Origin: Flavobacteriaceae bacterium CG2_30_34_30
GTDB taxonomy: Bacteria; Bacteroidota; Bacteroidia; Flavobacteriales; Flavobacteriaceae
DNA length: 64,000 nucleotides
Assembly: GCA_001873105.1 (NCBI GenBank)
Contig: MNYN01000067.1
Span: 1 to 64,000 of the forward strand
Reading direction: 5' to 3'
Below the pieces are notes generated by a model. That model worked only from the letters and a program-made list of their open reading frames with translations. It was not told the DNA's origin and made no database searches. Positions 1 to 64,000 of the stretch are shown piece by piece. How positions within the stretch are numbered: position 1 is the stretch's first letter; each line of letters begins with the position of its first letter. The translations under genes and the position numbers were made by a program.

Positions 1-264
1 CTTAAAGCGTTTAGGACTTCACAATGGTGTGCTTGCTCATCTAGCCTAATAGCCTCTTATCTGATTCCTGTTCGTCAGTACCGAGTTTTGTAGTTTCGCT
101 TCCTTCAGTCCTAACCTCACGGTTAGCAACCCCCGTATCAAGTACGGGGCAGGCTTTGCGACTTACTAATGGTTCAAGGCGTTATCCCTGCCCATAAGGG
201 ACTTGCACCCTCTAAATTAATTATTTACCTTTCGGCAAATAAAAGAGGCCCATGCTGGGCACAC
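1..264 (-). mobile_element. Group II intron, 5' part (domain I and ORF leader), cut by window start
   Basis: Read on the minus strand from about 264 downward, the sequence begins GTGTGCCCAGCATGGGC, a typical bacterial group II intron 5' end (GUGYG). It continues with GGTGCAAGTCCC, AACCATTAGTAAGTCGCAA, AACCGTGAGGTTAGGACTGA and GGTACTGACGAACAGGAATC, all hallmarks of the conserved domain I core and the stretch leading to the intron-encoded reverse transcriptase/maturase. The ORF and the 3' half of the intron must lie left of the window. The exact 5' nucleotide is uncertain by about 4 bases because of a GTGTGTGTG run (260-268). The short open frames on the plus strand here are not genes. Intron identity rests on remembered family motifs, not on folding. 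Confidence 0.83.
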
Positions 265-460
265 ACACAGTATATAAGCTATGGCTTGGACTATCCTTAC
301 TTGGAAAATCTGCCGATTTCCCAAAGCCAGTTTTTATCTGGAGAGGTTCGTGCCGAGACACACCACAGCTCATATACATAAACGTTGTGAGCTATTGCAG
401 ACTGAGGGAGACATTGTCAGGAATTTTTAGTTTGGTAATAAAACAATAACAGGATAAAAT
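265..460. other. Intergenic 5' exon flank of the group II intron, no gene
   Basis: This stretch is the 5' exon side of the intron (minus strand) and the upstream region of the next gene. I see no convincing coding sequence. It contains ACGTTGTG at 382-389, an octamer that recurs at 1062-1069 on the far side of the single gene between them, hinting at a mobile-cassette type context. Confidence 0.4.
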
Positions 461-922
461 ATGAAACCTCTTTATTTGCAATTTATAATGATTTTAAGTG
501 CATTGTCGATGTTTACTGGAAATGCACAAATTCAAATCAGAAAAAATACCTCTTGTACGGAAAATGTCCTAATCAGATTTGATAAAACGGACGGAGATTA
601 CAACACCATTGAACTGCCTCAGAGTATAAAAAATAATTGTAATTGGGTCAATCTTAAACTTTCCGAAAACCTCAAAGATTCTATTGAAGAAATATCTCTC
701 GACAGGACACTTTTTGAAATAAAAGATGATTCGTACTATAATATATTTTACAAATACAATAAACATAAACAAGGTGTAAAGTTATTTGTAAAATTGCTTA
801 ATGATAAAGGTTGTTTAGAGATTTTGTTGGATAGTCATTATAATCTAGCAGTATTGAGCAGACCAAATAATCAATGGGAATTAGAATATTCAGGTTATTA
901 TGAAATAAACTGGAAAGAATAA
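461..922 (+). CDS. Secreted hypothetical protein
   Basis: A 153-residue protein of unknown function. Residues 1-22 form a plausible signal peptide (short basic start, hydrophobic core, cleavage near GNA-Q), so it is probably periplasmic or surface-exposed. Two cysteines (near residues 31 and 60 in the mature part) and a third near 118 are visible; no known catalytic motif is. The gene stands alone between a group II intron and a non-coding stretch with an inverted repeat, and its base composition is as AT-rich as the neighbours. Its context is typical of accessory single-gene insertions. I do not recognise the family. Confidence 0.6.
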   Translation: MKPLYLQFIMILSALSMFTGNAQIQIRKNTSCTENVLIRFDKTDGDYNTIELPQSIKNNCNWVNLKLSENLKDSIEEISLDRTLFEIKDDSYYNIFYKYNKHKQGVKLFVKLLNDKGCLEILLDSHYNLAVLSRPNNQWELEYSGYYEINWKE

Positions 923-1272
923 TGTGGGACTAATATTTTCAAAACTTTTTGCAGTGCACAAACAACAACTCACAACACCAGTAACCGTTGCACAAGCCTT
1001 TAAATTTTTTACATCATTTTTCTATACAACAAAAAACGGAAGATTTCAAAAACTTTGCTTTACGTTGTGTTGTTGTTTAAACTTTAATTTATTCCAAAAA
1101 AAGATACTAGTAAATTACATGGATTATTTTAATGGCTTATTATAGCAGAGGGGTTAATTATATATGAAAGGTGGAGCTAGTTTGTTGCATCTAGGGATTG
1201 AAAAATTCTGAAGATTTGAGATTGATAAAACGGCTTTTTAACCAGTTACTGACAATTTTCAATAATTAAATT
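923..1272. other. 350-bp gap with a long inverted repeat, no gene seen
   Basis: No supported gene. The only structure is an inverted repeat: AAACAACAAC plus ACAAC (960-969, 972-976) pairs with GTTGTGTTGTTGTTT (1064-1078) around an 87-base loop. The downstream arm overlaps the octamer ACGTTGTG (1062-1069) shared with 382-389. It does not match the GTTRRRY/RYYYAAC core sites of integron attC elements. The open frame at 924-1145 starts with GTG, has low-complexity content and is not believed. Confidence 0.35.
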
Positions 1273-2127
1273 CTACAACAAACTCTTTACTGCTGGAAGT
1301 ACATTTACTGTTCTGTTTGTAATATCATAACAATCACCTGCAGAAAGTACATGGGTAATTAGGTTAGTCATTGTTAATGGCGTTCCTTCTTTTAAAATTG
1401 CTATGTTATTATGAGTAAGTTTTCCGGGATCAAAAACGATAACCATGCCGGAGCCAATAACAGAGCAAGAATTACCTTCTTTGATTATTAAACCGGTATC
1501 TTCTGCAAGACCAATACCTAGGCGGTTTGGGAATCTGGCTACAGCTTCACTAATTCTTCCAAAACGGCCTCTTTGTATAAAATGGGTGTCTATGATTAAC
1601 TCTGAAATTAAATGTAACCCTTTACGCATACTAATACTTCCTTTTATAAAGGATTCCTTGCTACTGCCTCCTGAAATCATTTCAGCCGACATACACATCG
1701 CTCCGGCACTGGTTCCGGCAATTACAAATACTTCGTTTTGATACCGTTTTAATAAAAGTTTATGAAAAGCGGTATTTCTAATATTTGATGTAATTTTAGA
1801 TTGGTTTCCACCCGAAAACATAACACAATCGGCTTCTTGTAACAATTGTAAAGTACTTTCTTGGTTTGCGTGTTCTTTGGAACTTATAAAAACAGGTTCC
1901 ACATTTTTACAACCTAATTTTTCAAAAGCATCTAGATAATTTTGACCCACTTCTTTAGGAATACTTGACGCCGTTGTAACCACTAAAATTCGTGCGCTTG
2001 GCCCACCACTTTCAGAAACAACATGCGATAAAATACCTTCGCTAACAAAATCTAATCGGAAACGTTCTGCAACATGAAATCCTTTGTCTTCATTTCCACC
2101 TATAGGAATAAGAGTTCCTTTTATCAT
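1273..2127 (-). CDS. cphB: Cyanophycinase
   Basis: A 284-residue serine peptidase of family S51 that cuts cyanophycin (multi-L-arginyl-poly-L-aspartate) into beta-Asp-Arg dipeptides; cytoplasmic, no signal peptide. Visible family marks are the N-terminal PIGGNEDKG, the SGGNQ loop (105-109), the nucleophile Ser140 in GTSAGAM, and DTHFIQRGRFGR (181-191) with the catalytic His182. Length fits the intracellular CphB type. It is transcribed away from cphA, 117 bases apart, from a near-perfect Bacteroidota promoter (2150-2180). The isoaspartyl dipeptidase needed to finish the pathway is not next to it in this window. Identification is firm. Confidence 0.93.
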   Translation of the reverse strand: MIKGTLIPIGGNEDKGFHVAERFRLDFVSEGILSHVVSESGGPSARILVVTTASSIPKEVGQNYLDAFEKLGCKNVEPVFISSKEHANQESTLQLLQEADCVMFSGGNQSKITSNIRNTAFHKLLLKRYQNEVFVIAGTSAGAMCMSAEMISGGSSKESFIKGSISMRKGLHLISELIIDTHFIQRGRFGRISEAVARFPNRLGIGLAEDTGLIIKEGNSCSVIGSGMVIVFDPGKLTHNNIAILKEGTPLTMTNLITHVLSAGDCYDITNRTVNVLPAVKSLL

Positions 2128-2149
2128 AAAAAAATAAAAAAATTATTTG

Positions 2150-2180
2150 CAAAAATAGTCTATATTTAGTCTGTTTCAAA
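2150..2180 (-). promoter_or_regulatory. Promoter for cphB
   Basis: On the minus strand TTTG (2177-2180) is followed after exactly 19 bases by TATTTTTG (2150-2157), matching the Bacteroidota sigma-A consensus TTTG-N19-TAnnTTTG. Transcription would start near 2143, giving a leader of about 15 bases before the cphB ATG at 2127. Confidence 0.7.
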
Positions 2181-2244
2181 GCATAGGCTTGTATAAAAAG
2201 TTAAAAATATTAAATGTTGCAAACCTTAAACACCTATTAATAAT

Positions 2245-4884
2245 ATGAGAATAAGAGAATTAAATGCAATGCGAGGGCCAAATTATTGGTCAGTCAGACG
2301 CCATAAACTAATTGTAATGGTGCTTGATTTAGAAGAAATGGAACAACGCCCATCCAATAAAATTAAAGGTTTTAGCGAAAGGTTAAAAACCATGTTCCCT
2401 ACCATGTTTGAACATCGATGTTCTGAAGGAACTCCTGGCGGTTTTTTTAAGCGCGTGGATGAGGGTACTTGGATGGGACATGTTATTGAGCATATAGCAC
2501 TAGAAATTCAGTCGTTAGCGGGTATGGATGTTGGTTTTGGAAGAACTCGTGGTTATGGTGAAGACGGCGTTTATAATGTGGTGTTTGCCTATATGGAAGA
2601 AAAAGTGGGCCGTTATGCGGCAAAAGCTGCTTTACGTATTTGTGAAGCCCTCATTTCTGGAGATTCCTATGATTTAGAAGCAGATATACAAGAAATGCGC
2701 GAAATAAGAGAAGCAGAGCGTTTAGGACCAAGCACTGGTTCTATAGTAGAGGAAGCAGCAAGCAGGGGAATTCCTTGGATTCGCCTTAATAAATATTCGC
2801 TTTGCCAATTGGGTTATGGCGCCAATCAAAAGAAAATACAAGCCACAGTAACCAGTCAAACCAGTAGCATAGGAGTAGAATTGGCTTGTGATAAAGAGGA
2901 TACAAAGTTTCTTTTAGAACAGGCAGAAGTATTGGTTCCAAGAGGGGAAATTATCCGCACCGAAAGTGGCCTAAAAGAAGCGGTTTCTTATGTAGGCTAT
3001 CCATTAGTTACTAAACCTGTTGACGGCAATCATGGCAGAGGTATTACCGTTGATATAAACTCTTGGGAAGAAGCATTAGAAGGTTTTCAAGCGGCAAAAG
3101 TAGTTTCTAATTCCGTTATTGTTGAAAAATTTATTACCGGTGAAGATTACCGACTTTTGGTAATTAACCACAGATTAGTAGCGGCTGCAAAACGAACTCC
3201 TGCACATGTTATTGGTGATGGAAAATCTACATTACAAGAACTTATTGATAAAGTAAATAGCGATCCAAGACGTGGTTACGGGCATGAAAATGTATTAACC
3301 CAAATCACAGTGAATGATTTAACCAAAAGTATTATTGCCTCTTACGGATATACACTAAATACCATTGCAAAAGAAGGCGAACAAGTAATCTTAAAGGACA
3401 CCGCTAATTTAAGTACAGGAGGAACTTCAGAAGATGTTACAGATATTGTGCATCCTGCAAATGTTTTTATGGCCGAACGTATTTCAAAAATTATTGATTT
3501 AGATATTTGTGGAATTGATGTAATGACCAGCGATATTAGCCAACCTCTTGAAGAAACAGGAGGTGCTGTATTAGAGGTAAATGCAGGTCCTGGATTTAGA
3601 ATGCATTTAGCACCAACCCAAGGGCTGCCAAGAAACGTAGCAGCTGATGTGGTAGATATGTTATTTCCACCGGGAGCTTCTTGTAAAATTCCAATAGTAG
3701 CCGTTACGGGTACAAATGGCAAAACCACCACCACAAGGTTAATTGCTCATATGGCTAAAATGAAAGGGTTTAAAGTGGGTTATACAACCAGTGATGGGGT
3801 TTATATTCAAAATAGAATGTTAATGAAAGGTGATTGTACCGGCCCTTCAAGCGCTGAATTTGTACTAAAAGATCCAACCGTAAATTTTGCCGTTTTAGAA
3901 TGTGCCCGTGGCGGTTTGTTAAGAGCCGGATTAGGATTTCACAAATGCGATTTTGGTATCGTTACCAATGTTGCCTCAGATCATTTGGGGTTAAAAGGAA
4001 TTCATACTATAGAACAATTGGCAAAAGTAAAAGGAGTTATTCCTGAAACCGTACATAAAGATGGTTACGCCATATTAAATGCCGATGATGAATTGGTATA
4101 TGCAATGAGGAAAACTGTGGACTGTAATGTGGCACTTTTTTCCATCGACGAAAACAATCCGCATATTAAATCAATGGCAAAAGTGGGAGGAATCTCTGCT
4201 ATTTATGAAAATGGTTTTATCACCATCTGCAGAGGCGAATGGAAAATGAGAGTGATTAAAGCCATCAACGTGCCACTTACCTTTGGAGGTAAAGCAATTT
4301 TTATGATTAAAAACGTTCTTCCTGCGGTGCTTGCCGGTTATTTAAATGGATTTAGCATTGAAGACATTAAAGTCTCCTTGGAAACATTTATTCCCTCACC
4401 CGGACAAACGCCTGGAAGATTAAATCTCTTTACTTTTGAAAACTTTCAGGTACTTCTTGATTATGCACACAATCCTGCGGGACTTCGTGCTTTACAAGAT
4501 TTGACCGATAGATTAGATGCCACCTATAAAGTGGGAATTATTGCAGGGGTGGGCGATAGGCGCGAAGAAGATACTCAGGAATTGGGAAGTATCGCCGCAG
4601 AAATGTTTGATGAAATCATTATACGTCAAGACAAAAATTTAAGAGGCAAAACGGAAAATGAAATTATTAAAATGTTGGATGAGGGTATTAAAAAAGCGGG
4701 ATTAAATAAAAAAACCAGCATTATTCCTTCTGAAAAAGAAGCCATTACTTATGCCATAAAAAATGCTAAAAAAGGCTCTTTAATTGTTATTTGTAGTGAT
4801 GTTATTCCGGAGGCTTTAAATTTGGTTTCCAAGTTTAAAGAAGAGGAAGCAAATCGCTTGTTTAATTTCTCAACCGGCGAGTGA
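2245..4884 (+). CDS. cphA: Cyanophycin synthetase
   Basis: An 879-residue ATP-dependent ligase that alternately adds Asp to the backbone and Arg to the side chain of cyanophycin. It has an N-terminal domain (about 1-160), an ATP-grasp domain (about 210-470, with VEKFITGEDYRLLVI and VLEVNAGPGFRMHL) and a C-terminal Mur-ligase-like domain with P-loop GTNGKTTTT (489-497) and the Mur signature DYAHNPAGL further on. Length is that of canonical CphA1. It diverges from cphB. No clear -33/-7 pair is visible upstream, although TTG and TAAATGTTG near 2191-2221 are a weak candidate. The last 55 or so codons have a decayed counterpart at 15835-15997. Very confident. Confidence 0.95.
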   Translation: MRIRELNAMRGPNYWSVRRHKLIVMVLDLEEMEQRPSNKIKGFSERLKTMFPTMFEHRCSEGTPGGFFKRVDEGTWMGHVIEHIALEIQSLAGMDVGFGRTRGYGEDGVYNVVFAYMEEKVGRYAAKAALRICEALISGDSYDLEADIQEMREIREAERLGPSTGSIVEEAASRGIPWIRLNKYSLCQLGYGANQKKIQATVTSQTSSIGVELACDKEDTKFLLEQAEVLVPRGEIIRTESGLKEAVSYVGYPLVTKPVDGNHGRGITVDINSWEEALEGFQAAKVVSNSVIVEKFITGEDYRLLVINHRLVAAAKRTPAHVIGDGKSTLQELIDKVNSDPRRGYGHENVLTQITVNDLTKSIIASYGYTLNTIAKEGEQVILKDTANLSTGGTSEDVTDIVHPANVFMAERISKIIDLDICGIDVMTSDISQPLEETGGAVLEVNAGPGFRMHLAPTQGLPRNVAADVVDMLFPPGASCKIPIVAVTGTNGKTTTTRLIAHMAKMKGFKVGYTTSDGVYIQNRMLMKGDCTGPSSAEFVLKDPTVNFAVLECARGGLLRAGLGFHKCDFGIVTNVASDHLGLKGIHTIEQLAKVKGVIPETVHKDGYAILNADDELVYAMRKTVDCNVALFSIDENNPHIKSMAKVGGISAIYENGFITICRGEWKMRVIKAINVPLTFGGKAIFMIKNVLPAVLAGYLNGFSIEDIKVSLETFIPSPGQTPGRLNLFTFENFQVLLDYAHNPAGLRALQDLTDRLDATYKVGIIAGVGDRREEDTQELGSIAAEMFDEIIIRQDKNLRGKTENEIIKMLDEGIKKAGLNKKTSIIPSEKEAITYAIKNAKKGSLIVICSDVIPEALNLVSKFKEEEANRLFNFSTGE

Positions 4885-4920
4885 GTAACTAGGCATGTAC
4901 CTTTTTCAGTTAATAACAAT

Positions 4921-4959
4921 AAAAACCTATTAAGCCCCTTGCTTAATAGGTTTTTTTTG
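4921..4959. terminator. Bidirectional terminator between cphA and the permease gene
   Basis: Perfect 12-bp stem AACCTATTAAGC (4924-4935) / GCTTAATAGGTT (4941-4952) with a 5-base loop, followed by a T run on the plus strand and by TTTTT on the minus strand. It serves converging cphA and the permease gene, and overlaps the last codons of the latter. Confidence 0.8.
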
Positions 4960-6246
4960 TTTCAAAATCCCAAAAAGCAAGATATACCCATAACAAATAA
5001 TAAGCAAAAGCAATGCCCACTTAAATCCAAATAAGTCAGTTAAATAGCCATAGGCTGGAGGAATTATAGCTCCGCCAACGATTGCCATACACAACAATCC
5101 CGAAGCTTGTGGTTTTAAATCTCCTAAACCTTCTAAGGTAAGAGTGAAAATGGTGGGAAACATTATAGAGTTAAATAATCCAACTGCTAATATAGAAAAC
5201 ATGGCAACTACTCCAAAGGTGCTCATGGAAATAAACAACATGGCCATCGCTATAAATGCAAAAATTGCTAGTACGCCTGAAGGGTTATAAACTCGGGTTA
5301 GATAAGCTCCTATAAACCTTCCCACCATTGCGCCACTCCAATACAGCACAACAAAGGCACCAACTATGCCCTTCGGGTCTTTTCCTTCCAGCGGACTGTT
5401 TAAAATGTGTTGTGCTACATAATGTAACGATTTGTTATCTAATATGACCGAAGCCATATTCATGTCCAGAAAATAATTTACTAAATAACTCCCTATAGCT
5501 ACTTCAGCACCTACATAAAGAAATATTCCTAAAACGCCCAACAATACGTTCTTGTTTTTCAGCAACTTGCCATAACCGTCTTTAGGAGCTTTTTCTAAGA
5601 TTTTTGGGAGTTTTATAAATACAAAAAACAAGGCAAGTATGGCTATTGCAAAAGCAAGAAATAGAAATGGTTTTTGTACCGCAGCTGCTTCCGTAATTAA
5701 ATAAGAGCTTTGTTCCTTTTCACTTAAAAGTAAAATTTCTTGAGAAGATTTTATACTGTCACTCAATAAAAACATTGCCCCAACAATAGGTGCAATAGCA
5801 GTACCCAATGAATTAAACGCTTGTGAAAGATTTAGCCGGCTGGATGCCCCTGGTTCACTTCCCAAAACAGATACATAAGGGTTTGCAGCAACTTGCAGAA
5901 TAGTCATACCGGCAGCTAGTGTAAAATAGCCCAACAGAAACACACTAAACAAACGCTCGGAAGCTGCCGGATAAAAAAGCAAGCAGCCTAGTGCCATGGT
6001 TCCTAACCCTAAAACAACTCCTTTTTGATACCCAATGCGGGAAAGCAAAAATCCCGCTGGCACTGAAAAAACAAAATAGGCTATAAAAAATGCAAACTGT
6101 ACTAATCCGGCTTCAAAATAAGAAAGTTCAAAAACCTCCCGCAATCGAGGTATCAAACTGTCAACCAAAACGGTAATAAAACCCCAAAGAAAAAAAAGAA
6201 TCGTTATAATGGCAAAAGCCGAACGGTAGTTGGTTTTATGTGACAT
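4930..6246 (-). CDS. FucP/GluP-type sugar permease (MFS)
   Basis: A 438-residue inner-membrane transporter with about 12 hydrophobic helices. The N-terminal FFLWGFITVLVDSLIPRLRE and RIGYQKGVV motifs and the late PTIFTLTLEGLGDLKPQASG segment are typical of the fucose/glucose-galactose H+ symporter family of the major facilitator superfamily. It is the last gene of a three-gene operon (4 bases after the glycosylasparaginase gene), so it probably imports a monosaccharide released from N-glycans, such as N-acetylglucosamine or mannose. The exact substrate cannot be read from sequence; Bacteroidota NagP permeases belong to this family. Family call firm, substrate inferred. Confidence 0.85.
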   Translation of the reverse strand: MSHKTNYRSAFAIITILFFLWGFITVLVDSLIPRLREVFELSYFEAGLVQFAFFIAYFVFSVPAGFLLSRIGYQKGVVLGLGTMALGCLLFYPAASERLFSVFLLGYFTLAAGMTILQVAANPYVSVLGSEPGASSRLNLSQAFNSLGTAIAPIVGAMFLLSDSIKSSQEILLLSEKEQSSYLITEAAAVQKPFLFLAFAIAILALFFVFIKLPKILEKAPKDGYGKLLKNKNVLLGVLGIFLYVGAEVAIGSYLVNYFLDMNMASVILDNKSLHYVAQHILNSPLEGKDPKGIVGAFVVLYWSGAMVGRFIGAYLTRVYNPSGVLAIFAFIAMAMLFISMSTFGVVAMFSILAVGLFNSIMFPTIFTLTLEGLGDLKPQASGLLCMAIVGGAIIPPAYGYLTDLFGFKWALLLLIICYGYILLFGILKQKKPIKQGA

Positions 6247-6250
6247 AGTG

Positions 6251-7255
6251 TTATGATTTCATATAATATTCTGGAATGTGTTTTTTGTTTTCCTCATTTT
6301 GATAAACTGTATAAACAAAGCCTTTTTGAATGCTATAAGCTCCGGTTTGGCCTTGTTTATTTACAGCGATATAGCCCACTTGAAAATCTTTTATACGCTC
6401 GCCGCTCTTTTTTACGATGCGGTTTATAGCTTCTTCACAAGCTTCTTGGGGACTTTTGCCTTGTCGCATCAATTCGACAATCAAAAAGCTTCCCACGGTT
6501 TTTAATACTTCTTCACCCAGTCCAGTTGCTGTAGCAGCGCCCACTTCATTATCTACAAATAATCCGGAGCCTATTATAGGCGAATCCCCAACACGCCCAG
6601 CCATTTTGTATGCAAGACCACTGGTAGTACATCCGCCTGAGATGTTGCCTTTTTGATCTATTGCCAGCATCCCGATGGTATCGTGATTTTCAATGTTGAT
6701 AATGGGTTGGTATTGTGAAGTAATTTTCCATGCTTCCCAGGCCTTTTTTGAGTTTTCGGTGAGAAGATTTACTTTTTCAAAGCCAATTTCTAAGGCAAAT
6801 TGTTCTGCACCTTTACCTGCAAGTAAAACATGAGGGGTTTCTTCCATCACCTTTCGTGCTACTGAAATGGGGTGTAAAATATTTTGAAGATAAACCACAG
6901 CCCCATAATCTCCTTCTGGGTTCATAATACAGGCATCCAGTGTTACATTACCGTCTCTGTCAGGCAATCCACCAATTCCAACCGATTGACCGTCGGCATT
7001 GGCCTCTTCAACCATACAGCCTTGTTCGATGGCATCCAGCGAACTGCCACCTTTTTGCATCACCTCCCAAGCTTTTGCGGTAGCTTCTTTTACATCCCAG
7101 GTAGCGATGACCAAAGGGAAACTTCCCGAAATTGTCAATTTTTCAGTATTGGTCTTTTTTTCCTCAGATGTTTTTGCACAAGCTAGTGCTGCCATACCGG
7201 CAGAAATTCCTATTCCGGTGATGGCTGTGTTTTGAATGAATTTTCTTCTGTTCAT
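6251..7255 (-). CDS. N4-(beta-N-acetylglucosaminyl)-L-asparaginase (glycosylasparaginase)
   Basis: A 334-residue Ntn-hydrolase precursor that cleaves the GlcNAc-Asn bond left when an N-glycoprotein has been digested. The expected autoprocessing site is visible: HD-Thr193-IGM, where Thr193 becomes the N-terminal nucleophile of the beta subunit. HDTIGM favours glycosylasparaginase over plant-type asparaginase/isoaspartyl peptidase, which usually has GTVG. The N-terminus NRRKFIQ followed by a hydrophobic stretch and ALAC (Cys26) looks like a combined twin-arginine and lipobox signal, implying export folded and lipid anchoring. It lies 7 bases after the GH92 gene and 4 before the permease. An isoaspartyl peptidase role in cyanophycin breakdown is less likely because of the export signal. 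Confidence 0.85.
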   Translation of the reverse strand: MNRRKFIQNTAITGIGISAGMAALACAKTSEEKKTNTEKLTISGSFPLVIATWDVKEATAKAWEVMQKGGSSLDAIEQGCMVEEANADGQSVGIGGLPDRDGNVTLDACIMNPEGDYGAVVYLQNILHPISVARKVMEETPHVLLAGKGAEQFALEIGFEKVNLLTENSKKAWEAWKITSQYQPIINIENHDTIGMLAIDQKGNISGGCTTSGLAYKMAGRVGDSPIIGSGLFVDNEVGAATATGLGEEVLKTVGSFLIVELMRQGKSPQEACEEAINRIVKKSGERIKDFQVGYIAVNKQGQTGAYSIQKGFVYTVYQNEENKKHIPEYYMKS

Positions 7256-7262
7256 AATTAAT

Positions 7263-10211
7263 TTATTTCAATTCGATTTCATCTACAAACAGCCAAGCTT
7301 TACCACCAAATGGTGCACCTAGATGCCACTTGGGTAAATCGCCAAAGTTTTTAGCTAGTACTTTTATATATTGAATGGGTTTGCCTCTCAAGTCAAAAGT
7401 GAATGTTTTTATGGTGGTTTGCTCGCTAGACATGCCTGCGTTGATACTTTGTGTTTCAATTAAATGAAAATTTACGCCATTTTCTGAAACATATACAGTC
7501 ACATCAGTAGGATAAAAAATCCAGCTGCGTTGGTCCTGCAAAAAGTTGATGCTTATCTTACTTAAAGGTTTTTTGCTGCCTCGGTTTAGGGTGGCTTCTA
7601 GGTTTGTATCCTGATAGCCTTGCCAAGTTCCGGTTCTAAAATCCAAAGTACCATAGATACCGTCTATCAGCCCATTATTACCGCCACCATTGTACTGATT
7701 GGCATATTGGTTAGCTAAAGTGATGGATAAATTGGGGTCTATTTTGTAAAACCGTGTGTTCACCTCAGTACTGCGTTTTTTATCTTTTTCAGCATAGACT
7801 GTTAAAAGTGTTGGTTCTGAAATTACAAATGGCTCCGTATATACTTTCGCTTCAGCGTCATTTAAACGGTAGAAAATTTGAGCATTTGGGTCGGCATTTT
7901 TCAATACTACTGAAGTTTTACTTTTGAAGGCTATTTCCCCTTCAGCAATAAACGGCACAGGAACGATGAGGTGTTCTGTGATTTCGTTTTTGGGAACGTG
8001 TGCCTCTTTGCTACCCCATTCGGTGGGTTTTTCAGTCATAAAAAATTCTAAGGTGCCGCCGTTTACAATATCTTGATGGTTAATGTATGAATAGGGATAG
8101 TTTTTTCCGTTGAGAGCAACTTTTTCAATATAAATATGAGTATTAGAAAGTTGGTGTGCAACAATGGTAAAGGTCTTACCGTTTTCTAGATTGATGCTAG
8201 CTTTGTCAAACAAAGGCGTTCCAATAATGTACTGATTGCTTCCGGGAGTAACCGGATAAAATCCTAAGGAGCTGAAGATATACCAAGCGCTCATTTGCCC
8301 GCAATCTTCATTGCCAGAAATACCACTGGGGGCATTAAAATATTGCTCGGTGAGGATTTGATGTACTTTTTCCTGAGTTTTGTGTGGTTTATTCACAAAA
8401 TTATAAAGGTAAGCCATATGGTGACTGGGCTCGTTGCCGTGGGCATATTGACCTATAAGTCCGGTAATGTCCACTTGATGCCTACCAGATGTTTTATTTT
8501 CAGCAGTAAACAATTCATCTAAAAATTGTTCCAACTCGGTCTTGCCTCCCAGCAAATTGATTAGTCCGCTCACGTCTTGTGGCACGTAAAAACTGTATTG
8601 CCAGGCGTTGGCTTCGGTGTAGTTAAAGTTTACTTCATAAGGATCAAATGGCGCAAACCACGTATTTCTGAAACGACCACGCATAAAACGGGTTTCGGGG
8701 TCAAATACGTTTTTATAGTATTGTGCACGTTCAGTAAAAAGTTTGTAATCTTCAACTTTGTTTAAGTCTTTCGCCATTTGTGCGATGCACCAATCGTCAT
8801 AAGCATATTCCAAAGTTTTTGAAACCGATTCACTTTCAGCTTCTACCGAAATAAAACCTAGTTTTTTGAAATCAGTTAATCCCAGTTTATCTTGCATTGC
8901 ACTGTGTTTCATAGCTGTAAAAGCCTTTTCAACATCATAATCACGCAGGCCCTTTTGGTAGGCATCGGTAATAACAGGAATGGCGTGGTAGCCAATCATA
9001 CAGCCGGTGTAGTTGCCTGCTAAATCCCAAATGGGTAACATGCCGCCTTCATCGTATTTAGCCAAAAATGTCTTAATAAAATCGTTGGAGCGTTCCTGCT
9101 CGATGATGGTATATAGCGGATGCGCCGCGCGGTAGGTATCCCATAGCGAAAACACAGTGTAATAATCAAAATTGGTGTTGTGTATTTCTAAATCCATTCC
9201 GCGGTAACGCCCGTCAACATCGGTGTACAGGTTAGGTGCAATCATCGCGTGGTACATCGCGGTGTAGAAAATGGTTTTGTAGTCGGTTTTTTCGGATTCT
9301 ATTACTATTTTTTTGAGTTGTTGCTCCCAAATGGCTTCAGCTTCAGCTTGGAGGCTTTTAAAGGATTTGTCGCCTATTTCGGTAAGCAAGTTATTTTTGG
9401 CACCGTTTTCGTCCACCGCACTAATACCAATTTTTACCAATAGTGGCTCATTGTTTGGGTTATCAAATTCAATGGCTGCTTTTCGGCCTTTAAACTTATT
9501 CTTTTTTGAAGATTGTGTATTTTCAAAAGCATATGTAATGTTTTTTATAGGGTGTGAAAATTGCATAAAGTAAAATAAACGTTGGTCTTCTGCCCAAGCT
9601 TTAGAATGGCGATAACCACTAATAGAAAAATCATTTACTTTTTGAATTTTGTGGTCTAATAAGTGATCACGGTGTTCTAAATCAAGGATAAGAAATTGGT
9701 TTTCATTGGAGGGAAATTGATAGCGATGCATTCCACTTCGTTTAGAAACACTAAGTTCCGCTTTAACGTTTATGGAATCGAGAAGTACAGAATAATAACC
9801 GGGGGAAGCCGTTTCGTTGTCGTGCGAAAAAGATTTTCGGTAGCCTTTTTTACCATTAAAGCCGTTGTTAAAAATCACCTCGTTGGCAGGCATCAGCAGC
9901 ACATCGCCATAGTCAGAAATGCCGGTGCCGCTGAGGTGTGTGTGTGAAAACCCATAAATATACCTGTCACTGTAATGGTAGCCGCTACAGCCTTCCCAAC
10001 TGCCATCTACGCGGGTATCTGGGCTGAGTTGCATCATACCAAAAGGTAAAGTTGCCCCGGGAAATGTGTGTCCTGTGCCACCGGTGCCGATAAAGGGATT
10101 GACGTAAGAAACAAGTGAAGTATCTTTTTTTGCGTTAGAAATTTCGTCCTGTTTATCGCAACTAATTAATAAAACAAAAAAAATAAAAAGGAAGAATTTA
10201 TATGGATGCAT
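7263..10211 (-). CDS. GH92 alpha-mannosidase lipoprotein with C-terminal accessory modules
   Basis: A 982-residue exported lipoprotein (lipobox LLISC, Cys18). The GH92 start SYVNPFIGTGGTGHTFPGA and the catalytic-region motif GNEDCGQMSAW (Glu635, Asp636) mark a calcium-dependent exo-alpha-mannosidase of the type that trims high-mannose N-glycans. The GH92 N domain spans about 30-270 and the helical barrel about 280-740. After that come a chitobiase C-terminal-like module (about 765-835) and a discoidin (F5/8 type C)-like module (about 840-982) ending in GKAWLFVDEI, the same pair found at the end of the divergent GH20 enzyme. First gene of the operon with glycosylasparaginase and permease. The linkage (alpha-1,2 or 1,3) cannot be told. 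Confidence 0.9.
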   Translation of the reverse strand: MHPYKFFLFIFFVLLISCDKQDEISNAKKDTSLVSYVNPFIGTGGTGHTFPGATLPFGMMQLSPDTRVDGSWEGCSGYHYSDRYIYGFSHTHLSGTGISDYGDVLLMPANEVIFNNGFNGKKGYRKSFSHDNETASPGYYSVLLDSINVKAELSVSKRSGMHRYQFPSNENQFLILDLEHRDHLLDHKIQKVNDFSISGYRHSKAWAEDQRLFYFMQFSHPIKNITYAFENTQSSKKNKFKGRKAAIEFDNPNNEPLLVKIGISAVDENGAKNNLLTEIGDKSFKSLQAEAEAIWEQQLKKIVIESEKTDYKTIFYTAMYHAMIAPNLYTDVDGRYRGMDLEIHNTNFDYYTVFSLWDTYRAAHPLYTIIEQERSNDFIKTFLAKYDEGGMLPIWDLAGNYTGCMIGYHAIPVITDAYQKGLRDYDVEKAFTAMKHSAMQDKLGLTDFKKLGFISVEAESESVSKTLEYAYDDWCIAQMAKDLNKVEDYKLFTERAQYYKNVFDPETRFMRGRFRNTWFAPFDPYEVNFNYTEANAWQYSFYVPQDVSGLINLLGGKTELEQFLDELFTAENKTSGRHQVDITGLIGQYAHGNEPSHHMAYLYNFVNKPHKTQEKVHQILTEQYFNAPSGISGNEDCGQMSAWYIFSSLGFYPVTPGSNQYIIGTPLFDKASINLENGKTFTIVAHQLSNTHIYIEKVALNGKNYPYSYINHQDIVNGGTLEFFMTEKPTEWGSKEAHVPKNEITEHLIVPVPFIAEGEIAFKSKTSVVLKNADPNAQIFYRLNDAEAKVYTEPFVISEPTLLTVYAEKDKKRSTEVNTRFYKIDPNLSITLANQYANQYNGGGNNGLIDGIYGTLDFRTGTWQGYQDTNLEATLNRGSKKPLSKISINFLQDQRSWIFYPTDVTVYVSENGVNFHLIETQSINAGMSSEQTTIKTFTFDLRGKPIQYIKVLAKNFGDLPKWHLGAPFGGKAWLFVDEIELK

Positions 10212-10252
10212 TACAAATGGATTAGTACTTTTAGCCTACCAATATACTAAAA

Positions 10253-12547
10253 ATGCAATTCAAGTTTTTATTTTTATTACCACTTGTTTTTCTGTTAAGC
10301 TGCCAAAGCCAAAAGTCAATACAGACTAATTCTGTAATTATTCCACAACCTAACTTTCAACAGATTAATGACGGTTATTTTGTATTGTCCTCTACCACAC
10401 AACTAGTTGCCGATGAAACATTTGATAGTTCGGTGACTTTCTTAAAGCAATTTGTGGAACAAGGAAGTGCTATTCGCTTTCGTAAAAGTGAATCCAATTC
10501 TAAAATAATTTTTCAATTTGATGAAACTCTTGTAACAAAAGAAGGATATAAATTAGATATTTCTAAAAATCAAATTACCATCTTAGCCAAAACCGATGCA
10601 GGTGCCTTTTATGCAGTGCAATCCCTTCGGCAACTGTTACCTGAAGGATTAGAAAACAAAAGTTTCGAAGACAATAAAATCTATCTAAAAGCACTACACA
10701 TTGAGGATGCACCTCAATTTGCCTACCGAGGAATGCATCTGGATGTTGGGCGTCATTTCTTTCCGGTGGAATTCATCAAGAAATATATCGATAGGTTGGC
10801 ATTGCTAAAAATGAACACGTTTCATTGGCACCTTACCGAAGACCAAGGTTGGCGCATCGAGATTAAAAAATATCCCAAATTACAAGAGATTGCTGCCTGG
10901 AGGGACGAAACCTTATTAGGGCACTACAACGATATGCCACACCAATTTGACAGCAAAAGATACGGTGGATTTTATACCCAAGAGGAAGTTAAAGATATTG
11001 TAGCCTATGCTACGGCAAGACATATTACCGTAATTCCGGAAATAGAAATGCCCGGACATTCACAAGCGGCCATTGCTGCTTATCCGCACTTGGGTTGCAC
11101 GGGCGAAAATCCCGGAGTAGCCAAACTTTGGGGTGTTTTTGAGGATATTTATTGTCCCAAAGAAGAAACGTTCGCTTTTCTGGAGGATGTGCTAGATGAA
11201 GTTTTAAAACTTTTCCCAAGTGAATATATTCATATTGGTGGCGATGAAGCACCCAAAACCCAATGGAAAAACTGCGACTCGTGTCAAGCAATTATGAAAA
11301 AAGAAGGTTTAAAGGACGAGCACGAGTTGCAAAGCTATTTCATTACCCGAATGGAGCGCTACCTCAATAGCAAAGGCCGGCAAATCATAGGTTGGGACGA
11401 AATTTTGGAAGGTGGTCTGGCACCTAATGCTACAGTAATGTCTTGGCGTGGCGAGGAAGGAGGTGTTGCCGCAGCAAAACAAGGACACAAGGTAATTATG
11501 ACACCCACATCACATTGCTATTTTGATTATTACCAAAGCGATAATGACAGCGAGCCGCTTGCCATTGGCGGATTGTTGCCTTTGGAAAAGGTATATCATT
11601 TTAATCCCATTCCTGAGGGTTTGACCGCCACAGAAGCCCAATTTGTGATGGGCGCGCAAGGCAATGTTTGGACGGAATATATGCAGAACGAAAAACAAAT
11701 GGAATATATGGCATTTCCAAGAGCTGTGGCACTAAGCGAGGTGTTGTGGACTTCAGAAGGAAATAAAAATTACAGTGATTTTGTAAAACGATTGGAGCAT
11801 TTTCACAAGCGAATGGGCGCGCTCGACATCCATTTTGCCAATCATCTCTATGAAATCAAAGGCGAATTGTTACGTGTTAAGAATGGCAGTTTTTATCAAC
11901 TTCAACCCGGAGTTAGTGGTAAAAAAGTTTACTTTACCACCGATGGTAGCGAACCCACATCAGAATCTGATAAATACAATAATCCCATATCTATTAACAA
12001 AAATATTCATTTGAAAGCAGCAGTTTTTGACGAAAATGGAGATAGATTAAGTGCTGTTTTTGAAGAAACAATTAAATTGCACAAAGCTGTTGGCGAAAAA
12101 ATCCATCTAAGTGTTGCGCCAAGCAAAGTGTATAGTGGTAGCGGTGCAGAAGGCTTAATCAATGGCATACAAGGCAGTGATAAACGCTATGGCGATAAGG
12201 AATGGCTTGGGTTTTGGGGGGATGACCTGGAAATCATTATTGATTTGGGAATTATTCAGGAAGTCAAGAGTATCAGCACTCGTTTTTTTGATGCTCCCGG
12301 ACAATGGATTTACGCGCCTGCAAAAGTCACCATTTATTTATTGGACGACTATAAAAAGATTCTACATTCGGAAGATGTTGGTTTAACCGATGACGGAAAG
12401 AATATAAAAAATGCTGAGGTTGGATTTAATGGTATAAAAGCGAAATACCTTCAACTACAAATAAAAAATTACGGCACTATTCTCGAAGGTGCGCAAGGTG
12501 CCGGAAATAAAGCCTGGTTGTTTGTTGATGAGATTTTTGTGGAGTAA
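10253..12547 (+). CDS. GH20 beta-N-acetylhexosaminidase lipoprotein
   Basis: A 764-residue exported lipoprotein (LLSCQSQ, Cys17) that removes terminal beta-linked GlcNAc/GalNAc. It shows the GH20 N-terminal alpha/beta domain (about 25-150), the barrel starting FAYRGMHLDVGRHF, and the catalytic pair Asp331-Glu332 in HIGGDE, used in substrate-assisted catalysis. The C-terminus carries a chitobiase C-terminal-like module (PGVSGKKVYFTTDGSEPT, about 545-610) and a discoidin-like module ending GNKAWLFVDEIFVE. It is divergent from the GH92 gene across only 41 bases and leads an operon with cutC and the beta-mannosidase gene. Firm call. Confidence 0.92.
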   Translation: MQFKFLFLLPLVFLLSCQSQKSIQTNSVIIPQPNFQQINDGYFVLSSTTQLVADETFDSSVTFLKQFVEQGSAIRFRKSESNSKIIFQFDETLVTKEGYKLDISKNQITILAKTDAGAFYAVQSLRQLLPEGLENKSFEDNKIYLKALHIEDAPQFAYRGMHLDVGRHFFPVEFIKKYIDRLALLKMNTFHWHLTEDQGWRIEIKKYPKLQEIAAWRDETLLGHYNDMPHQFDSKRYGGFYTQEEVKDIVAYATARHITVIPEIEMPGHSQAAIAAYPHLGCTGENPGVAKLWGVFEDIYCPKEETFAFLEDVLDEVLKLFPSEYIHIGGDEAPKTQWKNCDSCQAIMKKEGLKDEHELQSYFITRMERYLNSKGRQIIGWDEILEGGLAPNATVMSWRGEEGGVAAAKQGHKVIMTPTSHCYFDYYQSDNDSEPLAIGGLLPLEKVYHFNPIPEGLTATEAQFVMGAQGNVWTEYMQNEKQMEYMAFPRAVALSEVLWTSEGNKNYSDFVKRLEHFHKRMGALDIHFANHLYEIKGELLRVKNGSFYQLQPGVSGKKVYFTTDGSEPTSESDKYNNPISINKNIHLKAAVFDENGDRLSAVFEETIKLHKAVGEKIHLSVAPSKVYSGSGAEGLINGIQGSDKRYGDKEWLGFWGDDLEIIIDLGIIQEVKSISTRFFDAPGQWIYAPAKVTIYLLDDYKKILHSEDVGLTDDGKNIKNAEVGFNGIKAKYLQLQIKNYGTILEGAQGAGNKAWLFVDEIFVE

Positions 12548-12595
12548 ATACAATTTTTTAGGAATCAAATCCAAAAAAAGTGAAATATTATAACG

Positions 12596-13327
12596 ATGAT
12601 ACTAGAAATTTGTGCAGCAACTATTCAGTCAGTAATCCATGCTGAAAAAGCTGGCGCACAACGCATCGAGTTGTGCTGCGAGCTTGCGGTTGGGGGCATT
12701 ACACCTTCATTTGGAATGATACAGGAGGTTTTAAAAAAAGTGTCTATTCCGGTATTTGTGTTAATAAGACCTCGAAGCGGAGATTTTACTTACACCGGCA
12801 ACGAATTTGAAATAATGAAAGCCGACATCTTGCAATGCAAAAAAATGCGATGTGCAGGCATTGTTTCAGGAATTTTAAATGACGATAACACGATTGATGT
12901 TAGAAGAACTAAAGAGTTGGTAGCACTTAGTAAACCCTTACTATTTACTTTTCATCGGGCATTTGATTGGGTGCCAAACCCAACAGAAGCTATAGAAACA
13001 TTCATTAAAATGGGTGTTGACCGGGTTTTGACTTCAGGACAAACAACAACTGCTGAACAAGGCATAGAGGTTTTGATACAATTAAAAAAACAAGCTAATG
13101 GTCGCATGCAAATAGTACCCGGCGGTGGGATTAATGAAAACAATGTGAAGCTTTTTAAAGATTTTGGTTTTGAAGAGGTACACGCATCTGCTTCAGTTTT
13201 AGCTAAGGAAACACAGATACCAATTGTTTCAATAAATAATGCAAAGTTTTTTGAGGAAAATAAAGTGTATGAATCAAGTATTGAAATTATTTGTAAAATT
13301 TTAAAAAATGCTAAGAGCGAGGTATAA
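12596..13327 (+). CDS. cutC: CutC family TIM-barrel protein
   Basis: A 243-residue cytoplasmic protein of the CutC family (PF03932), recognised by LEICAATIQSVIHAEKAGAQRIELC, IRPRSGDFTYTGNE, FHRAFDW and the VPGGGINENN loop. The family was named for copper tolerance in E. coli, but that role has been doubted and its biochemical activity is not settled. Here it is 48 bases downstream of the hexosaminidase gene and overlaps the beta-mannosidase start by 20 bases, so translation is probably coupled. That setting suggests a part in sugar or glycan-product metabolism rather than copper handling; this is inference. Family call firm. Confidence 0.9.
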   Translation: MILEICAATIQSVIHAEKAGAQRIELCCELAVGGITPSFGMIQEVLKKVSIPVFVLIRPRSGDFTYTGNEFEIMKADILQCKKMRCAGIVSGILNDDNTIDVRRTKELVALSKPLLFTFHRAFDWVPNPTEAIETFIKMGVDRVLTSGQTTTAEQGIEVLIQLKKQANGRMQIVPGGGINENNVKLFKDFGFEEVHASASVLAKETQIPIVSINNAKFFEENKVYESSIEIICKILKNAKSEV

Positions 13328-15827
13328 AATATTTATTATAGTTGTTTTATTGTTTTCAGGTTGTGATAGACAGCCTAAGCAAGCGGTTTCAAAACAACCA
13401 GAACAAGCGGTTTCCAGACAATCACTTCATTTCGGTTGGCAATTCAAAAATACCAACGATTCTATTTGGCACCCTGCTTCCGTACCTGGCACAGTGCATA
13501 CCGATTTGTATGAAAATAAGTTAATTCCGCACCCATTTGTGGGCGATAAGGAGTTGCAATTGCAATGGATTTCAGAAACCAGATGGGAATATCAAACTAA
13601 TTTTTCAGTAGATGAAAAAACACTTCAAAAAAGAAATCACCTATTAAATTTTGAAGGATTAGATACCTATGCAGCTGTGTTTTTAAACGATAGCTTGATT
13701 CTAAAAACCCATAATGCCTTCCGGAAATGGAATGCAGATGTGAAATCGCTTTTAAAAGAAGAAAACATCTTAAAAATAATTTTTGAACCTACCCACATTT
13801 TTGAAAAAACCGAAAAAGTAAAACTCGGTTATGAATTACCCGAAGGCAATCGTGTTTTTTCGCGTAAAGCACAATTTCAATACGGCTGGGATTGGAGTCC
13901 GAAGTTCATCACATCAGGAATTTGGCGCGATATAACTTTGGAAAGTTGGGACAAAGCACGATTAGGAAATACGTATATCAAACAAATTTCATTAACAGAT
14001 ACATTGGCACATCTGGAAGCAGAAATAGAATTAAACATCACTGAGAAAATGGAATTAGTTGTAGACGTTTTGGTTTCAGATAAACTAGTAGCCTCAGAAG
14101 AAATAGAACTAACCCCAGGCGAGCATTTGGTTAAAATTCCTTTTGAAATTACAAATCCTAAACGCTGGTGGCCACACAATCTGGGTAAGCCACACTTGTA
14201 TGACATGGAAGTGCAACTGAAGCATAAAAATGTTCTTATAGACGCTTTTAAACTAAAAAAAGGTCTGCGCACTATCGAGCATATCACCCAAAAAGATGCT
14301 GATGGCGAGTCGTTTTATTTTAAAATAAATGGCGTACCGGCATTTATGAAAGGTGCCAATTACATTCCACAAAATAGTTTTCAGAATTGGGTAAACGAAG
14401 CGCACTATGAGCAATTGCTCAATGATGTCGTGGCTGCTAATATGAATATGTTGCGCATTTGGGGTGGCGGCATTTATGAAAATGATATTTTTTATCAGAA
14501 ATGCGATGCAAAGGGAATTCTGGTATGGCAGGATTTTATGTTTGCCTGCGCGATGTATCCGGGCGATGACGATTTTTTAAACAACGTGCAGCAAGAAGCT
14601 ATTGACAATGTAAAACGACTGCGCAATTTCAGCAGCATAGCGCTATGGTGTGGCAATAACGAAAACAGCGAAGGCTGGCACCGTTGGGGTTGGCAGGATG
14701 CTAGAGGTGAAGCCGAAAAGGAAGAAATTTGGGACAATTATTTAAAAGTTTTTGACAGCATTTTACCTAAAACCGTAGCGCAGCTTACCGATGTTGCCTA
14801 CTGGGAAACCTCCCCAAAATTTGGTCGAGGCGACGCGCGTTACAAAACTGAAGGCGATGCCCACGACTGGTGGATTTGGCACGACAAGAAACCATTTGAA
14901 GACCTCGAAAAAAATGTGCCTCGATTTATGAGTGAGTTTGGCTTTCAGGGGTTTCCAAGTTTTGAAGCCATCCGGTTTATTAATGGTAGGGATAGCGTGG
15001 ATCTTATTTCCCCAGAATTTAAAACCCACCAAAAGCACAAAGTTGGTTTTGAAACAATCAAAGAATATATGGAGCGTGATTTTCCTGTGCCTGATAAAGC
15101 TGAAGATTATGTGTATATGAGTCAGTTGCTACAAGCTTATGGTATTGGCAAGGGTATTGAAGCACACCGGCGAGCGAGACCTTACACTATGGGAAGTTTA
15201 TATTGGCAGTTAAATGACTGCTGGCCGGCAGTAAGTTGGTCGAGCATAGATTTTTTTGGCAACTGGAAGGCGCTGCATTATCAAGCCAAGCGTAGTTTTG
15301 AAAATCTACTTATTTCATCAGAAATTGTTAATGATACACTTCAGGTTTATATTGTTAATGACTATTTAAAAGAATATAAGGATAGTTTAAAAATTGAAGT
15401 TTTAGATTTTAACGGATTGAAACTACAAGAATATTCTAAAAGTGTCCGGGTTCAGCCCAATAGCAGTGCAGTGTATTTACAAATTCCTGTAAAAGGATAT
15501 GCTATAGTAGCCAATAGAATTGTTTTTGTGGCTACCTTTCAAGATAAACAATCACTATTTTATATGATGAAGCCAAAAGACCTAGCTTTAGAAAAAGTGG
15601 CTATACATAAGTCCATAAGGGAAGTAACCAAAGGATTTGAAATAGACCTTACTTCAGAGGCTTTGCAAAAAAACATATTTTTATACTCCAATCAAAAGGG
15701 GCATTTTAGTGATAACTTTTTTGATTTATTGCCGGGTGCGCATAAAAAAATACTATTTAAAACGAATAAAAAAAATAATTTTGAGTTTCAAACAGTTACA
15801 TTAAATGAATTGATTCCTGTTCAATGA
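13308..15827 (+). CDS. GH2 beta-mannosidase lipoprotein
   Basis: An 839-residue exported lipoprotein (LLFSGCDRQ, Cys19) of glycoside hydrolase family 2. Domains run sugar-binding jelly roll (about 40-200), immunoglobulin-like domain (about 210-320) and the TIM barrel (about 325-660), then beta-sandwich tails. The acid/base is Glu452 in WCGNNENSEGW and the nucleophile Glu543 in MSEFGFQGFPS, both in the beta-mannosidase form. It would remove the core beta-1,4-mannose from N-glycans. A short repeat in the spacer after the lipid anchor (KQPEQAVSRQ/QPKQAVSKQ) extends it from the membrane. The start overlaps cutC by 20 bases. Confident. Confidence 0.92.
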   Translation: MLRARYKIFIIVVLLFSGCDRQPKQAVSKQPEQAVSRQSLHFGWQFKNTNDSIWHPASVPGTVHTDLYENKLIPHPFVGDKELQLQWISETRWEYQTNFSVDEKTLQKRNHLLNFEGLDTYAAVFLNDSLILKTHNAFRKWNADVKSLLKEENILKIIFEPTHIFEKTEKVKLGYELPEGNRVFSRKAQFQYGWDWSPKFITSGIWRDITLESWDKARLGNTYIKQISLTDTLAHLEAEIELNITEKMELVVDVLVSDKLVASEEIELTPGEHLVKIPFEITNPKRWWPHNLGKPHLYDMEVQLKHKNVLIDAFKLKKGLRTIEHITQKDADGESFYFKINGVPAFMKGANYIPQNSFQNWVNEAHYEQLLNDVVAANMNMLRIWGGGIYENDIFYQKCDAKGILVWQDFMFACAMYPGDDDFLNNVQQEAIDNVKRLRNFSSIALWCGNNENSEGWHRWGWQDARGEAEKEEIWDNYLKVFDSILPKTVAQLTDVAYWETSPKFGRGDARYKTEGDAHDWWIWHDKKPFEDLEKNVPRFMSEFGFQGFPSFEAIRFINGRDSVDLISPEFKTHQKHKVGFETIKEYMERDFPVPDKAEDYVYMSQLLQAYGIGKGIEAHRRARPYTMGSLYWQLNDCWPAVSWSSIDFFGNWKALHYQAKRSFENLLISSEIVNDTLQVYIVNDYLKEYKDSLKIEVLDFNGLKLQEYSKSVRVQPNSSAVYLQIPVKGYAIVANRIVFVATFQDKQSLFYMMKPKDLALEKVAIHKSIREVTKGFEIDLTSEALQKNIFLYSNQKGHFSDNFFDLLPGAHKKILFKTNKKNNFEFQTVTLNELIPVQ

Positions 15828-15834
15828 AATTATT

Positions 15835-15997
15835 ATTAAATAAAAATCAAGATTTTTTCCCATAGAAAATCAAGCCTTTACCTATGCTATTAAAAATGAT
15901 AAATGGCTTTTTAATAGTAATTTGTAATGAAGTTTTTCCAAAAGCATTCAACTTTATGTTGAAGTTTAAAGAGTTGGAAGCTAAAAGCTTGTATTAA
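15835..15997 (+). pseudogene. Decayed 3' fragment of a cyanophycin synthetase gene
   Basis: The stretch aligns end to end with cphA 4701-4864 (residues about 820-873). In one frame it reads FFPIENQAFTYAIKND against CphA SIIPSEKEAITYAIKNA; after a frameshift near 15903 it reads GFLIVICNEVFPKAFN and then KFKELEAKSLY followed by a stop (15995-15997), against CphA GSLIVICSDVIPEALN and KFKEEEANRLF. The order and spacing are kept, so chance is very unlikely. It is too diverged to be a recent duplication. It could be the displaced original 3' end of cphA after insertion of the glycan locus, or the last trace of a deleted second cphA. Confidence 0.82.
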
Positions 15998-16076
15998 TTT
16001 ATAACACGAGTTTAACAAATTTCTAAGGATATAACATGTTGTAAAGACTTATTTTTGTTGCCTAATACATGTGTTT

Positions 16077-17306
16077 ATGCTTCGTTGGAGTCTTTTTATA
16101 ATACTTTATATTCTTATTGATTTATACGCTTTTCAGGCTTTAAAAAATGTAACTAAGAGCAAATGGATTTATGCTATTTATATTTTAGCCTCTTTGGTAG
16201 TACTATTTAATGTGATGTATCAAATCTCCACCTATGACAGCTCAAGATTTATGGATGCCGGAAGGGCGTATGCTTTCGGATTTTTTATTACTATTTTTAT
16301 CCCAAAACTTATATTAATTTCTTTTGTATTTGGAGAGGATGTTTTTCGGTTTTTTATTGCGTTTTATGGTAAGTTTTTCGCAAGTTCTGGGGAATTTCAT
16401 CTTCCATCTAGACGAAAATTTGTAAGCATTTTAGCTCTTACGGTAGCAGCAATTCCATTTACTTCGCTGCTTTTTGGTATGTATAAAGGAAAGTACAACT
16501 ACAAAGTATGGAGCTATAAGTTAGAGTTTGACGATTTGCCCGAATCTTTTGATGGTTTTCAAATTACTCATATTAGTGATATTCACAGTGGCAGTTTTGA
16601 TGATAAAATTAAAGTGCAATACGGCATTGATTTGATAAATGAACAAAAAAGCGACATCATTTTATTTACAGGAGATTTAGTGAATAATCTTGCAGACGAA
16701 ATGATCCCTTGGAAAGAAGCTTTTTCAAAATTACAAGCCAAAGAAGGTGTTTATTCGGTTTTAGGCAACCACGATTATGGTGAATATGTAAATTGGAATA
16801 ACCAAGATGAAAAACAATCAAATTTTGAAGCAGTAAAAAATGTTCAAAAGGAAATGGGTTGGCATTTATTGCTTAACGAATCGCATTTTCTTAAACTCAA
16901 TGATGAAAAAATAGCATTGATAGGCGTTGAAAACTGGGGAGAAGGCGGTTTTAAAAAAGCAGGCAATTTAGATAAAGCAGTTTCAACGGTTTCTGAAGAT
17001 ACTTTTAAAATACTAATGAGTCACGACCCATCACACTGGAAGTCTAAAGTAAAGGACGATTTGCGTAAATTTCATTTAACACTTAGCGGACACACGCACG
17101 GGATGCAGTTTGGGATTGAAATTCCGGGGTGGTTTAAATGGAGTCCCATAAAATATCGCTATGAGCATTGGGCCGGAATTTATGAAGAAAGTGGTAAATA
17201 TATTAATGTAAATCGAGGTTTTGGTTTTTTAGGTTATCCCGGACGTGTTGGTATTTGGCCGGAAATTTCTGTAATTACTTTAAAGCGCAAAACGCCAATA
17301 GTTTAA
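16077..17306 (+). CDS. Membrane-anchored metallophosphoesterase
   Basis: About 409 residues. The N-terminus has several hydrophobic helices (about 1-25, 30-55, 70-105 and 120-145), followed by a calcineurin-like phosphoesterase domain from about 160. Metal-binding motifs are in order: HISDIHSG, GDLVNN, LGNHDYGEY, SHDPSHW and LSGHTHGMQFG. This arrangement resembles the YkuE/YaeI group, which includes lipid A or UDP-sugar pyrophosphohydrolase-like enzymes, but the substrate cannot be told. A -7 box TATTTTTG lies at 16050-16057. I chose ATG at 16077; a GTG six bases earlier is possible. No operon partner. Confidence 0.85.
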   Translation: MLRWSLFIILYILIDLYAFQALKNVTKSKWIYAIYILASLVVLFNVMYQISTYDSSRFMDAGRAYAFGFFITIFIPKLILISFVFGEDVFRFFIAFYGKFFASSGEFHLPSRRKFVSILALTVAAIPFTSLLFGMYKGKYNYKVWSYKLEFDDLPESFDGFQITHISDIHSGSFDDKIKVQYGIDLINEQKSDIILFTGDLVNNLADEMIPWKEAFSKLQAKEGVYSVLGNHDYGEYVNWNNQDEKQSNFEAVKNVQKEMGWHLLLNESHFLKLNDEKIALIGVENWGEGGFKKAGNLDKAVSTVSEDTFKILMSHDPSHWKSKVKDDLRKFHLTLSGHTHGMQFGIEIPGWFKWSPIKYRYEHWAGIYEESGKYINVNRGFGFLGYPGRVGIWPEISVITLKRKTPIV

Positions 17307-17539
17307 TAATTCTAATTCTTTTAGGGTTTCATTCGTAAATAAACTGTTTTTAAATATTGGTTTAGATTTATTTTTTATGAAATGTTAATATTCAATTAGT
17401 TGTAACAATTAAATTGAAATTAATTAGGTTTTTAAGTTATTTATTTGAAACATTTACACTCCCAAAGTATCATAAAAATTTACGCCTTAGTAATGTTGAA
17501 TTTCAATAAATCCAATTGTAAATTTAATAAAACTAAAAA

Positions 17540-19015
17540 ATGGTTATCCCCAAACTTTTCTTTAGAAATGGCTTCTTGCTATTTCTATTTTCAAATCTAT
17601 TTATTTTAACGGTTTACGCTCAAGTAGGTATAGGAAACACAAATCCAAATGCATCGGCTATGCTAGACATCACTTCCGATACCCAAGGAATGCTAGCGCC
17701 AAGAATGACAACCGCACAAAGAACTGCAATTGTAACCCCGGCAAACAGCCTTTGGGTGTATGATACAACACTTAGTTCATATTATTTTTATGATGCACTA
17801 ACTACAAGCTGGTTAAAAGTCAATTCTTCTAAGGAAACCAGAACTAATTTTAAACTCATAAAATCTGCGTCTGACCTTGCTCCAGAATTGACAGCCGGGG
17901 GAGGCACTGCTTATTTACTCGATGAAAATACCTTATATGAAATTAATGGAATGATTGTTTTAACTGTTCCAATTAATCTTAATAATGCGTATGTTGCAGG
18001 ATTAGATGCCGCAGAAGATATTTTAGTATCCGGAGTAGGGAAAACTCTTTTTCAGGGAAATGAAGGAGGCAGCATCCGTAACGTTACCATCACTGGAGGA
18101 GGTACTGTTTTTAATATTACAGGGTCACCTACAGGCTCTATGCTTGTTCAAAATACTATTATTGCCAATATGGCAAGTGTGGGAACAATTTCAGGATTAG
18201 GACTTTACTTTTCTAATATTGTACAATATGTTGGGAATACAAATGGAATTACCTATACTAATATCAGCAATTTATTATTAAGCAACCAAGGCTGGTTTGC
18301 CGGAAATGCAGGAACCTATGAAAAGTTTACAGGCACCTTTACTATCATTGAAAAACAAAGTGGATTAACCATTGTGGATAGCCCTTCTATAGGTATTGAT
18401 GTAAGTTCTAACCCAACAGTTGAACAAGGCTTTATTTCAGGAACCTCTTTTTCAGGAACAGGCGATTATGTAAAAGGATATACTACCGGCTCCTATACAG
18501 GATTTAATTTTACAAATGACTGGACAGTAAATTGTCCGGGTTTACCCAAAGAATCTGATGGGGAAGCTTCAGCAAATATTTATTATACAGGAAATATAAC
18601 CACTGGTTTTGTGCAAACAGTGATTAACAATAATGCTTTTAATTTAACAGGAAACTCAGGTTCAAATGCTACGGCAGCCGTTAATTTATTTAGGACTTCT
18701 TCACCACAAAGTAATAGGATAACCTATGATGGGCATAAAACAAGAACGTTTCAAATTAACGCCTCTCTTTCGGTTAGGGAAAGTACTTCTGTTGGAAATT
18801 TTTATGCATTTCTCATTGTAAAAAATGGAAGTGTCGTTTTAACAGAAACTAATTCTGTGATGCGTGTTAATAATACAAGTGATGTCAACAGCTTAGCAAT
18901 ATCAGGCACAGTGGAGTTAAACCCAGGCGATTATATTGAAATATGGGGGCAACGATTAGCAGGTTCAGGAACAACAACAATAGTAGTTTTTTCATTGAAC
19001 TTGAACATCAAATAA
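17540..19015 (+). CDS. Exported surface protein of unknown function
   Basis: A 491-residue protein with a signal peptide ending near residue 28 (LTVYAQ). It then shows the sequence VGIGNTNPNASAMLDITSDTQGMLAPRMT, a start common to Bacteroidota fibre- or adhesin-like surface proteins. The middle is rich in Gly, Thr, Asn and Val and looks like repetitive beta structure (about 90-330). The last 150 residues contain a jelly-roll-like stretch with RTFQINASLSVRESTSVGNFYAFLIVKNG, resembling receptor-binding heads of fibres. No type IX sorting domain is recognisable at the C-terminus. Monocistronic, with 233 bases upstream in which no clear promoter is seen. Function unknown. Confidence 0.7.
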   Translation: MVIPKLFFRNGFLLFLFSNLFILTVYAQVGIGNTNPNASAMLDITSDTQGMLAPRMTTAQRTAIVTPANSLWVYDTTLSSYYFYDALTTSWLKVNSSKETRTNFKLIKSASDLAPELTAGGGTAYLLDENTLYEINGMIVLTVPINLNNAYVAGLDAAEDILVSGVGKTLFQGNEGGSIRNVTITGGGTVFNITGSPTGSMLVQNTIIANMASVGTISGLGLYFSNIVQYVGNTNGITYTNISNLLLSNQGWFAGNAGTYEKFTGTFTIIEKQSGLTIVDSPSIGIDVSSNPTVEQGFISGTSFSGTGDYVKGYTTGSYTGFNFTNDWTVNCPGLPKESDGEASANIYYTGNITTGFVQTVINNNAFNLTGNSGSNATAAVNLFRTSSPQSNRITYDGHKTRTFQINASLSVRESTSVGNFYAFLIVKNGSVVLTETNSVMRVNNTSDVNSLAISGTVELNPGDYIEIWGQRLAGSGTTTIVVFSLNLNIK

Positions 19016-19104
19016 AGCTGGAAATCTTATCTACTTAATTTTTTCCCAAAAAACACCACATTTCACCATAAATACTATATTTGTAGTACTAAATAGCTGA
19101 ACTT

Positions 19105-19401
19105 ATGTCTAAATTTGGTGAATTAATTGGGGCTCCAGTGCCTGTATTGTTAGATTTTTATACAGACTGGAATGAGCAATCTACAGCAATGCATCCTGTT
19201 TTACGGGATGTTGCAGCTGCTTTAGGCGATAAAGCCAAAGTGATAAAAATTGATGTAGAAAAAAACAAAGATCTTGCAGAAGCTCTTCGTGTAAAAGGGT
19301 TGCCCACTTTAATGATTTATAAAGACGGCGAAATGAAATGGCGCCAAAGTGGAGAGCAAGATGCCAACACCCTTATTGGTTTGGTAAACGAGTATGTTTA
19401 A
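19105..19401 (+). CDS. Thioredoxin-fold protein lacking the CxxC pair
   Basis: A 98-residue cytoplasmic protein with clear thioredoxin architecture: VLLDFYTDW, the KAVIKIDV strand and the cis-proline loop KGLPTLMIYKDGE (Pro67). Where thioredoxin has WCGPC it has W22-N-E-Q-S26, and the protein contains no cysteine at all, so it cannot be a dithiol oxidoreductase. A chaperone, adaptor or scaffold role is possible. A -7 box TATATTTG sits at 19076-19083, giving a leader of about 15 bases. Its stop overlaps by 4 bases the stop of the converging deacetylase gene. The fold is sure, the function unknown. Confidence 0.85.
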   Translation: MSKFGELIGAPVPVLLDFYTDWNEQSTAMHPVLRDVAAALGDKAKVIKIDVEKNKDLAEALRVKGLPTLMIYKDGEMKWRQSGEQDANTLIGLVNEYV

Positions 19402-20099
19402 GGTATTGCTTTAAAAACATAGCCCATATTGGAGTAGTGTGTTAATATTTTAGGCAGAGCATATCGAAGGTTCATTTCTGCTTTTTTGCTGTCGTGAAAA
19501 ATAATAATGCTTCCTTTTCTTGTGTTTTTTAAAACATTTTCCAAACATTTTTCTTTTGAAATGGATGAATCAAAATCAGCACTCAACACATCCCACATAA
19601 CAATTTGAAACCCCTTTTTTTGAAGTTTTTTTGCTTTTTTTGACGATAATTTTCCATAAGGAGGGCGGAAAAGGAATTGGTTTATTTGAGGTTTTTTTTC
19701 ATTTTTTATGGATGAATTTTCTCTTTCTACTTTATTTCCCCCTAAAATTTTAATTCTTTCATTAATAACTTCCTGTGCTTTCAGGACATTTTCTAAATAG
19801 CTATCTGAAGAAGTTAAATTTGCGTTTAGGTGATTTTGAGTATGATTGCCAATAGCGTGTCCTTCCTTATAAATTTGGTTAAAAATACCCGGATTTTCTT
19901 CTATGTTTTTTCCGATACAAAAAAAAGTTGCTTTTGCTTGGTGTTTTTTTAATTGTTCTAAAACCCACGGAGTAACCTCAGGAATTGGACCATCATCAAA
20001 AGTGAGGTATATAATTTTTTGTTTGGAAGAAAATGCCCAAAGCCTTTTTTTAAAAAGAAGTTTAAAGATTTTGGGCGTTTTTACCAAATAGGCTTTCAC
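19398..20099 (-). CDS. Polysaccharide deacetylase (NodB domain)
   Basis: A 233-residue carbohydrate esterase family 4 protein. Motif 1 TFDDGP holds the catalytic-base and metal aspartates, motif 2 is HTQNH (metal histidines), motif 3 is RPPYG, and IIFHDS near the C-terminus gives the last catalytic histidine. Such enzymes remove N- or O-acetyl groups from GlcNAc polymers or peptidoglycan. The N-terminus lacks a clear signal peptide but has a hydrophobic, basic start. It follows the DUF2723 gene by 3 bases, so the two are probably co-transcribed and may both act on envelope glycans. Substrate unknown. Confidence 0.88.
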   Translation of the reverse strand: MKAYLVKTPKIFKLLFKKRLWAFSSKQKIIYLTFDDGPIPEVTPWVLEQLKKHQAKATFFCIGKNIEENPGIFNQIYKEGHAIGNHTQNHLNANLTSSDSYLENVLKAQEVINERIKILGGNKVERENSSIKNEKKPQINQFLFRPPYGKLSSKKAKKLQKKGFQIVMWDVLSADFDSSISKEKCLENVLKNTRKGSIIIFHDSKKAEMNLRYALPKILTHYSNMGYVFKAIP

Positions 20100-20102
20100 T
20101 AG

Positions 20103-23100
20103 TTATTCTATTTTAGCTTGTTCTAAAGAATCCATCAAGCGAAGAAACGTTTCTTCGTTCATAGTGTCTGATGTGTCATTAATTGAATCTCTTGCTTTTT
20201 CTAAAGTTTCTTCTTCAGCCGGAAAAAAGTGATTGAATAATTTTAAATGCCTGTTAAAATCGTCTGCTCTTGATTTTAAAATAGAATCGTTTTTGCTATA
20301 AAGTAAATTGCCTAAAAGACTTCTGTAACGTTCTATGTCCATGTAAATAGTTTCAATATATTCGCTTTGGAGGGCGTAGCTTAATCCACTGTAATAAATT
20401 AATCGTTCTTGATATTTTTTTGCAACTTTATCGTATAATTCAACAGCTTTTTCTTCCTTACCTACTTCAAAATAACCGCTTACATAAGGTTCTAAAAGGG
20501 TGTAATATTCATAGTACTCTACCGGCATGTTTTTCATAGCAAGGTCTAAAATTTGTTCTGCTTTTGTTAATTTTTCTTCTAAAATCAACTTTTCTGCTAG
20601 TCTAGCAAGGTTGCTTCGGTAGCTGATACTGTTTTTTCTAGTTTCAGGATCGTGATAAATGTCTGGGCTTCCGGAGTTTCCCCAATCCCATTTCATAACA
20701 ATTTCAAACATTTTTTCGCTGTCAATTCTACCCATATCAAAAGGATTTCTTTTGTCTATATTGGTTTTTATAGGTACTAATTTATAAACTAGTCCATCTA
20801 ATTGTAAATATTCTTTCATCCATAAATAGTCATCATCACCAAAACTTCCTGCGGAAAAATAAATAGGTCGTTCCCAATTATTATTATTAATAATGTCTAA
20901 CATCATAAAACGATTTCTTAGCAGGCCGTCGGCTTTTATTTCAATGTCAATATAGGGAACGATAAGGTCAGCATCTTTAGGGTTTACAATACCGTTTCTT
21001 AAAACGGCATCTTTATCTACTGGAATTCTTATTTTTTTAGAAGGAAAGGTGTAAATAAATTGACCATTTTGCAATTCTAAAGTCGTTCTAGGGTCTTCTG
21101 TTGCAATCCAGTTTATCCATCTTTCTAAAGAAATAGTATCGTCAACTTCTACATAAGGATGCTTCATAATTTGTTGTCGTTTGCTTCCTCTGTATTGATT
21201 GGGAGTAAAGCTTAACGGAATGGGGTCACTTTCAAAAGCTTTTTTCCGCATATCGTTTATATACCAGTCTGTGTTGAATAGACTCGTGTTAATTACTCGA
21301 ATATCGGTGCGATATTTTTCTACATTTTGAGCATACCAAAGTGCAAAAGTGTCATTGTCGCCAATAGTAAAAACAATACCGTTTTTATCCATAGAATCTA
21401 GATATTTTTTTGCCATTGCTCTGGCGGTGTAACGGTCAGATCTGTCGTGATCATCCCAGTTTTGAGAAGCCAAAAGTATAGGTGCGGCAAGAAGACCAAC
21501 TACAAGAACAAGTGGAATAGCGATTTTAGGCTGGAGGTGCTTTTTAATCATTTCATACAAAGCATAAATTCCAAAGCCAATCCAAATGGCAAATACATAA
21601 AAGGAACCAACTAGAGCATAATCACGCTCTCTAGGTTCAAAAGGTCGTTCGTTGAGATATACTTTTAAGGCAATTCCAGTAAATAGAAAAAATACCGTGA
21701 GTACCCAAAAACTACTTTTGTCTTTGTTGTAATGGAAAACGATGCCTAAGATTCCTAAAATTAATGGTAAAAAATAATAGGTGTTTCTGCCTTTATTGTT
21801 TAAAACATCGCTTGGCAGGTTTTCTTGAGAGCCCAATCGAGCTTCATCTACAAATTTAATTCCGCTGATCCAATTACCACTAAAGTTGTCGTTTTTACCT
21901 TGAATGTCATCTTGTTTTCCTGTAAAATTCCACATAAAGTAACGCCAGTACATATATCCAAATTGGTATTGAAACATATAACGCATATTTTGGAGGAAGG
22001 AGGGTTTTTCAATATCTAAATACTCTCCAAAACGGGTTAAAAAGCCGTGGTAGTCTTCACTGTCAATTTCACCTTGTTGGAATTTATTTTTAAAAACAGA
22101 AACTTCATTGACTAGCTTTTCTTGATCGAGGTATTCTCTTTTAATTTTAAATTCTATTCCTTCGGTGAGTGCGATATAGTTGGCTGCGTGTTCAGCACTC
22201 CACATTCTGGGAAGAAACGTTTTATGGGAATCGTCATAATTAGGAATGGCGCTTTTATAATTATTAACAATCACATATTTTTTTGTTTCTAGATCTCTTT
22301 CATAGTTTATTTTTTCATCTCTATAGGAATTATTTTTGTCAATTCCTGCGTACATTTCCGTAAACTGTGGACCATAAAGTAAAGGGTTTTCACCGTACTG
22401 TTCCCGGTTGTAATATGCAAGTAATTCTTGTGCGTCACTTGGTTTGTTTTCATTAATAACTGTACCTGCATTTGCTCGAATAGGCAGCATAATCCAGTTG
22501 GAAAAGCCTATAAAGATAAAAAGAATACAAAGTACAAGAGTGTTTAGTTTTACATAGTTTTTGTTTCGCGTATAGCGCAATAAAAAATAAAAAGCGGCTA
22601 TAATGAGTAATGCAGCAATAATAGTTCCTGAATTAAAAGGAAGTCCGATGGAATTGACAAAAAACAATTCAGAAGCTGAGAAAAAACGCATGCTCATAGG
22701 AAGCAGGAATAGAAAAATAAATAAGAGTGCGCCAACCACCACAAAATTTGCAATTATAAAATTTTTGATGGTTACTTTTTCATAGTTTTTAAAGAAATAT
22801 AAAAATCCAATTGCAGGGATGGTAAGTAAACTCATAAAGTGAACTCCAAAGGACAATCCAATTACAAAAGCAATTAAAATCACCCAGCGGTTTCCTCTTG
22901 GGGTATGCATGTCATGTTCCCAACGCAACCCCAAATAAAATAGAATTGCCATAAGGCAAGAAGCCATAGCATACACTTCAGCTTCTAAAGCACTAAACCA
23001 AAAGCTATCGGTATAAGTAAATGCTAAGGAACCTACGGCGGCACTTCCTAAAATTAAAATAGCTTTGTTTGCCTTTATGTCTTCGTTTTTAGAAAGAATA

Positions 23101-23426
23101 TTCTGAAGTAGGATAGTGATAGTCCAAAACAAAAATAAAATGGTAAATGCGCTGGCAAAGACGGACATTAAATTTACTGTCAAAGCAATATTTTCAGCTC
23201 CTGAGGCAAAAATAGAAAAAAATGCCCCCAATATTTGATATAATGGGGCTCCCGGGGGGTGTCCTACTTCCAGATTAGAGGCTGTAGTAATGTATTCGCC
23301 TGCGTCCCAAAAACTAGCAGTAGGTTCTACGGTTAGCCAGTAGGTGGTTAGTGCTATGATAAAGACTACCCAACCTAAAATAACATTCCATTTTTTAAAG
23401 TTAAAATCAACCATATCGTTTTTCAT
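20103..23426 (-). CDS. DUF2723 polytopic membrane protein, predicted GT-C glycosyltransferase
   Basis: A 1107-residue inner-membrane protein. About 12-14 hydrophobic helices occupy residues 10-340 and 510-670. The first outside loop has FWDAGEYITTASNLEVGHPPGAPL, with the acidic D/E pair characteristic of DUF2723 and similar to the catalytic loop of GT-C transferases such as protein O-mannosyltransferases. After a large soluble domain, TPR-like helices follow (about 960-1060). In Bacteroidota such proteins are candidate lipid-linked-sugar-dependent protein glycosyltransferases; that is inference. First gene of a probable operon with the deacetylase. I see no clear promoter upstream. Confidence 0.85.
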   Translation of the reverse strand: MKNDMVDFNFKKWNVILGWVVFIIALTTYWLTVEPTASFWDAGEYITTASNLEVGHPPGAPLYQILGAFFSIFASGAENIALTVNLMSVFASAFTILFLFWTITILLQNILSKNEDIKANKAILILGSAAVGSLAFTYTDSFWFSALEAEVYAMASCLMAILFYLGLRWEHDMHTPRGNRWVILIAFVIGLSFGVHFMSLLTIPAIGFLYFFKNYEKVTIKNFIIANFVVVGALLFIFLFLLPMSMRFFSASELFFVNSIGLPFNSGTIIAALLIIAAFYFLLRYTRNKNYVKLNTLVLCILFIFIGFSNWIMLPIRANAGTVINENKPSDAQELLAYYNREQYGENPLLYGPQFTEMYAGIDKNNSYRDEKINYERDLETKKYVIVNNYKSAIPNYDDSHKTFLPRMWSAEHAANYIALTEGIEFKIKREYLDQEKLVNEVSVFKNKFQQGEIDSEDYHGFLTRFGEYLDIEKPSFLQNMRYMFQYQFGYMYWRYFMWNFTGKQDDIQGKNDNFSGNWISGIKFVDEARLGSQENLPSDVLNNKGRNTYYFLPLILGILGIVFHYNKDKSSFWVLTVFFLFTGIALKVYLNERPFEPRERDYALVGSFYVFAIWIGFGIYALYEMIKKHLQPKIAIPLVLVVGLLAAPILLASQNWDDHDRSDRYTARAMAKKYLDSMDKNGIVFTIGDNDTFALWYAQNVEKYRTDIRVINTSLFNTDWYINDMRKKAFESDPIPLSFTPNQYRGSKRQQIMKHPYVEVDDTISLERWINWIATEDPRTTLELQNGQFIYTFPSKKIRIPVDKDAVLRNGIVNPKDADLIVPYIDIEIKADGLLRNRFMMLDIINNNNWERPIYFSAGSFGDDDYLWMKEYLQLDGLVYKLVPIKTNIDKRNPFDMGRIDSEKMFEIVMKWDWGNSGSPDIYHDPETRKNSISYRSNLARLAEKLILEEKLTKAEQILDLAMKNMPVEYYEYYTLLEPYVSGYFEVGKEEKAVELYDKVAKKYQERLIYYSGLSYALQSEYIETIYMDIERYRSLLGNLLYSKNDSILKSRADDFNRHLKLFNHFFPAEEETLEKARDSINDTSDTMNEETFLRLMDSLEQAKIE

Positions 23427-23525
23427 TTAAAGGGCGAATTTAAGGATAATAATTCTAATCTTTTTTACGATTTATAAACACAGTTTTTAGATTTTTATTT
23501 TTTAATGGCTTTTTTTAATAAATAG

Positions 23526-23556
23526 TTTGTTTAAGAAAAAGTTTGTATTAAATTTG
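23526..23556 (+). promoter_or_regulatory. Promoter for tRNA-Gln
   Basis: TTTG (23526-23529), exactly 19 bases, then TAAATTTG (23549-23556), a perfect match to the Bacteroidota consensus. The tRNA begins 17 bases after the -7 box. It is a useful internal standard for judging the other promoters in this window. Confidence 0.8.
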
Positions 23557-23572
23557 CAACCGCTAAAAGCAT

Positions 23573-23645
23573 TGGCTCATGGTGTAACTGGCAACACGTC
23601 TGGTTTTGGTCCAGAAGAGTCTAGGTTCGAGCCCTAGTGAGCCAA
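23573..23645 (+). tRNA. tRNA-Gln (anticodon TTG)
   Basis: Cloverleaf by eye: acceptor TGGCTCA (23573-23579) pairs with TGAGCCA (23638-23644), discriminator A; D arm GTGTAACTGGCAACAC; anticodon stem TCTGG/CCAGA around loop TTTTGGT, so the anticodon is TTG (Gln); T arm CTAGG-TTCGAGC-CCTAG. CCA is not encoded. It is flanked upstream by a perfect promoter and downstream by a terminator. Confidence 0.95.
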
Positions 23646-23647
23646 CT
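23630..23647 (+). repeat. Direct repeat copy 1 (inside tRNA-Gln 3' end)
   Basis: The 18 bases AGCCCTAGTGAGCCAACT end the tRNA gene and recur exactly at 23746-23763. Duplication of a tRNA 3' end is the usual footprint of site-specific integration. Confidence 0.85.
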
Positions 23648-23652
23648 TTAAT

Positions 23653-23684
23653 AAACCGATCTGTAAATCACAGATCGGTTTTTT
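23653..23684 (+). terminator. Terminator after tRNA-Gln
   Basis: Perfect 12-bp stem AAACCGATCTGT / ACAGATCGGTTT with loop AAATC, then a run of T. It ends the single-tRNA transcript 8 bases after the tRNA. Confidence 0.85.
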
Positions 23685-23745
23685 GTTTATTATAGTTTTA
23701 GGGCGAGAAATTTATCCCGATGGAATCGATAGCGAAACATGGGGA

Positions 23746-23763
23746 AGCCCTAGTGAGCCAACT
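23746..23763 (+). repeat. Direct repeat copy 2 (orphan tRNA-Gln 3' end)
   Basis: Exact second copy of the 18 bases at the 3' end of tRNA-Gln, 116 bases downstream and with no tRNA body attached. It is probably a vestigial attachment site. The 98 bases between the copies hold only the terminator and a short unassigned stretch. Confidence 0.8.
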
Positions 23764-23803
23764 AGTTTTTATGAAAATTAGAGAGGAAGGACAAAGGAAT
23801 AAA

Positions 23804-23836
23804 AAAACCTCTCAGGATGTTAAGAAGAGAGGTTTT
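23804..23836 (-). terminator. Terminator of the universal stress protein gene
   Basis: Stem AAAACCTCTC (23804-23813) / GAGAGGTTTT (23827-23836), with a run of T on the minus strand beyond it. It lies 9 bases after the stop codon of the minus-strand gene. Confidence 0.75.
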
Positions 23837-23844
23837 TGTTTGGC

Positions 23845-24669
23845 TTAAATTTTAAAAGTAATTACCGGCCTTTTTGAATGATTTACCAAATCTTCGCTTA
23901 TGCTACCATTAAAAAAGTGTGACAGACCTTTTCTTCCATGAGTAGCCATTCCAATAAGGTCGGCATCGATAAATTGTGCAAAGTTTAATATGCCTTTTTC
24001 TACAGAAGTATCGTTATAAATATTTAAGGAATAATTTTCTAATTCTATTCCTTTTATAAATTTATTCATAACACCATGAGCCTCAGCAGAAGTTAAAAAA
24101 TTGGAAGCCGTATTCACAAACAAAAGGTGAATTTTTGCGCCCATTTTGTTGGCAAAAATAATAGCTTCCTTAAAGGGAACTTTAGCTTCATTAGAGAAAT
24201 CGGTTGCAAAAACGAAATTTTTTACAACAAACTTTTTGTGTTCATCTTTAATCACTAGAACAGGAATGTTTGAAGACCGCACTACTTTTTCAGTATTACT
24301 TCCTATAAACATTTCTTTAAATCCACTAGCGCCGTGAGAGCCCATCACCACTAAATCTACTTTATGTTTGGCAGCAGCATCCATAATACCATCAAAAGCC
24401 TCCTGAAATAGTACGGTTTCATAAACAACAATTCCTTTTAAATAATCAGCACTCAAAACCTCTTCAAAACGTTTTCGAGCTAATTTCATGAAATAGAGAG
24501 ATTCTGGAAGGTCACCGCCTGAATTTGAAGGGTCAACCAAATTTAATGGTAATTCAAGCATATGCAATAAATAAATTTCACTTTTATGTTTTTTTGCAAG
24601 TTGAGCGGCTACTTTTAAGGCGTTTTCAGCTTGTAGCGAAAAATCAGTTGGAACAAGAATTTTTTTCAT
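23845..24669 (-). CDS. Universal stress protein, tandem UspA domains
   Basis: About 274 residues with two UspA domains. The first (about 1-145) begins MKKILVPTDFSLQAENALK and ends with the nucleotide-binding motif VMGSHGASGFKEMFIGSNTEKVVRSSNIPVLVI. The second (about 150-274) begins FVFATDFSNEAKVPF and ends GMATHGRKGLSHFFNGSISEDLVNHSKRPVITF; both keep a G-x2-G-x9-G-S/T-type loop, so ATP binding is plausible. I chose ATG 24669 because the family start falls there and because a -7 box TATTTTTG (minus strand, 24691-24698) would put transcription start downstream of the earlier ATG at 24693. It is divergent from rimP. The physiological role is not visible. Confidence 0.9.
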   Translation of the reverse strand: MKKILVPTDFSLQAENALKVAAQLAKKHKSEIYLLHMLELPLNLVDPSNSGGDLPESLYFMKLARKRFEEVLSADYLKGIVVYETVLFQEAFDGIMDAAAKHKVDLVVMGSHGASGFKEMFIGSNTEKVVRSSNIPVLVIKDEHKKFVVKNFVFATDFSNEAKVPFKEAIIFANKMGAKIHLLFVNTASNFLTSAEAHGVMNKFIKGIELENYSLNIYNDTSVEKGILNFAQFIDADLIGMATHGRKGLSHFFNGSISEDLVNHSKRPVITFKI

Positions 24670-24734
24670 AGGGTTTATTTTGTTAAAGTCCAAAAATAAT
24701 AGTTAAATTACAAAAAAAGATCCATTTACATCCT

Positions 24735-24765
24735 TTTTTTTTGTGAGAAATAATTACTATATTTG
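24735..24765 (+). promoter_or_regulatory. Promoter of the rimP-nusA-infB operon
   Basis: A -7 box TATATTTG at 24758-24765 with TTTT 19 bases upstream in a T run (24735-24738). Predicted start is near 24772, which leaves a leader of about 54 bases holding the hairpin at 24790-24815. Confidence 0.6.
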
Positions 24766-24789
24766 CCGCGTTGAAAAAGGATTATATGC

Positions 24790-24815
24790 GAGGGGACAAA
24801 AAGTCCCCTCTTTTT
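24790..24815 (+). promoter_or_regulatory. Terminator-like hairpin in the rimP leader
   Basis: Perfect stem GAGGGGAC (24790-24797) / GTCCCCTC (24803-24810) with loop AAAAA, followed directly by TTTTT. It looks like an intrinsic terminator but lies between the promoter and the rimP start (24826), so it would act as an attenuator or as a processing or stability element of the operon mRNA. Confidence 0.7.
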
Positions 24816-24825
24816 ATACTTAAAA

Positions 24826-25293
24826 ATGCTGAAAGAAAAGATAACAGATCTGCTTGAGGAAGCCTTATCCAAAAATCAATCATTGTTTCTTATTAATTTT
24901 GATATGGATGAAAACAACAATGTAAAAATAATTTTGGATGGCGATACAGGCGTAACCCTTCATGACTGTATTGCAGTAAGCAGGGCAATTGAGCACAATA
25001 TAGATAGAGATGAATATGATTTTGCTCTAGAAGTGGCGTCAGCCGGAGCTACATCTCCATTAATTTTACCTAGACAATACTTAAAAAATATTGGAAGAAC
25101 ACTTGAAGTAAAGCAAAAAGAGGGCGGCACTTTAGAAGGTATTCTTAGTGAAGTTACAGAGGAAGAAATTAAAATTACCTGGGAGGCAAGAGAACCAAAA
25201 CCAGTAGGAAAAGGTAAAATTACAGTACAAAGAAACGCAGTAATCCCCTTTTCAAATATCAAACAATCAAAAGTAAAAATAATATTTAATTAA
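24826..25293 (+). CDS. rimP: Ribosome maturation factor RimP
   Basis: A 155-residue protein needed for 30S subunit maturation. The N-terminal domain (about 1-80) contains VTLHDCIAVSRAIEHNIDRD and the family motif YDFALEVASAGATSPLILPRQY; the C-terminal SH3-like domain follows (about 85-155). The usual bacterial motif is LEVSSPGxxRPL; here it is LEVASAGATSPL. It heads the conserved rimP-nusA-infB operon, 8 bases before nusA. Cytoplasmic. Firm call. Confidence 0.95.
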   Translation: MLKEKITDLLEEALSKNQSLFLINFDMDENNNVKIILDGDTGVTLHDCIAVSRAIEHNIDRDEYDFALEVASAGATSPLILPRQYLKNIGRTLEVKQKEGGTLEGILSEVTEEEIKITWEAREPKPVGKGKITVQRNAVIPFSNIKQSKVKIIFN

Positions 25294-25301
25294 TTACAGA
25301 T

Positions 25302-26540
25302 ATGGAAAATATCGCACTGATTGAGTCTTTTTCAGAATTTAAAGATGATAAATTTATTGATAGAGTTACCCTAATGGCTATTCTTGAAGATGTTTTTAGA
25401 AGTACTTTGAAAAAGAAATATGGGGAAGATGATAACTTTGATATCATTATTAATCCCGATAAAGGGGATTTAGAAATTTGGAGAAACCGAGTTGTTGTTG
25501 CCGATGGAGAAGTAGAAAACTCAAATCAAGAAATATCACTTACCGAAGCAAGAAAAATTGAACCCGATTTTGAAATAGGTGAAGATGTTTCTGAAGAAGT
25601 TAAACTTATTGATTTAGGCAGAAGATCTATTTTAGCACTTCGCCAAAACTTGATTTCTAAAATACACGAGCACGACAATACCAATATCTACAAACACTTT
25701 AAAGATCTTGAAGGTGAAATTTATTCTGCAGAGGTTCATCACATTCGTCATAGAGCCATCATTTTACTAGATGATGAAGGAAATGAAATAATCCTCCCAA
25801 AAGAAAAACAAATACCATCTGACTTTTTTAGAAAAGGAGATAATGTAAAAGGCATTATTGAAAGTGTGGAATTAAAAGGCAATAAGCCTACCATCCTAAT
25901 GTCTAGAACTAGTAATAAGTTTTTAGAAAAACTTTTTGAACAAGAAATTCCAGAAGTTTTTGACGGTTTAATTACTGTTAAAAATGTAGTAAGAATTCCA
26001 GGCGAAAAAGCAAAGGTAGCCGTAGATTCCTATGATGATAGAATAGATCCTGTAGGAGCCTGTGTGGGAATGAAAGGTTCTAGAATACACGGAATTGTAA
26101 GAGAACTGGGAAATGAAAATATAGATGTAATAAACTACACAAACAATACCAATTTATACATTTCAAGAGCGCTAAGCCCAGCAAAAATAACTTCCATAAC
26201 TATTAATGAAGAAACAAAACATGCCGAAGTAACCTTGAAACTGGAAGAAGTTTCGAAAGCTATTGGGCGCGGTGGCCATAATATTCGACTTGCCGGGCAA
26301 CTTACAGGTTATGAAATTGATGTTATTAGAGAAGGTGTAGAACAGGAAGAAGATGTGGAGTTAAGTGAATTTTCAGATGTAATTGAAGGATGGGTAATTG
26401 AAGAATTTGCCAAAATAGGTTTAGATACTGCAAAAAGAATTTTAGAGCACAATATAGACGATTTGGTTAAACGAACCGATCTAGAAGAAGAAACAATAAG
26501 AGATGTAATAAACATTTTAAAAGAAGAATTTGAAGAATAG
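25302..26540 (+). CDS. nusA: Transcription elongation/termination factor NusA
   Basis: A 412-residue RNA polymerase-binding factor. The N-terminal polymerase-binding domain (about 1-125), an S1 domain (about 130-200, GEIYSAEVHHIRHRAIILL) and two KH domains (about 225-345, with GACVGMKGSRIHGIVRELGNENIDV and GRGGHNIRLAGQLTGYEIDV) are all visible. The C-terminal acidic tail carries a single helix-hairpin-like stretch (about 360-412) rather than the two acidic repeats of E. coli NusA, as usual outside gammaproteobacteria. It lies between rimP and infB. Firm call. Confidence 0.96.
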   Translation: MENIALIESFSEFKDDKFIDRVTLMAILEDVFRSTLKKKYGEDDNFDIIINPDKGDLEIWRNRVVVADGEVENSNQEISLTEARKIEPDFEIGEDVSEEVKLIDLGRRSILALRQNLISKIHEHDNTNIYKHFKDLEGEIYSAEVHHIRHRAIILLDDEGNEIILPKEKQIPSDFFRKGDNVKGIIESVELKGNKPTILMSRTSNKFLEKLFEQEIPEVFDGLITVKNVVRIPGEKAKVAVDSYDDRIDPVGACVGMKGSRIHGIVRELGNENIDVINYTNNTNLYISRALSPAKITSITINEETKHAEVTLKLEEVSKAIGRGGHNIRLAGQLTGYEIDVIREGVEQEEDVELSEFSDVIEGWVIEEFAKIGLDTAKRILEHNIDDLVKRTDLEEETIRDVINILKEEFEE

Positions 26541-26588
26541 TAATGATTCTAATTTCTTTATCTTTTAAAAAAAACAGTGAAGCACTTT

Positions 26589-29387
26589 ATGGCTGAAGCA
26601 AATACAATGAGATTAAACAAGGTGTTACGCGAATTTAATATTTCGTTAGACCGTGTCGTGGATTTTTTAAAAACCAAAGGTCACGAAATTGATGCGCGCC
26701 CTACCACAAAAATTTCCAATGAAGTTTATCAGATTTTATTTGATGAATTTCAAACCGATAAAACAAAGAAAGTAGCTTCCAAAGAAGTTGGCGAAGAAAA
26801 GCGAAAAGAAAAAGAAGAGCTTAGAGTTGCCCGTGAAAAAGAAATTGAAGAAAAGCAAAAAGTTGTACAGGCTCGAGAAAGGGAAGTTATAAAAGCAAAA
26901 TCTAAAGTTGAAGCTCCTAAAACTGTTGGGAAAATTGATTTACACCCTAAAAAAAGTATTTCTGTAAAAGAGGAAGAAAAATCTCCCAAACCAGAAATGC
27001 CAAAATCAATGGCGGAAAAAAAACCTAAAGAGTTTAAAGAAGTTAAAGAAATTAGTAAAGAAGAAAATATAGTTGTAGAATCAAAAAAGGAAACAATTCC
27101 AGAGCCTCTTACTGAAAACTCAAAAGTAAAAGAGGAAGCTCCTAAAAAAGTGGAAAGCAAAATCTCTGAAAAGGAAGAAGTGGTGAATGACACACCACAA
27201 CATCTTGAAACACAATACAAAAAATTAGGGGGCCCAAACTTTACAGGAAAAACCATTGACCTTGACCAATTTAAAAAAGCCAAGAAAAAACCAATAGAAA
27301 AACCAAAACCTAAATCGGTTTCTGACACTAGTAAAGACAACAAAGGCAAACGGAGAAGAATAAGCAAAGAAGTACCCTCTAGAGGAGTTGCATCCCCACA
27401 AAATGGAGGAAGTAATATTGCCGCAAGAGGCAAAACAACGGCTAACAAAAGAGGTAGAAGCATAACTCATAAAGAAGAGCCAACAGAAGAGGATGTTCAA
27501 AAACAAATAAAAGAAACTTTAGAAAAATTACAAGGCAAATCTTCTAAAGGTAAAGCTGCAAAATACAGAAGAGACAAAAGAGATACCCATCGACAAAAAT
27601 CGGAAAGCGATATAGCACAACAAGAAGCGCAAAGTAAAACCATTCAGGTAACTGAATTTGTTACAGTTAGTGAAATGGCAACCCTCATGGATGTGCCAGT
27701 TATTAAAGTTATTTCAGCCTGTATGTCTTTAGGAATGATGGTAACTATGAATCAACGTTTAGACGCAGAAACACTTACTATTGTTGCAGATGAGTTTGGT
27801 TTTGAATTAAAATTTGTGTCCGGAGACTCAGAGGATACAACAGTTATTGAAAAAGATGCTCCCGAAGACCTGTTGCCAAGAGCTCCAATTGTTACCGTAA
27901 TGGGTCACGTTGATCACGGAAAAACTTCCCTTTTAGATTATATCAGAAAAGAAAATGTAATTGCAGGCGAATCAGGAGGAATTACCCAACATATTGGTGC
28001 ATATAGTGTTCAACTTGAAAATGGTCAAAAAATAACCTTTTTAGATACACCCGGTCATGAAGCGTTTACAGCAATGCGTGCAAGAGGGGCAAAAGTAACC
28101 GACCTTGCTATTATAGTAGTAGCAGCTGATGATGATGTAATGCCACAAACAAAAGAAGCAATATCTCATGCCCAAGCCGCAGGAGTGCCTATTGTTTTTG
28201 CCATAAATAAAATTGACAGACCCGAGGCAAACCCAGAAAAAATAAAAGAAAAACTTGCGGGTATGAACCTTTTAGTAGAAGATTGGGGAGGAAAAATACA
28301 ATCACACGATATTTCTGCTAAAACTGGACAAGGAGTAAATGAACTTTTAGAAAAAGTGTTGCTTGAAGCAGAACTATTAGAATTAACTGCAAATCCAAAT
28401 AAACCTGCTGTTGGAACCGTTGTAGAAGCTTTTCTAGACAAAGGGCGCGGGTATGTTTCTACAATTTTAGTACAAGGAGGAACCTTAAAAGTTGGCGATT
28501 TTGTTCTCGCAGGTCAGCATAGCGGAAAAGTAAGAGCTATGCAGGATGAAAGAGGTAAAATTGTAAAATTAGCTAGTCCTTCCACTCCTGTTTCTATTTT
28601 AGGATTAGACGGAGCACCACAGGCGGGCGATAAATTTGCTGTATTTGAAGACGAAAGAGAGGCAAAAGCTATAGCCACAAAACGCACACAACTACAACGC
28701 GAACAATCAGTTAGAACGCAAAGGCATATTACCCTAGATGAAATAGGAAGACGTATAGCTCTAGGAGATTTCCAAGAATTAAATATTATTCTTAAAGCCG
28801 ATGTTGATGGTTCAGTAGAAGCAATTTCTGATTCCTTCCAAAAACTTTCCACTCCCGAAATACAAATAAATATTATTCACAAGGCTGTAGGGCCTATTAC
28901 AGAAAGTGACGTATTATTAGCATCAGCCTCTGACGCTATTATTATCGGATTCAATGTCCGTCCTATGGGTAATGCCAGACAAATTGCAGATAAAGAAGAG
29001 ATAGATATTCGATTATATTCCATTATATACGATGCTATTAATGATTTAAAAGATGCAATGGAAGGCATGCTTTCACCAGAAATGAAAGAAGAAATAACCG
29101 GTACGGCAGAAGTTAGAGAAACATTCAAAATATCCAAAATTGGTGTCATCGCTGGATGTATGGTAACCAATGGTAAAATTATTAAAAATGCAGGAATACG
29201 TTTGATTCGTGAAGGTGTTGTCATCCATACCGGAACGCTATCTTCCTTGAAACGATTTAAAGATGATGTAAAAGAAGTTTCCAAAGGGTATGATTGTGGA
29301 ATTCAAGTAAACAACTACAATGATTTAGTAGAAGGCGATATTATTGAAGGTTTTCAAGAAGTGGAAGTAAAGAAAAAGTTGAAATAG
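26589..29387 (+). CDS. infB: Translation initiation factor IF-2
   Basis: A GTPase of about 932 residues that brings fMet-tRNA to the 30S subunit. It has a long, charged, Lys/Glu-rich N-terminal region (about 60-370, low complexity), an IF2_N motif near 375-425, then the G domain with GHVDHGKTS (G1), DTPGHEAF (G3) and NKID (G4), followed by domains II-IV. I start it at ATG 26589 ([20 protein letters not shown]), the form seen in relatives; an ATG 12 bases earlier is possible. A strong stem-loop follows at 29405-29449. Firm call. Confidence 0.96.
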
Positions 29388-29404
29388 TATAAGCCCCTAA
29401 ATTT

Positions 29405-29449
29405 AAAATAAAGAATGCCACTCTTAGTAAAAGGGGCATTCTTTATTTT
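29405..29449. terminator. Bidirectional terminator after infB
   Basis: Perfect 15-bp stem AAAATAAAGAATGCC (29405-29419) / GGCATTCTTTATTTT (29435-29449). It separates infB from the converging SPOR gene and can serve both. Confidence 0.85.
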
Positions 29450-29463
29450 AAACATATAAAATC

Positions 29464-29859
29464 CTAATTTTTTCTTTCCGGTTTAAAAACAAAAGCGTTG
29501 GGAAATTGCGTTTGAATTTCTAAAAGTGCTCTGTCAGCCTCTAGCCTAGTGATAAAATTGCCAACCCAGACTTTATAATTTGGAGTTTCATATATAATTG
29601 TAGAAGGCCAGCTGCTAAAGTTTCTTCTGTAATTTTTAATAACGCCATTAGCACCAGTTAATTCACCATAATATAACTGAATAGTATGTCCTTCTGTAAT
29701 TTTATTTTCTTTATTCATCTTGCTCTTTAAAGCAAGAAGCTCTGTAATTTTTTTATCTTCAAATATGGTTACCTTTCCTTGTTGCGCATTTGTAATATAA
29801 ATATTAAAAAGTAAAAAGGGAAAAATGAAAAATAATGGATAAATTGATTTTTGAATCAT
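29464..29859 (-). CDS. SPOR domain protein, exported
   Basis: A 131-residue protein with a signal peptide (about 1-25, cleavage near TNAQ) and a C-terminal SPOR-like domain (about 58-131: IQLYYGELTGANGVIKN ... YKVWVGNFITRLEADRALLEIQ). SPOR domains bind denuded glycan strands of peptidoglycan, usually at division sites. Small single-SPOR periplasmic proteins are common next to the act operon in flavobacteria. A -7 box TAATTTTG on the minus strand (29877-29884) would serve it. The gene diverges from actA. Its exact role is unknown. Confidence 0.82.
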   Translation of the reverse strand: MIQKSIYPLFFIFPFLLFNIYITNAQQGKVTIFEDKKITELLALKSKMNKENKITEGHTIQLYYGELTGANGVIKNYRRNFSSWPSTIIYETPNYKVWVGNFITRLEADRALLEIQTQFPNAFVFKPERKN

Positions 29860-29960
29860 GATTTCTTATTTATGGCCAAAATTAAAACTATAATAACTAA
29901 TAAAAACATAAAATTATTATTTAGAATCAGTATAAATTAAGTGTTAACATTCTGTTAGTA

Positions 29961-29991
29961 TTTATAAAATGGACTTAAAATATTACTTTTG
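29961..29991 (+). promoter_or_regulatory. Promoter of the act-cox operon
   Basis: TTTA (29961-29964), exactly 19 bases, TACTTTTG (29984-29991). This matches the Bacteroidota consensus except for one base in the -33 box. Transcription would begin near 29998, about 10 bases before the first leader hairpin. Confidence 0.6.
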
Positions 29992-30008
29992 TCCAGTTAT
30001 TTTTGGGG

Positions 30009-30064
30009 ATGAGTATCTAACTCATTTTTTATGAGTACATAACAAAAAATAACACTCATTTTTT
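30009..30064 (+). promoter_or_regulatory. Four-arm attenuator-like leader of the act operon
   Basis: Arms: 1 ATGAGT (30009-30014), 2 ACTCAT (30020-30025), 3 ATGAGT (30031-30036), 4 ACTCAT (30054-30059). Pairing 1:2 and 3:4 gives two hairpins each followed by a run of six T, resembling weak terminators; pairing 2:3 gives an alternative hairpin that excludes both. It could be a transcriptional attenuator or, as DNA, a pair of operator half-site palindromes. Stems are only 6 bp. Confidence 0.45.
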
Positions 30065-30200
30065 CAAGTTATTACACATAAAAAATATGAAATGCCTAAA
30101 AATAAAAATTATAATACTGAGAAAATTTTAATAACGGCATTCCACCTACCTGCAAATAAAAAAACAGGTCTGATTTAAAAAAACAAATAAAAGAAAGCAG

Positions 30201-31529
30201 ATGAAAAAGGTGAAATACCCAAAACTATTGTTCAGAATTCCTTCCTTTTTACTATTAGCTATTTTGCTAATTTCGCCATCTTTATTAATTGCGCAAGAGG
30301 TTGCAGTTACTCCACCGGTAGAAGTTGCCGCTCCTGTAGGGGGTGATCCTGTGGTAGGTAAACAATTGTTTAATAGCAATTGTGCTGCTTGTCACCAGCT
30401 AGATAAGAAAGCTATTGGTCCTGCTTTAAGAGGTGTTACAGGAAAGTACGACACAGAATGGCTTCACAGTTGGATAAAAAACAGCCCAGCTATGGTTGCC
30501 TCGGGCGATACGCGTGCAGTTGCTGTATATGAATTATACAATAAGGCAGTAATGACACCTTTTCCTCAACTATCAGATGCTGATATTGATAATATACTAG
30601 CCTATACAAGTCAGCCTAAAGCAGAACCTGTTGTTGCCGACACTGCAGCAAGTCCAACAGCGGGACAATCAGTGGGTGGTATATCTAATGAATTAATCTT
30701 AGGAATACTCGCCTTAGTGATGTTAATGCTTGCGGTAATGTTGTTTCTAGTAAATAACGTACTTAAGAGGATTGCCGAAGCCAATGGCGTTATTTATGCT
30801 CAAAAAGAAAGCGAGAAAAGAACTCCTATTTGGAAAGTTTTCCTTCAAAATCAATTTTTAGTGCTTGTTTCGGTAGTATTTTTACTTTTGGCAAGTGCTT
30901 ATTTTGTTTATGGGTTCTTTATGCAAGTAGGAATAGACCAAGGGTATATGCCTGTTCAACCTATACATTTTTCACACAAAATTCACGCAGGGGATAACCA
31001 AATAGATTGTAATTTTTGTCACTCTTCTGCTAGAAAAAGTAAAACTTCAGGAATACCATCTCTTAATGTTTGTATGAATTGCCACGTGAATATTAATGAA
31101 TACCTTGGTGAAGTAGATCTTGAAAAAGGATATACCAAAGAATTTTACGACGCAGAAATTAATAAGCTTTACGATGCAATAGGTTGGGATCCAAATGAAC
31201 GTGTTTATTCTGGTGAAGAAAAACCAGTGAAATGGGTGCGAATTCACAATTTGCCTGATTTAGCATATTTTAACCACTCGCAACATGTTACTGTTGCTGG
31301 AGTTGCCTGTCAAACCTGTCATGGACCTGTTCAGGAAATGGAAATAGCATATCAGTTTGCTCCTTTGACCATGGGTTGGTGTATTACCTGCCACAGACAA
31401 ACTAATGTGGATATGCAGAATAATGCATATTATGAAAAAATTCATGAAGAACTTTCTAAAAAATATGGAGTTCAACAACTAACTGCTGCGGAAATGGGAG
31501 GTCTAGAATGTGGGAAGTGCCATTATTAG
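30201..31529 (+). CDS. actA: Alternative complex III subunit ActA, hexaheme cytochrome c
   Basis: A 442-residue membrane-bound multiheme cytochrome c of alternative complex III, a menaquinol oxidoreductase. After a signal peptide (1-31) comes a monoheme domain with CAACH (Cys61-His65), two transmembrane helices (about 163-188 and 210-235), then a pentaheme domain with CNFCH, CMNCH, CQTCH, CITCH and CGKCH, six CxxCH in all. The extra N-terminal monoheme domain is a Bacteroidota variant and could pass electrons on to the oxidase. First gene of actABCDEF-coxBA. Very confident. Confidence 0.93.
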   Translation: MKKVKYPKLLFRIPSFLLLAILLISPSLLIAQEVAVTPPVEVAAPVGGDPVVGKQLFNSNCAACHQLDKKAIGPALRGVTGKYDTEWLHSWIKNSPAMVASGDTRAVAVYELYNKAVMTPFPQLSDADIDNILAYTSQPKAEPVVADTAASPTAGQSVGGISNELILGILALVMLMLAVMLFLVNNVLKRIAEANGVIYAQKESEKRTPIWKVFLQNQFLVLVSVVFLLLASAYFVYGFFMQVGIDQGYMPVQPIHFSHKIHAGDNQIDCNFCHSSARKSKTSGIPSLNVCMNCHVNINEYLGEVDLEKGYTKEFYDAEINKLYDAIGWDPNERVYSGEEKPVKWVRIHNLPDLAYFNHSQHVTVAGVACQTCHGPVQEMEIAYQFAPLTMGWCITCHRQTNVDMQNNAYYEKIHEELSKKYGVQQLTAAEMGGLECGKCHY

Positions 31530-31652
31530 AGCGTGATAGCTGTTTGTTAAAAATAATTTTAACTTCCAGCAAAGAATAAATAAATATAAGAAAAATGGTT
31601 TTGTTAATCTTATAAAGTTTTCAACACCAATAACAAATAACTAACATTGAAT

Positions 31653-34600
31653 ATGGCATCAAGCAAGAAATACTGGAAAAGTGTTGAAGAACTAAATGAA
31701 GATAGTTCTATTGTTAAGGCGCTAAAACAAAATGAATTTGTAGAACCAATTCCTACAGATGAATTTCTAGGGAATAAAGAAAATTTAGCAGCGTCTTCAA
31801 CATCGCGCCGCGATTTCCTTAAATATGTTGGTTTTACTACTGCAGCTGCAACCTTTGCCGCCTGTGAAGGGCCAGTTATTAAATCGATACCCTATGTTAT
31901 TCAACCAGATGAAATTGTTCCCGGAATAGCAAATTATTATGCAACAACTCTTGCTGATGGATTTGATTTTGCTTCGGTATTAGTAAAAACAAGAGAAGGA
32001 AGACCAATTAAAATTGAAAACAACACACTTTCAGGGGTAAAAGGAGGGGCTAATGCTAGAGTACAGGCATCTGTACTTTCTCTATACGACGGTTATCGAT
32101 TAAAAACACCTAGAGCAAATCAAGTAGATACTTCTTGGGACGAATTTGATAGTCAAGTGGCTTCAAAACTTCAACAACTAGACGCGAGCGGAAAAGAAGT
32201 AGTGCTATTAACGCAAACTTTTGCCAGTCCTTCTACTGCTAAATTAATCAAGGAATTCACTTCAAAATACACCAATTTGCGTCACGTTATTTACGATACA
32301 GTTTCTTCATCAGAAGCTTTAGATGCATTTCAAAATAAATACGGAATGCGTGGTCTAGCAGATTACGATTTCTCTAAAGCAGAAATTATTGTTTCTGTAG
32401 GCGCTGATTTTCTTGGCGATTGGCAAGGTGGTGGGTATGATGCAGGTTATGCAAAAAGTCGAATTCCTAAAAATGGCAAAATGTCTCTTCATATTCAATT
32501 TGAATCTAATATGACTCTTTCCGGAGCTAATGCTGATAAACGAGTTCCTTTAACTGTTACACAACAAAAAGAAGTGCTTAAAGCACTTGCAGGTGAGGGT
32601 TCTAGTAATCTGCCTGAAAATATCAAAGAAGCAGTTGCCAATGCGAAATCTCAGCTACAAAAAGCTGGTAATAAAGCGGTAGTTGTATCGGGTTTAATGG
32701 ATGTAGATGCGCAAGCAATGGTGCTCAATATAAACGAAAGTTTTGGAAGTGAAATAATGGATACAACAAAACCTAGACTTATAAGACAAGGCAATACTGC
32801 CGAAGTTTTATCGGTAATGAATGGTGTAATATCCGGTTCTGTTTCCGGCTTGATTACTGTAGGGGTTGATCCTATTTATTCTTTTCCTAATGCGCAAGAA
32901 TTTGCGGAAGCCTATCAAAGATTAGAACTTACGGTTGCTTTTTCCATGCGTGAGGATGCTACAGCATCTGTTGCGCAATTTGTTGCAGCAACCCCTCATT
33001 ATTTAGAATCCTGGGGAGATACACAAATTAAAAAAGGCAGTTTTTCACTTTCACAACCCACCATAAGGCCTTTATTTAATACCAGACAATTTCAAGATAC
33101 CCTTTTGTCCTGGGCAGGAAGTGATAAAAATTATTACGATTACATAAAAGATACATGGGCAACCATTTTAAATGGAGCTTCTTGGAATCAAGCCCTACAC
33201 GATGGCTTTTTTGATAGCGATGTAGAAATCGAAATAGAAGGAGCGACTTTGTCCGGAGCATTGGAAAGTAGCACTTCCAATGGAGCTTATGCTACAAATA
33301 CTCAAAATCAAGAAGGAAGTTTTGAGCTTGTACTTTATACTAAAACCAATATGGGTGCAGGTCAACAGGCTAATAACCCTTGGTTGCAAGAAATGCCAGA
33401 TCCGATAACCAGAATTTCATGGGATAATTACTTGACCATTTCCGCATCAGACGCAAAACAATTAGGCTTAGAAAATGTACATGTTGCTAATGGAGGCTTA
33501 AACGGAAGTTATGTAAACATTCTATCCGGTGATACAACTTTAAACAACGTTCCTGTAGTTATTCAACCCGGACAGGCAAGAGGAACAGTAGGTCTTGCTT
33601 TAGGCTTTGGAAAAACACACAACATTCAAAAAGAAATGCAAGTTGGTGTAAATGCCTTTGCATTGTATAACAGTTTTAAAGAGGTACAATTTGTAACTCT
33701 TGAAAAAGCAAGTGGTATGCATGAATTTGCTAGTGTGCAGCTTCATAATACCATGATGGGCAGAGATATTATCAGAGAAACTACCCTTGAAATATTTAAT
33801 ACCAAAGACAAACATGATTGGAATCCTGTTCCTTCGGTTTCCCTTAACCACGTAGAAACTCCAGTTACATCACCAGATGTAGATTTGTGGGAATCTTTTG
33901 ATAGAACTATTGGACACCATTTCAATCTTAGCATCGACTTAAATGCTTGTACCGGATGTGGTGCTTGTGTTATAGCTTGTCACGCTGAAAATAACGTACC
34001 TGTTGTTGGTAAAACCGAAGTGAGAAGAAGTAGAGATATGCACTGGTTGCGTATTGATAGATACTATTCCTCTGGAGAATCACTCACCGCTGATGAAACT
34101 AAAAAAGACGCCATTTCCGGTCTTGGTCAAACCTTATCTCAGTTTGGCGAATTAGAATCTCCTGCTGAAAATCCACAAGTTGCATTTCAGCCGGTCATGT
34201 GCCAGCATTGTAATCACGCACCTTGTGAAACAGTTTGTCCTGTTGCTGCTACATCGCATAGCCGTCAAGGGCAAAACCACATGGCGTATAACCGTTGTGT
34301 TGGAACAAGATATTGTGCAAATAACTGTCCTTATAAAGTAAGACGATTCAATTGGTTTCTATACAACCAAAACGACGAATTTGATTATCACATGAATAAC
34401 GATTTGGGCAGAATGGTATTAAATCCGGATGTTACAGTTCGTTCACGTGGGGTGATGGAAAAATGTTCTTTGTGTATTCAAAAAACCCAAAAAACTATAC
34501 TTGACGCTAAACGCGATGGAAGGTTAGTAAAAGATGGGGAGTTTCAAACTGCCTGCTCTGCTGCTTGTGATAAAGGTGCAATGGTTTTTGGTGATATTAA

Positions 34601-34724
34601 TGATAAAGAAGCTATAATTGTTGAAAAAACCAAAGATAATAGAATGTATCACCTATTAGCAGAAGTAGGAACCAAGCCAAACGTGTTGTACCAAGTTAAG
34701 GTTAGAAACACACAAGACACTTAA
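31653..34724 (+). CDS. actB: Alternative complex III subunit ActB, iron-sulfur protein
   Basis: A protein of about 1023 residues joining a molybdopterin-oxidoreductase-like domain (about 60-700) to an NrfC-like ferredoxin domain (about 745-1000). Cysteine groups CTGCGACVIACH, CQHCNHAPCETVC, CVGTRYCANNCPYK and CSLCIQKTQ...CSAACD can bind three [4Fe-4S] and one [3Fe-4S] or four clusters, as in the known flavobacterial complex. In this family the first domain holds no molybdenum cofactor. The N-terminus has a twin-arginine-like SRRDFLKYVGFTTAAATFAAC signal (Cys72) after an extended start. I chose ATG 31653 over a TTG 6 bases earlier. Confidence 0.94.
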   Translation: MASSKKYWKSVEELNEDSSIVKALKQNEFVEPIPTDEFLGNKENLAASSTSRRDFLKYVGFTTAAATFAACEGPVIKSIPYVIQPDEIVPGIANYYATTLADGFDFASVLVKTREGRPIKIENNTLSGVKGGANARVQASVLSLYDGYRLKTPRANQVDTSWDEFDSQVASKLQQLDASGKEVVLLTQTFASPSTAKLIKEFTSKYTNLRHVIYDTVSSSEALDAFQNKYGMRGLADYDFSKAEIIVSVGADFLGDWQGGGYDAGYAKSRIPKNGKMSLHIQFESNMTLSGANADKRVPLTVTQQKEVLKALAGEGSSNLPENIKEAVANAKSQLQKAGNKAVVVSGLMDVDAQAMVLNINESFGSEIMDTTKPRLIRQGNTAEVLSVMNGVISGSVSGLITVGVDPIYSFPNAQEFAEAYQRLELTVAFSMREDATASVAQFVAATPHYLESWGDTQIKKGSFSLSQPTIRPLFNTRQFQDTLLSWAGSDKNYYDYIKDTWATILNGASWNQALHDGFFDSDVEIEIEGATLSGALESSTSNGAYATNTQNQEGSFELVLYTKTNMGAGQQANNPWLQEMPDPITRISWDNYLTISASDAKQLGLENVHVANGGLNGSYVNILSGDTTLNNVPVVIQPGQARGTVGLALGFGKTHNIQKEMQVGVNAFALYNSFKEVQFVTLEKASGMHEFASVQLHNTMMGRDIIRETTLEIFNTKDKHDWNPVPSVSLNHVETPVTSPDVDLWESFDRTIGHHFNLSIDLNACTGCGACVIACHAENNVPVVGKTEVRRSRDMHWLRIDRYYSSGESLTADETKKDAISGLGQTLSQFGELESPAENPQVAFQPVMCQHCNHAPCETVCPVAATSHSRQGQNHMAYNRCVGTRYCANNCPYKVRRFNWFLYNQNDEFDYHMNNDLGRMVLNPDVTVRSRGVMEKCSLCIQKTQKTILDAKRDGRLVKDGEFQTACSAACDKGAMVFGDINDKEAIIVEKTKDNRMYHLLAEVGTKPNVLYQVKVRNTQDT

Positions 34725-34920
34725 TTTCAGAGGTTGATTATTTCAATTAAATGGGGTGTTAGTTACAAATATGTAATAGTTGATTTGTTTCAAAATAATA
34801 ATAATAATAATAAATAGAATAACAACAATTTAAGATTTTAACGAAAATAGAAATACTTTTACTTTTTAAAAAAAAGTATCTCTAAAATCTAAAATCTAAC
34901 AACTAAAATCTAATATATAA
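34725..34920. other. actB-actC spacer with AAT microsatellite
   Basis: A 196-base AT-rich gap inside the operon, longer than the other act gaps. It holds six AAT units (34794-34811), a weak hairpin ATACTTTT/AAAAGTAT (34853-34860, 34872-34879) and three copies of TAAAATCTA-like sequence just before actC. No gene or clear promoter. Confidence 0.5.
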
Positions 34921-36408
34921 ATGTCTCATTACGAAGCACCTATAAGAAGACCCTTAGTCCTAGGAGAAAAATCTTATCACGATGTTACTGTGGACGTTGC
35001 TAGACCTGTAGAAGGGAGAGCAAATAAATCCTGGTGGATCGTTTTTTCAATAGCCCTTGTTGCTTTCCTTTGGGGAGTTGGTTGTATCATCTACACAATT
35101 TCTACCGGAATTGGTGTTTGGGGTCTCAATAAAACTGTAGGTTGGGCCTGGGATATTACAAACTTTGTTTGGTGGGTAGGTATTGGTCACGCAGGAACAC
35201 TTATTTCAGCAGTACTTTTATTATTTCGACAAAAATGGAGAATGGCAATCAACCGATCCGCAGAGGCGATGACTATATTTTCTGTTATGCAGGCAGGGTT
35301 ATTTCCATTAATACACATGGGACGTCCTTGGCTAGCCTACTGGGTGGTACCTATACCAAATCAATTTGGTTCTCTTTGGGTAAATTTTAATTCGCCTTTA
35401 CTTTGGGACGTTTTTGCAATATCTACCTATCTATCGGTTTCATTAGTCTTTTGGTGGACAGGATTACTTCCTGATTTTGCGATGATACGCGATAGAGCAG
35501 TTACTCCCTTCACCAAAAGAATATACAGTATTGTATCCTTTGGATGGAGTGGAAGAGCAAAAGATTGGCAACGTTTTGAAGAAGTATCTTTAGTATTGGC
35601 TGGTTTAGCAACTCCTTTGGTGCTTTCTGTGCATACCATAGTATCTTTTGACTTTGCTACCTCTGTAATACCCGGATGGCATACAACTATATTTCCTCCT
35701 TACTTTGTTGCCGGAGCTGTATTTTCCGGTTTCGCAATGGTAAACACGCTTCTCATTATTATGAGAAAAGTCTCTAATTTAGAAAATTATATTACCCTTC
35801 AACATATAGAATTGATGAACATTGTAATTATGATTACAGGTTCTATCGTTGGGGTTGCCTATATAACAGAGTTGTTTATCGCCTGGTATTCAGGAGTTGA
35901 ATATGAACAATATGCTTTTTTAAACAGAGCTACTGGTCCTTACTGGTGGGCATATTGGTCTATGATGATTTGTAATGTGTTTTCACCACAATTTATGTGG
36001 TTTAAAAAACTACGAACAAGTATTATGTTCTCCTTCTTTATTTCCATAGTTGTAAACATTGGCATGTGGTTTGAGCGATTTGTAATTATTGTAACTTCAT
36101 TGCATAGAGATTATTTACCATCTTCCTGGACGATGTTTTCTCCAACATTTGTAGATATTGGAATTTTTATTGGTACTATAGGATTCTTCTTTGTCTTGTT
36201 TTTATTATATTCCAGAAGCTTTCCGGTTATAGCACAAGCAGAAGTAAAATCCATTTTAAAAACCTCTGGCGAAACCTATAAGCAATTAAGAGCAACCCAT
36301 GGAGATCACGTAGATCATTCCATTGTAATTACCGGAAAAACTCCATTAAAAAATCATAAGGATATTGAGGACGATGAGGATAACGAAACTAATACTAAAA
36401 ACAAATAG
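34921..36408 (+). CDS. actC: Alternative complex III subunit ActC (NrfD family)
   Basis: A 495-residue polytopic membrane protein of the NrfD/PsrC family, with about ten transmembrane helices. Typical elements are WWIVFSIALVAFLWGVG, GVWGLNKTVGWAWDITNFVWWVGIGHAGTLISA, HMGRPWLAYW and the PIPNQFGSLWVNFNSPLLWD loop. ActC is one of the two quinol-facing membrane subunits. It has a cytoplasmic tail of about 45 residues that is rich in Asp and Lys. It lies 196 bases after actB and 2 bases before actD. Firm. Confidence 0.94.
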   Translation: MSHYEAPIRRPLVLGEKSYHDVTVDVARPVEGRANKSWWIVFSIALVAFLWGVGCIIYTISTGIGVWGLNKTVGWAWDITNFVWWVGIGHAGTLISAVLLLFRQKWRMAINRSAEAMTIFSVMQAGLFPLIHMGRPWLAYWVVPIPNQFGSLWVNFNSPLLWDVFAISTYLSVSLVFWWTGLLPDFAMIRDRAVTPFTKRIYSIVSFGWSGRAKDWQRFEEVSLVLAGLATPLVLSVHTIVSFDFATSVIPGWHTTIFPPYFVAGAVFSGFAMVNTLLIIMRKVSNLENYITLQHIELMNIVIMITGSIVGVAYITELFIAWYSGVEYEQYAFLNRATGPYWWAYWSMMICNVFSPQFMWFKKLRTSIMFSFFISIVVNIGMWFERFVIIVTSLHRDYLPSSWTMFSPTFVDIGIFIGTIGFFFVLFLLYSRSFPVIAQAEVKSILKTSGETYKQLRATHGDHVDHSIVITGKTPLKNHKDIEDDEDNETNTKNK

Positions 36409-36410
36409 CC

Positions 36411-36941
36411 ATGGCATCTAAAGTTATTCACGCTATTTATAATGACGACGACATTCTTATTGAAGCCGTAAAAGATGTACGTAATGCGCATTATAATATT
36501 GGAGAAATTTATACTCCTTTTCCTGTACACGGTCTAGAAAAAGCTATGGGATTAGCGCCAACACGTATAGCCATTACCGCATTTATGTATGGAATTGTTG
36601 GATTGGCAGTATCTATTGTAATGATGAATTACATTATGATTTCTGACTGGCCAATGGATATAGGAGGAAAACCAAGTTTTAGTTATATGCAAAACATGCC
36701 TGCTTTTGTGCCAATTATGTTTGAGTTGACCGTCTTTTTTGCAGCGCATTTAATGGTTATAACCTTCTATTTAAGAAGCAAACTTTGGCCATTTAAAAAA
36801 GCTGAAAATCCAGATTTGCGAACCACTGACGATCACTTCTTGATGGAAGTGGAAGTTGCAAATCACGATGTAGAAAAACTTACTAAGTTTTTATATGATA
36901 CCGGTGCTTCAGAAATTAATTTAATCGAAAAGGAAGACTAA
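36411..36941 (+). CDS. actD: Alternative complex III subunit ActD
   Basis: A 176-residue DUF3341 protein with two transmembrane helices (about 55-80 and 100-125). The conserved IYTPFPVHGLEKAMGL loop and GGKPSFSYMQNMPAFVPIMFELTV between and around them are typical. The C-terminal stretch, with YDTGASEINLIEKE, is cytoplasmic. It contacts ActC in the known complex. Gaps of 2 and 5 bases to its neighbours show tight co-transcription. Confidence 0.93.
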   Translation: MASKVIHAIYNDDDILIEAVKDVRNAHYNIGEIYTPFPVHGLEKAMGLAPTRIAITAFMYGIVGLAVSIVMMNYIMISDWPMDIGGKPSFSYMQNMPAFVPIMFELTVFFAAHLMVITFYLRSKLWPFKKAENPDLRTTDDHFLMEVEVANHDVEKLTKFLYDTGASEINLIEKED

Positions 36942-36946
36942 AGACA

Positions 36947-37606
36947 ATGAAAAGTATAGTTAATATAGTTGTAATACTTATAGTAACCTTAAGTTTGGTT
37001 TCTTGCTCTAATAGTAGCAGGCCAAATTACCAATTCATGCCAAATATGTACAAATCTGTTGCTTATGAAGCCTATGGTGAGTATGATGTGTTTCAAAATG
37101 GGCAATCAGCTAAAATACCGGTTGAAGGAACCATCCCCAGAGGTTGGGCTCCTTATGAATATGAAAATTCTATAGAGGGAATGGCAAAAGCCAGAACGGA
37201 ACTTAAGAATCCACTACCTGTAACACAAGAAAATTTAGCAGCTGGCACACAATTATTTACTTTTTATTGTGCCGTTTGTCATGGGGATAAGGGAGACGGT
37301 AAAGGAATTTTAGCTACTAGAGAAAAATTTTTAGGAGTTCCAAGTTACGCAGATCCGGGAAGAAATATAACAGAAGGAAGTATTTACCACGTACAAATGT
37401 ATGGTCTTAATGCAATGGGATCTTACGCATCACAAACCAATGAATTAGAACGTTGGCAAATATCCTTGCATGTGGAAAACCTAATGGCAGATTTAAAGGG
37501 TACACCAAAAAAATTACCTCTTAATGAAACCACTCAAGAATTGAATACCAATACCGAGGCTTTAAATGCACCAGTAGAAGTATCAGTAAAAGATTCAGTA
37601 AACTAA
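36947..37606 (+). CDS. actE: Alternative complex III subunit ActE, monoheme lipoprotein
   Basis: A 219-residue periplasmic cytochrome c anchored by a lipid (LVSCSNSS, Cys20). The N-terminal half has the family motif PNMYKSVAYEAYGEYDVFQNGQSAKIPVEGTIPRGW; the heme site is CAVCHGDKGDGKG (about 108-112). The tail beyond about 185 is Thr/Asn/Glu rich and probably disordered. It likely takes electrons from the ActA hemes toward the oxidase. Position between actD and actF is as in other Bacteroidota. Confidence 0.93.
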   Translation: MKSIVNIVVILIVTLSLVSCSNSSRPNYQFMPNMYKSVAYEAYGEYDVFQNGQSAKIPVEGTIPRGWAPYEYENSIEGMAKARTELKNPLPVTQENLAAGTQLFTFYCAVCHGDKGDGKGILATREKFLGVPSYADPGRNITEGSIYHVQMYGLNAMGSYASQTNELERWQISLHVENLMADLKGTPKKLPLNETTQELNTNTEALNAPVEVSVKDSVN

Positions 37607-37633
37607 TTTTAGATTAAAGACATAGTTAAAGAT

Positions 37634-38947
37634 ATGTATACGCTACCTAATAAATTAAAACTGTTTGCTTTCATTTTCATGGTCCTTGGTGCCATCGGAA
37701 TGATTATAGGCTTTATGAACGCTCCTAGTTCAAAAGAAGAGGTTAAAGAAAAGTTAGCAAATCACAACTCGCACGAAATAGTTAGTCCAAATGATAGCAA
37801 TTCAGAAGTTGCAGCACATGAAGAGGATGCGCATTATGAACACATAATGCATCAAATGCAAAACAGACCTTGGTCTGCACTATATGTTTCTGCTTTTTTC
37901 TTCTTTATGATTGCCCTAGGTGCTTTGGCTTTTTATGCCATTCAATATGCTGCTCAGGCAGGATGGTCTCCTGTACTTTTTAGAGTAATGGAGGGAATTA
38001 CAGGGTATTTATTACCAGGTTCCTTGATAATGTTTTTATTATTAGTATTGTCTGCATTCCACGTAAATCACATATTTCATTGGATGAACGCGGAACTTTT
38101 TGATCCTTCCAGTGACAAATATGATGCGTTAATAGCTGGGAAAAGCACTTGGTTAAATGAAACCACTTTTTTAATAAGAGCAGCCATTTACCTTACCGGA
38201 TGGAACGTATACAGATATTTTTCTAGAAAATATTCTTTAAAATTAGATGAAACTAATGATGCACATTGGTTTAAAAAGAACTTTAAGCTATCGGCAGGAT
38301 TTTTAGTTTTCTTTATCGTTACAGAATCTATGATGTCTTGGGACTGGATTATGGGTTTTGACCCACATTGGTTTAGCACTTTGTTTGGATGGTATGTATT
38401 TTCAGGAATGATTGTTTGCGCCATCACCGTAATAGCCATGGTAACAGTTTATTTAAAATCGCAAGGATATTTAGAGTATGTAAACGATAGCCATATTCAC
38501 GATTTAGCAAAATATATGTTTGGCTTTAGTATTTTCTGGACCTATCTTTGGTTTTCACAATTTATGTTGATTTGGTATGCAAACATTCCTGAAGAGGTAA
38601 CTTATTTTGTTACAAGAATTGAGGATTATAACTTACCATTCTTTGGTATGGTAGCCATGAATTTCGTTTTCCCTATTCTTCTATTAATGAATAGCGATTT
38701 TAAAAGGGTAAATTGGTTTGTTATTTTATCAGGAATTGTAATTTTAGCGGGCCATTATATGGATATTTTTGTAATGGTTATGCCGGCAACAGTTGGGAAA
38801 TCCTGGTTTATTGGAATTCCTGAAATTGGCGCTTTGCTTTTCTTCTTTGGATTGTTTGTTTATGTGGTCTTTTCAACATTGACAAAAGCGCCATTAATAG
38901 CAAAAGGAAGCCCTTTTATTGAAGAAAGCAAACATTTTCATTATTAA
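37634..38947 (+). CDS. actF: Alternative complex III subunit ActF
   Basis: A 437-residue integral membrane protein with about ten helices, related to ActC but lacking its full NrfD signature. The N-terminal helix (about 8-28) is followed by a periplasmic His/Glu-rich loop (about 35-80), then SALYVSAFFFFMIALGALAFY, FHVNHIFHWMN, ESMMSWDWIMGFDPHWFSTLFGWYVFSG and FLLMNSDFKR-type segments. It completes the six-gene complex and lies 28 bases before the oxidase subunit II gene. Firm. Confidence 0.93.
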   Translation: MYTLPNKLKLFAFIFMVLGAIGMIIGFMNAPSSKEEVKEKLANHNSHEIVSPNDSNSEVAAHEEDAHYEHIMHQMQNRPWSALYVSAFFFFMIALGALAFYAIQYAAQAGWSPVLFRVMEGITGYLLPGSLIMFLLLVLSAFHVNHIFHWMNAELFDPSSDKYDALIAGKSTWLNETTFLIRAAIYLTGWNVYRYFSRKYSLKLDETNDAHWFKKNFKLSAGFLVFFIVTESMMSWDWIMGFDPHWFSTLFGWYVFSGMIVCAITVIAMVTVYLKSQGYLEYVNDSHIHDLAKYMFGFSIFWTYLWFSQFMLIWYANIPEEVTYFVTRIEDYNLPFFGMVAMNFVFPILLLMNSDFKRVNWFVILSGIVILAGHYMDIFVMVMPATVGKSWFIGIPEIGALLFFFGLFVYVVFSTLTKAPLIAKGSPFIEESKHFHY

Positions 38948-38975
38948 TTAAGAACAGTAAATTACACCAATAAAG

Positions 38976-40037
38976 ATGACTGTATTTTTAGTTTTAACAG
39001 TACTATTTCTTTTTGCCATAACCATTTGGCAAATGAAAAAGATTTTTAATTTATCGAGGTTAAAACCTCAAGATAATTCTCAAATAGCAACTGAAAATGA
39101 TAATAACAATCAAGGGAAATTGATGTTAGGGTTTTTAGTATTTTTCTATATTTTTCTTATCGTTGGTTTTTGGAATTGGACTAGCGTCTTATTGCCGGAA
39201 TCCGGTTCTGAACACGGAAAAGACATCGATCAATTGATGCTTATTTCCATGATATTGATTTTTACAGTTTTAATTATCACCCACTTTTTATTGCTTTATT
39301 TTGCCTTTAAATACCGAGGAATTAAAAACCGAAAAGCAATTTTCTTTGCAGATAATGACCAACTAGAATTTGTTTGGACCATTATTCCCGTTATTGTTTT
39401 ATCAGGCCTAATTATTTATGGTTTATTTACTTGGACAGATATTATGAATATTCATGAAGACGATGACCCCATAATTGTCGAGTTATATGCTAAACAATTT
39501 ATTTGGGAGGCTCGTTATTCTGGACAGGATAATACCCTAGGGCAAGCAAATGTTCGTTTTATTGAAGGGGTGAATACCATGGGTGTGGATGTTTCCGATG
39601 CCTATGCTGCAGATGACGTTCCTGCTAGAGAGTTACACCTTCCAGTGGGAAGAAAAGTTTTATTTAAAATGCGTTCTCAAGATGTTTTACACTCTGCATA
39701 CATGCCTCATTTTAGAGCACAAATGAATGTTGTTCCCGGTATGATTACGCAATTTGCTTTAACACCGGATATTACCACTGCAGATGCGCGACAAAGTGAT
39801 GAGATAATAAAAAAAGTTGCTAACATTAATAAATTAAGAGAAGAAAAAAGCAAAGGTCTTGTTGCAAAAGGATTTGAAGCTTTAGACCCCTATGAATTTG
39901 ATTATTTGTTGTTATGCAACAAAATATGTGGCGCTTCTCATTACAATATGCAAATGAAAATAATTGTAGAAACCCAAGAAGAATTTGACGCTTGGATTGC
40001 TGAACAAAAAACACTTTCTCAAACACTGAATCCATAA
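38976..40037 (+). CDS. coxB: Cytochrome c oxidase subunit II
   Basis: A 353-residue oxidase subunit with one short N-terminal hydrophobic segment and two transmembrane helices (about 50-72 and 90-112), followed by a periplasmic cupredoxin domain. CuA ligands are visible in DVLHSAYMPHFRAQMN and CNKICGASHYNMQM (two Cys, two His, Met). LEFVWTIIPVIVL precedes helix two. No cytochrome c domain is fused. An extra stretch between the CuA halves (about 265-300, Lys-rich) is typical of Bacteroidota. Follows actF directly, supporting a complex III-oxidase supercomplex. Confidence 0.94.
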   Translation: MTVFLVLTVLFLFAITIWQMKKIFNLSRLKPQDNSQIATENDNNNQGKLMLGFLVFFYIFLIVGFWNWTSVLLPESGSEHGKDIDQLMLISMILIFTVLIITHFLLLYFAFKYRGIKNRKAIFFADNDQLEFVWTIIPVIVLSGLIIYGLFTWTDIMNIHEDDDPIIVELYAKQFIWEARYSGQDNTLGQANVRFIEGVNTMGVDVSDAYAADDVPARELHLPVGRKVLFKMRSQDVLHSAYMPHFRAQMNVVPGMITQFALTPDITTADARQSDEIIKKVANINKLREEKSKGLVAKGFEALDPYEFDYLLLCNKICGASHYNMQMKIIVETQEEFDAWIAEQKTLSQTLNP

Positions 40038-40061
40038 GATTAATAGATAAGAATAAAAGAC

Positions 40062-41888
40062 ATGTCAACAGAAGCAAACGTTCACGCAGTAGATCATCAT
40101 GACGATCACGGGCATCATCACCACAAGCAGACTTTTATAGATAAATACATTTTTAGTACCGATCATAAAATGATTTCTAAACAATACCTTATTACAGGTC
40201 TGTTTATGGGAATAATAGGTATTGCAATGTCTTTATTATTTCGAATGCAATTAGCTTGGCCAGATACCCATTTTACCATCTATGAAATATTTTTAGGAAA
40301 ATGGGGCGCAGACGGCGTTATGGATCCAAATGTATATTTAGCATTAGTTACTATTCATGGAACGATTATGGTGTTTTTTGTACTAACTGCCGGACTTAGC
40401 GGAACATTTAGTAATCTTCTAATACCACTTCAAATAGGTGCTCGCGATATGGCATCTGGGTTTTTAAATATGATTTCCTATTGGATGTTTTTTCTTTCCA
40501 GCATCATTATGTTATTGTCACTTTTTGTGGAAGCAGGACCTGCTAATGCCGGTTGGACGATTTACCCACCATTAAGTGCGCTTCCACAAGCTATTCCCGG
40601 CTCAGGAGCAGGAATGACATTATGGCTAACCTCTATGGCTATTTTTATAGCTTCTTCATTACTAGGTTCTCTTAATTACATTGTTACCGTAATAAATTTA
40701 AGAACTAAAGGGATGTCTATGACTCGCTTGCCACTTACTATTTGGGCTTTCTTTTTAACAGCAATTATCGGTGTAGTTTCTTTCCCGGTATTACTTTCTG
40801 CCGCTTTGATGTTGATTATGGATAGAAGTTTTGGAACCTCCTTTTTCCTTTCCGATATTTACATTGCCGGAGAAGTACTCCATAACCAAGGTGGCTCTCC
40901 TGTTTTATTTGAACATTTATTTTGGTTTTTAGGACACCCTGAAGTGTATATTGTAATATTACCAGCTTTAGGAATAACTTCCGAAATTATTGCAACAAAC
41001 TCCCGAAAACCCATCTTTGGCTATCGTGCGATGATAGCGTCCATTTTAGCTATTGCATTTTTATCTACTATTGTATGGGCGCACCATATGTTTGTATCTG
41101 GGATGAATCCGTTTTTGGGTTCAGTATTTACATTTACAACGCTTTTAATAGCCATACCCTCTGCGGTTAAGGCTTTCAACTATATAACGACACTCTGGAA
41201 AGGAAATTTACAATTTAATCCCGCCATGTTATTTTCTATAGGTTTAGTATCTACCTTTATTTCAGGTGGATTAACAGGAATAATTTTAGGAGATAGTGCT
41301 TTAGATATCAATGTGCATGACACCTATTTTGTAGTAGCCCACTTTCACCTTGTAATGGGTATTTCTGCACTTTATGGCTTTTTTGCAGGTATTTACCATT
41401 GGTTTCCTAAAATGTTTGGTAAAATGATGAACAAAAACCTTGGATATATCCACTTTTGGGTAACTGTAATAGGCGCCTACGGAATTTTCTTCCCTATGCA
41501 CTTTATTGGTATGGCAGGATTACCTAGACGATATTACACCAATACTGCTTTCCCATATTTTGATGATTTAGCAAATATAAATGTAGTGATAACCATTTTT
41601 GCAATTATTACTGCTGCTGCTCAATTGGTGTTCTTATATAATTTTATTTCTTCTATATTTTATGGAAAAAGACCCACAAAAAATCCTTGGAGATCAAATA
41701 CTTTAGAGTGGACAACCGAGATAAAACATATTCACGGAAACTGGGATGGCGATATACCCCACGTTTACCGTTGGTCCTATGACTATAGTAAATTGAACAA
41801 AGACGAAACAGATTATGTGCTTGCCGGTCAAGATTTTATTCCTCAAAATATTCCTATTCAAGAAAATGAGGAAGAAATGAATCACTAA
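40062..41888 (+). CDS. coxA: Cytochrome c oxidase subunit I
   Basis: A 608-residue heme-copper oxidase catalytic subunit with 12 core helices. Visible features are TIHGTIMVFFVLTAGLSGTFSNLLIPLQIGARDMA, the cross-linked CuB His and Tyr in GHPEVYIVILPALG, WAHHMFVSGM with two CuB histidines, and DTYFVVAHFHLVMG with the heme a3 and heme a histidines. This is a type A oxidase. The first 22 residues are unusually rich in His and Asp (HAVDHHDDHGHHHHK). It ends the operon; a terminator follows at 41909-41941. Confidence 0.95.
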   Translation: MSTEANVHAVDHHDDHGHHHHKQTFIDKYIFSTDHKMISKQYLITGLFMGIIGIAMSLLFRMQLAWPDTHFTIYEIFLGKWGADGVMDPNVYLALVTIHGTIMVFFVLTAGLSGTFSNLLIPLQIGARDMASGFLNMISYWMFFLSSIIMLLSLFVEAGPANAGWTIYPPLSALPQAIPGSGAGMTLWLTSMAIFIASSLLGSLNYIVTVINLRTKGMSMTRLPLTIWAFFLTAIIGVVSFPVLLSAALMLIMDRSFGTSFFLSDIYIAGEVLHNQGGSPVLFEHLFWFLGHPEVYIVILPALGITSEIIATNSRKPIFGYRAMIASILAIAFLSTIVWAHHMFVSGMNPFLGSVFTFTTLLIAIPSAVKAFNYITTLWKGNLQFNPAMLFSIGLVSTFISGGLTGIILGDSALDINVHDTYFVVAHFHLVMGISALYGFFAGIYHWFPKMFGKMMNKNLGYIHFWVTVIGAYGIFFPMHFIGMAGLPRRYYTNTAFPYFDDLANINVVITIFAIITAAAQLVFLYNFISSIFYGKRPTKNPWRSNTLEWTTEIKHIHGNWDGDIPHVYRWSYDYSKLNKDETDYVLAGQDFIPQNIPIQENEEEMNH

Positions 41889-41908
41889 TATATGTATTAC
41901 ACTTTAAG

Positions 41909-41941
41909 AAAACCTTTCCCCTTAATGGAAAGGTTTTTTTT
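41909..41941 (+). terminator. Terminator of the act-cox operon
   Basis: Perfect 11-bp stem AAAACCTTTCC (41909-41919) / GGAAAGGTTTT (41927-41937) followed by a T run, 21 bases after the coxA stop. Confidence 0.85.
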
Positions 41942-42014
41942 GTTTTCACCATGTTATTGAAACATATCTTTAAGTTTAAGGTATGATTAAATCTCCATTT
42001 CTGGCTTTTTGTTC

Positions 42015-42046
42015 GTTGGAAAGTGAAGATTTTCAAACTATATTTG
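42015..42046 (+). promoter_or_regulatory. Promoter-like site before a short transcript unit
   Basis: GTTG (42015-42018), 20 bases, TATATTTG (42039-42046), close to the Bacteroidota consensus. Predicted start is near 42053, only about 33 bases before a strong terminator hairpin. Confidence 0.5.
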
Positions 42047-42052
42047 AATAAG

Positions 42053-42114
42053 AAAAAAATGTATTCATTTTTATTGATTAGCACTAGCCACGTTTGGGGA
42101 AGCGTGGCTTTTTT
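42053..42114 (+). ncRNA. Candidate small RNA or leader RNA upstream of ruvB
   Basis: Predicted from a promoter-like site (42015-42046) and the terminator at 42086-42114; product about 62 nt. No family is recognised. It could be a free small RNA, an attenuated leader for ruvB, or chance. An alternative is a 31-residue hydrophobic peptide gene at 42059-42154 (MYSFLLISTSHVWGSVAF and on), which would read through the hairpin. Confidence 0.35.
42086..42114 (+). terminator. Strong terminator upstream of ruvB
   Basis: Stem AGCCACGTTT (42086-42095) / AAGCGTGGCT (42100-42109) with loop GGGG and one T-G pair, followed by TTTTT. It lies 136 bases before ruvB and does not directly follow any known gene. 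Confidence 0.8.
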
Positions 42115-42249
42115 GTTGCTATTTATCTCAAAATTGCCTCAACTAGGGGCATAAAACAAAACGTATATTATTTTTCGACAACTATTAGTACCAAATCACT
42201 TTTGCTAAATCTGTAGTAAAATAGTTGCTATTATAGTATATTTGTTCTT

Positions 42250-43272
42250 ATGAACGAAAACTTAAATCCAACTAACGAACATCTTTCCTCCCACGAATTA
42301 GAAGTGGAAAAAAAACTTCGGCCGCTTACTTTTGTTGATTTTACCGGGCAAGATCAGGTTTTAGAAAATCTTAAAATATTCGTTCAAGCAGCAAATCTTA
42401 GGGGAGAAGCACTAGACCATACTCTGTTTCATGGACCACCGGGGTTGGGTAAAACCACTTTGGCTTACATACTTGCTAATGAATTACAAGTTGGCATAAA
42501 AGTTACTTCAGGACCCGTTTTAGACAAACCAGGAGATTTAGCTGGGCTTTTGACTAATTTAGAGGAGCGCGATGTTTTATTTATCGATGAAATCCATCGC
42601 TTAAGTCCTGTTGTTGAAGAATATTTATATTCTGCAATGGAAGACTATAAAATTGATATCATGATTGAATCTGGACCAAATGCGCGCACAGTTCAAATAA
42701 ATTTAAACCCTTTCACTTTAATAGGTGCAACAACCCGTTCAGGCTTATTAACAGCTCCCATGCGCGCAAGGTTTGGCATTGCCTCGAGATTACAATACTA
42801 TAATACCGACCTACTAACCACCATAGTACAACGAAGTGCAGACATATTAAAAGTAAAAATAGGTATGGAAGCCGCAATAGAAATAGCCGGTAGAAGCAGA
42901 GGAACACCGCGAATTGCAAATGCTTTATTACGAAGGGTACGGGATTTTGCTCAAATAAAAGGCAATGGAAAAATTGATATAAAAATCGCAAAATATGCAC
43001 TAGAAGCTCTAAATGTAGATGCTTTTGGACTAGATGAAATGGACAATAAAATATTGACAACCATCATTGAAAAATTTAAGGGCGGCCCGGTAGGAATTAC
43101 AACCTTAGCAACCGCAGTAAGCGAAAGTGCTGAAACTATTGAAGAAGTGTATGAACCATTTTTAATCCAACAGGGTTTTATAATGCGAACACCTAGAGGA
43201 AGAGAAGTAACCGAAGCGGCATATAAACATCTTGGCAAAATAAAAGGACCAACACAAGGAGGATTATTTTAG
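42250..43272 (+). CDS. ruvB: Holliday junction helicase RuvB
   Basis: A 340-residue AAA+ motor of the RuvAB branch-migration complex. Walker A is [10 protein letters not shown] (about 61-70), Walker [10 protein letters not shown], sensor 1 and arginine finger in [19 protein letters not shown], followed by the winged-helix C-terminus ([29 protein letters not shown]). A -7 box TATATTTG (42237-42244) ends only 5 bases before the ATG, so the mRNA may have almost no leader. Its partner ruvA is 3.4 kb downstream, past queG and maeB. Firm. Confidence 0.96.
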
Positions 43273-43338
43273 TCTTTATTTAACCCTTCCCGAAAGAGAG
43301 GGCATGAAAGTTACTATTTCTTTTACGGTATTTTTAAA

Positions 43339-44262
43339 ATGACATTAAAATCAACAAACACCCAACGCATTAAAACCGAAGCCAAACGCCTCGGTTTTTT
43401 GTCTTGCGGGATAAGCAAAGCACAATTTTTAGAAAAAGAAGCACCTCGATTAGAAAACTGGCTAAGGCATAATATGCAAGGCGAGATGCAGTATATGGAA
43501 AATCATTTTGACAAACGACTCGACCCAACTAAATTAGTAGATGATGCAAAAAGTGTCGTTTCATTACTGCTGAATTATTTTCCTTCAGAAGTGCAAATAG
43601 AAAACACCTATAATATATCAAAATATGCATATGGCACTGATTATCATTTTGTAATAAAAGATAAATTAAAACAACTTTTGCAATATATAAGTGAAGAAAT
43701 TGGAGAAGTAGGTGGACGTGCCTTTGTAGATTCAGCTCCCGTTTTAGATAAAGCTTGGGCAGCAAAAAGTGGCCTTGGATGGATAGGTAAAAACAGTAAT
43801 TTATTAACCCAGCAAGTTGGCTCTTTTTATTTCATTGCAGAAGTAATAATTGATTTAGAGTTAGAATATGATAATCCTGTTACAGATCATTGTGGAACCT
43901 GCTCGGCTTGTATAGATGCGTGTCCAACTCAAGCAATTGTTCAACCCTACATAGTAGATGGCAGCAAATGTATTTCTTACTTTACTATCGAGTTGAAAAA
44001 TGAAATTCCAAATCACGTAAAAGGTCAATTTGAAGATTGGATGTTTGGGTGTGATATTTGTCAAGATGTTTGCCCGTGGAATAAATTTTCTAAAGCGCAC
44101 AACGAACCTCTTTTTCAACCTAATGCACAACTGCTTTCCATGTCCAAAAAAGATTGGGAAGAAATAACGGAAGATGTTTTTTTAAAAATATTTCAGAAAT
44201 CTCCTGTAAAACGCACTAAATATCAAGGGTTGAAGCGAAACGTTAACTTCTTGAAAGATTAA
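43339..44262 (+). CDS. queG: Epoxyqueuosine reductase QueG
   Basis: A 307-residue cobalamin- and iron-sulfur-dependent enzyme that makes the last step of queuosine formation in tRNA. The N-terminal domain has the family sequence [29 protein letters not shown] in the form [25 protein letters not shown]. The two [4Fe-4S] clusters are bound by [12 protein letters not shown] and [11 protein letters not shown] plus outlying cysteines. It is on the short side because it lacks the C-terminal HEAT-like extension of some homologues. 66 bases after ruvB. Firm. Confidence 0.94.
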
Positions 44263-44326
44263 CGAATAAATTTCCCATTTTTGCTAGATACTCTTACCTT
44301 TGCTAGTCAGATAAACGACTAAAAAA

Positions 44327-46624
44327 ATGAGTATAGAAAGCAGAAGAAGTGAAGCATTAGAGTATCACGAAAAACCTAGACCAGGAAAAATTCAAGTCGT
44401 ACCCACTAAAAAATATGCAACGCAAAGAGATTTAGCACTTGCCTACTCTCCCGGAGTTGCCGAACCTTGTTTAGAAATAGTTAAGGACGTAAAGAACGTA
44501 TATAAATATACCACAAAAGGAAATCTTGTTGCTGTAATTACTAATGGAACGGCAGTATTAGGACTTGGAAATCTTGGCGCTGAAGCTTCCAAACCAGTAA
44601 TGGAAGGAAAAGGATTACTGTTTAAAATATTTGCAGATATCGATGTTTTTGATATTGAAATAGGCACAGAAGATATTGAATCCTTTATTGCCACAGTAAA
44701 AAACATTGCCCCAACCTTTGGCGGTATTAATTTAGAAGACATAAAAGCTCCTGAAGCATTTGAAATTGAAAGAAGACTTAAAGAAGAGTTAGACATCCCT
44801 GTAATGCATGATGACCAACACGGAACAGCAATTATATCATCAGCGGCATTAATAAATGCTTTAGAAATTGCAAAAAAGAAAATTGAAAAAGTAAAAATTG
44901 TTATCAGTGGCGCAGGTGCTGCAGCTACCTCTTGTACAAAATTATACAAAGAATTTGGAGCAAAAGCTGAAAATATTGTGATGCTGGATAGCAAAGGGGT
45001 TATTAGAAAAGACCGTACAAAACTTACCTCAGAAAAACAAGAATTTGCAACCTCCAGAAATATAAACACCCTTGCGGAAGCAATGAAAAATGCCGATGTT
45101 TTTGTTGGGCTATCTGCGCCAGACATCGTAACACCAGCTATGCTACTATCTATGAACAAAAACCCAATTGTTTTTGCATTAGCAAATCCCACAGCTGAAA
45201 TTGAATATAATTTAGCCCTTAAAACAAGAAAGGATGTAATTATGGCAACCGGAAGGTCAGATTACCCAAACCAAGTAAATAATGTTTTGGGCTTTCCTTA
45301 TATTTTTAGAGGTGCACTTGATGTTCGTGCTACTAAAATTAATGAAGCAATGAAAAAAGCAGCAGTTCTTGCTCTAGCAGCATTAGCAAAAGAACCAGTT
45401 CCTGAACAAGTAAATATAGCCTATAGCGAAACAAAATTAAACTTCGGACCACATTACATCATACCAAAACCTATTGATCCAAGACTTATAGCAACTATTC
45501 CTCCCGCAGTAGCAAGAGCAGCAATGGAAAGCGGTGTAGCAACTAAACCAATAAAAGATTGGCAAAAATATGAAGACGATCTTTATGAACGAATGGGTTC
45601 TGATAATAAGCTAGTTAGACTCCTTATAGGTAGAGCAAAAACAAACCCAAAGCGAATAGTATTTGCAGAAGCAGACCATTTAGACGTATTAAAAGCAGCA
45701 CAAATTGTTTTTGAAGAAGGAATTGGGATTCCAATACTTTTAGGTCGAAAAGAAGTAATTATTGAACTGATGAAAGAAATAGATTTTAATGAAAACATTC
45801 AAATTATCGATTCAAAATCAGATGATCAAAATGAAAAACGTGAAATCTATGCGGAACAATACTGGATGAAACGTAAAAGACATGGAGTAACCCTATATCA
45901 AGCAAAAAAAACGATGAGAGATCGGACTTATTTTGCAGCAATGATGGTGAATCAAGGAGATGCAGATGCATTAATTACAGGCTATTCCAGATCATATCCA
46001 TCAGTGGTTAGACCTATACTTGAGGTAATAGGAAAAATAGATGGAGTAGATAGAGTAGCGGCAACAAATTTAATGATTACAAAAAGAGGTCCTATATTTA
46101 TTTCAGATACTTCCATAAACATAGATCCTACTGCCAAAGAGCTTGCAAAAATTGCACAAATGACGGCATTTACCATGAAAATGTTTGGAATGACTCCTGT
46201 AATGGCAATGATTTCCTATGCTAATTTTGGATCTTCCTCCCATCAAAATGCTAGGAAAGTGGGAGAAGCAGTTTCTCTGCTTCACCGATTGAGCCCCGAT
46301 TTAATTGTGGATGGGGAAGTACAATTAGATTTTGCTTTAAATATCGAAATGCACCAAAAAAACTTCCCTTTTTCTAAATTAGTAGGAAAACGGGTTAATG
46401 CCCTTATTTTTCCAAATTTAGATGCTGCTAACAGCAATTATAAATTATTAAAAGAATTAAACAACGCCGATTCTATTGGACCAATAATGTTAGGCATGAA
46501 AAAACCGGTTCATATCCTACAACTCGGTGCTAGTGTAGAAGAAATTGTTAATATGGCAGCAATAGCTGTTATAGATGCACAACAAAAAGAGAAAATAAAA
46601 ACAAATAAAAAACAGAAAAAATAG
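44327..46624 (+). CDS. maeB: NADP-dependent malic enzyme with phosphotransacetylase-like domain
   Basis: A 765-residue fusion: malic enzyme (about 1-425) with YSPGVAEPCLEI, MHDDQHGTAIISSAAL and the Rossmann motif ISGAGAAATSCTKLY, then a phosphotransacetylase-like C-terminal domain (about 430-765), which in MaeB is regulatory and not catalytic. It converts malate to pyruvate with reduction of NADP, supplying NADPH. A -7 box TACCTTTG lies at 44295-44302, about 25 bases upstream. Between queG and ruvA. Firm. Confidence 0.94.
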   Translation: MSIESRRSEALEYHEKPRPGKIQVVPTKKYATQRDLALAYSPGVAEPCLEIVKDVKNVYKYTTKGNLVAVITNGTAVLGLGNLGAEASKPVMEGKGLLFKIFADIDVFDIEIGTEDIESFIATVKNIAPTFGGINLEDIKAPEAFEIERRLKEELDIPVMHDDQHGTAIISSAALINALEIAKKKIEKVKIVISGAGAAATSCTKLYKEFGAKAENIVMLDSKGVIRKDRTKLTSEKQEFATSRNINTLAEAMKNADVFVGLSAPDIVTPAMLLSMNKNPIVFALANPTAEIEYNLALKTRKDVIMATGRSDYPNQVNNVLGFPYIFRGALDVRATKINEAMKKAAVLALAALAKEPVPEQVNIAYSETKLNFGPHYIIPKPIDPRLIATIPPAVARAAMESGVATKPIKDWQKYEDDLYERMGSDNKLVRLLIGRAKTNPKRIVFAEADHLDVLKAAQIVFEEGIGIPILLGRKEVIIELMKEIDFNENIQIIDSKSDDQNEKREIYAEQYWMKRKRHGVTLYQAKKTMRDRTYFAAMMVNQGDADALITGYSRSYPSVVRPILEVIGKIDGVDRVAATNLMITKRGPIFISDTSINIDPTAKELAKIAQMTAFTMKMFGMTPVMAMISYANFGSSSHQNARKVGEAVSLLHRLSPDLIVDGEVQLDFALNIEMHQKNFPFSKLVGKRVNALIFPNLDAANSNYKLLKELNNADSIGPIMLGMKKPVHILQLGASVEEIVNMAAIAVIDAQQKEKIKTNKKQKK

Positions 46625-46710
46625 CGTAATAAATCATTAAGTTTAGGAGATATTCCATCGCAATGGATAATAAAATTGTTATATTTGGCGTTTTAACTTT
46701 TAGTTAACAC

Positions 46711-47292
46711 ATGATAACACATTTACAAGGAAGATTAGTTGAAAAAACACCCACAAATGTTGTCATCGATTGCAATGGTGTGGGTTATGAAATACACATA
46801 TCTTTACATACATTTTCATTACTTCCCAAAAATGAACATGTAAAATTGTTTACCCATTTATTAATAAAGGAAGATTCGCAAACTCTTTTTGGGTTTTCAG
46901 AAAAGTTTGAACGCGAAATATTTCGTTTATTAATTTCTGTGTCAGGTGTAGGTGCTAGTATTGCTCGCACCATGTTATCCTCCTTAACACCCCATAATAT
47001 TAAGGATGCCATAGCCTCCGAAAATGTTGCTATAATTCAATCTGTAAAAGGAATTGGAACAAAAACTGCCCAACGGGTAATATTGGATTTAAAAGACAAA
47101 ATAATAAAAGTTTATGCACTGGATGATGTTTTGCAAATTTCAAGCAATACGAACAAGGAAGAAGCGTTATCTGCTTTGGAAACATTAGGATTTTTAAGAA
47201 AACATTCAGAAAAAGTCTGCGATACGATTTGTAGAGAAAATCCAGAGGCAACGGTAGAAACAATTATAAAACTAGCTTTAAAAAATTTATAA
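46711..47292 (+). CDS. ruvA: Holliday junction binding protein RuvA
   Basis: A 193-residue protein with the N-terminal OB fold (about 1-63, MITHLQGRLVEKTPTNVVIDCNGVGYEIHIS), two helix-hairpin-helix motifs (about 70-140, ISVSGVGASIARTML and IIQSVKGIGTKTAQRVILDLKDK) and a small C-terminal domain that binds RuvB (about 145-193, EALSALETLGF). A -7 box TATATTTG at 46680-46687 gives a short leader. Its stop is 3 bases before the TTG start of sprA, as in other flavobacteria. Confidence 0.96.
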   Translation: MITHLQGRLVEKTPTNVVIDCNGVGYEIHISLHTFSLLPKNEHVKLFTHLLIKEDSQTLFGFSEKFEREIFRLLISVSGVGASIARTMLSSLTPHNIKDAIASENVAIIQSVKGIGTKTAQRVILDLKDKIIKVYALDDVLQISSNTNKEEALSALETLGFLRKHSEKVCDTICRENPEATVETIIKLALKNL

Positions 47293-47295
47293 AAA

Positions 47296-50200
47296 TTGAG
47301 GACGAAAAATTATTTTTATAGAAATATTCAGGGGATCTATTTATTTTTAATTTTCAGTTTAACTATTTTGAGTTTTTCTTCAAGAGCGCAAGTGCCTAAT
47401 CCAGAAGAAAACCCCGAAATTATTCAGGATTCTACTAAAACAGGACATACCATGGGTCAGATGATACTGCCCAACCCTCCAAGTATTAAAGACCTTTATA
47501 CCTATGACCCTATTACCGATAGGTATATCTATAATCAAGTAATAGGTTCCTTAAACATTTCAAATCCTCTAGTCCTTACCCCTCAGGAATATCAGGATTT
47601 AATAATGAGGGAAGAAATGAAGCGCTATTTTAAAGCTAAGATAGATGCTGTAGATGGAAGGAAGGAAGGTGCTGAAGAAGAACAAAAAAATCTGCTTCCA
47701 AGCTTTTATGTGAATTCCAACTTTTTTGAAACGGTATTTGGCGGCAATGTAATCGAAGTCATTCCGCAAGGATCGGTGGAAATGGATTTAGGACTTTTGT
47801 ACACAAAACAAGATAATCCCTCTTTTTCACCCAGAAATAGATCTAACCTTACTTTCGATTTTAACCAACGCATCAATTTAAGTTTGCTTGGAAAAGTTGG
47901 AGAACGTCTTCAAATTACCGCAAATTATGATACCCAATCCACATTCGATTTTCAAAATCAGATAAAGTTAGAATATACCCCAACCGAAGATGACATCATT
48001 CAAAAAATTGAAGTTGGTAATGTGAGTATGCCATTAAATAGCTCCCTAATTCAAGGTGCGCAAAGTCTTTTTGGAGTAAAAACCATTTTACAATTTGGCA
48101 AGACACGAGTAACCGGAGTTTTTTCAGAGCAAAAATCAGAAACCAGAAGCGTTGTTGCGGAAGGAGGAGGAACCATCAATGAGTTTGATGTGTTTGCCCT
48201 AGAATATGATGAGGACAGGCACTTTTTCTTGGCCCACTATTTTAGAGACAAATATGATCAAGCCCTAGAACAATACCCTTTTATTAATTCCAATGTGCAA
48301 ATTACTAGAGCTGAAGTTTGGGTTACAAACTTATCTAATAATACCGAAGGAGTAAGAAATATTGTAGCGCTTCAAGATATTGGAGAATCAAATCCGGCAA
48401 AAATTGGATTAAACTTTCCACCGGGCGGATTTATAAATAGACCTCCGGGATCTTTTCCTGACAATGGTAATAACGATTTTAATCCCTTTGGTATCGGAGG
48501 CGGCGCCCAATCGGTGCTTAATGAAAATATTAGAAACATTTCTACCGTTCAATCTGGTTTTGGAGGTGTGCAAGTAAGTGAAGGAAAAGATTATGCAACT
48601 CTTGAAAACGCAAGACGGTTGCTGCCTAATGAATATACCATCAATAGTCAACTTGGATATATATCCTTAAATCAAAGGCTTAATAACGACGAAATACTTG
48701 CCGTTGCCTTTCAATATACAATTAATGGCAGGGTATTTCAGGTAGGTGAATTTTCTAACGATGGAGTAGAAGCGACAGGTGAATTTGACCCTTTGAACCA
48801 AACCGGAGGAGAGTCACAAAACCTAGTAGTAAAACTTTTAAAAAGCAATATTGTTAGCGTTAATCAACCAATTTGGGACTTGATGATGAAAAATATATAC
48901 AATCTAGATGCCTTTCAACTAGAAAGAGACAATTTTAGATTGAATATTTTATATACAGACCCATCTCCCTTAAATTTTATTACTGCTGCACAGGCATCTC
49001 CTAATTTTCCTGCAACTCCTCTACCCGAAGATGTGGAACAAACAACACTTTTAAGAGTGTTTAATTTAGATAGGTTAAACTTCAACAACGACCCACAACA
49101 GGATGGGGATGGTTTTTTCGATTTTTATCCCGGAATTACAGTAGATGCTCAAAATGGTCGAGTCATTTTTACCACTGTTGAGCCATTTGGTGAATATCTT
49201 TTTAAAAAGTTAGCTAGTCCAGCCGCTTCTGAAAATTATAATCTTCCTTCAACTTATAATGCTAATCAAAATAAATACGTGTACCGCTCGCTTTACCGTT
49301 CCACAAAAACTGTTGCAGAACAGGAAGATAGCGATAAAAATAAATTCCAATTAAAAGGTAGTTATAAATCAAGTGGTTCTGATGGTATTTCCATAGGCGC
49401 TTTTAATGTACCACAAGGCTCTGTAACTGTAACTGCCGGGGGTCGTGTTTTAGTAGAAGGAGTTGATTATACGGTCAATTATCAATTGGGTAGGGTACAA
49501 ATTTTAGACCAAGCTCTACTAAACTCAAACACACCCATAAGTATAACCACTGAAAATAATGCAGTGTTTGGACAACAAACCAAGCGATTTACCGGTTTAA
49601 ATGTGGAACATCAGTTTAATGAAAATTTTCTGGTAGGGGCAACCTATATTAACCTAAATGAACGCCCATTAACTCAAAAAACTAATTTTTCATCAGAACC
49701 TATTAACAATACTATATTAGGATTAAATGCTAACTATTCCACAAAGGTTCCTTTTCTAACCAGATTAGTAAATAAATTGCCGAATATTGATACCGATGTA
49801 GAATCTAACATTGCTCTTAGAGGGGAGTTTGCTTATTTGCTTCCTGGTTCACCAAAAGTTGCCGATTTTGATGGCAAAACAACGGTTTATGTTGATGATT
49901 TTGAAGGTTCTCAAACCTTATTAGATATTAAAGCACCATTATCTTGGGCATTAGCTAGTACACCTATTGGTTTTGGTGGCGAACTTGAAAATGACAATCT
50001 AGCATACAACTATCAAAGAGCAAGACTTGCTTGGTACACCATAGACCCGGTTTTTTATAGTACACAACGTCCTTCTGGAATTACTGATGACGACTTGTCA
50101 TCCTACGCCACCAGACGGCTTTTTATCAATGAAATTTTCCCCGATACCGATATTGTACAAGGGCAAACACAAGCCTTATTCTCCCTAGACCTTTCCTATT

Positions 50201-53200
50201 TTCCCGGTGAGAGAGGCCCTTATAATTTTAATCCTGAAACAGGAGGAACTAATAATCTTCCTAACCCTGCATCCAGATTTGGAGGGATTACTAGAGCCAT
50301 TTCAACTACAGATTTTGAAAGATCTAATGTAGAATATATCCAATTTTGGGTTTTAGATCCTTTTATTTACGATGAAAACGCAGGAAATAATGGGGGGACA
50401 TTAAGTTTTAACCTAGGAAATATTTCAGAAGATATTCTTAAAACAGGAAGAAAACAATACGAAAATGGTTTACCAAGAGATGGAGGAACAGATGGAACTG
50501 TAGCTACCGCTTATGGGAAAGTACCTACTAATCAATCTTTAATTTACACTTTTGACACCGAGGGTCAGGAAAGAACAAATCAAGATTTAGGACTAAATGG
50601 TGTCAATGATGTGGAAGAAGCAGCTCTTTTTCCATTATTTGGAGGACTTCCCGATCCGGCAGGCGATAATTACACCTATTTTTTACAAGCAGAAGGAAAT
50701 ATAGTGAATCGATACAAAAATTATAACGGTACACAAGGTAACTCACCCGTTGAGGTTACAAATACAAACAGAGGTTCTACAACACTTCCTGATGTGGAAG
50801 ACTATAATCGTGATAATACAATGAACACGGTAAATAGTTATTTTGAATACAACATCAATTTATTCCCAGGAATGAATGTTGAAAACAACCCTTTTATCAC
50901 AGATGTAAGAGAATTAGAAGTGAACACACAAAATAACGATGTTCAAGCTGTAAGATGGGTGCAATTTAAGGTGCCATTAAGCAATCCAACACGTGCTGTA
51001 AATGGTATTTCTGACTTTAGATCTATTCGATTTATGCGAATGTATTTAACCGGTTTTGAACAAGATATTACCTTTCGTTTTGGAACATTAGATTTGGTAA
51101 GAGGCGATTACAGAAGATTCACACAAAGTTTAAATCCCTCCGGAACTTTACCTGCTAACAGCAACACCACATTTGATGTCGAATCTATAAGTATTGAAGA
51201 AAATTCAGGTAGACAACCTATTCCTTATGTGCTCCCTCCAGGAGTGGAACGTGAAGAATTAATTAATAATAATTCGAACATCCGCCAAAATGAACAATCG
51301 CTTGCTTTACGAGTTTGTGAATTAGAACCGGATGACGCAAGAGGGGTGTTTAAAAATTATAACATCGACATGCGTCAATATAAAAATTTAGAATTATTTA
51401 TTCATGCAGAGTCCTTATTAAATCAAATACCTTTAAATAATGGCGATTTAATTGCCTTTATACGATTAGGAAATGACCTTACTCAAAATTTCTACGAAAT
51501 AGAAATACCTTTAAATCCTACTTCTTTTGGTGCCACAAATCCAGAGGAAATTTGGCCGATTGAAAATAGATTAAATCTTCCACTAGACCTATTACAAGAA
51601 GTAAAATCTAGAGTACTTTCCAATCCCGGAGAATTTGATCTTAGCGTTGTTAACTATTTTGAGGAAGCAGAATTAGAAGGAGGAACTTCAGGGCCGGAAA
51701 ACGATATGCGAATAGGTATCAAAGGAAACCCAAGCTTTGGAGCTGTAAGAACCATAATGATTGGTGTTAAAAACGGAATAAATTCCAATGTTTGCGGGGA
51801 AGTTTGGATTAATGAACTCCGCTTATCGGAACTTAAAAATCAAGGAGGTTGGGCAGCCGTTGCAAGTATGGACGCAAACTTTGCCGATTTTGCCACAATA
51901 AGTGCAACCGGAAGAAGAAGCACAGTAGGTTTTGGCTCTATTGAACAAGGTCCAAACGAAAGAAGCCTTGAAGATGCAAAACAATATGATATTGTCACTA
52001 ATTTAAATGTCGGCCAATTACTTCCAAAAAAATGGGGAATACAAATTCCATTTAATTATGCACTTGGTGAGGAGCTGATTACGCCGCTTTATGATCCAGA
52101 ATTTTTAGATATTGAGCTAGATACCAGATTGAATAATACAGAAGACCCTGCGGAAAGAAAACTGATTAAGGACCAATCTGTTGATTACACAAAAAGACAA
52201 AGTATAAACTTTATAGGGCTAAGAAAAGAACGAACAGGGGATAAAAAACCACAACCCTATGACGTGGAAAATTTAACACTTTCTTATTCTTATAACCAAG
52301 TGGATCGACATAGTTTTGAAATTGAAGAAGCACTAGAACAAAATGTTAGAGTTGGGGCAACCTATAATTTTAGCTTTACTCCAAAACCAGTTGAACCATT
52401 TAAAAAGAATGATTCTATTTTTAGAAGTAGTTACTGGCAACTTCTTAAAGATTTTAATTTTAATTATTTGCCTGCAAATATTTCTGCAAGTTCTAATATT
52501 ATCAGGCAATATAATGAACAAAAATTTAGAGAAATTAACCCACTTCCAGGTAACATTGGACTTCCTACCTTGTACCAGCGCAATTTCCTATTTGATTGGC
52601 AATATACCATAAATCATAACCTCACCAAGTCCTTGCGTTTTAACTTCAACTCCTCAAATAATAGAATTGTAAAGAATTTTATAGAAGATAATGGGGTAGT
52701 AAATAATGAAATTGGCGTTTGGGATGGCTTTTTTGATGTTGGTGAACCTAACCAACATTTTCAATCGCTTCAGGTTAATTATGACTTGCCATTCAGTAAA
52801 GTGCCGTTTCTAAAATTCATCAGAGCAACCTATTCCTATACAGGTAATTACCAATGGCAAAAAGGAAGTGAACTTTTTAGAAATTTAGAAGTGGAGTTAG
52901 CCGATGGTACTACTGGAGTTTTTGACCTTGGTAATACCGTTCAAAATTCTAACACACACAGTATCAACTCTACATTAGATATGAATAATTTGTATCGATA
53001 TATCGGTTTAACTAAAAAACGACCTTCATTAAAAACTTCAGGCGGTGGAGCAGATGGTGGCGATGGAGACGCAAGAGGGGGAGATGCAGGTGGTGGTAAA
53101 GGGGATTTAAAAGGAGGTGCAGCCGATTCGAAAACAGACTCAAAAGATGGTGAAGCTGCCGGATTTACAAACAAGGAAGGTGGAGGTGGAGCCGGTGGTG

Positions 53201-54597
53201 GAATATCACCAACAACTCAACCTAGTGGGATGTCATTAAATACTGGAGAAAAAGCATATAATACCTTTATTGGTTTATTAACTTCTGTAAAAAGAATTCA
53301 ATTAAACTACCAAGAAAATAATGGAATTTTCTTGCCAGGATATACGCCATCCGTAGGTTTTGCAGGGAGTTTAAAACCCACAACTGCATTTACTTTTGGT
53401 GGTCAAGGTGAAATTAGAAATCTTGCAGCAAGAAATGGATGGCTTACCCTGTATCCTGAATTTAATGAACAATATACAGAGGTTAAAAACCAACAATTTG
53501 ACTTCCAAACAAATATTGAATTAATACCGGACCTAAAAATCGATTTGAACGGAAACAGAATGTACTCTGAATCCTATGCTGAAAACTATATCATTAACGA
53601 AGGACAATATAGGTCGTTAACCCCTAATACTTTTGGTAATTTTAATATTTCAACTATTTTAATAAAAACGGCATTTAAAGAAAGTGGAGATTTATTTTCA
53701 GAAACCTTTGAAGATTTTAGAGCAAACAGAATAACTGTTGCTAATAGATTAGCACAGGAATTCTATGGCACTACAGATTTTCCGGTAGACGCCGATGGTT
53801 TTCCTGAAGGGTTTGGAAAAACCAATCAAGCAGTATTATTGCCTGCATTTTTATCGGCCTATGAAGGAAGTGACCCTGGAAAAGTTAAAACAGGAATACT
53901 GAGAAACTTCCCATTACCCAATTGGGATCTCCGTTATACAGGTTTAATGAAGATAGATTGGTTTAAGAAAAATTTTAAACGATTCTCCATACAGCACGGA
54001 TATAAAGCCGGTTACACCGTAAATCAGTTTCAAACCAATTTAGATTTTGACACAGAAAATCCTGGGGCGTTAGACCAAGCAGGTAATTTTAAAAACAAAA
54101 TATTACTGGCTAATGTTAATCTAATAGAACAATTTAGCCCACTAGTAAAATTGGACTTCGAAATGCAAAATTCTATAAGAATTTTAACCGAAATAAAAAG
54201 AGACCGAGCGCTTTCATTAAGCTTTGCAAATAATTTAGTAACAGAAATCCAGGGAATGGAATACGTAGTAGGTTTAGGATATCGAATAAAAGATTTACGA
54301 ATAGGGACAAATTTTGGAGGAAATCAACAAGTGATGAAAAGTGATTTGAACTTTAAATTAGACCTTTCCCTCAGAGATAATAAAACCATAATACGGTACT
54401 TGGATATTGAAAACAATCAAATAACAGCAGGACAAACTATTTATGGCATTAATTTTATAGTAGATTATGCTTTAAGTAAAAACCTAACCGCATTATTTTA
54501 TTACGACCATACTTTTTCAGAGTTTGCCATCTCCACGGCATTCCCCCAAACCACCATACGAAGTGGTTTTACATTGCGATATAATTTTGGAAACTAA
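47296..54597 (+). CDS. sprA: SprA, outer-membrane translocon of the type IX secretion system
   Basis: A 2433-residue outer-membrane protein; SprA/Sov forms the giant beta-barrel pore of the type IX secretion system, needed for gliding and for export of surface enzymes and adhesins. It has a signal peptide (about 1-31, SFSSRAQ), repeated SprA-family domains and a C-terminal strand ending in RYNFGN. The start is TTG at 47296, 3 bases after ruvA; the signal peptide begins there and the next in-frame Met is about residue 52, so TTG is needed. A Gly/Asp/Lys-rich low-complexity insert occupies about 1916-1975. Firm call. Confidence 0.95.
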   Translation: MRTKNYFYRNIQGIYLFLIFSLTILSFSSRAQVPNPEENPEIIQDSTKTGHTMGQMILPNPPSIKDLYTYDPITDRYIYNQVIGSLNISNPLVLTPQEYQDLIMREEMKRYFKAKIDAVDGRKEGAEEEQKNLLPSFYVNSNFFETVFGGNVIEVIPQGSVEMDLGLLYTKQDNPSFSPRNRSNLTFDFNQRINLSLLGKVGERLQITANYDTQSTFDFQNQIKLEYTPTEDDIIQKIEVGNVSMPLNSSLIQGAQSLFGVKTILQFGKTRVTGVFSEQKSETRSVVAEGGGTINEFDVFALEYDEDRHFFLAHYFRDKYDQALEQYPFINSNVQITRAEVWVTNLSNNTEGVRNIVALQDIGESNPAKIGLNFPPGGFINRPPGSFPDNGNNDFNPFGIGGGAQSVLNENIRNISTVQSGFGGVQVSEGKDYATLENARRLLPNEYTINSQLGYISLNQRLNNDEILAVAFQYTINGRVFQVGEFSNDGVEATGEFDPLNQTGGESQNLVVKLLKSNIVSVNQPIWDLMMKNIYNLDAFQLERDNFRLNILYTDPSPLNFITAAQASPNFPATPLPEDVEQTTLLRVFNLDRLNFNNDPQQDGDGFFDFYPGITVDAQNGRVIFTTVEPFGEYLFKKLASPAASENYNLPSTYNANQNKYVYRSLYRSTKTVAEQEDSDKNKFQLKGSYKSSGSDGISIGAFNVPQGSVTVTAGGRVLVEGVDYTVNYQLGRVQILDQALLNSNTPISITTENNAVFGQQTKRFTGLNVEHQFNENFLVGATYINLNERPLTQKTNFSSEPINNTILGLNANYSTKVPFLTRLVNKLPNIDTDVESNIALRGEFAYLLPGSPKVADFDGKTTVYVDDFEGSQTLLDIKAPLSWALASTPIGFGGELENDNLAYNYQRARLAWYTIDPVFYSTQRPSGITDDDLSSYATRRLFINEIFPDTDIVQGQTQALFSLDLSYFPGERGPYNFNPETGGTNNLPNPASRFGGITRAISTTDFERSNVEYIQFWVLDPFIYDENAGNNGGTLSFNLGNISEDILKTGRKQYENGLPRDGGTDGTVATAYGKVPTNQSLIYTFDTEGQERTNQDLGLNGVNDVEEAALFPLFGGLPDPAGDNYTYFLQAEGNIVNRYKNYNGTQGNSPVEVTNTNRGSTTLPDVEDYNRDNTMNTVNSYFEYNINLFPGMNVENNPFITDVRELEVNTQNNDVQAVRWVQFKVPLSNPTRAVNGISDFRSIRFMRMYLTGFEQDITFRFGTLDLVRGDYRRFTQSLNPSGTLPANSNTTFDVESISIEENSGRQPIPYVLPPGVEREELINNNSNIRQNEQSLALRVCELEPDDARGVFKNYNIDMRQYKNLELFIHAESLLNQIPLNNGDLIAFIRLGNDLTQNFYEIEIPLNPTSFGATNPEEIWPIENRLNLPLDLLQEVKSRVLSNPGEFDLSVVNYFEEAELEGGTSGPENDMRIGIKGNPSFGAVRTIMIGVKNGINSNVCGEVWINELRLSELKNQGGWAAVASMDANFADFATISATGRRSTVGFGSIEQGPNERSLEDAKQYDIVTNLNVGQLLPKKWGIQIPFNYALGEELITPLYDPEFLDIELDTRLNNTEDPAERKLIKDQSVDYTKRQSINFIGLRKERTGDKKPQPYDVENLTLSYSYNQVDRHSFEIEEALEQNVRVGATYNFSFTPKPVEPFKKNDSIFRSSYWQLLKDFNFNYLPANISASSNIIRQYNEQKFREINPLPGNIGLPTLYQRNFLFDWQYTINHNLTKSLRFNFNSSNNRIVKNFIEDNGVVNNEIGVWDGFFDVGEPNQHFQSLQVNYDLPFSKVPFLKFIRATYSYTGNYQWQKGSELFRNLEVELADGTTGVFDLGNTVQNSNTHSINSTLDMNNLYRYIGLTKKRPSLKTSGGGADGGDGDARGGDAGGGKGDLKGGAADSKTDSKDGEAAGFTNKEGGGGAGGGISPTTQPSGMSLNTGEKAYNTFIGLLTSVKRIQLNYQENNGIFLPGYTPSVGFAGSLKPTTAFTFGGQGEIRNLAARNGWLTLYPEFNEQYTEVKNQQFDFQTNIELIPDLKIDLNGNRMYSESYAENYIINEGQYRSLTPNTFGNFNISTILIKTAFKESGDLFSETFEDFRANRITVANRLAQEFYGTTDFPVDADGFPEGFGKTNQAVLLPAFLSAYEGSDPGKVKTGILRNFPLPNWDLRYTGLMKIDWFKKNFKRFSIQHGYKAGYTVNQFQTNLDFDTENPGALDQAGNFKNKILLANVNLIEQFSPLVKLDFEMQNSIRILTEIKRDRALSLSFANNLVTEIQGMEYVVGLGYRIKDLRIGTNFGGNQQVMKSDLNFKLDLSLRDNKTIIRYLDIENNQITAGQTIYGINFIVDYALSKNLTALFYYDHTFSEFAISTAFPQTTIRSGFTLRYNFGN

Positions 54598-54625
54598 AAA
54601 AACAATTTAATATATTATAAGTATC

Positions 54626-55006
54626 ATGAAAATACCTTCAAATTTAAAGTACACTAAAGACCACGAATGGGTAAAAATTGAAAATGACATCGCTATTGTC
54701 GGGATAACCGACTTTGCTCAACATGAGCTAGGTGACATTGTGTATGTAGAAGTAGAAACGCTAAATGAAACCCTAGATGCAGAAGAAGTTTTTGGCACAG
54801 TAGAAGCAGTAAAAACGGTTTCTGATTTATTTTTGCCGCTTTCCGGTGAAATAATTGAGTTGAATACTCTTTTAGAAGCAGAGCCTGAAAAAGTGAATAC
54901 CGATCCTTATGGAGATGGATGGATGGTTAAGGTTAAATTTTCTGATGCTAGTGAATTAGAAAATTTATTAGATGCAGAAGCATATAAGAAGCTTATTGGT
55001 GCATAA
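54626..55006 (+). CDS. gcvH: Glycine cleavage system H protein
   Basis: A 126-residue lipoyl carrier of the glycine cleavage complex. The lipoylated residue is Lys63 in [16 protein letters not shown], within ESVKA-like context, and [14 protein letters not shown] at the start and [17 protein letters not shown] near the end are typical. It follows sprA by 28 bases, an arrangement conserved in flavobacteria although the functions are unrelated. Its 3' end overlaps the start of the VanZ-like gene. Confidence 0.96.
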
Positions 55007-55385
55007 ACTTTTACTCCCTTTCGCACTTTTATATACCTTTTTTTTGACTTTCGGCTCTTTTATCGAGCCGGAACAATTTCCCAAATTGGGAAGATCAATT
55101 ACAGATAAAGGGATACATTTTATGGGATATGCTATTTTAGTTTTCCTATGGAGTGTGACTGTATATTTCAATAGTAAAAAAAATATATTTATAATGGTGG
55201 TTTTAAAAACCGCATTTTTTGCTCTTGTTTATGGTATAATTATTGAAGTGTTACAGGAGCAATTAACAAGTAACAGAGATGGGGATATTATGGATGGTTT
55301 TGCTAATTTATTGGGAATATTATTTGCTGTAATTTTACTGTATTTTATCCAACCTAAATTAATTAAATTAAAAAATAGAAATTAA
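54999..55385 (+). CDS. VanZ family membrane protein
   Basis: About 128 residues with four transmembrane helices and the VanZ-like pattern: first helix ending [14 protein letters not shown], then [43 protein letters not shown]. Relatives in other phyla are linked to teicoplanin tolerance, but in flavobacteria the role is unknown. I prefer the GTG at 54999 (8-base overlap with gcvH) because it starts just before the hydrophobic helix; the ATG at 54972 would overlap gcvH by 35 bases. Confidence 0.8.
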
Positions 55386-55438
55386 CTTTATTTTAAAATA
55401 GATTTTACATATTTTAGCAACTACAAAAAAGGAAAATT

Positions 55439-56158
55439 ATGGAGCCTAAAAAAAATCCAAAAGCAGATTTAAGTCGCAGAAGTGTGCTATTCTTTCAGCT
55501 TGGAATGATTATTATGTTGTTTGTTACTTGGCAAGCTATCGAATGGAAATCATACGATAGGTCGGCTATTGATATTGGTCAACTTAATTTAAACGATGAG
55601 GAAATAGAAGATATTCCATTAACCCAACAGTTAACGCCACCACCACCTCCACCACCTCCACCACCAGCACCCGAAGTAATTGAAGTGGTAGAAGACGAAA
55701 AAGAAATTGAAGAAACAATAATTGAATCTACCGAAAGCAAACAAATTGAAAAAATTGTAAAAATTGAGCATATTGAAGAAGCTGTTGAAGAAATAGCAGA
55801 TGTGCCTTTTGCAGTTATTGAAAATGTTCCAATCTATCCTGGTTGTGAAAATTTAAGAAATAATGACGAAAGAAAGAAATGTATGTCTGAAAAAATTGAC
55901 GCATTTGTGAAGAGGAAGTTTAATTCTGAACTTGCAAACGATTTAGGACTTGATGGAAGACAAAGAATTTCTGTGCAGTTTAAAATTGATAATAAGGGAA
56001 ATGTAGTAGATGTAATGGCAAGAGCACCACATCCAAGATTGGAAGCAGAAGCTAAAAAAGTGATTAGCGAATTACCAACAATGACTCCCGGAAAACAAAG
56101 GGGAAAAGCTGTTGGAGTACTTTATTCACTACCCATCATTTTTCAAGTAGAAAATTAA
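55439..56158 (+). CDS. TonB-like energy transducer, first copy
   Basis: A 239-residue protein with an N-terminal anchor helix (about 15-37), a run of ten prolines (about 67-76) followed by a Glu/Ile-rich periplasmic spacer, and a C-terminal TonB-C domain (about 130-239; VPIYPGCENLRNNDERKKCM, RISVQFKIDNKGNVVDV, LPIIFQV). It would couple the proton motive force to TonB-dependent receptors. The VPxxPGCE start of the domain, with two cysteines, is the Bacteroidota form. Ended by the terminator at 56180-56214. No ExbB/ExbD nearby. Confidence 0.9.
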   Translation: MEPKKNPKADLSRRSVLFFQLGMIIMLFVTWQAIEWKSYDRSAIDIGQLNLNDEEIEDIPLTQQLTPPPPPPPPPPAPEVIEVVEDEKEIEETIIESTESKQIEKIVKIEHIEEAVEEIADVPFAVIENVPIYPGCENLRNNDERKKCMSEKIDAFVKRKFNSELANDLGLDGRQRISVQFKIDNKGNVVDVMARAPHPRLEAEAKKVISELPTMTPGKQRGKAVGVLYSLPIIFQVEN

Positions 56159-56179
56159 TTAAAATACCTATTTAGTAAA

Positions 56180-56214
56180 AAAGACCATCTGCTTTTGGCG
56201 GATGGTCTTTTTTT
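56180..56214 (+). terminator. Terminator after the first TonB-like gene
   Basis: 13-bp stem AAAGACCATCTGC (56180-56192) / GCGGATGGTCTTT (56198-56210) with one T-G pair, loop TTTTG, followed by a T run. Confidence 0.85.
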
Positions 56215-56262
56215 GGCACTCTTATTGATTTATTTGTGGTAGTAACCATTAAATCAATTAAG

Positions 56263-57051
56263 ATGAAAAATTTCAATAAATTGTTAGATATCTTCAAAAA
56301 TAATGAAGGTTCTATGACGAAAAATAAAAAATCGACAAACATCCGTTTTAATTCTACTTTATTTTTTCAAGTTGGTTTAATCGTTAGCATTACTTTGGTG
56401 GCTCTGATTATAAATGCTTCTTATGGTGAATTAGAAAAATCATCTGCTTTGCCGTTTCCAAATACTTTTGAAGAGCCATTTTATCTTAATGATTTTGTAA
56501 TCGTAAAGCCAATAATCCCAGAAATTCCAGCAGAAAAAAAACTAGTTACAAGAAAATTAATTACGGATAAGGTTCTTGTTATTGACAAACCTATTGCAAA
56601 TAAACCAGAAGAGCCAATTTATACAACTCCTGTTGAATTGCCTGTCAATACTCCTGTAGTGAAAGACCCATCTCCAATTGAAGAGGAGCCAACTTCCTAT
56701 TCTATGATAGGAGTGGAGCGTGTTCCTGTTTTTCCAGGCTGTGAATCACTTGATAATAATAAAGAAAGAATAGCATGTTTGTCAAAGGAAATAGGTATTA
56801 TCATTAATAGAAAATTTGATAAGAATCTAGCTTCAGAGTTAGGTTTAGAAGGCGAGCAACGCATCTATATAAGTTTTACCATAAACAAATTAGGAAAAGT
56901 AGCCGATGTGAAAGTGAGAGCACCACATCCAAGATTAGAAAAAGAAGCCTTTAAAGTACTACAATATGTACCTAAAATGATTCCCGGTATGCAAAGCAAT
57001 AAAAATGTAGATGTATTGTTTAGTTTGCCTATCATTTTTAACATTCAGTAA
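56263..57051 (+). CDS. TonB-like energy transducer, second copy
   Basis: About 262 residues, a paralogue of the previous gene. It has an N-terminal anchor helix (about 38-58), a Pro/Glu/Lys-rich spacer without a long proline run, and a TonB-C domain (about 150-262; VPVFPGCESLDNNKERIACL, RIYISFTINKLGKVADVKVRAPHPRLEKEAFK). The APHPRLE motif is identical in both copies. ATG 56263 is preferred to a GTG 27 bases upstream. Preceded and followed by terminators, so it is its own transcript unit. Confidence 0.88.
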   Translation: MKNFNKLLDIFKNNEGSMTKNKKSTNIRFNSTLFFQVGLIVSITLVALIINASYGELEKSSALPFPNTFEEPFYLNDFVIVKPIIPEIPAEKKLVTRKLITDKVLVIDKPIANKPEEPIYTTPVELPVNTPVVKDPSPIEEEPTSYSMIGVERVPVFPGCESLDNNKERIACLSKEIGIIINRKFDKNLASELGLEGEQRIYISFTINKLGKVADVKVRAPHPRLEKEAFKVLQYVPKMIPGMQSNKNVDVLFSLPIIFNIQ

Positions 57052-57073
57052 AAGATTTACAAATAGAATTTTT

Positions 57074-57110
57074 AAAACCATTCGCTAACAACGGGTGGTT
57101 TTCTTTTTTT
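57074..57110 (+). terminator. Terminator after the second TonB-like gene
   Basis: Stem AAAACCATTCG (57074-57084) / CGGGTGGTTTT (57092-57102) with two T-G pairs, followed by TTCTTTTTTT. Confidence 0.75.
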
Positions 57111-57169
57111 CAAGATTATAAATTCACAAAAAAACGTATCTTTCCCCTAAATTATTTAGATTTTAGTTT

Positions 57170-59272
57170 ATGAGAAATCTTTCCCTTTTCATGCTTACGC
57201 AACTTTTTACCATTAGTTTATTTGGGCAGCAGCAAGTGTCTGAATTTGAAAAGTATCCTGTCTTCCCAACCTGTCAAAACGAAAATTTTGGAAATTTAAA
57301 AAATTGTTTTAATACTACCTTACAGACATTTATTTTTGAAAACTTCAAAACACCCAAAATTGTAGATGAGGAAAATTACCAAGGTGAAATCGCTGTTTTT
57401 TTTGAGGTAAACAAAGAAGGAAGTTTTAAACTTCTTTATACAGAAGCCATTTATGCAGATCTAAAAGAAGAAATTCAGCGTGTTTTTGATTTGTTACCTC
57501 AAATAAAACCTGCAACCTATAATTCTAGACCCACTTATGTACAGTTTACCATGCCTATTAAAATTCCATTGCAAAAACCCATTTTTGAAGATAGTAAAGA
57601 CCAAAAACTACTTGCCTCAAACCAATTAAATCCAAAGCAATCAGAAGAATATGATGCCATTAAAAATCTTGGATATACCAATGAAAAGTACACTAGTCAG
57701 ATTAATATTCCATTGTCGCATCAAGAATATGCTCGATTTGATAAGGTCATCAACCAAGTAGGAACCAACACCCATACCGCGCAAAAACCATTTTTGTATC
57801 AAACGGTAAATACTTATCAAAATTTAGAAGAAAGAGATGTACAATTATTCAAAAATAAGACCTCATGGCTTGGTAGAAAATTTTGGAATGAACATATGGT
57901 AGCTTTTAAAGGCGATAATTATTGGTTTACTATAGATCCCGGAGTAGATGTACAAGTAGGGAAAGATTTTGATAGCAAAAAAAATTCTACTTATAACAAT
58001 ACAAGACTTGCTGTAATTCAAGGAGGATTGGGTAAAAAATTAAATTTTCATGCAGTGCTTTATGAAAGTCAAGGAAGGTTTGCAGATTATTTTAACCGAT
58101 ATGCAGAATCTATTGCAGCAGATGGAGGAGGAAATCCTGCTATCATACCGGGAATGGGGATTGCAAAATCTTTTAAATCTGATTCCTATGACTATCCTGT
58201 GGCAACGGGCTATTTGTCCTATAGCCCCAATAAAATGTTTAATATTCAATTTGGCAATGGGAAAAACTTTATTGGGGATGGTTATCGTTCTTTATTGTTA
58301 AGTGACGTTGCAAGTCCACATCCATATTTAAAATTAAGCACCACTTTCTGGAAAATAAAATATACCAATACGTGGATGTCTTTGCGCGATGTTAGACAAG
58401 AAGCTACTATTGATGGCGCATTCACAACAAAATATATGGCAACACACTATTTAAGCTATAACCTATCTAAGCGATTAAACATTGGGCTTTTTGAAAGTGT
58501 TTTATGGGACAATAGTAACAATAGAGGAGTAGATATAAATTATTTAAATCCAATTATTTTTTATCGTGCTATCGAATTTTCTACAGGGCCAAGGTCTGGA
58601 AATGCACTTATTGGGTTGAGTGGAAAATATAAATTTTCAAATCAAATAAATGCCTATGGGCAAATGATTATTGATGAATTTTCAAGTGGTGATATTTTTG
58701 GTGGCAAAAAAAGTTGGAAAAACAAAGTAGGTTTTCAAATAGGAGCTAAATATTATGAACCCTTTGGAGTAAAAAATCTATACCTACAGACAGAATACAA
58801 TAGAGTAAGGCCATATACTTATTCGCATAATACCATTATATTAAATTATGGGCATAATAACCAATCTATGGCTCACCTTTGGGGTGCAAATTTTAGCGAA
58901 TTCATTGCCATTGCTCGTTATGAAAAAGGAAGAGTTTTTGGGAGTGCTAAATTAATATTTGGAAAACGTGGGTTTGATTTTAACGATGACACCGACACGT
59001 TCAACTACGGAGGAAATATATTCAGAGACGAAAGAGACCGTCCTTTTGATTTTGGAAATGAAGTAGCACAAGGCAACAAAACCAGTATCTTTCATGGCGA
59101 ATTTCAAGCAGGATATCTTATGAATCCCTCCACAAATTTAAAGGTATATGCTAGTCTGATTTACAGAGATTTTAACCCACAGGTTAATACTGCAACCGAA
59201 TTTAAAGACACCACCACTTGGCTAAACTTTGGCATTAGAACCGATTTGTTTAACTGGTATTATGATTTTTAG
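57170..59272 (+). CDS. remB: RemB-like gliding motility outer-membrane protein
   Basis: A 700-residue exported protein (signal peptide about 1-20, LFGQQQ). An N-terminal TonB-C-like domain (about 25-135; YPVFPTCQNENFGNLKNCF, GEIAVFFEVNKEGSFKLLY, FTMPIKIPL) leads into a long region rich in aromatic, alternating strands typical of an outer-membrane beta-barrel (about 200-700; WLGRKFWNEHMVAFKG, ending NWYYDF with a terminal Phe). This matches what I recall of flavobacterial RemB, a cell-surface gliding protein. The barrel could also be related to capsule-assembly Wzi-type proteins. It is next to the two TonB-like genes and shares their domain. Confidence 0.7.
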   Translation: MRNLSLFMLTQLFTISLFGQQQVSEFEKYPVFPTCQNENFGNLKNCFNTTLQTFIFENFKTPKIVDEENYQGEIAVFFEVNKEGSFKLLYTEAIYADLKEEIQRVFDLLPQIKPATYNSRPTYVQFTMPIKIPLQKPIFEDSKDQKLLASNQLNPKQSEEYDAIKNLGYTNEKYTSQINIPLSHQEYARFDKVINQVGTNTHTAQKPFLYQTVNTYQNLEERDVQLFKNKTSWLGRKFWNEHMVAFKGDNYWFTIDPGVDVQVGKDFDSKKNSTYNNTRLAVIQGGLGKKLNFHAVLYESQGRFADYFNRYAESIAADGGGNPAIIPGMGIAKSFKSDSYDYPVATGYLSYSPNKMFNIQFGNGKNFIGDGYRSLLLSDVASPHPYLKLSTTFWKIKYTNTWMSLRDVRQEATIDGAFTTKYMATHYLSYNLSKRLNIGLFESVLWDNSNNRGVDINYLNPIIFYRAIEFSTGPRSGNALIGLSGKYKFSNQINAYGQMIIDEFSSGDIFGGKKSWKNKVGFQIGAKYYEPFGVKNLYLQTEYNRVRPYTYSHNTIILNYGHNNQSMAHLWGANFSEFIAIARYEKGRVFGSAKLIFGKRGFDFNDDTDTFNYGGNIFRDERDRPFDFGNEVAQGNKTSIFHGEFQAGYLMNPSTNLKVYASLIYRDFNPQVNTATEFKDTTTWLNFGIRTDLFNWYYDF

Positions 59273-59333
59273 AGGGTATAAAAATCAATAAATTTGTTTG
59301 AGGATAAATTGCAAAATAATATCGTCACTTTTA

Positions 59334-59364
59334 TTGTCAAAACAAGCTGCTTGAAGTATCTTTG
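59334..59364 (+). promoter_or_regulatory. Promoter of the ctaB-coxC operon
   Basis: TTG (59334-59336), 20 bases, TATCTTTG (59357-59364). Transcription would start near 59371, about 45 bases before the TTG start of ctaB. Confidence 0.6.
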
Positions 59365-59415
59365 CGCCAATTAAAAATGGAGCATAATTACCATTAGCGC
59401 ATAAAGGCAAACAAA

Positions 59416-60309
59416 TTGGAAATCATTAAATTGCAAACTGCACAAACAAACTTATTCAGAGACTTTGCTGAAATCACTAAAATGCGGCTATCTATTAGCG
59501 TTGTATTTTCTTCTTTAGCAGGATATTTATTAGGTGCCGAAACAATAAATGTGTTTACTTTAATATTATTAGCTTTTGGCGGCTATTTAATGGTTGGAGC
59601 TTCCAATGCATTTAATCAGATTATCGAAAAGGATTTAGATGCCTTGATGCACCGCACAAAAAACCGTCCTATTCCTGCAGGAAGAATGTCAGTAAACACC
59701 GCATTTGTTATTGCCACTATATTCACAGTTTTAGGAATTGGAGTGTTATACAGTATAAATCCAAAAACGGCTATGTTTGGTGCTATCTCCATATTTATGT
59801 ATGTGAGTTTATATACCCCATTAAAAACCAAAACACCCCTTTCAGTTTTTGTAGGAGCTTTTCCCGGTGCAATACCGTTTATGTTAGGATGGGTGGCAGC
59901 TACAGGAAACTTCGGAATAGAAGCTGGAACTTTATTTATGATTCAATTTTTCTGGCAATTTCCGCATTTTTGGGCAATTGGCTGGTTTTTATATACCGAT
60001 TATAAAAGAGGCGGCTTTTTTATGCTTCCCACAGGAAAACAAGATAAAGGCACCGCAATTCAAGTAGTATTATATACCATTTGGACTGTTTTAGTTTCTT
60101 TAATTCCAGCTTTTGGCGTTACAGGAAAATTCTACATTACTCCAATATCTGCAATTATTGTTGGTTTCATTGGTGTTTGGTTTTTATATGCAGCATTTAC
60201 ATTGTATAAATTAAAAACCGAAATTGCAGCAAAAAAATTAATGTTGGTGAGTGTTTCCTACATAACATTGCTTCAAATTATATACGTTTTAGATAAATTT
60301 ATAAGATAA
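59416..60309 (+). CDS. ctaB: Protoheme IX farnesyltransferase (heme O synthase)
   Basis: A 297-residue UbiA-family membrane prenyltransferase that adds farnesyl to heme b for the heme a/o of the oxidase. The first aspartate-rich motif is NAFNQIIEKDLDALMHRTKNRPIPAG (about 65-95), the second LYTDYKRGGFFMLP; about eight helices. The start is TTG at 59416, with no ATG in frame ahead of the conserved EITKMRLSISVVFSS. The stop overlaps the next ATG by one base (TAATG). Firm. Confidence 0.94.
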   Translation: MEIIKLQTAQTNLFRDFAEITKMRLSISVVFSSLAGYLLGAETINVFTLILLAFGGYLMVGASNAFNQIIEKDLDALMHRTKNRPIPAGRMSVNTAFVIATIFTVLGIGVLYSINPKTAMFGAISIFMYVSLYTPLKTKTPLSVFVGAFPGAIPFMLGWVAATGNFGIEAGTLFMIQFFWQFPHFWAIGWFLYTDYKRGGFFMLPTGKQDKGTAIQVVLYTIWTVLVSLIPAFGVTGKFYITPISAIIVGFIGVWFLYAAFTLYKLKTEIAAKKLMLVSVSYITLLQIIYVLDKFIR

Positions 60310-60890
60310 TGGCATATACAGACGATACCGAAAAAGTAAAACAAAACAGAGCAAAAAAAATGATGCTCTGGTTTGCCATGATTAGCATGGGGATGAGTTT
60401 TGCGGGACTAACAAGTGCATATATAGTAAGTAAAAGCCGTCCCGACTGGTTGACTGATTTTGAAATACCACATGCATTTTACTTTAGTTTAGTTGTTGTT
60501 TTAATAAGCAGCATATCAATGTATCTAGCAAAAAAGAATGTAAAAAAAGAAAACCAAACCGCCGGAATGGTATTTCTAATATCAACATTCCTTTTAGGGG
60601 TTTTATTTGTAATCTTACAATTTAATGGCTTTTCAGAAATTATTGCAAACGGCTATTTTTTTACCGGAAGTGAGAGTACCATTACAACTTCTTTTATTTA
60701 TCTAGTCGTTCTTATGCATCTTGCACACATAACAGGGGCATTAGTAGCCCTTTTAGTTGTAATTTATAATCATTTTAAACAAAAATATAAAAATGGGCAA
60801 ACCCTTGGTATTGAACTTGCTGAAACCTTTTGGCACTTTGTAGATGTACTTTGGGTGTACTTGTTTTTGTTTTTATATTTCGTTAGATAA
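60309..60890 (+). CDS. Cytochrome c oxidase subunit III, short form
   Basis: A 193-residue membrane protein with five helices of the heme-copper oxidase subunit III family. It starts AKKMMLWFAMISMGMSFAGLTSAYIVSK and ends with the typical ETFWHFVDVLWVYLFLFLYFVR. Starts inside the ctaB stop. A second, longer subunit III gene follows 46 bases later; Bacteroidota often carry both, and which of them joins the act-linked oxidase cannot be told. Confidence 0.92.
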   Translation: MAYTDDTEKVKQNRAKKMMLWFAMISMGMSFAGLTSAYIVSKSRPDWLTDFEIPHAFYFSLVVVLISSISMYLAKKNVKKENQTAGMVFLISTFLLGVLFVILQFNGFSEIIANGYFFTGSESTITTSFIYLVVLMHLAHITGALVALLVVIYNHFKQKYKNGQTLGIELAETFWHFVDVLWVYLFLFLYFVR

Positions 60891-60936
60891 TAAAATTGCT
60901 TATTTTTGACCCTTATTTATAACCAATATAGACTGT

Positions 60937-61917
60937 ATGGAAGCTACTGTTGTTAAAACAGGTACTGAAGGAAAAACCTGGGGTGGTGGAGACCATTCCC
61001 CTTTAAAAGCTAGTTATGGAAAACTGATGATGTGGTTTTTCATCCTTTCGGATGCACTAACTTTCTCAGGATTTCTAGCCGCTTATGGCTTTTCAAGATA
61101 TAAATTTATCGACTCCTGGCCGGTTGCCGATGAAGTTTTTAATCACTTTCCATTTTTACATGGCGTTGATGCGCCTATGTATTATGTGGCATTAATGACC
61201 TTTATTTTAATATTTTCCTCTGTAACCATGGTGTTAGCAGTAAATGCTGGACATCAAATGAAAAAGAATAAAGTAATTTTTTACTTGTTTCTTACGGTAA
61301 TTGGCGGTCTTATTTTCTTGGGTTCACAAGCTTGGGAGTGGAAAAATTTTATTCAAGGTACCTACGGCGCTGTGGAAACAAAATCAGGTAGAATTATCCA
61401 ATTTTTAGATACCGAAGGAAATAGAGTTGCACTCAGCGACATCGCCACAGAATCCACCCAACGTCAAGCCCATGATAGAAGCAGCGGTATATGGTTTTCA
61501 ACTGATGAAACCCTTGCGGCATATACTATTGATGATATAAAACAAGGTTTTGCAACGAAAGAAAATTTACGGATAAGAATACCTAAACTCGATGAAAAAG
61601 GACATCCTATCATTTTAAATAGAGAACAATCTCTACAAACGTTGAGTACAGATGCAATTCGTGTTGTTGAGGGTGCTAATATGTATAGAAATGAATATGG
61701 TACACCTCTTTTTGCTAACTTTTTTTTCTTTATCACTGGGTTTCACGGATTTCATGTTTTTACGGGAGTACTCATTAATACTATTATTTTCTTTAATGTA
61801 ATTCTTGGAACCTATGAGAGAAGAGGGAGTTATGAAATGGTTGAAAAGGTAGGACTTTATTGGCACTTTGTTGATTTAGTTTGGGTATTTGTATTTACAT
61901 TTTTCTATTTGGTTTAA
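60937..61917 (+). CDS. Cytochrome c oxidase subunit III with large loop insert
   Basis: A 326-residue paralogue of the previous gene. Helices are at about 30-55, 78-100, 108-130, 258-285 and 300-326, ending VGLYWHFVDLVWVFVFTFFYLV. Between helix three and the FFFFITGFHGFHVFTGVL helix lies an insert of about 110 residues (145-255), hydrophilic and probably periplasmic, absent from the short form. The WHFVD motif is kept, so it should still assemble with subunit I. Confidence 0.92.
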   Translation: MEATVVKTGTEGKTWGGGDHSPLKASYGKLMMWFFILSDALTFSGFLAAYGFSRYKFIDSWPVADEVFNHFPFLHGVDAPMYYVALMTFILIFSSVTMVLAVNAGHQMKKNKVIFYLFLTVIGGLIFLGSQAWEWKNFIQGTYGAVETKSGRIIQFLDTEGNRVALSDIATESTQRQAHDRSSGIWFSTDETLAAYTIDDIKQGFATKENLRIRIPKLDEKGHPIILNREQSLQTLSTDAIRVVEGANMYRNEYGTPLFANFFFFITGFHGFHVFTGVLINTIIFFNVILGTYERRGSYEMVEKVGLYWHFVDLVWVFVFTFFYLV

Positions 61918-61941
61918 AAAATATAATAAGAAAAAATTATT

Positions 61942-62301
61942 ATGGCACACGACGCAGCATCTCACGAAAGTTCCGTTAAAAGAATTTGGTATGTCTTTTT
62001 TTTACTAACTGTATTAACTACAGCTGAAGTAATTTTAGGTATTATTAAGCCTACCTTTTTGGTAGAACATAAATTCCTTGCTTTAAAGTTCCTTAATTGG
62101 ATTTTTATCATACTAACCCTTGTTAAGGCTTACTTCATTACTTGGGCGTTTATGCATATGGAAGGAGAAACCAAGGGTCTAAGAAGAGCTGTAGTTTGGA
62201 CAGCTGTTTTTCTTATCTGTTATTTGATGTTTGTACTTTTAGTAGAAGGTGATTATATACATGAAGTTTACAAAGCAGGTTATGTAAAATATAATTTTTA
62301 A
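61942..62301 (+). CDS. Cytochrome c oxidase subunit IV
   Basis: A 119-residue membrane protein of the prokaryotic COX4 (caa3-type) family, with three helices (about 13-33, 48-72, 83-104) and the typical WIFIILTLVKAYFITWAFMHMEGE stretch. It helps stabilise subunits I and III. It closes this transcript block; a terminator lies 18 bases after the stop. Confidence 0.92.
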   Translation: MAHDAASHESSVKRIWYVFFLLTVLTTAEVILGIIKPTFLVEHKFLALKFLNWIFIILTLVKAYFITWAFMHMEGETKGLRRAVVWTAVFLICYLMFVLLVEGDYIHEVYKAGYVKYNF

Positions 62302-62318
62302 TTCTATAAATATCTCAT

Positions 62319-62349
62319 AAAAAGCCCTGCAAATAGCGGGGCTTTTTTT
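62319..62349 (+). terminator. Terminator after oxidase subunit IV
   Basis: Stem AAAAAGCCCTGC (62319-62330) / GCGGGGCTTTTT (62336-62347) with one T-G pair, loop AAATA, followed by further T. Confidence 0.85.
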
Positions 62350-62382
62350 ATTTTTGTATCTTGTTAATTTCCCTTAATTCCC

Positions 62383-63027
62383 ATGAAAAAAATACTTATT
62401 TTAGGATTTTTGTTTTTATTTCCCATCACTGCTTATTTATTTTTTTCTTCCGGGGTAAATAATTTTGCTAAATTACCTGTACTTACCGAAAATATTTCCG
62501 AAATATCTGAATTTGAAAGCATAGATGGTGAAAAAATAACTCTAGAAGGAAAAATTACTGCACTTGGTTTTTTTGGATCCGATTTACAATCAAAATATGG
62601 CAATGTGTTTAACCTCACCCATAAAATTTATATTCCTTTTCACGAATTTGATGATCTGCAGTTTGTTACTGTTTTGCAAAGAGGTAATGAAAATTTGGTA
62701 AAAGAGCTGTTGGTAGAGTTAGATAAGATTACCGATACCCGTAAGTGGAAATTTGTGTATGGCTCGCCCGAAGAAATAACCATACTTTTTAACTCTTTAA
62801 AAACCAATATTTTATTAGACGAAAACTTTGGAACATCGCAAGTTTTTATTATTGATAAAGATAAAAATTTAAGAGGAAGAAGTGAAGATGAGGATGGTGA
62901 AGTTTTGTATGGTTTTGACACCTCTTCCATTGCGGAACTTAACAATAAAATGAAAGACGATATTAAGGTGTTATTGGCAGAATATCGATTAGCACTAAAA
63001 AAATACAATACAAAAAGGGAAATATAG
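62383..63027 (+). CDS. Membrane-anchored Sco-like protein lacking the copper motif
   Basis: A 214-residue protein with one N-terminal anchor helix (about 3-22) and a thioredoxin/Sco-like periplasmic domain: KITALGFFGSDLQSKYGNVFNLTHKIY, WKFVYGSPEEI and VFIIDKDKNLRGRSEDEDGEVLYGF. The CxxxC of Sco is missing; GFFGSDLQSKYGN stands in its place and there is no cysteine. The gene is 3 bases ahead of a true Sco gene and after the oxidase genes, as in other flavobacteria. A structural or chaperone role in copper-site assembly is plausible but inferred. Confidence 0.78.
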   Translation: MKKILILGFLFLFPITAYLFFSSGVNNFAKLPVLTENISEISEFESIDGEKITLEGKITALGFFGSDLQSKYGNVFNLTHKIYIPFHEFDDLQFVTVLQRGNENLVKELLVELDKITDTRKWKFVYGSPEEITILFNSLKTNILLDENFGTSQVFIIDKDKNLRGRSEDEDGEVLYGFDTSSIAELNNKMKDDIKVLLAEYRLALKKYNTKREI

Positions 63028-63030
63028 ATA

Positions 63031-63651
63031 ATGAAAAATTACTCTTACATTGGAATTTCGTTTGTTATTTTAGTCTTTGGAATATGGGCTGTTCCAAAAA
63101 TTATAGAAACACTAAAAAAACCTGATTTTGCAGTTATAACTAAAGTGCCTGATTTTAGTTTTACCGACCAAAACGGTAAAACCATCACCAATGAAACTTA
63201 CATAGGAAAAGTATATGTCCTTGAATTCTTTTTCACAACTTGCCCGAGTATCTGCCCCATTATGAATCAAAACATGCTCAAGTTGCAAAGTGAATTTTAT
63301 GGTAATCCAAATTTTGGTATTGCATCTATCACCATAGACCCAATGCATGACACTTCTCAAACATTAAAAACATATGCCGAAGAATATGGTATTATTCACC
63401 CTAACTGGCATTTGCTTACTGGAGAAAAAGAAATTATATACAAATTATCCAATGATGGGTTTAAGCTCTACTCTGCGCAAGACGACAAAGCGGAAGGAGG
63501 CTTTGAGCACTCCGGCTTGTTCGCTTTAATAGATAAAGAGGGGAATGTACGTTCCAGAAATGATGAATTTGGAAACCCAAAAATTTATTACAACGGCTTA
63601 GATGATGCCGAAATAAAAATGCTAAAAGAAGACATTAAAAAATTATTATAA
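63031..63651 (+). CDS. SCO family copper chaperone
   Basis: A 206-residue protein anchored by an N-terminal helix (about 5-25) with a Sco1/SenC domain. The copper ligands are Cys in TTCPSICPIMNQNM (CxxxC) and a distal His in GGFEHSGLFALID. IDPMHDTSQTLKTYAEEYG is also typical. It delivers copper to the CuA site of oxidase subunit II. The stop codon overlaps the next gene start by no base but abuts it (TAA-ATG). Confidence 0.93.
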   Translation: MKNYSYIGISFVILVFGIWAVPKIIETLKKPDFAVITKVPDFSFTDQNGKTITNETYIGKVYVLEFFFTTCPSICPIMNQNMLKLQSEFYGNPNFGIASITIDPMHDTSQTLKTYAEEYGIIHPNWHLLTGEKEIIYKLSNDGFKLYSAQDDKAEGGFEHSGLFALIDKEGNVRSRNDEFGNPKIYYNGLDDAEIKMLKEDIKKLL

Positions 63652-64000
63652 ATGAGGCAGGATAAAAAAAATCAAATTAATAAATACAACATATGGATTA
63701 TTGCCCTTTCTGTATTTATTCCTGTCGCAGTAGCTATTTTGTTTACTGTAAAAATTCCGGGGGTAGAACGCTTAGGGTTTTTGCCGCCAATTTATGCAAG
63801 CATCAATGGACTTACTGCTATTATTCTTGTTACTGCAGTAATTCAGATTAAAAAAGGCAATAGAAAGGCACACGAAATTTTAATGAAATCAGCAATAGGC
63901 CTCTCCGTTTTGTTTTTAGTAATGTATATAGCTTACCACATGACATCAGATTCCACAGCTTTTGGAGGAGAAGGGATTTTAAAAATAATTTATTATTTCA
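63652..64000 (+). CDS. DUF420 membrane protein, truncated by window end
   Basis: 116 codons are visible, open to the window edge. The start MRQDKKNQINKYNIWIIALS is followed by helices with ILFTVKIPGVERLGFLPPIYASINGLTAIILVTAVIQIKKGNRKAHEILMKSA, then LFLVMYIAYHMTSDSTAFGGEG, the DUF420 (CtaM-like) pattern with conserved His residues. Such proteins act in oxidase maturation. It begins directly at the Sco stop, so the operon continues to the right. Confidence 0.88.
   Translation, partial: MRQDKKNQINKYNIWIIALSVFIPVAVAILFTVKIPGVERLGFLPPIYASINGLTAIILVTAVIQIKKGNRKAHEILMKSAIGLSVLFLVMYIAYHMTSDSTAFGGEGILKIIYYF

Follow-up and report, generated by a model that had tools for sequence, protein, structure and literature searches.

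The window (the whole stretch analysed, 64,000 nucleotides of a Flavobacteriaceae genome) contains a conserved gene block with two tonB genes and a remB-like gene, which starts with sprA, coding for the type IX translocon. Homologous sprA is present in 57 out of 57 further genomes searched. The block includes the following genes:

47296..54597, + strand: sprA (type IX translocon), with which the conserved block begins (synteny)
54626..55006, + strand: gcvH, kept in the block (ORF and synteny), its end overlapping the next ORF
54972..55385, + strand: gene for a VanZ-like membrane protein, kept in the block (synteny)
55439..56158, + strand: tonB1, with one putative N-terminal membrane helix, a proline-rich spacer and TonB_C at about 55817-56149
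about 56260..57051, + strand: tonB2, with one putative membrane helix and TonB_C at about 56713-57045; start uncertain, alternative GTG at 56236
57170..59272, + strand: remB-like gene, 700 aa (ORF, AF2 model and orthologues)
59416..60309, + strand: the downstream edge of the block (synteny), which we take to be ctaB, coding for protoheme IX farnesyltransferase

The TonB_C domains of the tonB1 (32.2 bits, 1.5e-7) and tonB2 (32.9 bits, 8.8e-8) products score above the Pfam cutoff of 24.6; the match of the VanZ-like protein to Pfam VanZ (1.2e-5) is under the curated cutoff. By inspection, the hydrophobic N-terminal stretches SVLFFQLGMIIMLFVTWQAIEW (tonB1) and STLFFQVGLIVSITLVALIINASY (tonB2) are putative membrane helices, and the spacer of tonB1 is proline-rich.

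The order tonB-tonB-remB is kept in most genomes. Where a single tonB is present, the order is sprA, gcvH, vanZ, tonB, remB. The same spacing is known in Flavobacterium johnsoniae and F. psychrophilum, where remB lies four genes after sprA (Fjoh_1657/Fjoh_1653 and FP2117/FP2121, respectively; PMC4572689). Orthology to the remB genes of these two species is assigned by gene order and naming.

The N-terminal domain of RemB

RemB consists of a signal peptide, a TonB-C-like domain, a linker, a helical region and an 18-strand outer-membrane barrel:

57170..57229, + strand: signal peptide, residues 1-20 (by inspection; Q20 nearly invariant, no lipobox)
57248..57565, + strand: TonB-C-like domain, residues 27-132, alpha-beta-beta-alpha-beta
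57272..57307, + strand: C35 to C46 codons, an invariant cysteine pair common to tonB1 and tonB2
57590..57682, + strand: disordered linker, residues 141-171 (AF2 pLDDT about 40)
57683..57886, + strand: helical region, residues 172-239, in the position of the periplasmic helical bundle of Wzi
57920..59242, + strand: Wzi-superfamily barrel with 18 strands, residues 251-691 (AF2 model, fold and profile matches)

The N-terminal 110 residues of RemB and the C-terminal domains of the tonB1 and tonB2 products are homologous. Residues 24-143 match tonB1 with a BLAST E=2e-11 and tonB2 with E=1e-9, the alignment scores standing above 2000 shuffles with z of 16.7 and 14.4, respectively. Full RemB as the query matched TonB proteins of other genomes through its residues 26-140, the lowest E being 1e-17. 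TonB_C was matched in 52 of the 57 aligned N-domains of RemB orthologues (best 3.1e-7). The full-length RemB of the window matched neither TonB_C nor Wzi in Pfam and NCBIfam, giving a chance capsid match (E 0.11), and PDB sequence searches with RemB, its barrel and profiles returned weak matches only, e.g., TonB with E 0.15.

The AF2 model of the domain has a pLDDT of 94.0 and a pTM of 0.86, and its best 15 Foldseek matches in PDB are all TonB-type C-terminal domains (best E 8e-4). The domain has the TonB-C fold; a different fold, which the preliminary description had listed as contrary to its proposal, was not the outcome. BLAST, shuffles, the Pfam matches of the orthologues, AF2 and Foldseek all bear out its view of three TonB-C domains in a row, the third one on an outer-membrane barrel.

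C35 and C46 are invariant in all 57 RemB sequences and likely form a disulfide; the cysteines are also present in tonB1 and tonB2. The P-x-F-P start, invariant or nearly so in the RemB N-domains, is likewise found in both TonB proteins. The strand motif GxxxxxFxx[ND]KxG, previously described for all three proteins, is literal in RemB, but tonB1 and tonB2 have two extra residues before F, and DNKG is the tonB1 version. The homology of the three proteins is independent of this motif.

Both fold and homology relate the domain to the C-terminal domain of TonB (PF03544; H. pylori 5lw8, P. aeruginosa 6i97). Unlike in TonB, it is placed N-terminally on an outer-membrane barrel and follows the signal peptide at once, with the inner-membrane helix and the proline-rich, periplasm-spanning spacer absent. 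The signal peptide, the lack of a lipobox and the barrel running to the C-terminus with an aromatic last residue (F) fit an exported protein without an inner-membrane anchor, as had been proposed earlier. No TonB-type domain operating from the side of the outer membrane was found in the literature searched, and RemB represents a new domain architecture.

Stand-alone exported TonB-C proteins of about 143 aa, one of them in the same genome (C37, beside thymidylate synthase), resemble RemB in having a signal peptide followed by TonB-C and match the RemB N-domain strongly, but have no barrel.

The Wzi-type barrel and the origin of the fusion

The RemB barrel with its helical plug belongs to the superfamily of Wzi, a capsule lectin that sits in the outer membrane and has its helical plug on the periplasmic side (PMC3791409). 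Among the 50 listed PDB matches of the RemB model, Wzi (2ynk) has the top TM-scores (0.41/0.62), coverage and identity; porins and AlgE match the barrel too, AlgE being among the best fold matches but weaker than Wzi. The mean pLDDT of the full RemB model is 74.7, with low confidence in the barrel loops. Profile-profile comparison of RemB and Wzi gave P 3e-15 over 457 columns, versus 0.22 for the SprA C-terminal region used as a control, and an order-wide PF14052 search recovered RemB homologues, one of them above the curated cutoff.

RemB shares with Wzi (PF14052, Caps_assemb_Wzi; E. coli 2ynk) the 18-strand barrel, the helical N-terminal plug, kinship at the profile level and homologues in polysaccharide loci. 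It differs in the extra periplasmic TonB-C domain, in the location of its gene, which belongs to the sprA block rather than to a capsule locus, and in that its polysaccharide binding is only predicted. Neither a Wzi nor a TonB-C assignment of RemB was found in the literature searched (the J Bacteriol 2012 RemA/RemB paper excluded).

Orthologues of remB are present in 79 out of 121 Flavobacteriaceae genomes (two are split over contigs), and RemB-type barrels are spread across the class Bacteroidia. The TonB domain was found on such barrels only in Flavobacteriaceae, in every full-length RemB examined except G120. Outside this family, none of the 15 long frames (11 regions) or 21 proteins lacking the N-domain (N-less) carried TonB-C on a RemB-type barrel of the class; there the signal peptide directly precedes the barrel, at the equivalent point. 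The helical region of RemB carries an HTASKP-type motif, and the N-less homologues start with the same motif. These homologues often sit in polysaccharide or exosortase gene clusters, their neighbours coding for WecA-type transferase, CapD/FlaA1 epimerase, glycosyltransferases, Wzy_C and exosortase XrtF. In another family, two genomes have the order sprA-gcvH-tonB-[polysaccharide genes]-N-less remB-ctaB.

In the TonB-C tree, RemB domains form one clade (98/99 support) with a long stem, apart from the TonBs of the locus. This support indicates a single gain of the domain by RemB, in the Flavobacteriaceae ancestor. The nearest group are the stand-alone exported TonB-C proteins, with weak support (53/82); the tree is built on 119 columns and the deep position of RemB domains is weakly resolved. 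By this tree, the N-domain did not arise through recent copying of tonB1 or tonB2. The suggestion that it is part of a local tonB duplication is not supported, the RemB domains forming a separate clade. The tonB genes adjoin sprA with or without remB and are therefore not a remB device. A second tonB occurs in 34 of 38 genomes with remB and in 7 of 17 without it (kinship-uncorrected). We also considered that tonB2 exists for remB and rejected it, the second tonB being found also without remB and in other families.

Possible function of RemB

We favour, at somewhat better than even odds (about 0.55), a Wzi-superfamily barrel for surface polysaccharide, docked by its once-gained TonB-C domain to a partner in the periplasm. 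The outer loops of the barrel would hold or shape surface polysaccharide, with the helical bundle plugging the periplasmic mouth. The TonB-C-type domain, inserted once between the signal peptide and the plug in the Flavobacteriaceae ancestor, would hang in the periplasm from the flexible linker. TonB and TolA domains bind their targets by strand addition (PMC12204202), and the RemB domain probably grips its partner in the same way, through an added beta-strand. This partner may be a receptor of the outer membrane or a protein of polysaccharide export, but also a further TonB domain or the cell wall, and the polysaccharide barrel may thereby be tied to a periplasmic structure, either fixed or in motion. 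No partner and no TonB-box-like peptide was identified in this analysis.

The class-wide Wzi kinship of the barrel and its polysaccharide neighbours point to surface polysaccharide first, not to a force path; the role of RemB (redundant motility protein) in gliding is taken from the remB literature, and RemB may be linked to RemA/SprB-type gliding. remB has so far been listed without a molecular role, and the placement in the Wzi superfamily offers a testable one, holding polysaccharide. This would fit the lectin domain of the gliding adhesin RemA (PMC12618676). With its one origin beside sprA, the fusion lends itself to clean deletion in a laboratory strain.

The preliminary description suggested that a family duplicated beside remB could link energy transduction to gliding. 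In this case the RemB domain would pair with the C-terminal domains of TonB1/TonB2 or take their target, passing proton-driven TonB movement through the barrel to gliding. TonB domains can dimerise, and the TonB-C fold, the conserved tonB-tonB-remB order and the commoner second tonB in remB-bearing genomes agree with such a link. But TonB and TolA are defined by a motor-binding helix and a spacer besides the target-binding domain (PMC12204202). Because RemB has neither and retains the target-binding domain only, the proposal is weakened; lacking the motor-binding helix, the domain is a docking module rather than a part of the motor. RemB can probably dock to something periplasmic but is unable to carry energy itself. 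As RemB itself lacks an anchor, tonB genes accompany sprA regardless of remB and RemB domains are distant from the locus TonBs, we regard this link as unlikely.

RemB could also serve as the barrel in an EpsX/AlgE-like composite system that exports polysaccharide, its TonB-C domain docking a short periplasmic OPX protein. EpsX/AlgE-type barrels likewise have 18 strands and a polysaccharide pathway link, and such OPX/barrel pairs have been described (PMC9601211). AlgE ranks with the best fold matches, most Flavobacteriaceae OPX proteins are short (250-310 aa), and at least two OPX genes are present in 22 of 25 RemB-bearing genomes versus 6 of 27 others (Fisher 1.7e-6 raw), an excess that loses significance after correction for kinship (4 independent pairs). 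However, EpsX/AlgE-type barrels lack both the helical plug and the TonB-C domain, whereas the plug and sequence kinship connect RemB to Wzi, which anchors rather than exports; moreover, most short OPX proteins of Bacteroidetes are reported to carry a C-terminal helix and to lack a coupled barrel (PMC9601211). An export role therefore seems quite improbable.

We hold a passive role in equally low regard, in which TonB-C, as a module for folding or for binding the cell wall, would do no more than steady the barrel, without any specific partner protein. The N-domain is indeed less conserved than the barrel (mean identity of 45% and 63%, respectively), but its cysteines do not vary and a core of residues is nearly invariant across the 57 sequences; this, as well as its near-universal presence in full-length Flavobacteriaceae RemBs, argues for more than that.

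An inverted TonB is a long shot: the outer-membrane-fixed RemB domain would grip a strand of a periplasmic component that moves or is proton-driven, so that the type IX/gliding machinery carries or brakes the polysaccharide-holding barrel. If true, it would provide a physical link from the motor to the surface slime in gliding cells.

Finally, remB is tabulated as an 'adhesin-like' gliding gene beside RemA and SprB (PMC4572689), but a type-IX-secreted surface adhesin is highly improbable given the Wzi kinship, the lack of a type IX sorting domain among the NCBIfam matches of RemB and a modelled barrel that extends to the C-terminal aromatic residue.

TonB-type domain and Wzi-like barrel of RemB

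The preliminary description of this DNA reported a TonB-C domain in three adjacent genes, carried in the last of them by an outer-membrane barrel protein. The genes belong to a run lying entirely on the + strand:

sprA (type IX translocon gene), gcvH and a VanZ-like gene, +
55439-56158, +, tonB1
about 56260-57051, +, tonB2
57170-59272, +, remB, the RemB-like gene (700 aa)
ctaB and the cytochrome oxidase genes, +

The N-terminus of RemB proved to be homologous to the TonB-C domains of the adjacent tonB genes. Its residues 24-143 aligned with tonB1 (E=2e-11, 16.7 SD above shuffled sequences) and tonB2 (E=1e-9, 14.4 SD above shuffled sequences), both of which exceed the Pfam TonB_C threshold. TonB_C was not reported in a Pfam scan of the full RemB of the window; it was matched by 52 of 57 orthologous RemB N-domains scanned in isolation (best 3.1e-7). 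Residues C35 and C46 are invariant in all 57 of these N-domains (57/57) and are also found in tonB1 and tonB2. The AlphaFold model of the N-domain alone, computed from RemB sequences only, has a pLDDT of 94.0 and a helix-strand-strand-helix-strand arrangement. A different fold, which would have refuted the preliminary description, was not found: the first 15 PDB matches of the model are all TonB-type C-terminal domains (TonB, FusB, HasB; best E 8e-4).

The model of full RemB is of middling confidence (mean pLDDT 74.7) and contains, beyond the N-domain:

RemB residues 141-167, disordered linker
RemB residues 172-239, short helices
RemB residues 251-691, 18 long strands

Many porins score against the barrel model in the PDB comparison, and among the 50 matches listed Wzi (2ynk) ranks first by TM-score (0.41 and 0.62), by coverage and by identity. 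When 60 genomes from the order were searched with PF14052 (Wzi), as evidence independent of structure, five matches were obtained, of which four coincided in position with RemB homologues identified before; one match exceeded the curated cutoff. Profile-profile comparison of RemB with Bacteroidota PF14052 covered 457 columns at P 3e-15 (P 0.22 for a control profile of the SprA C-terminal region), and the window RemB alone is below the Pfam Wzi threshold. Because of the 2ynk match, the PF14052 search and the profile-profile P value, we assign the barrel of RemB to a divergent branch of the Wzi superfamily. The combination of a TonB-C domain with a Wzi-type barrel is a new architecture of known parts, found in one family.

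Distribution of the fusion and formation of the locus

Among 121 Flavobacteriaceae genomes, 79 have a RemB match including the N-domain (two split over contigs), a single one (G120) has RemB without it and 41 have no RemB. Elsewhere in the order, outside this family, matches start at about residue 172-200 or later, in frames of about 530-590 aa. The RemB-type barrel was found class-wide in 181 of 197 genomes, and most strong matches outside the family start where the barrel model does or close to that point. In these N-less proteins a signal peptide shortly precedes the helical region; a search of 21 such proteins and of long frames from 11 further regions of the class turned up no TonB-C domain. 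Fused barrels form one group (SH-aLRT 81) and fused N-domains one clade (support 98/99). Judging from the sequences compared, the TonB domain of RemB is an addition specific to the family, and the pattern fits a single acquisition of the domain, after which the gene was lost several times.

The genome of the window (2.54 Mb, 88 contigs) is of Flavobacteriaceae type, and its remB is most closely related, among named organisms, to those of Gilvibacter, Ulvibacter and Aequorivita. The sprA-gcvH-vanZ-tonB(-tonB)-remB order is kept in nearly all of 40 family genomes compared, the exceptions being loci L049 (5' part of the block not recovered), L055 (no recognised tonB) and L074. In named genomes, sprA-gcvH-vanZ-tonB-tonB-remB-ctaB occurs exactly in 62 of 80 loci, with a single tonB in nine and as minor variants in four; the remaining five are short or cut contigs. 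As called, gcvH and the VanZ-like ORF of the window share 35 bases (54972-55006), and these ORFs overlap or abut in relatives too. At L048:11881-12729 (remB orientation) the second tonB is broken into two ORFs, as if disrupted, and remB is intact.

Families without the fusion have sprA-gcvH-vanZ-tonB(-tonB)-ctaB with no remB in between. Their N-less remB adjoins polysaccharide genes (WecA-type transferase, glycosyltransferases, Wzy_C), with a CapD/FlaA1 epimerase nearby in 9 loci and exosortase XrtF in 8. Two genomes of another family (f7) have, all on one strand, sprA-gcvH-tonB, a run of polysaccharide genes and N-less remB-ctaB-cox, remB starting about 11 kb past the end of sprA. The compact tonB-tonB-remB order of Flavobacteriaceae may be what was left after loss of the intervening polysaccharide genes.

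In f7, polysaccharide genes end in N-less remB-ctaB-cox at L191, L196 and L199 (G126, G150 and G140); in G126 and G150 the cluster comes just after sprA-gcvH-tonB on the same contig and strand, which puts the type IX translocon gene sprA near a polysaccharide cluster. Seven loci of family f6 (L185, L189, L190, L192, L193, L195, L198) share a conserved set: a CapD/FlaA1 epimerase gene upstream, overlapping or abutting N-less remB, then exosortase XrtF and its associated protein.

Source of the domain

A local duplication, with remB copying its domain from the neighbouring tonB genes, was not borne out, as the domain tree sets the RemB N-domain apart from those of the TonB proteins encoded at the locus. 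Its nearest tree group, with weak support (53/82), is made up of exported proteins of about 143 aa whose TonB-C domain stands alone. In another family (L298), a gene for such a stand-alone exported protein is found within the sprA-tonB block itself. The domain could plausibly have come from a fusion with a gene of this kind, although this is unproven.

The window's own genome encodes a 143-aa protein of this type on contig C37 (L289:2647-3078), adjoining thymidylate synthase. Similar genes occur in other family genomes (L290-L294, L296), in some relatives directly followed by a second exported TonB-C gene. On contig C56, a BlaR1-type M56 peptidase has a TonB-C domain at its end (L299:3116-4462); after it, on the same strand, comes a 163-aa protein weakly similar to the RemB N-domain (L299:2465-2956, E 7e-7).

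Possible role of RemB

TonB and TolA are built of three parts: a membrane helix that binds the motor, then a spacer, and at the C-terminus a domain gripping its target by strand addition (PMC12204202). RemB has only the third part. Since only this C-terminal domain is kept, the N-domain is most simply seen as a docking module, which would extend into the periplasm from a polysaccharide barrel in the outer membrane. Candidate partners are an outer-membrane receptor, an OPX protein, a TonB domain and the cell wall.

Other rem genes code for polysaccharide-export components. The tie of RemB to gliding comes from the literature on remB, and orthology of Fjoh_1657 with the window RemB rests on gene order. 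The non-gliding F. rivuli lacks remA, remB and sprB (PMC4572689), and RemA, which has a lectin domain, takes part in gliding (PMC12618676). We hypothesise that RemB could hold a polysaccharide against which adhesins of the RemA type work. Overall, the observation made in the preliminary description is confirmed, and its interpretation is supported in part. The fusion is open to a clear genetic test.

Two or more OPX (Poly_export) genes were found in 22/25 RemB-bearing vs 6/27 RemB-less genomes (p 1.7e-6, kinship ignored), the latter mostly having one or none. These counts are suggestive of a second OPX protein associated with RemB, but a kinship-aware test, with four independent pairs only, was not significant. 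A second tonB accompanies remB in 34/38 cases vs 7/17 without remB (p 3.5e-4, uncorrected for kinship).
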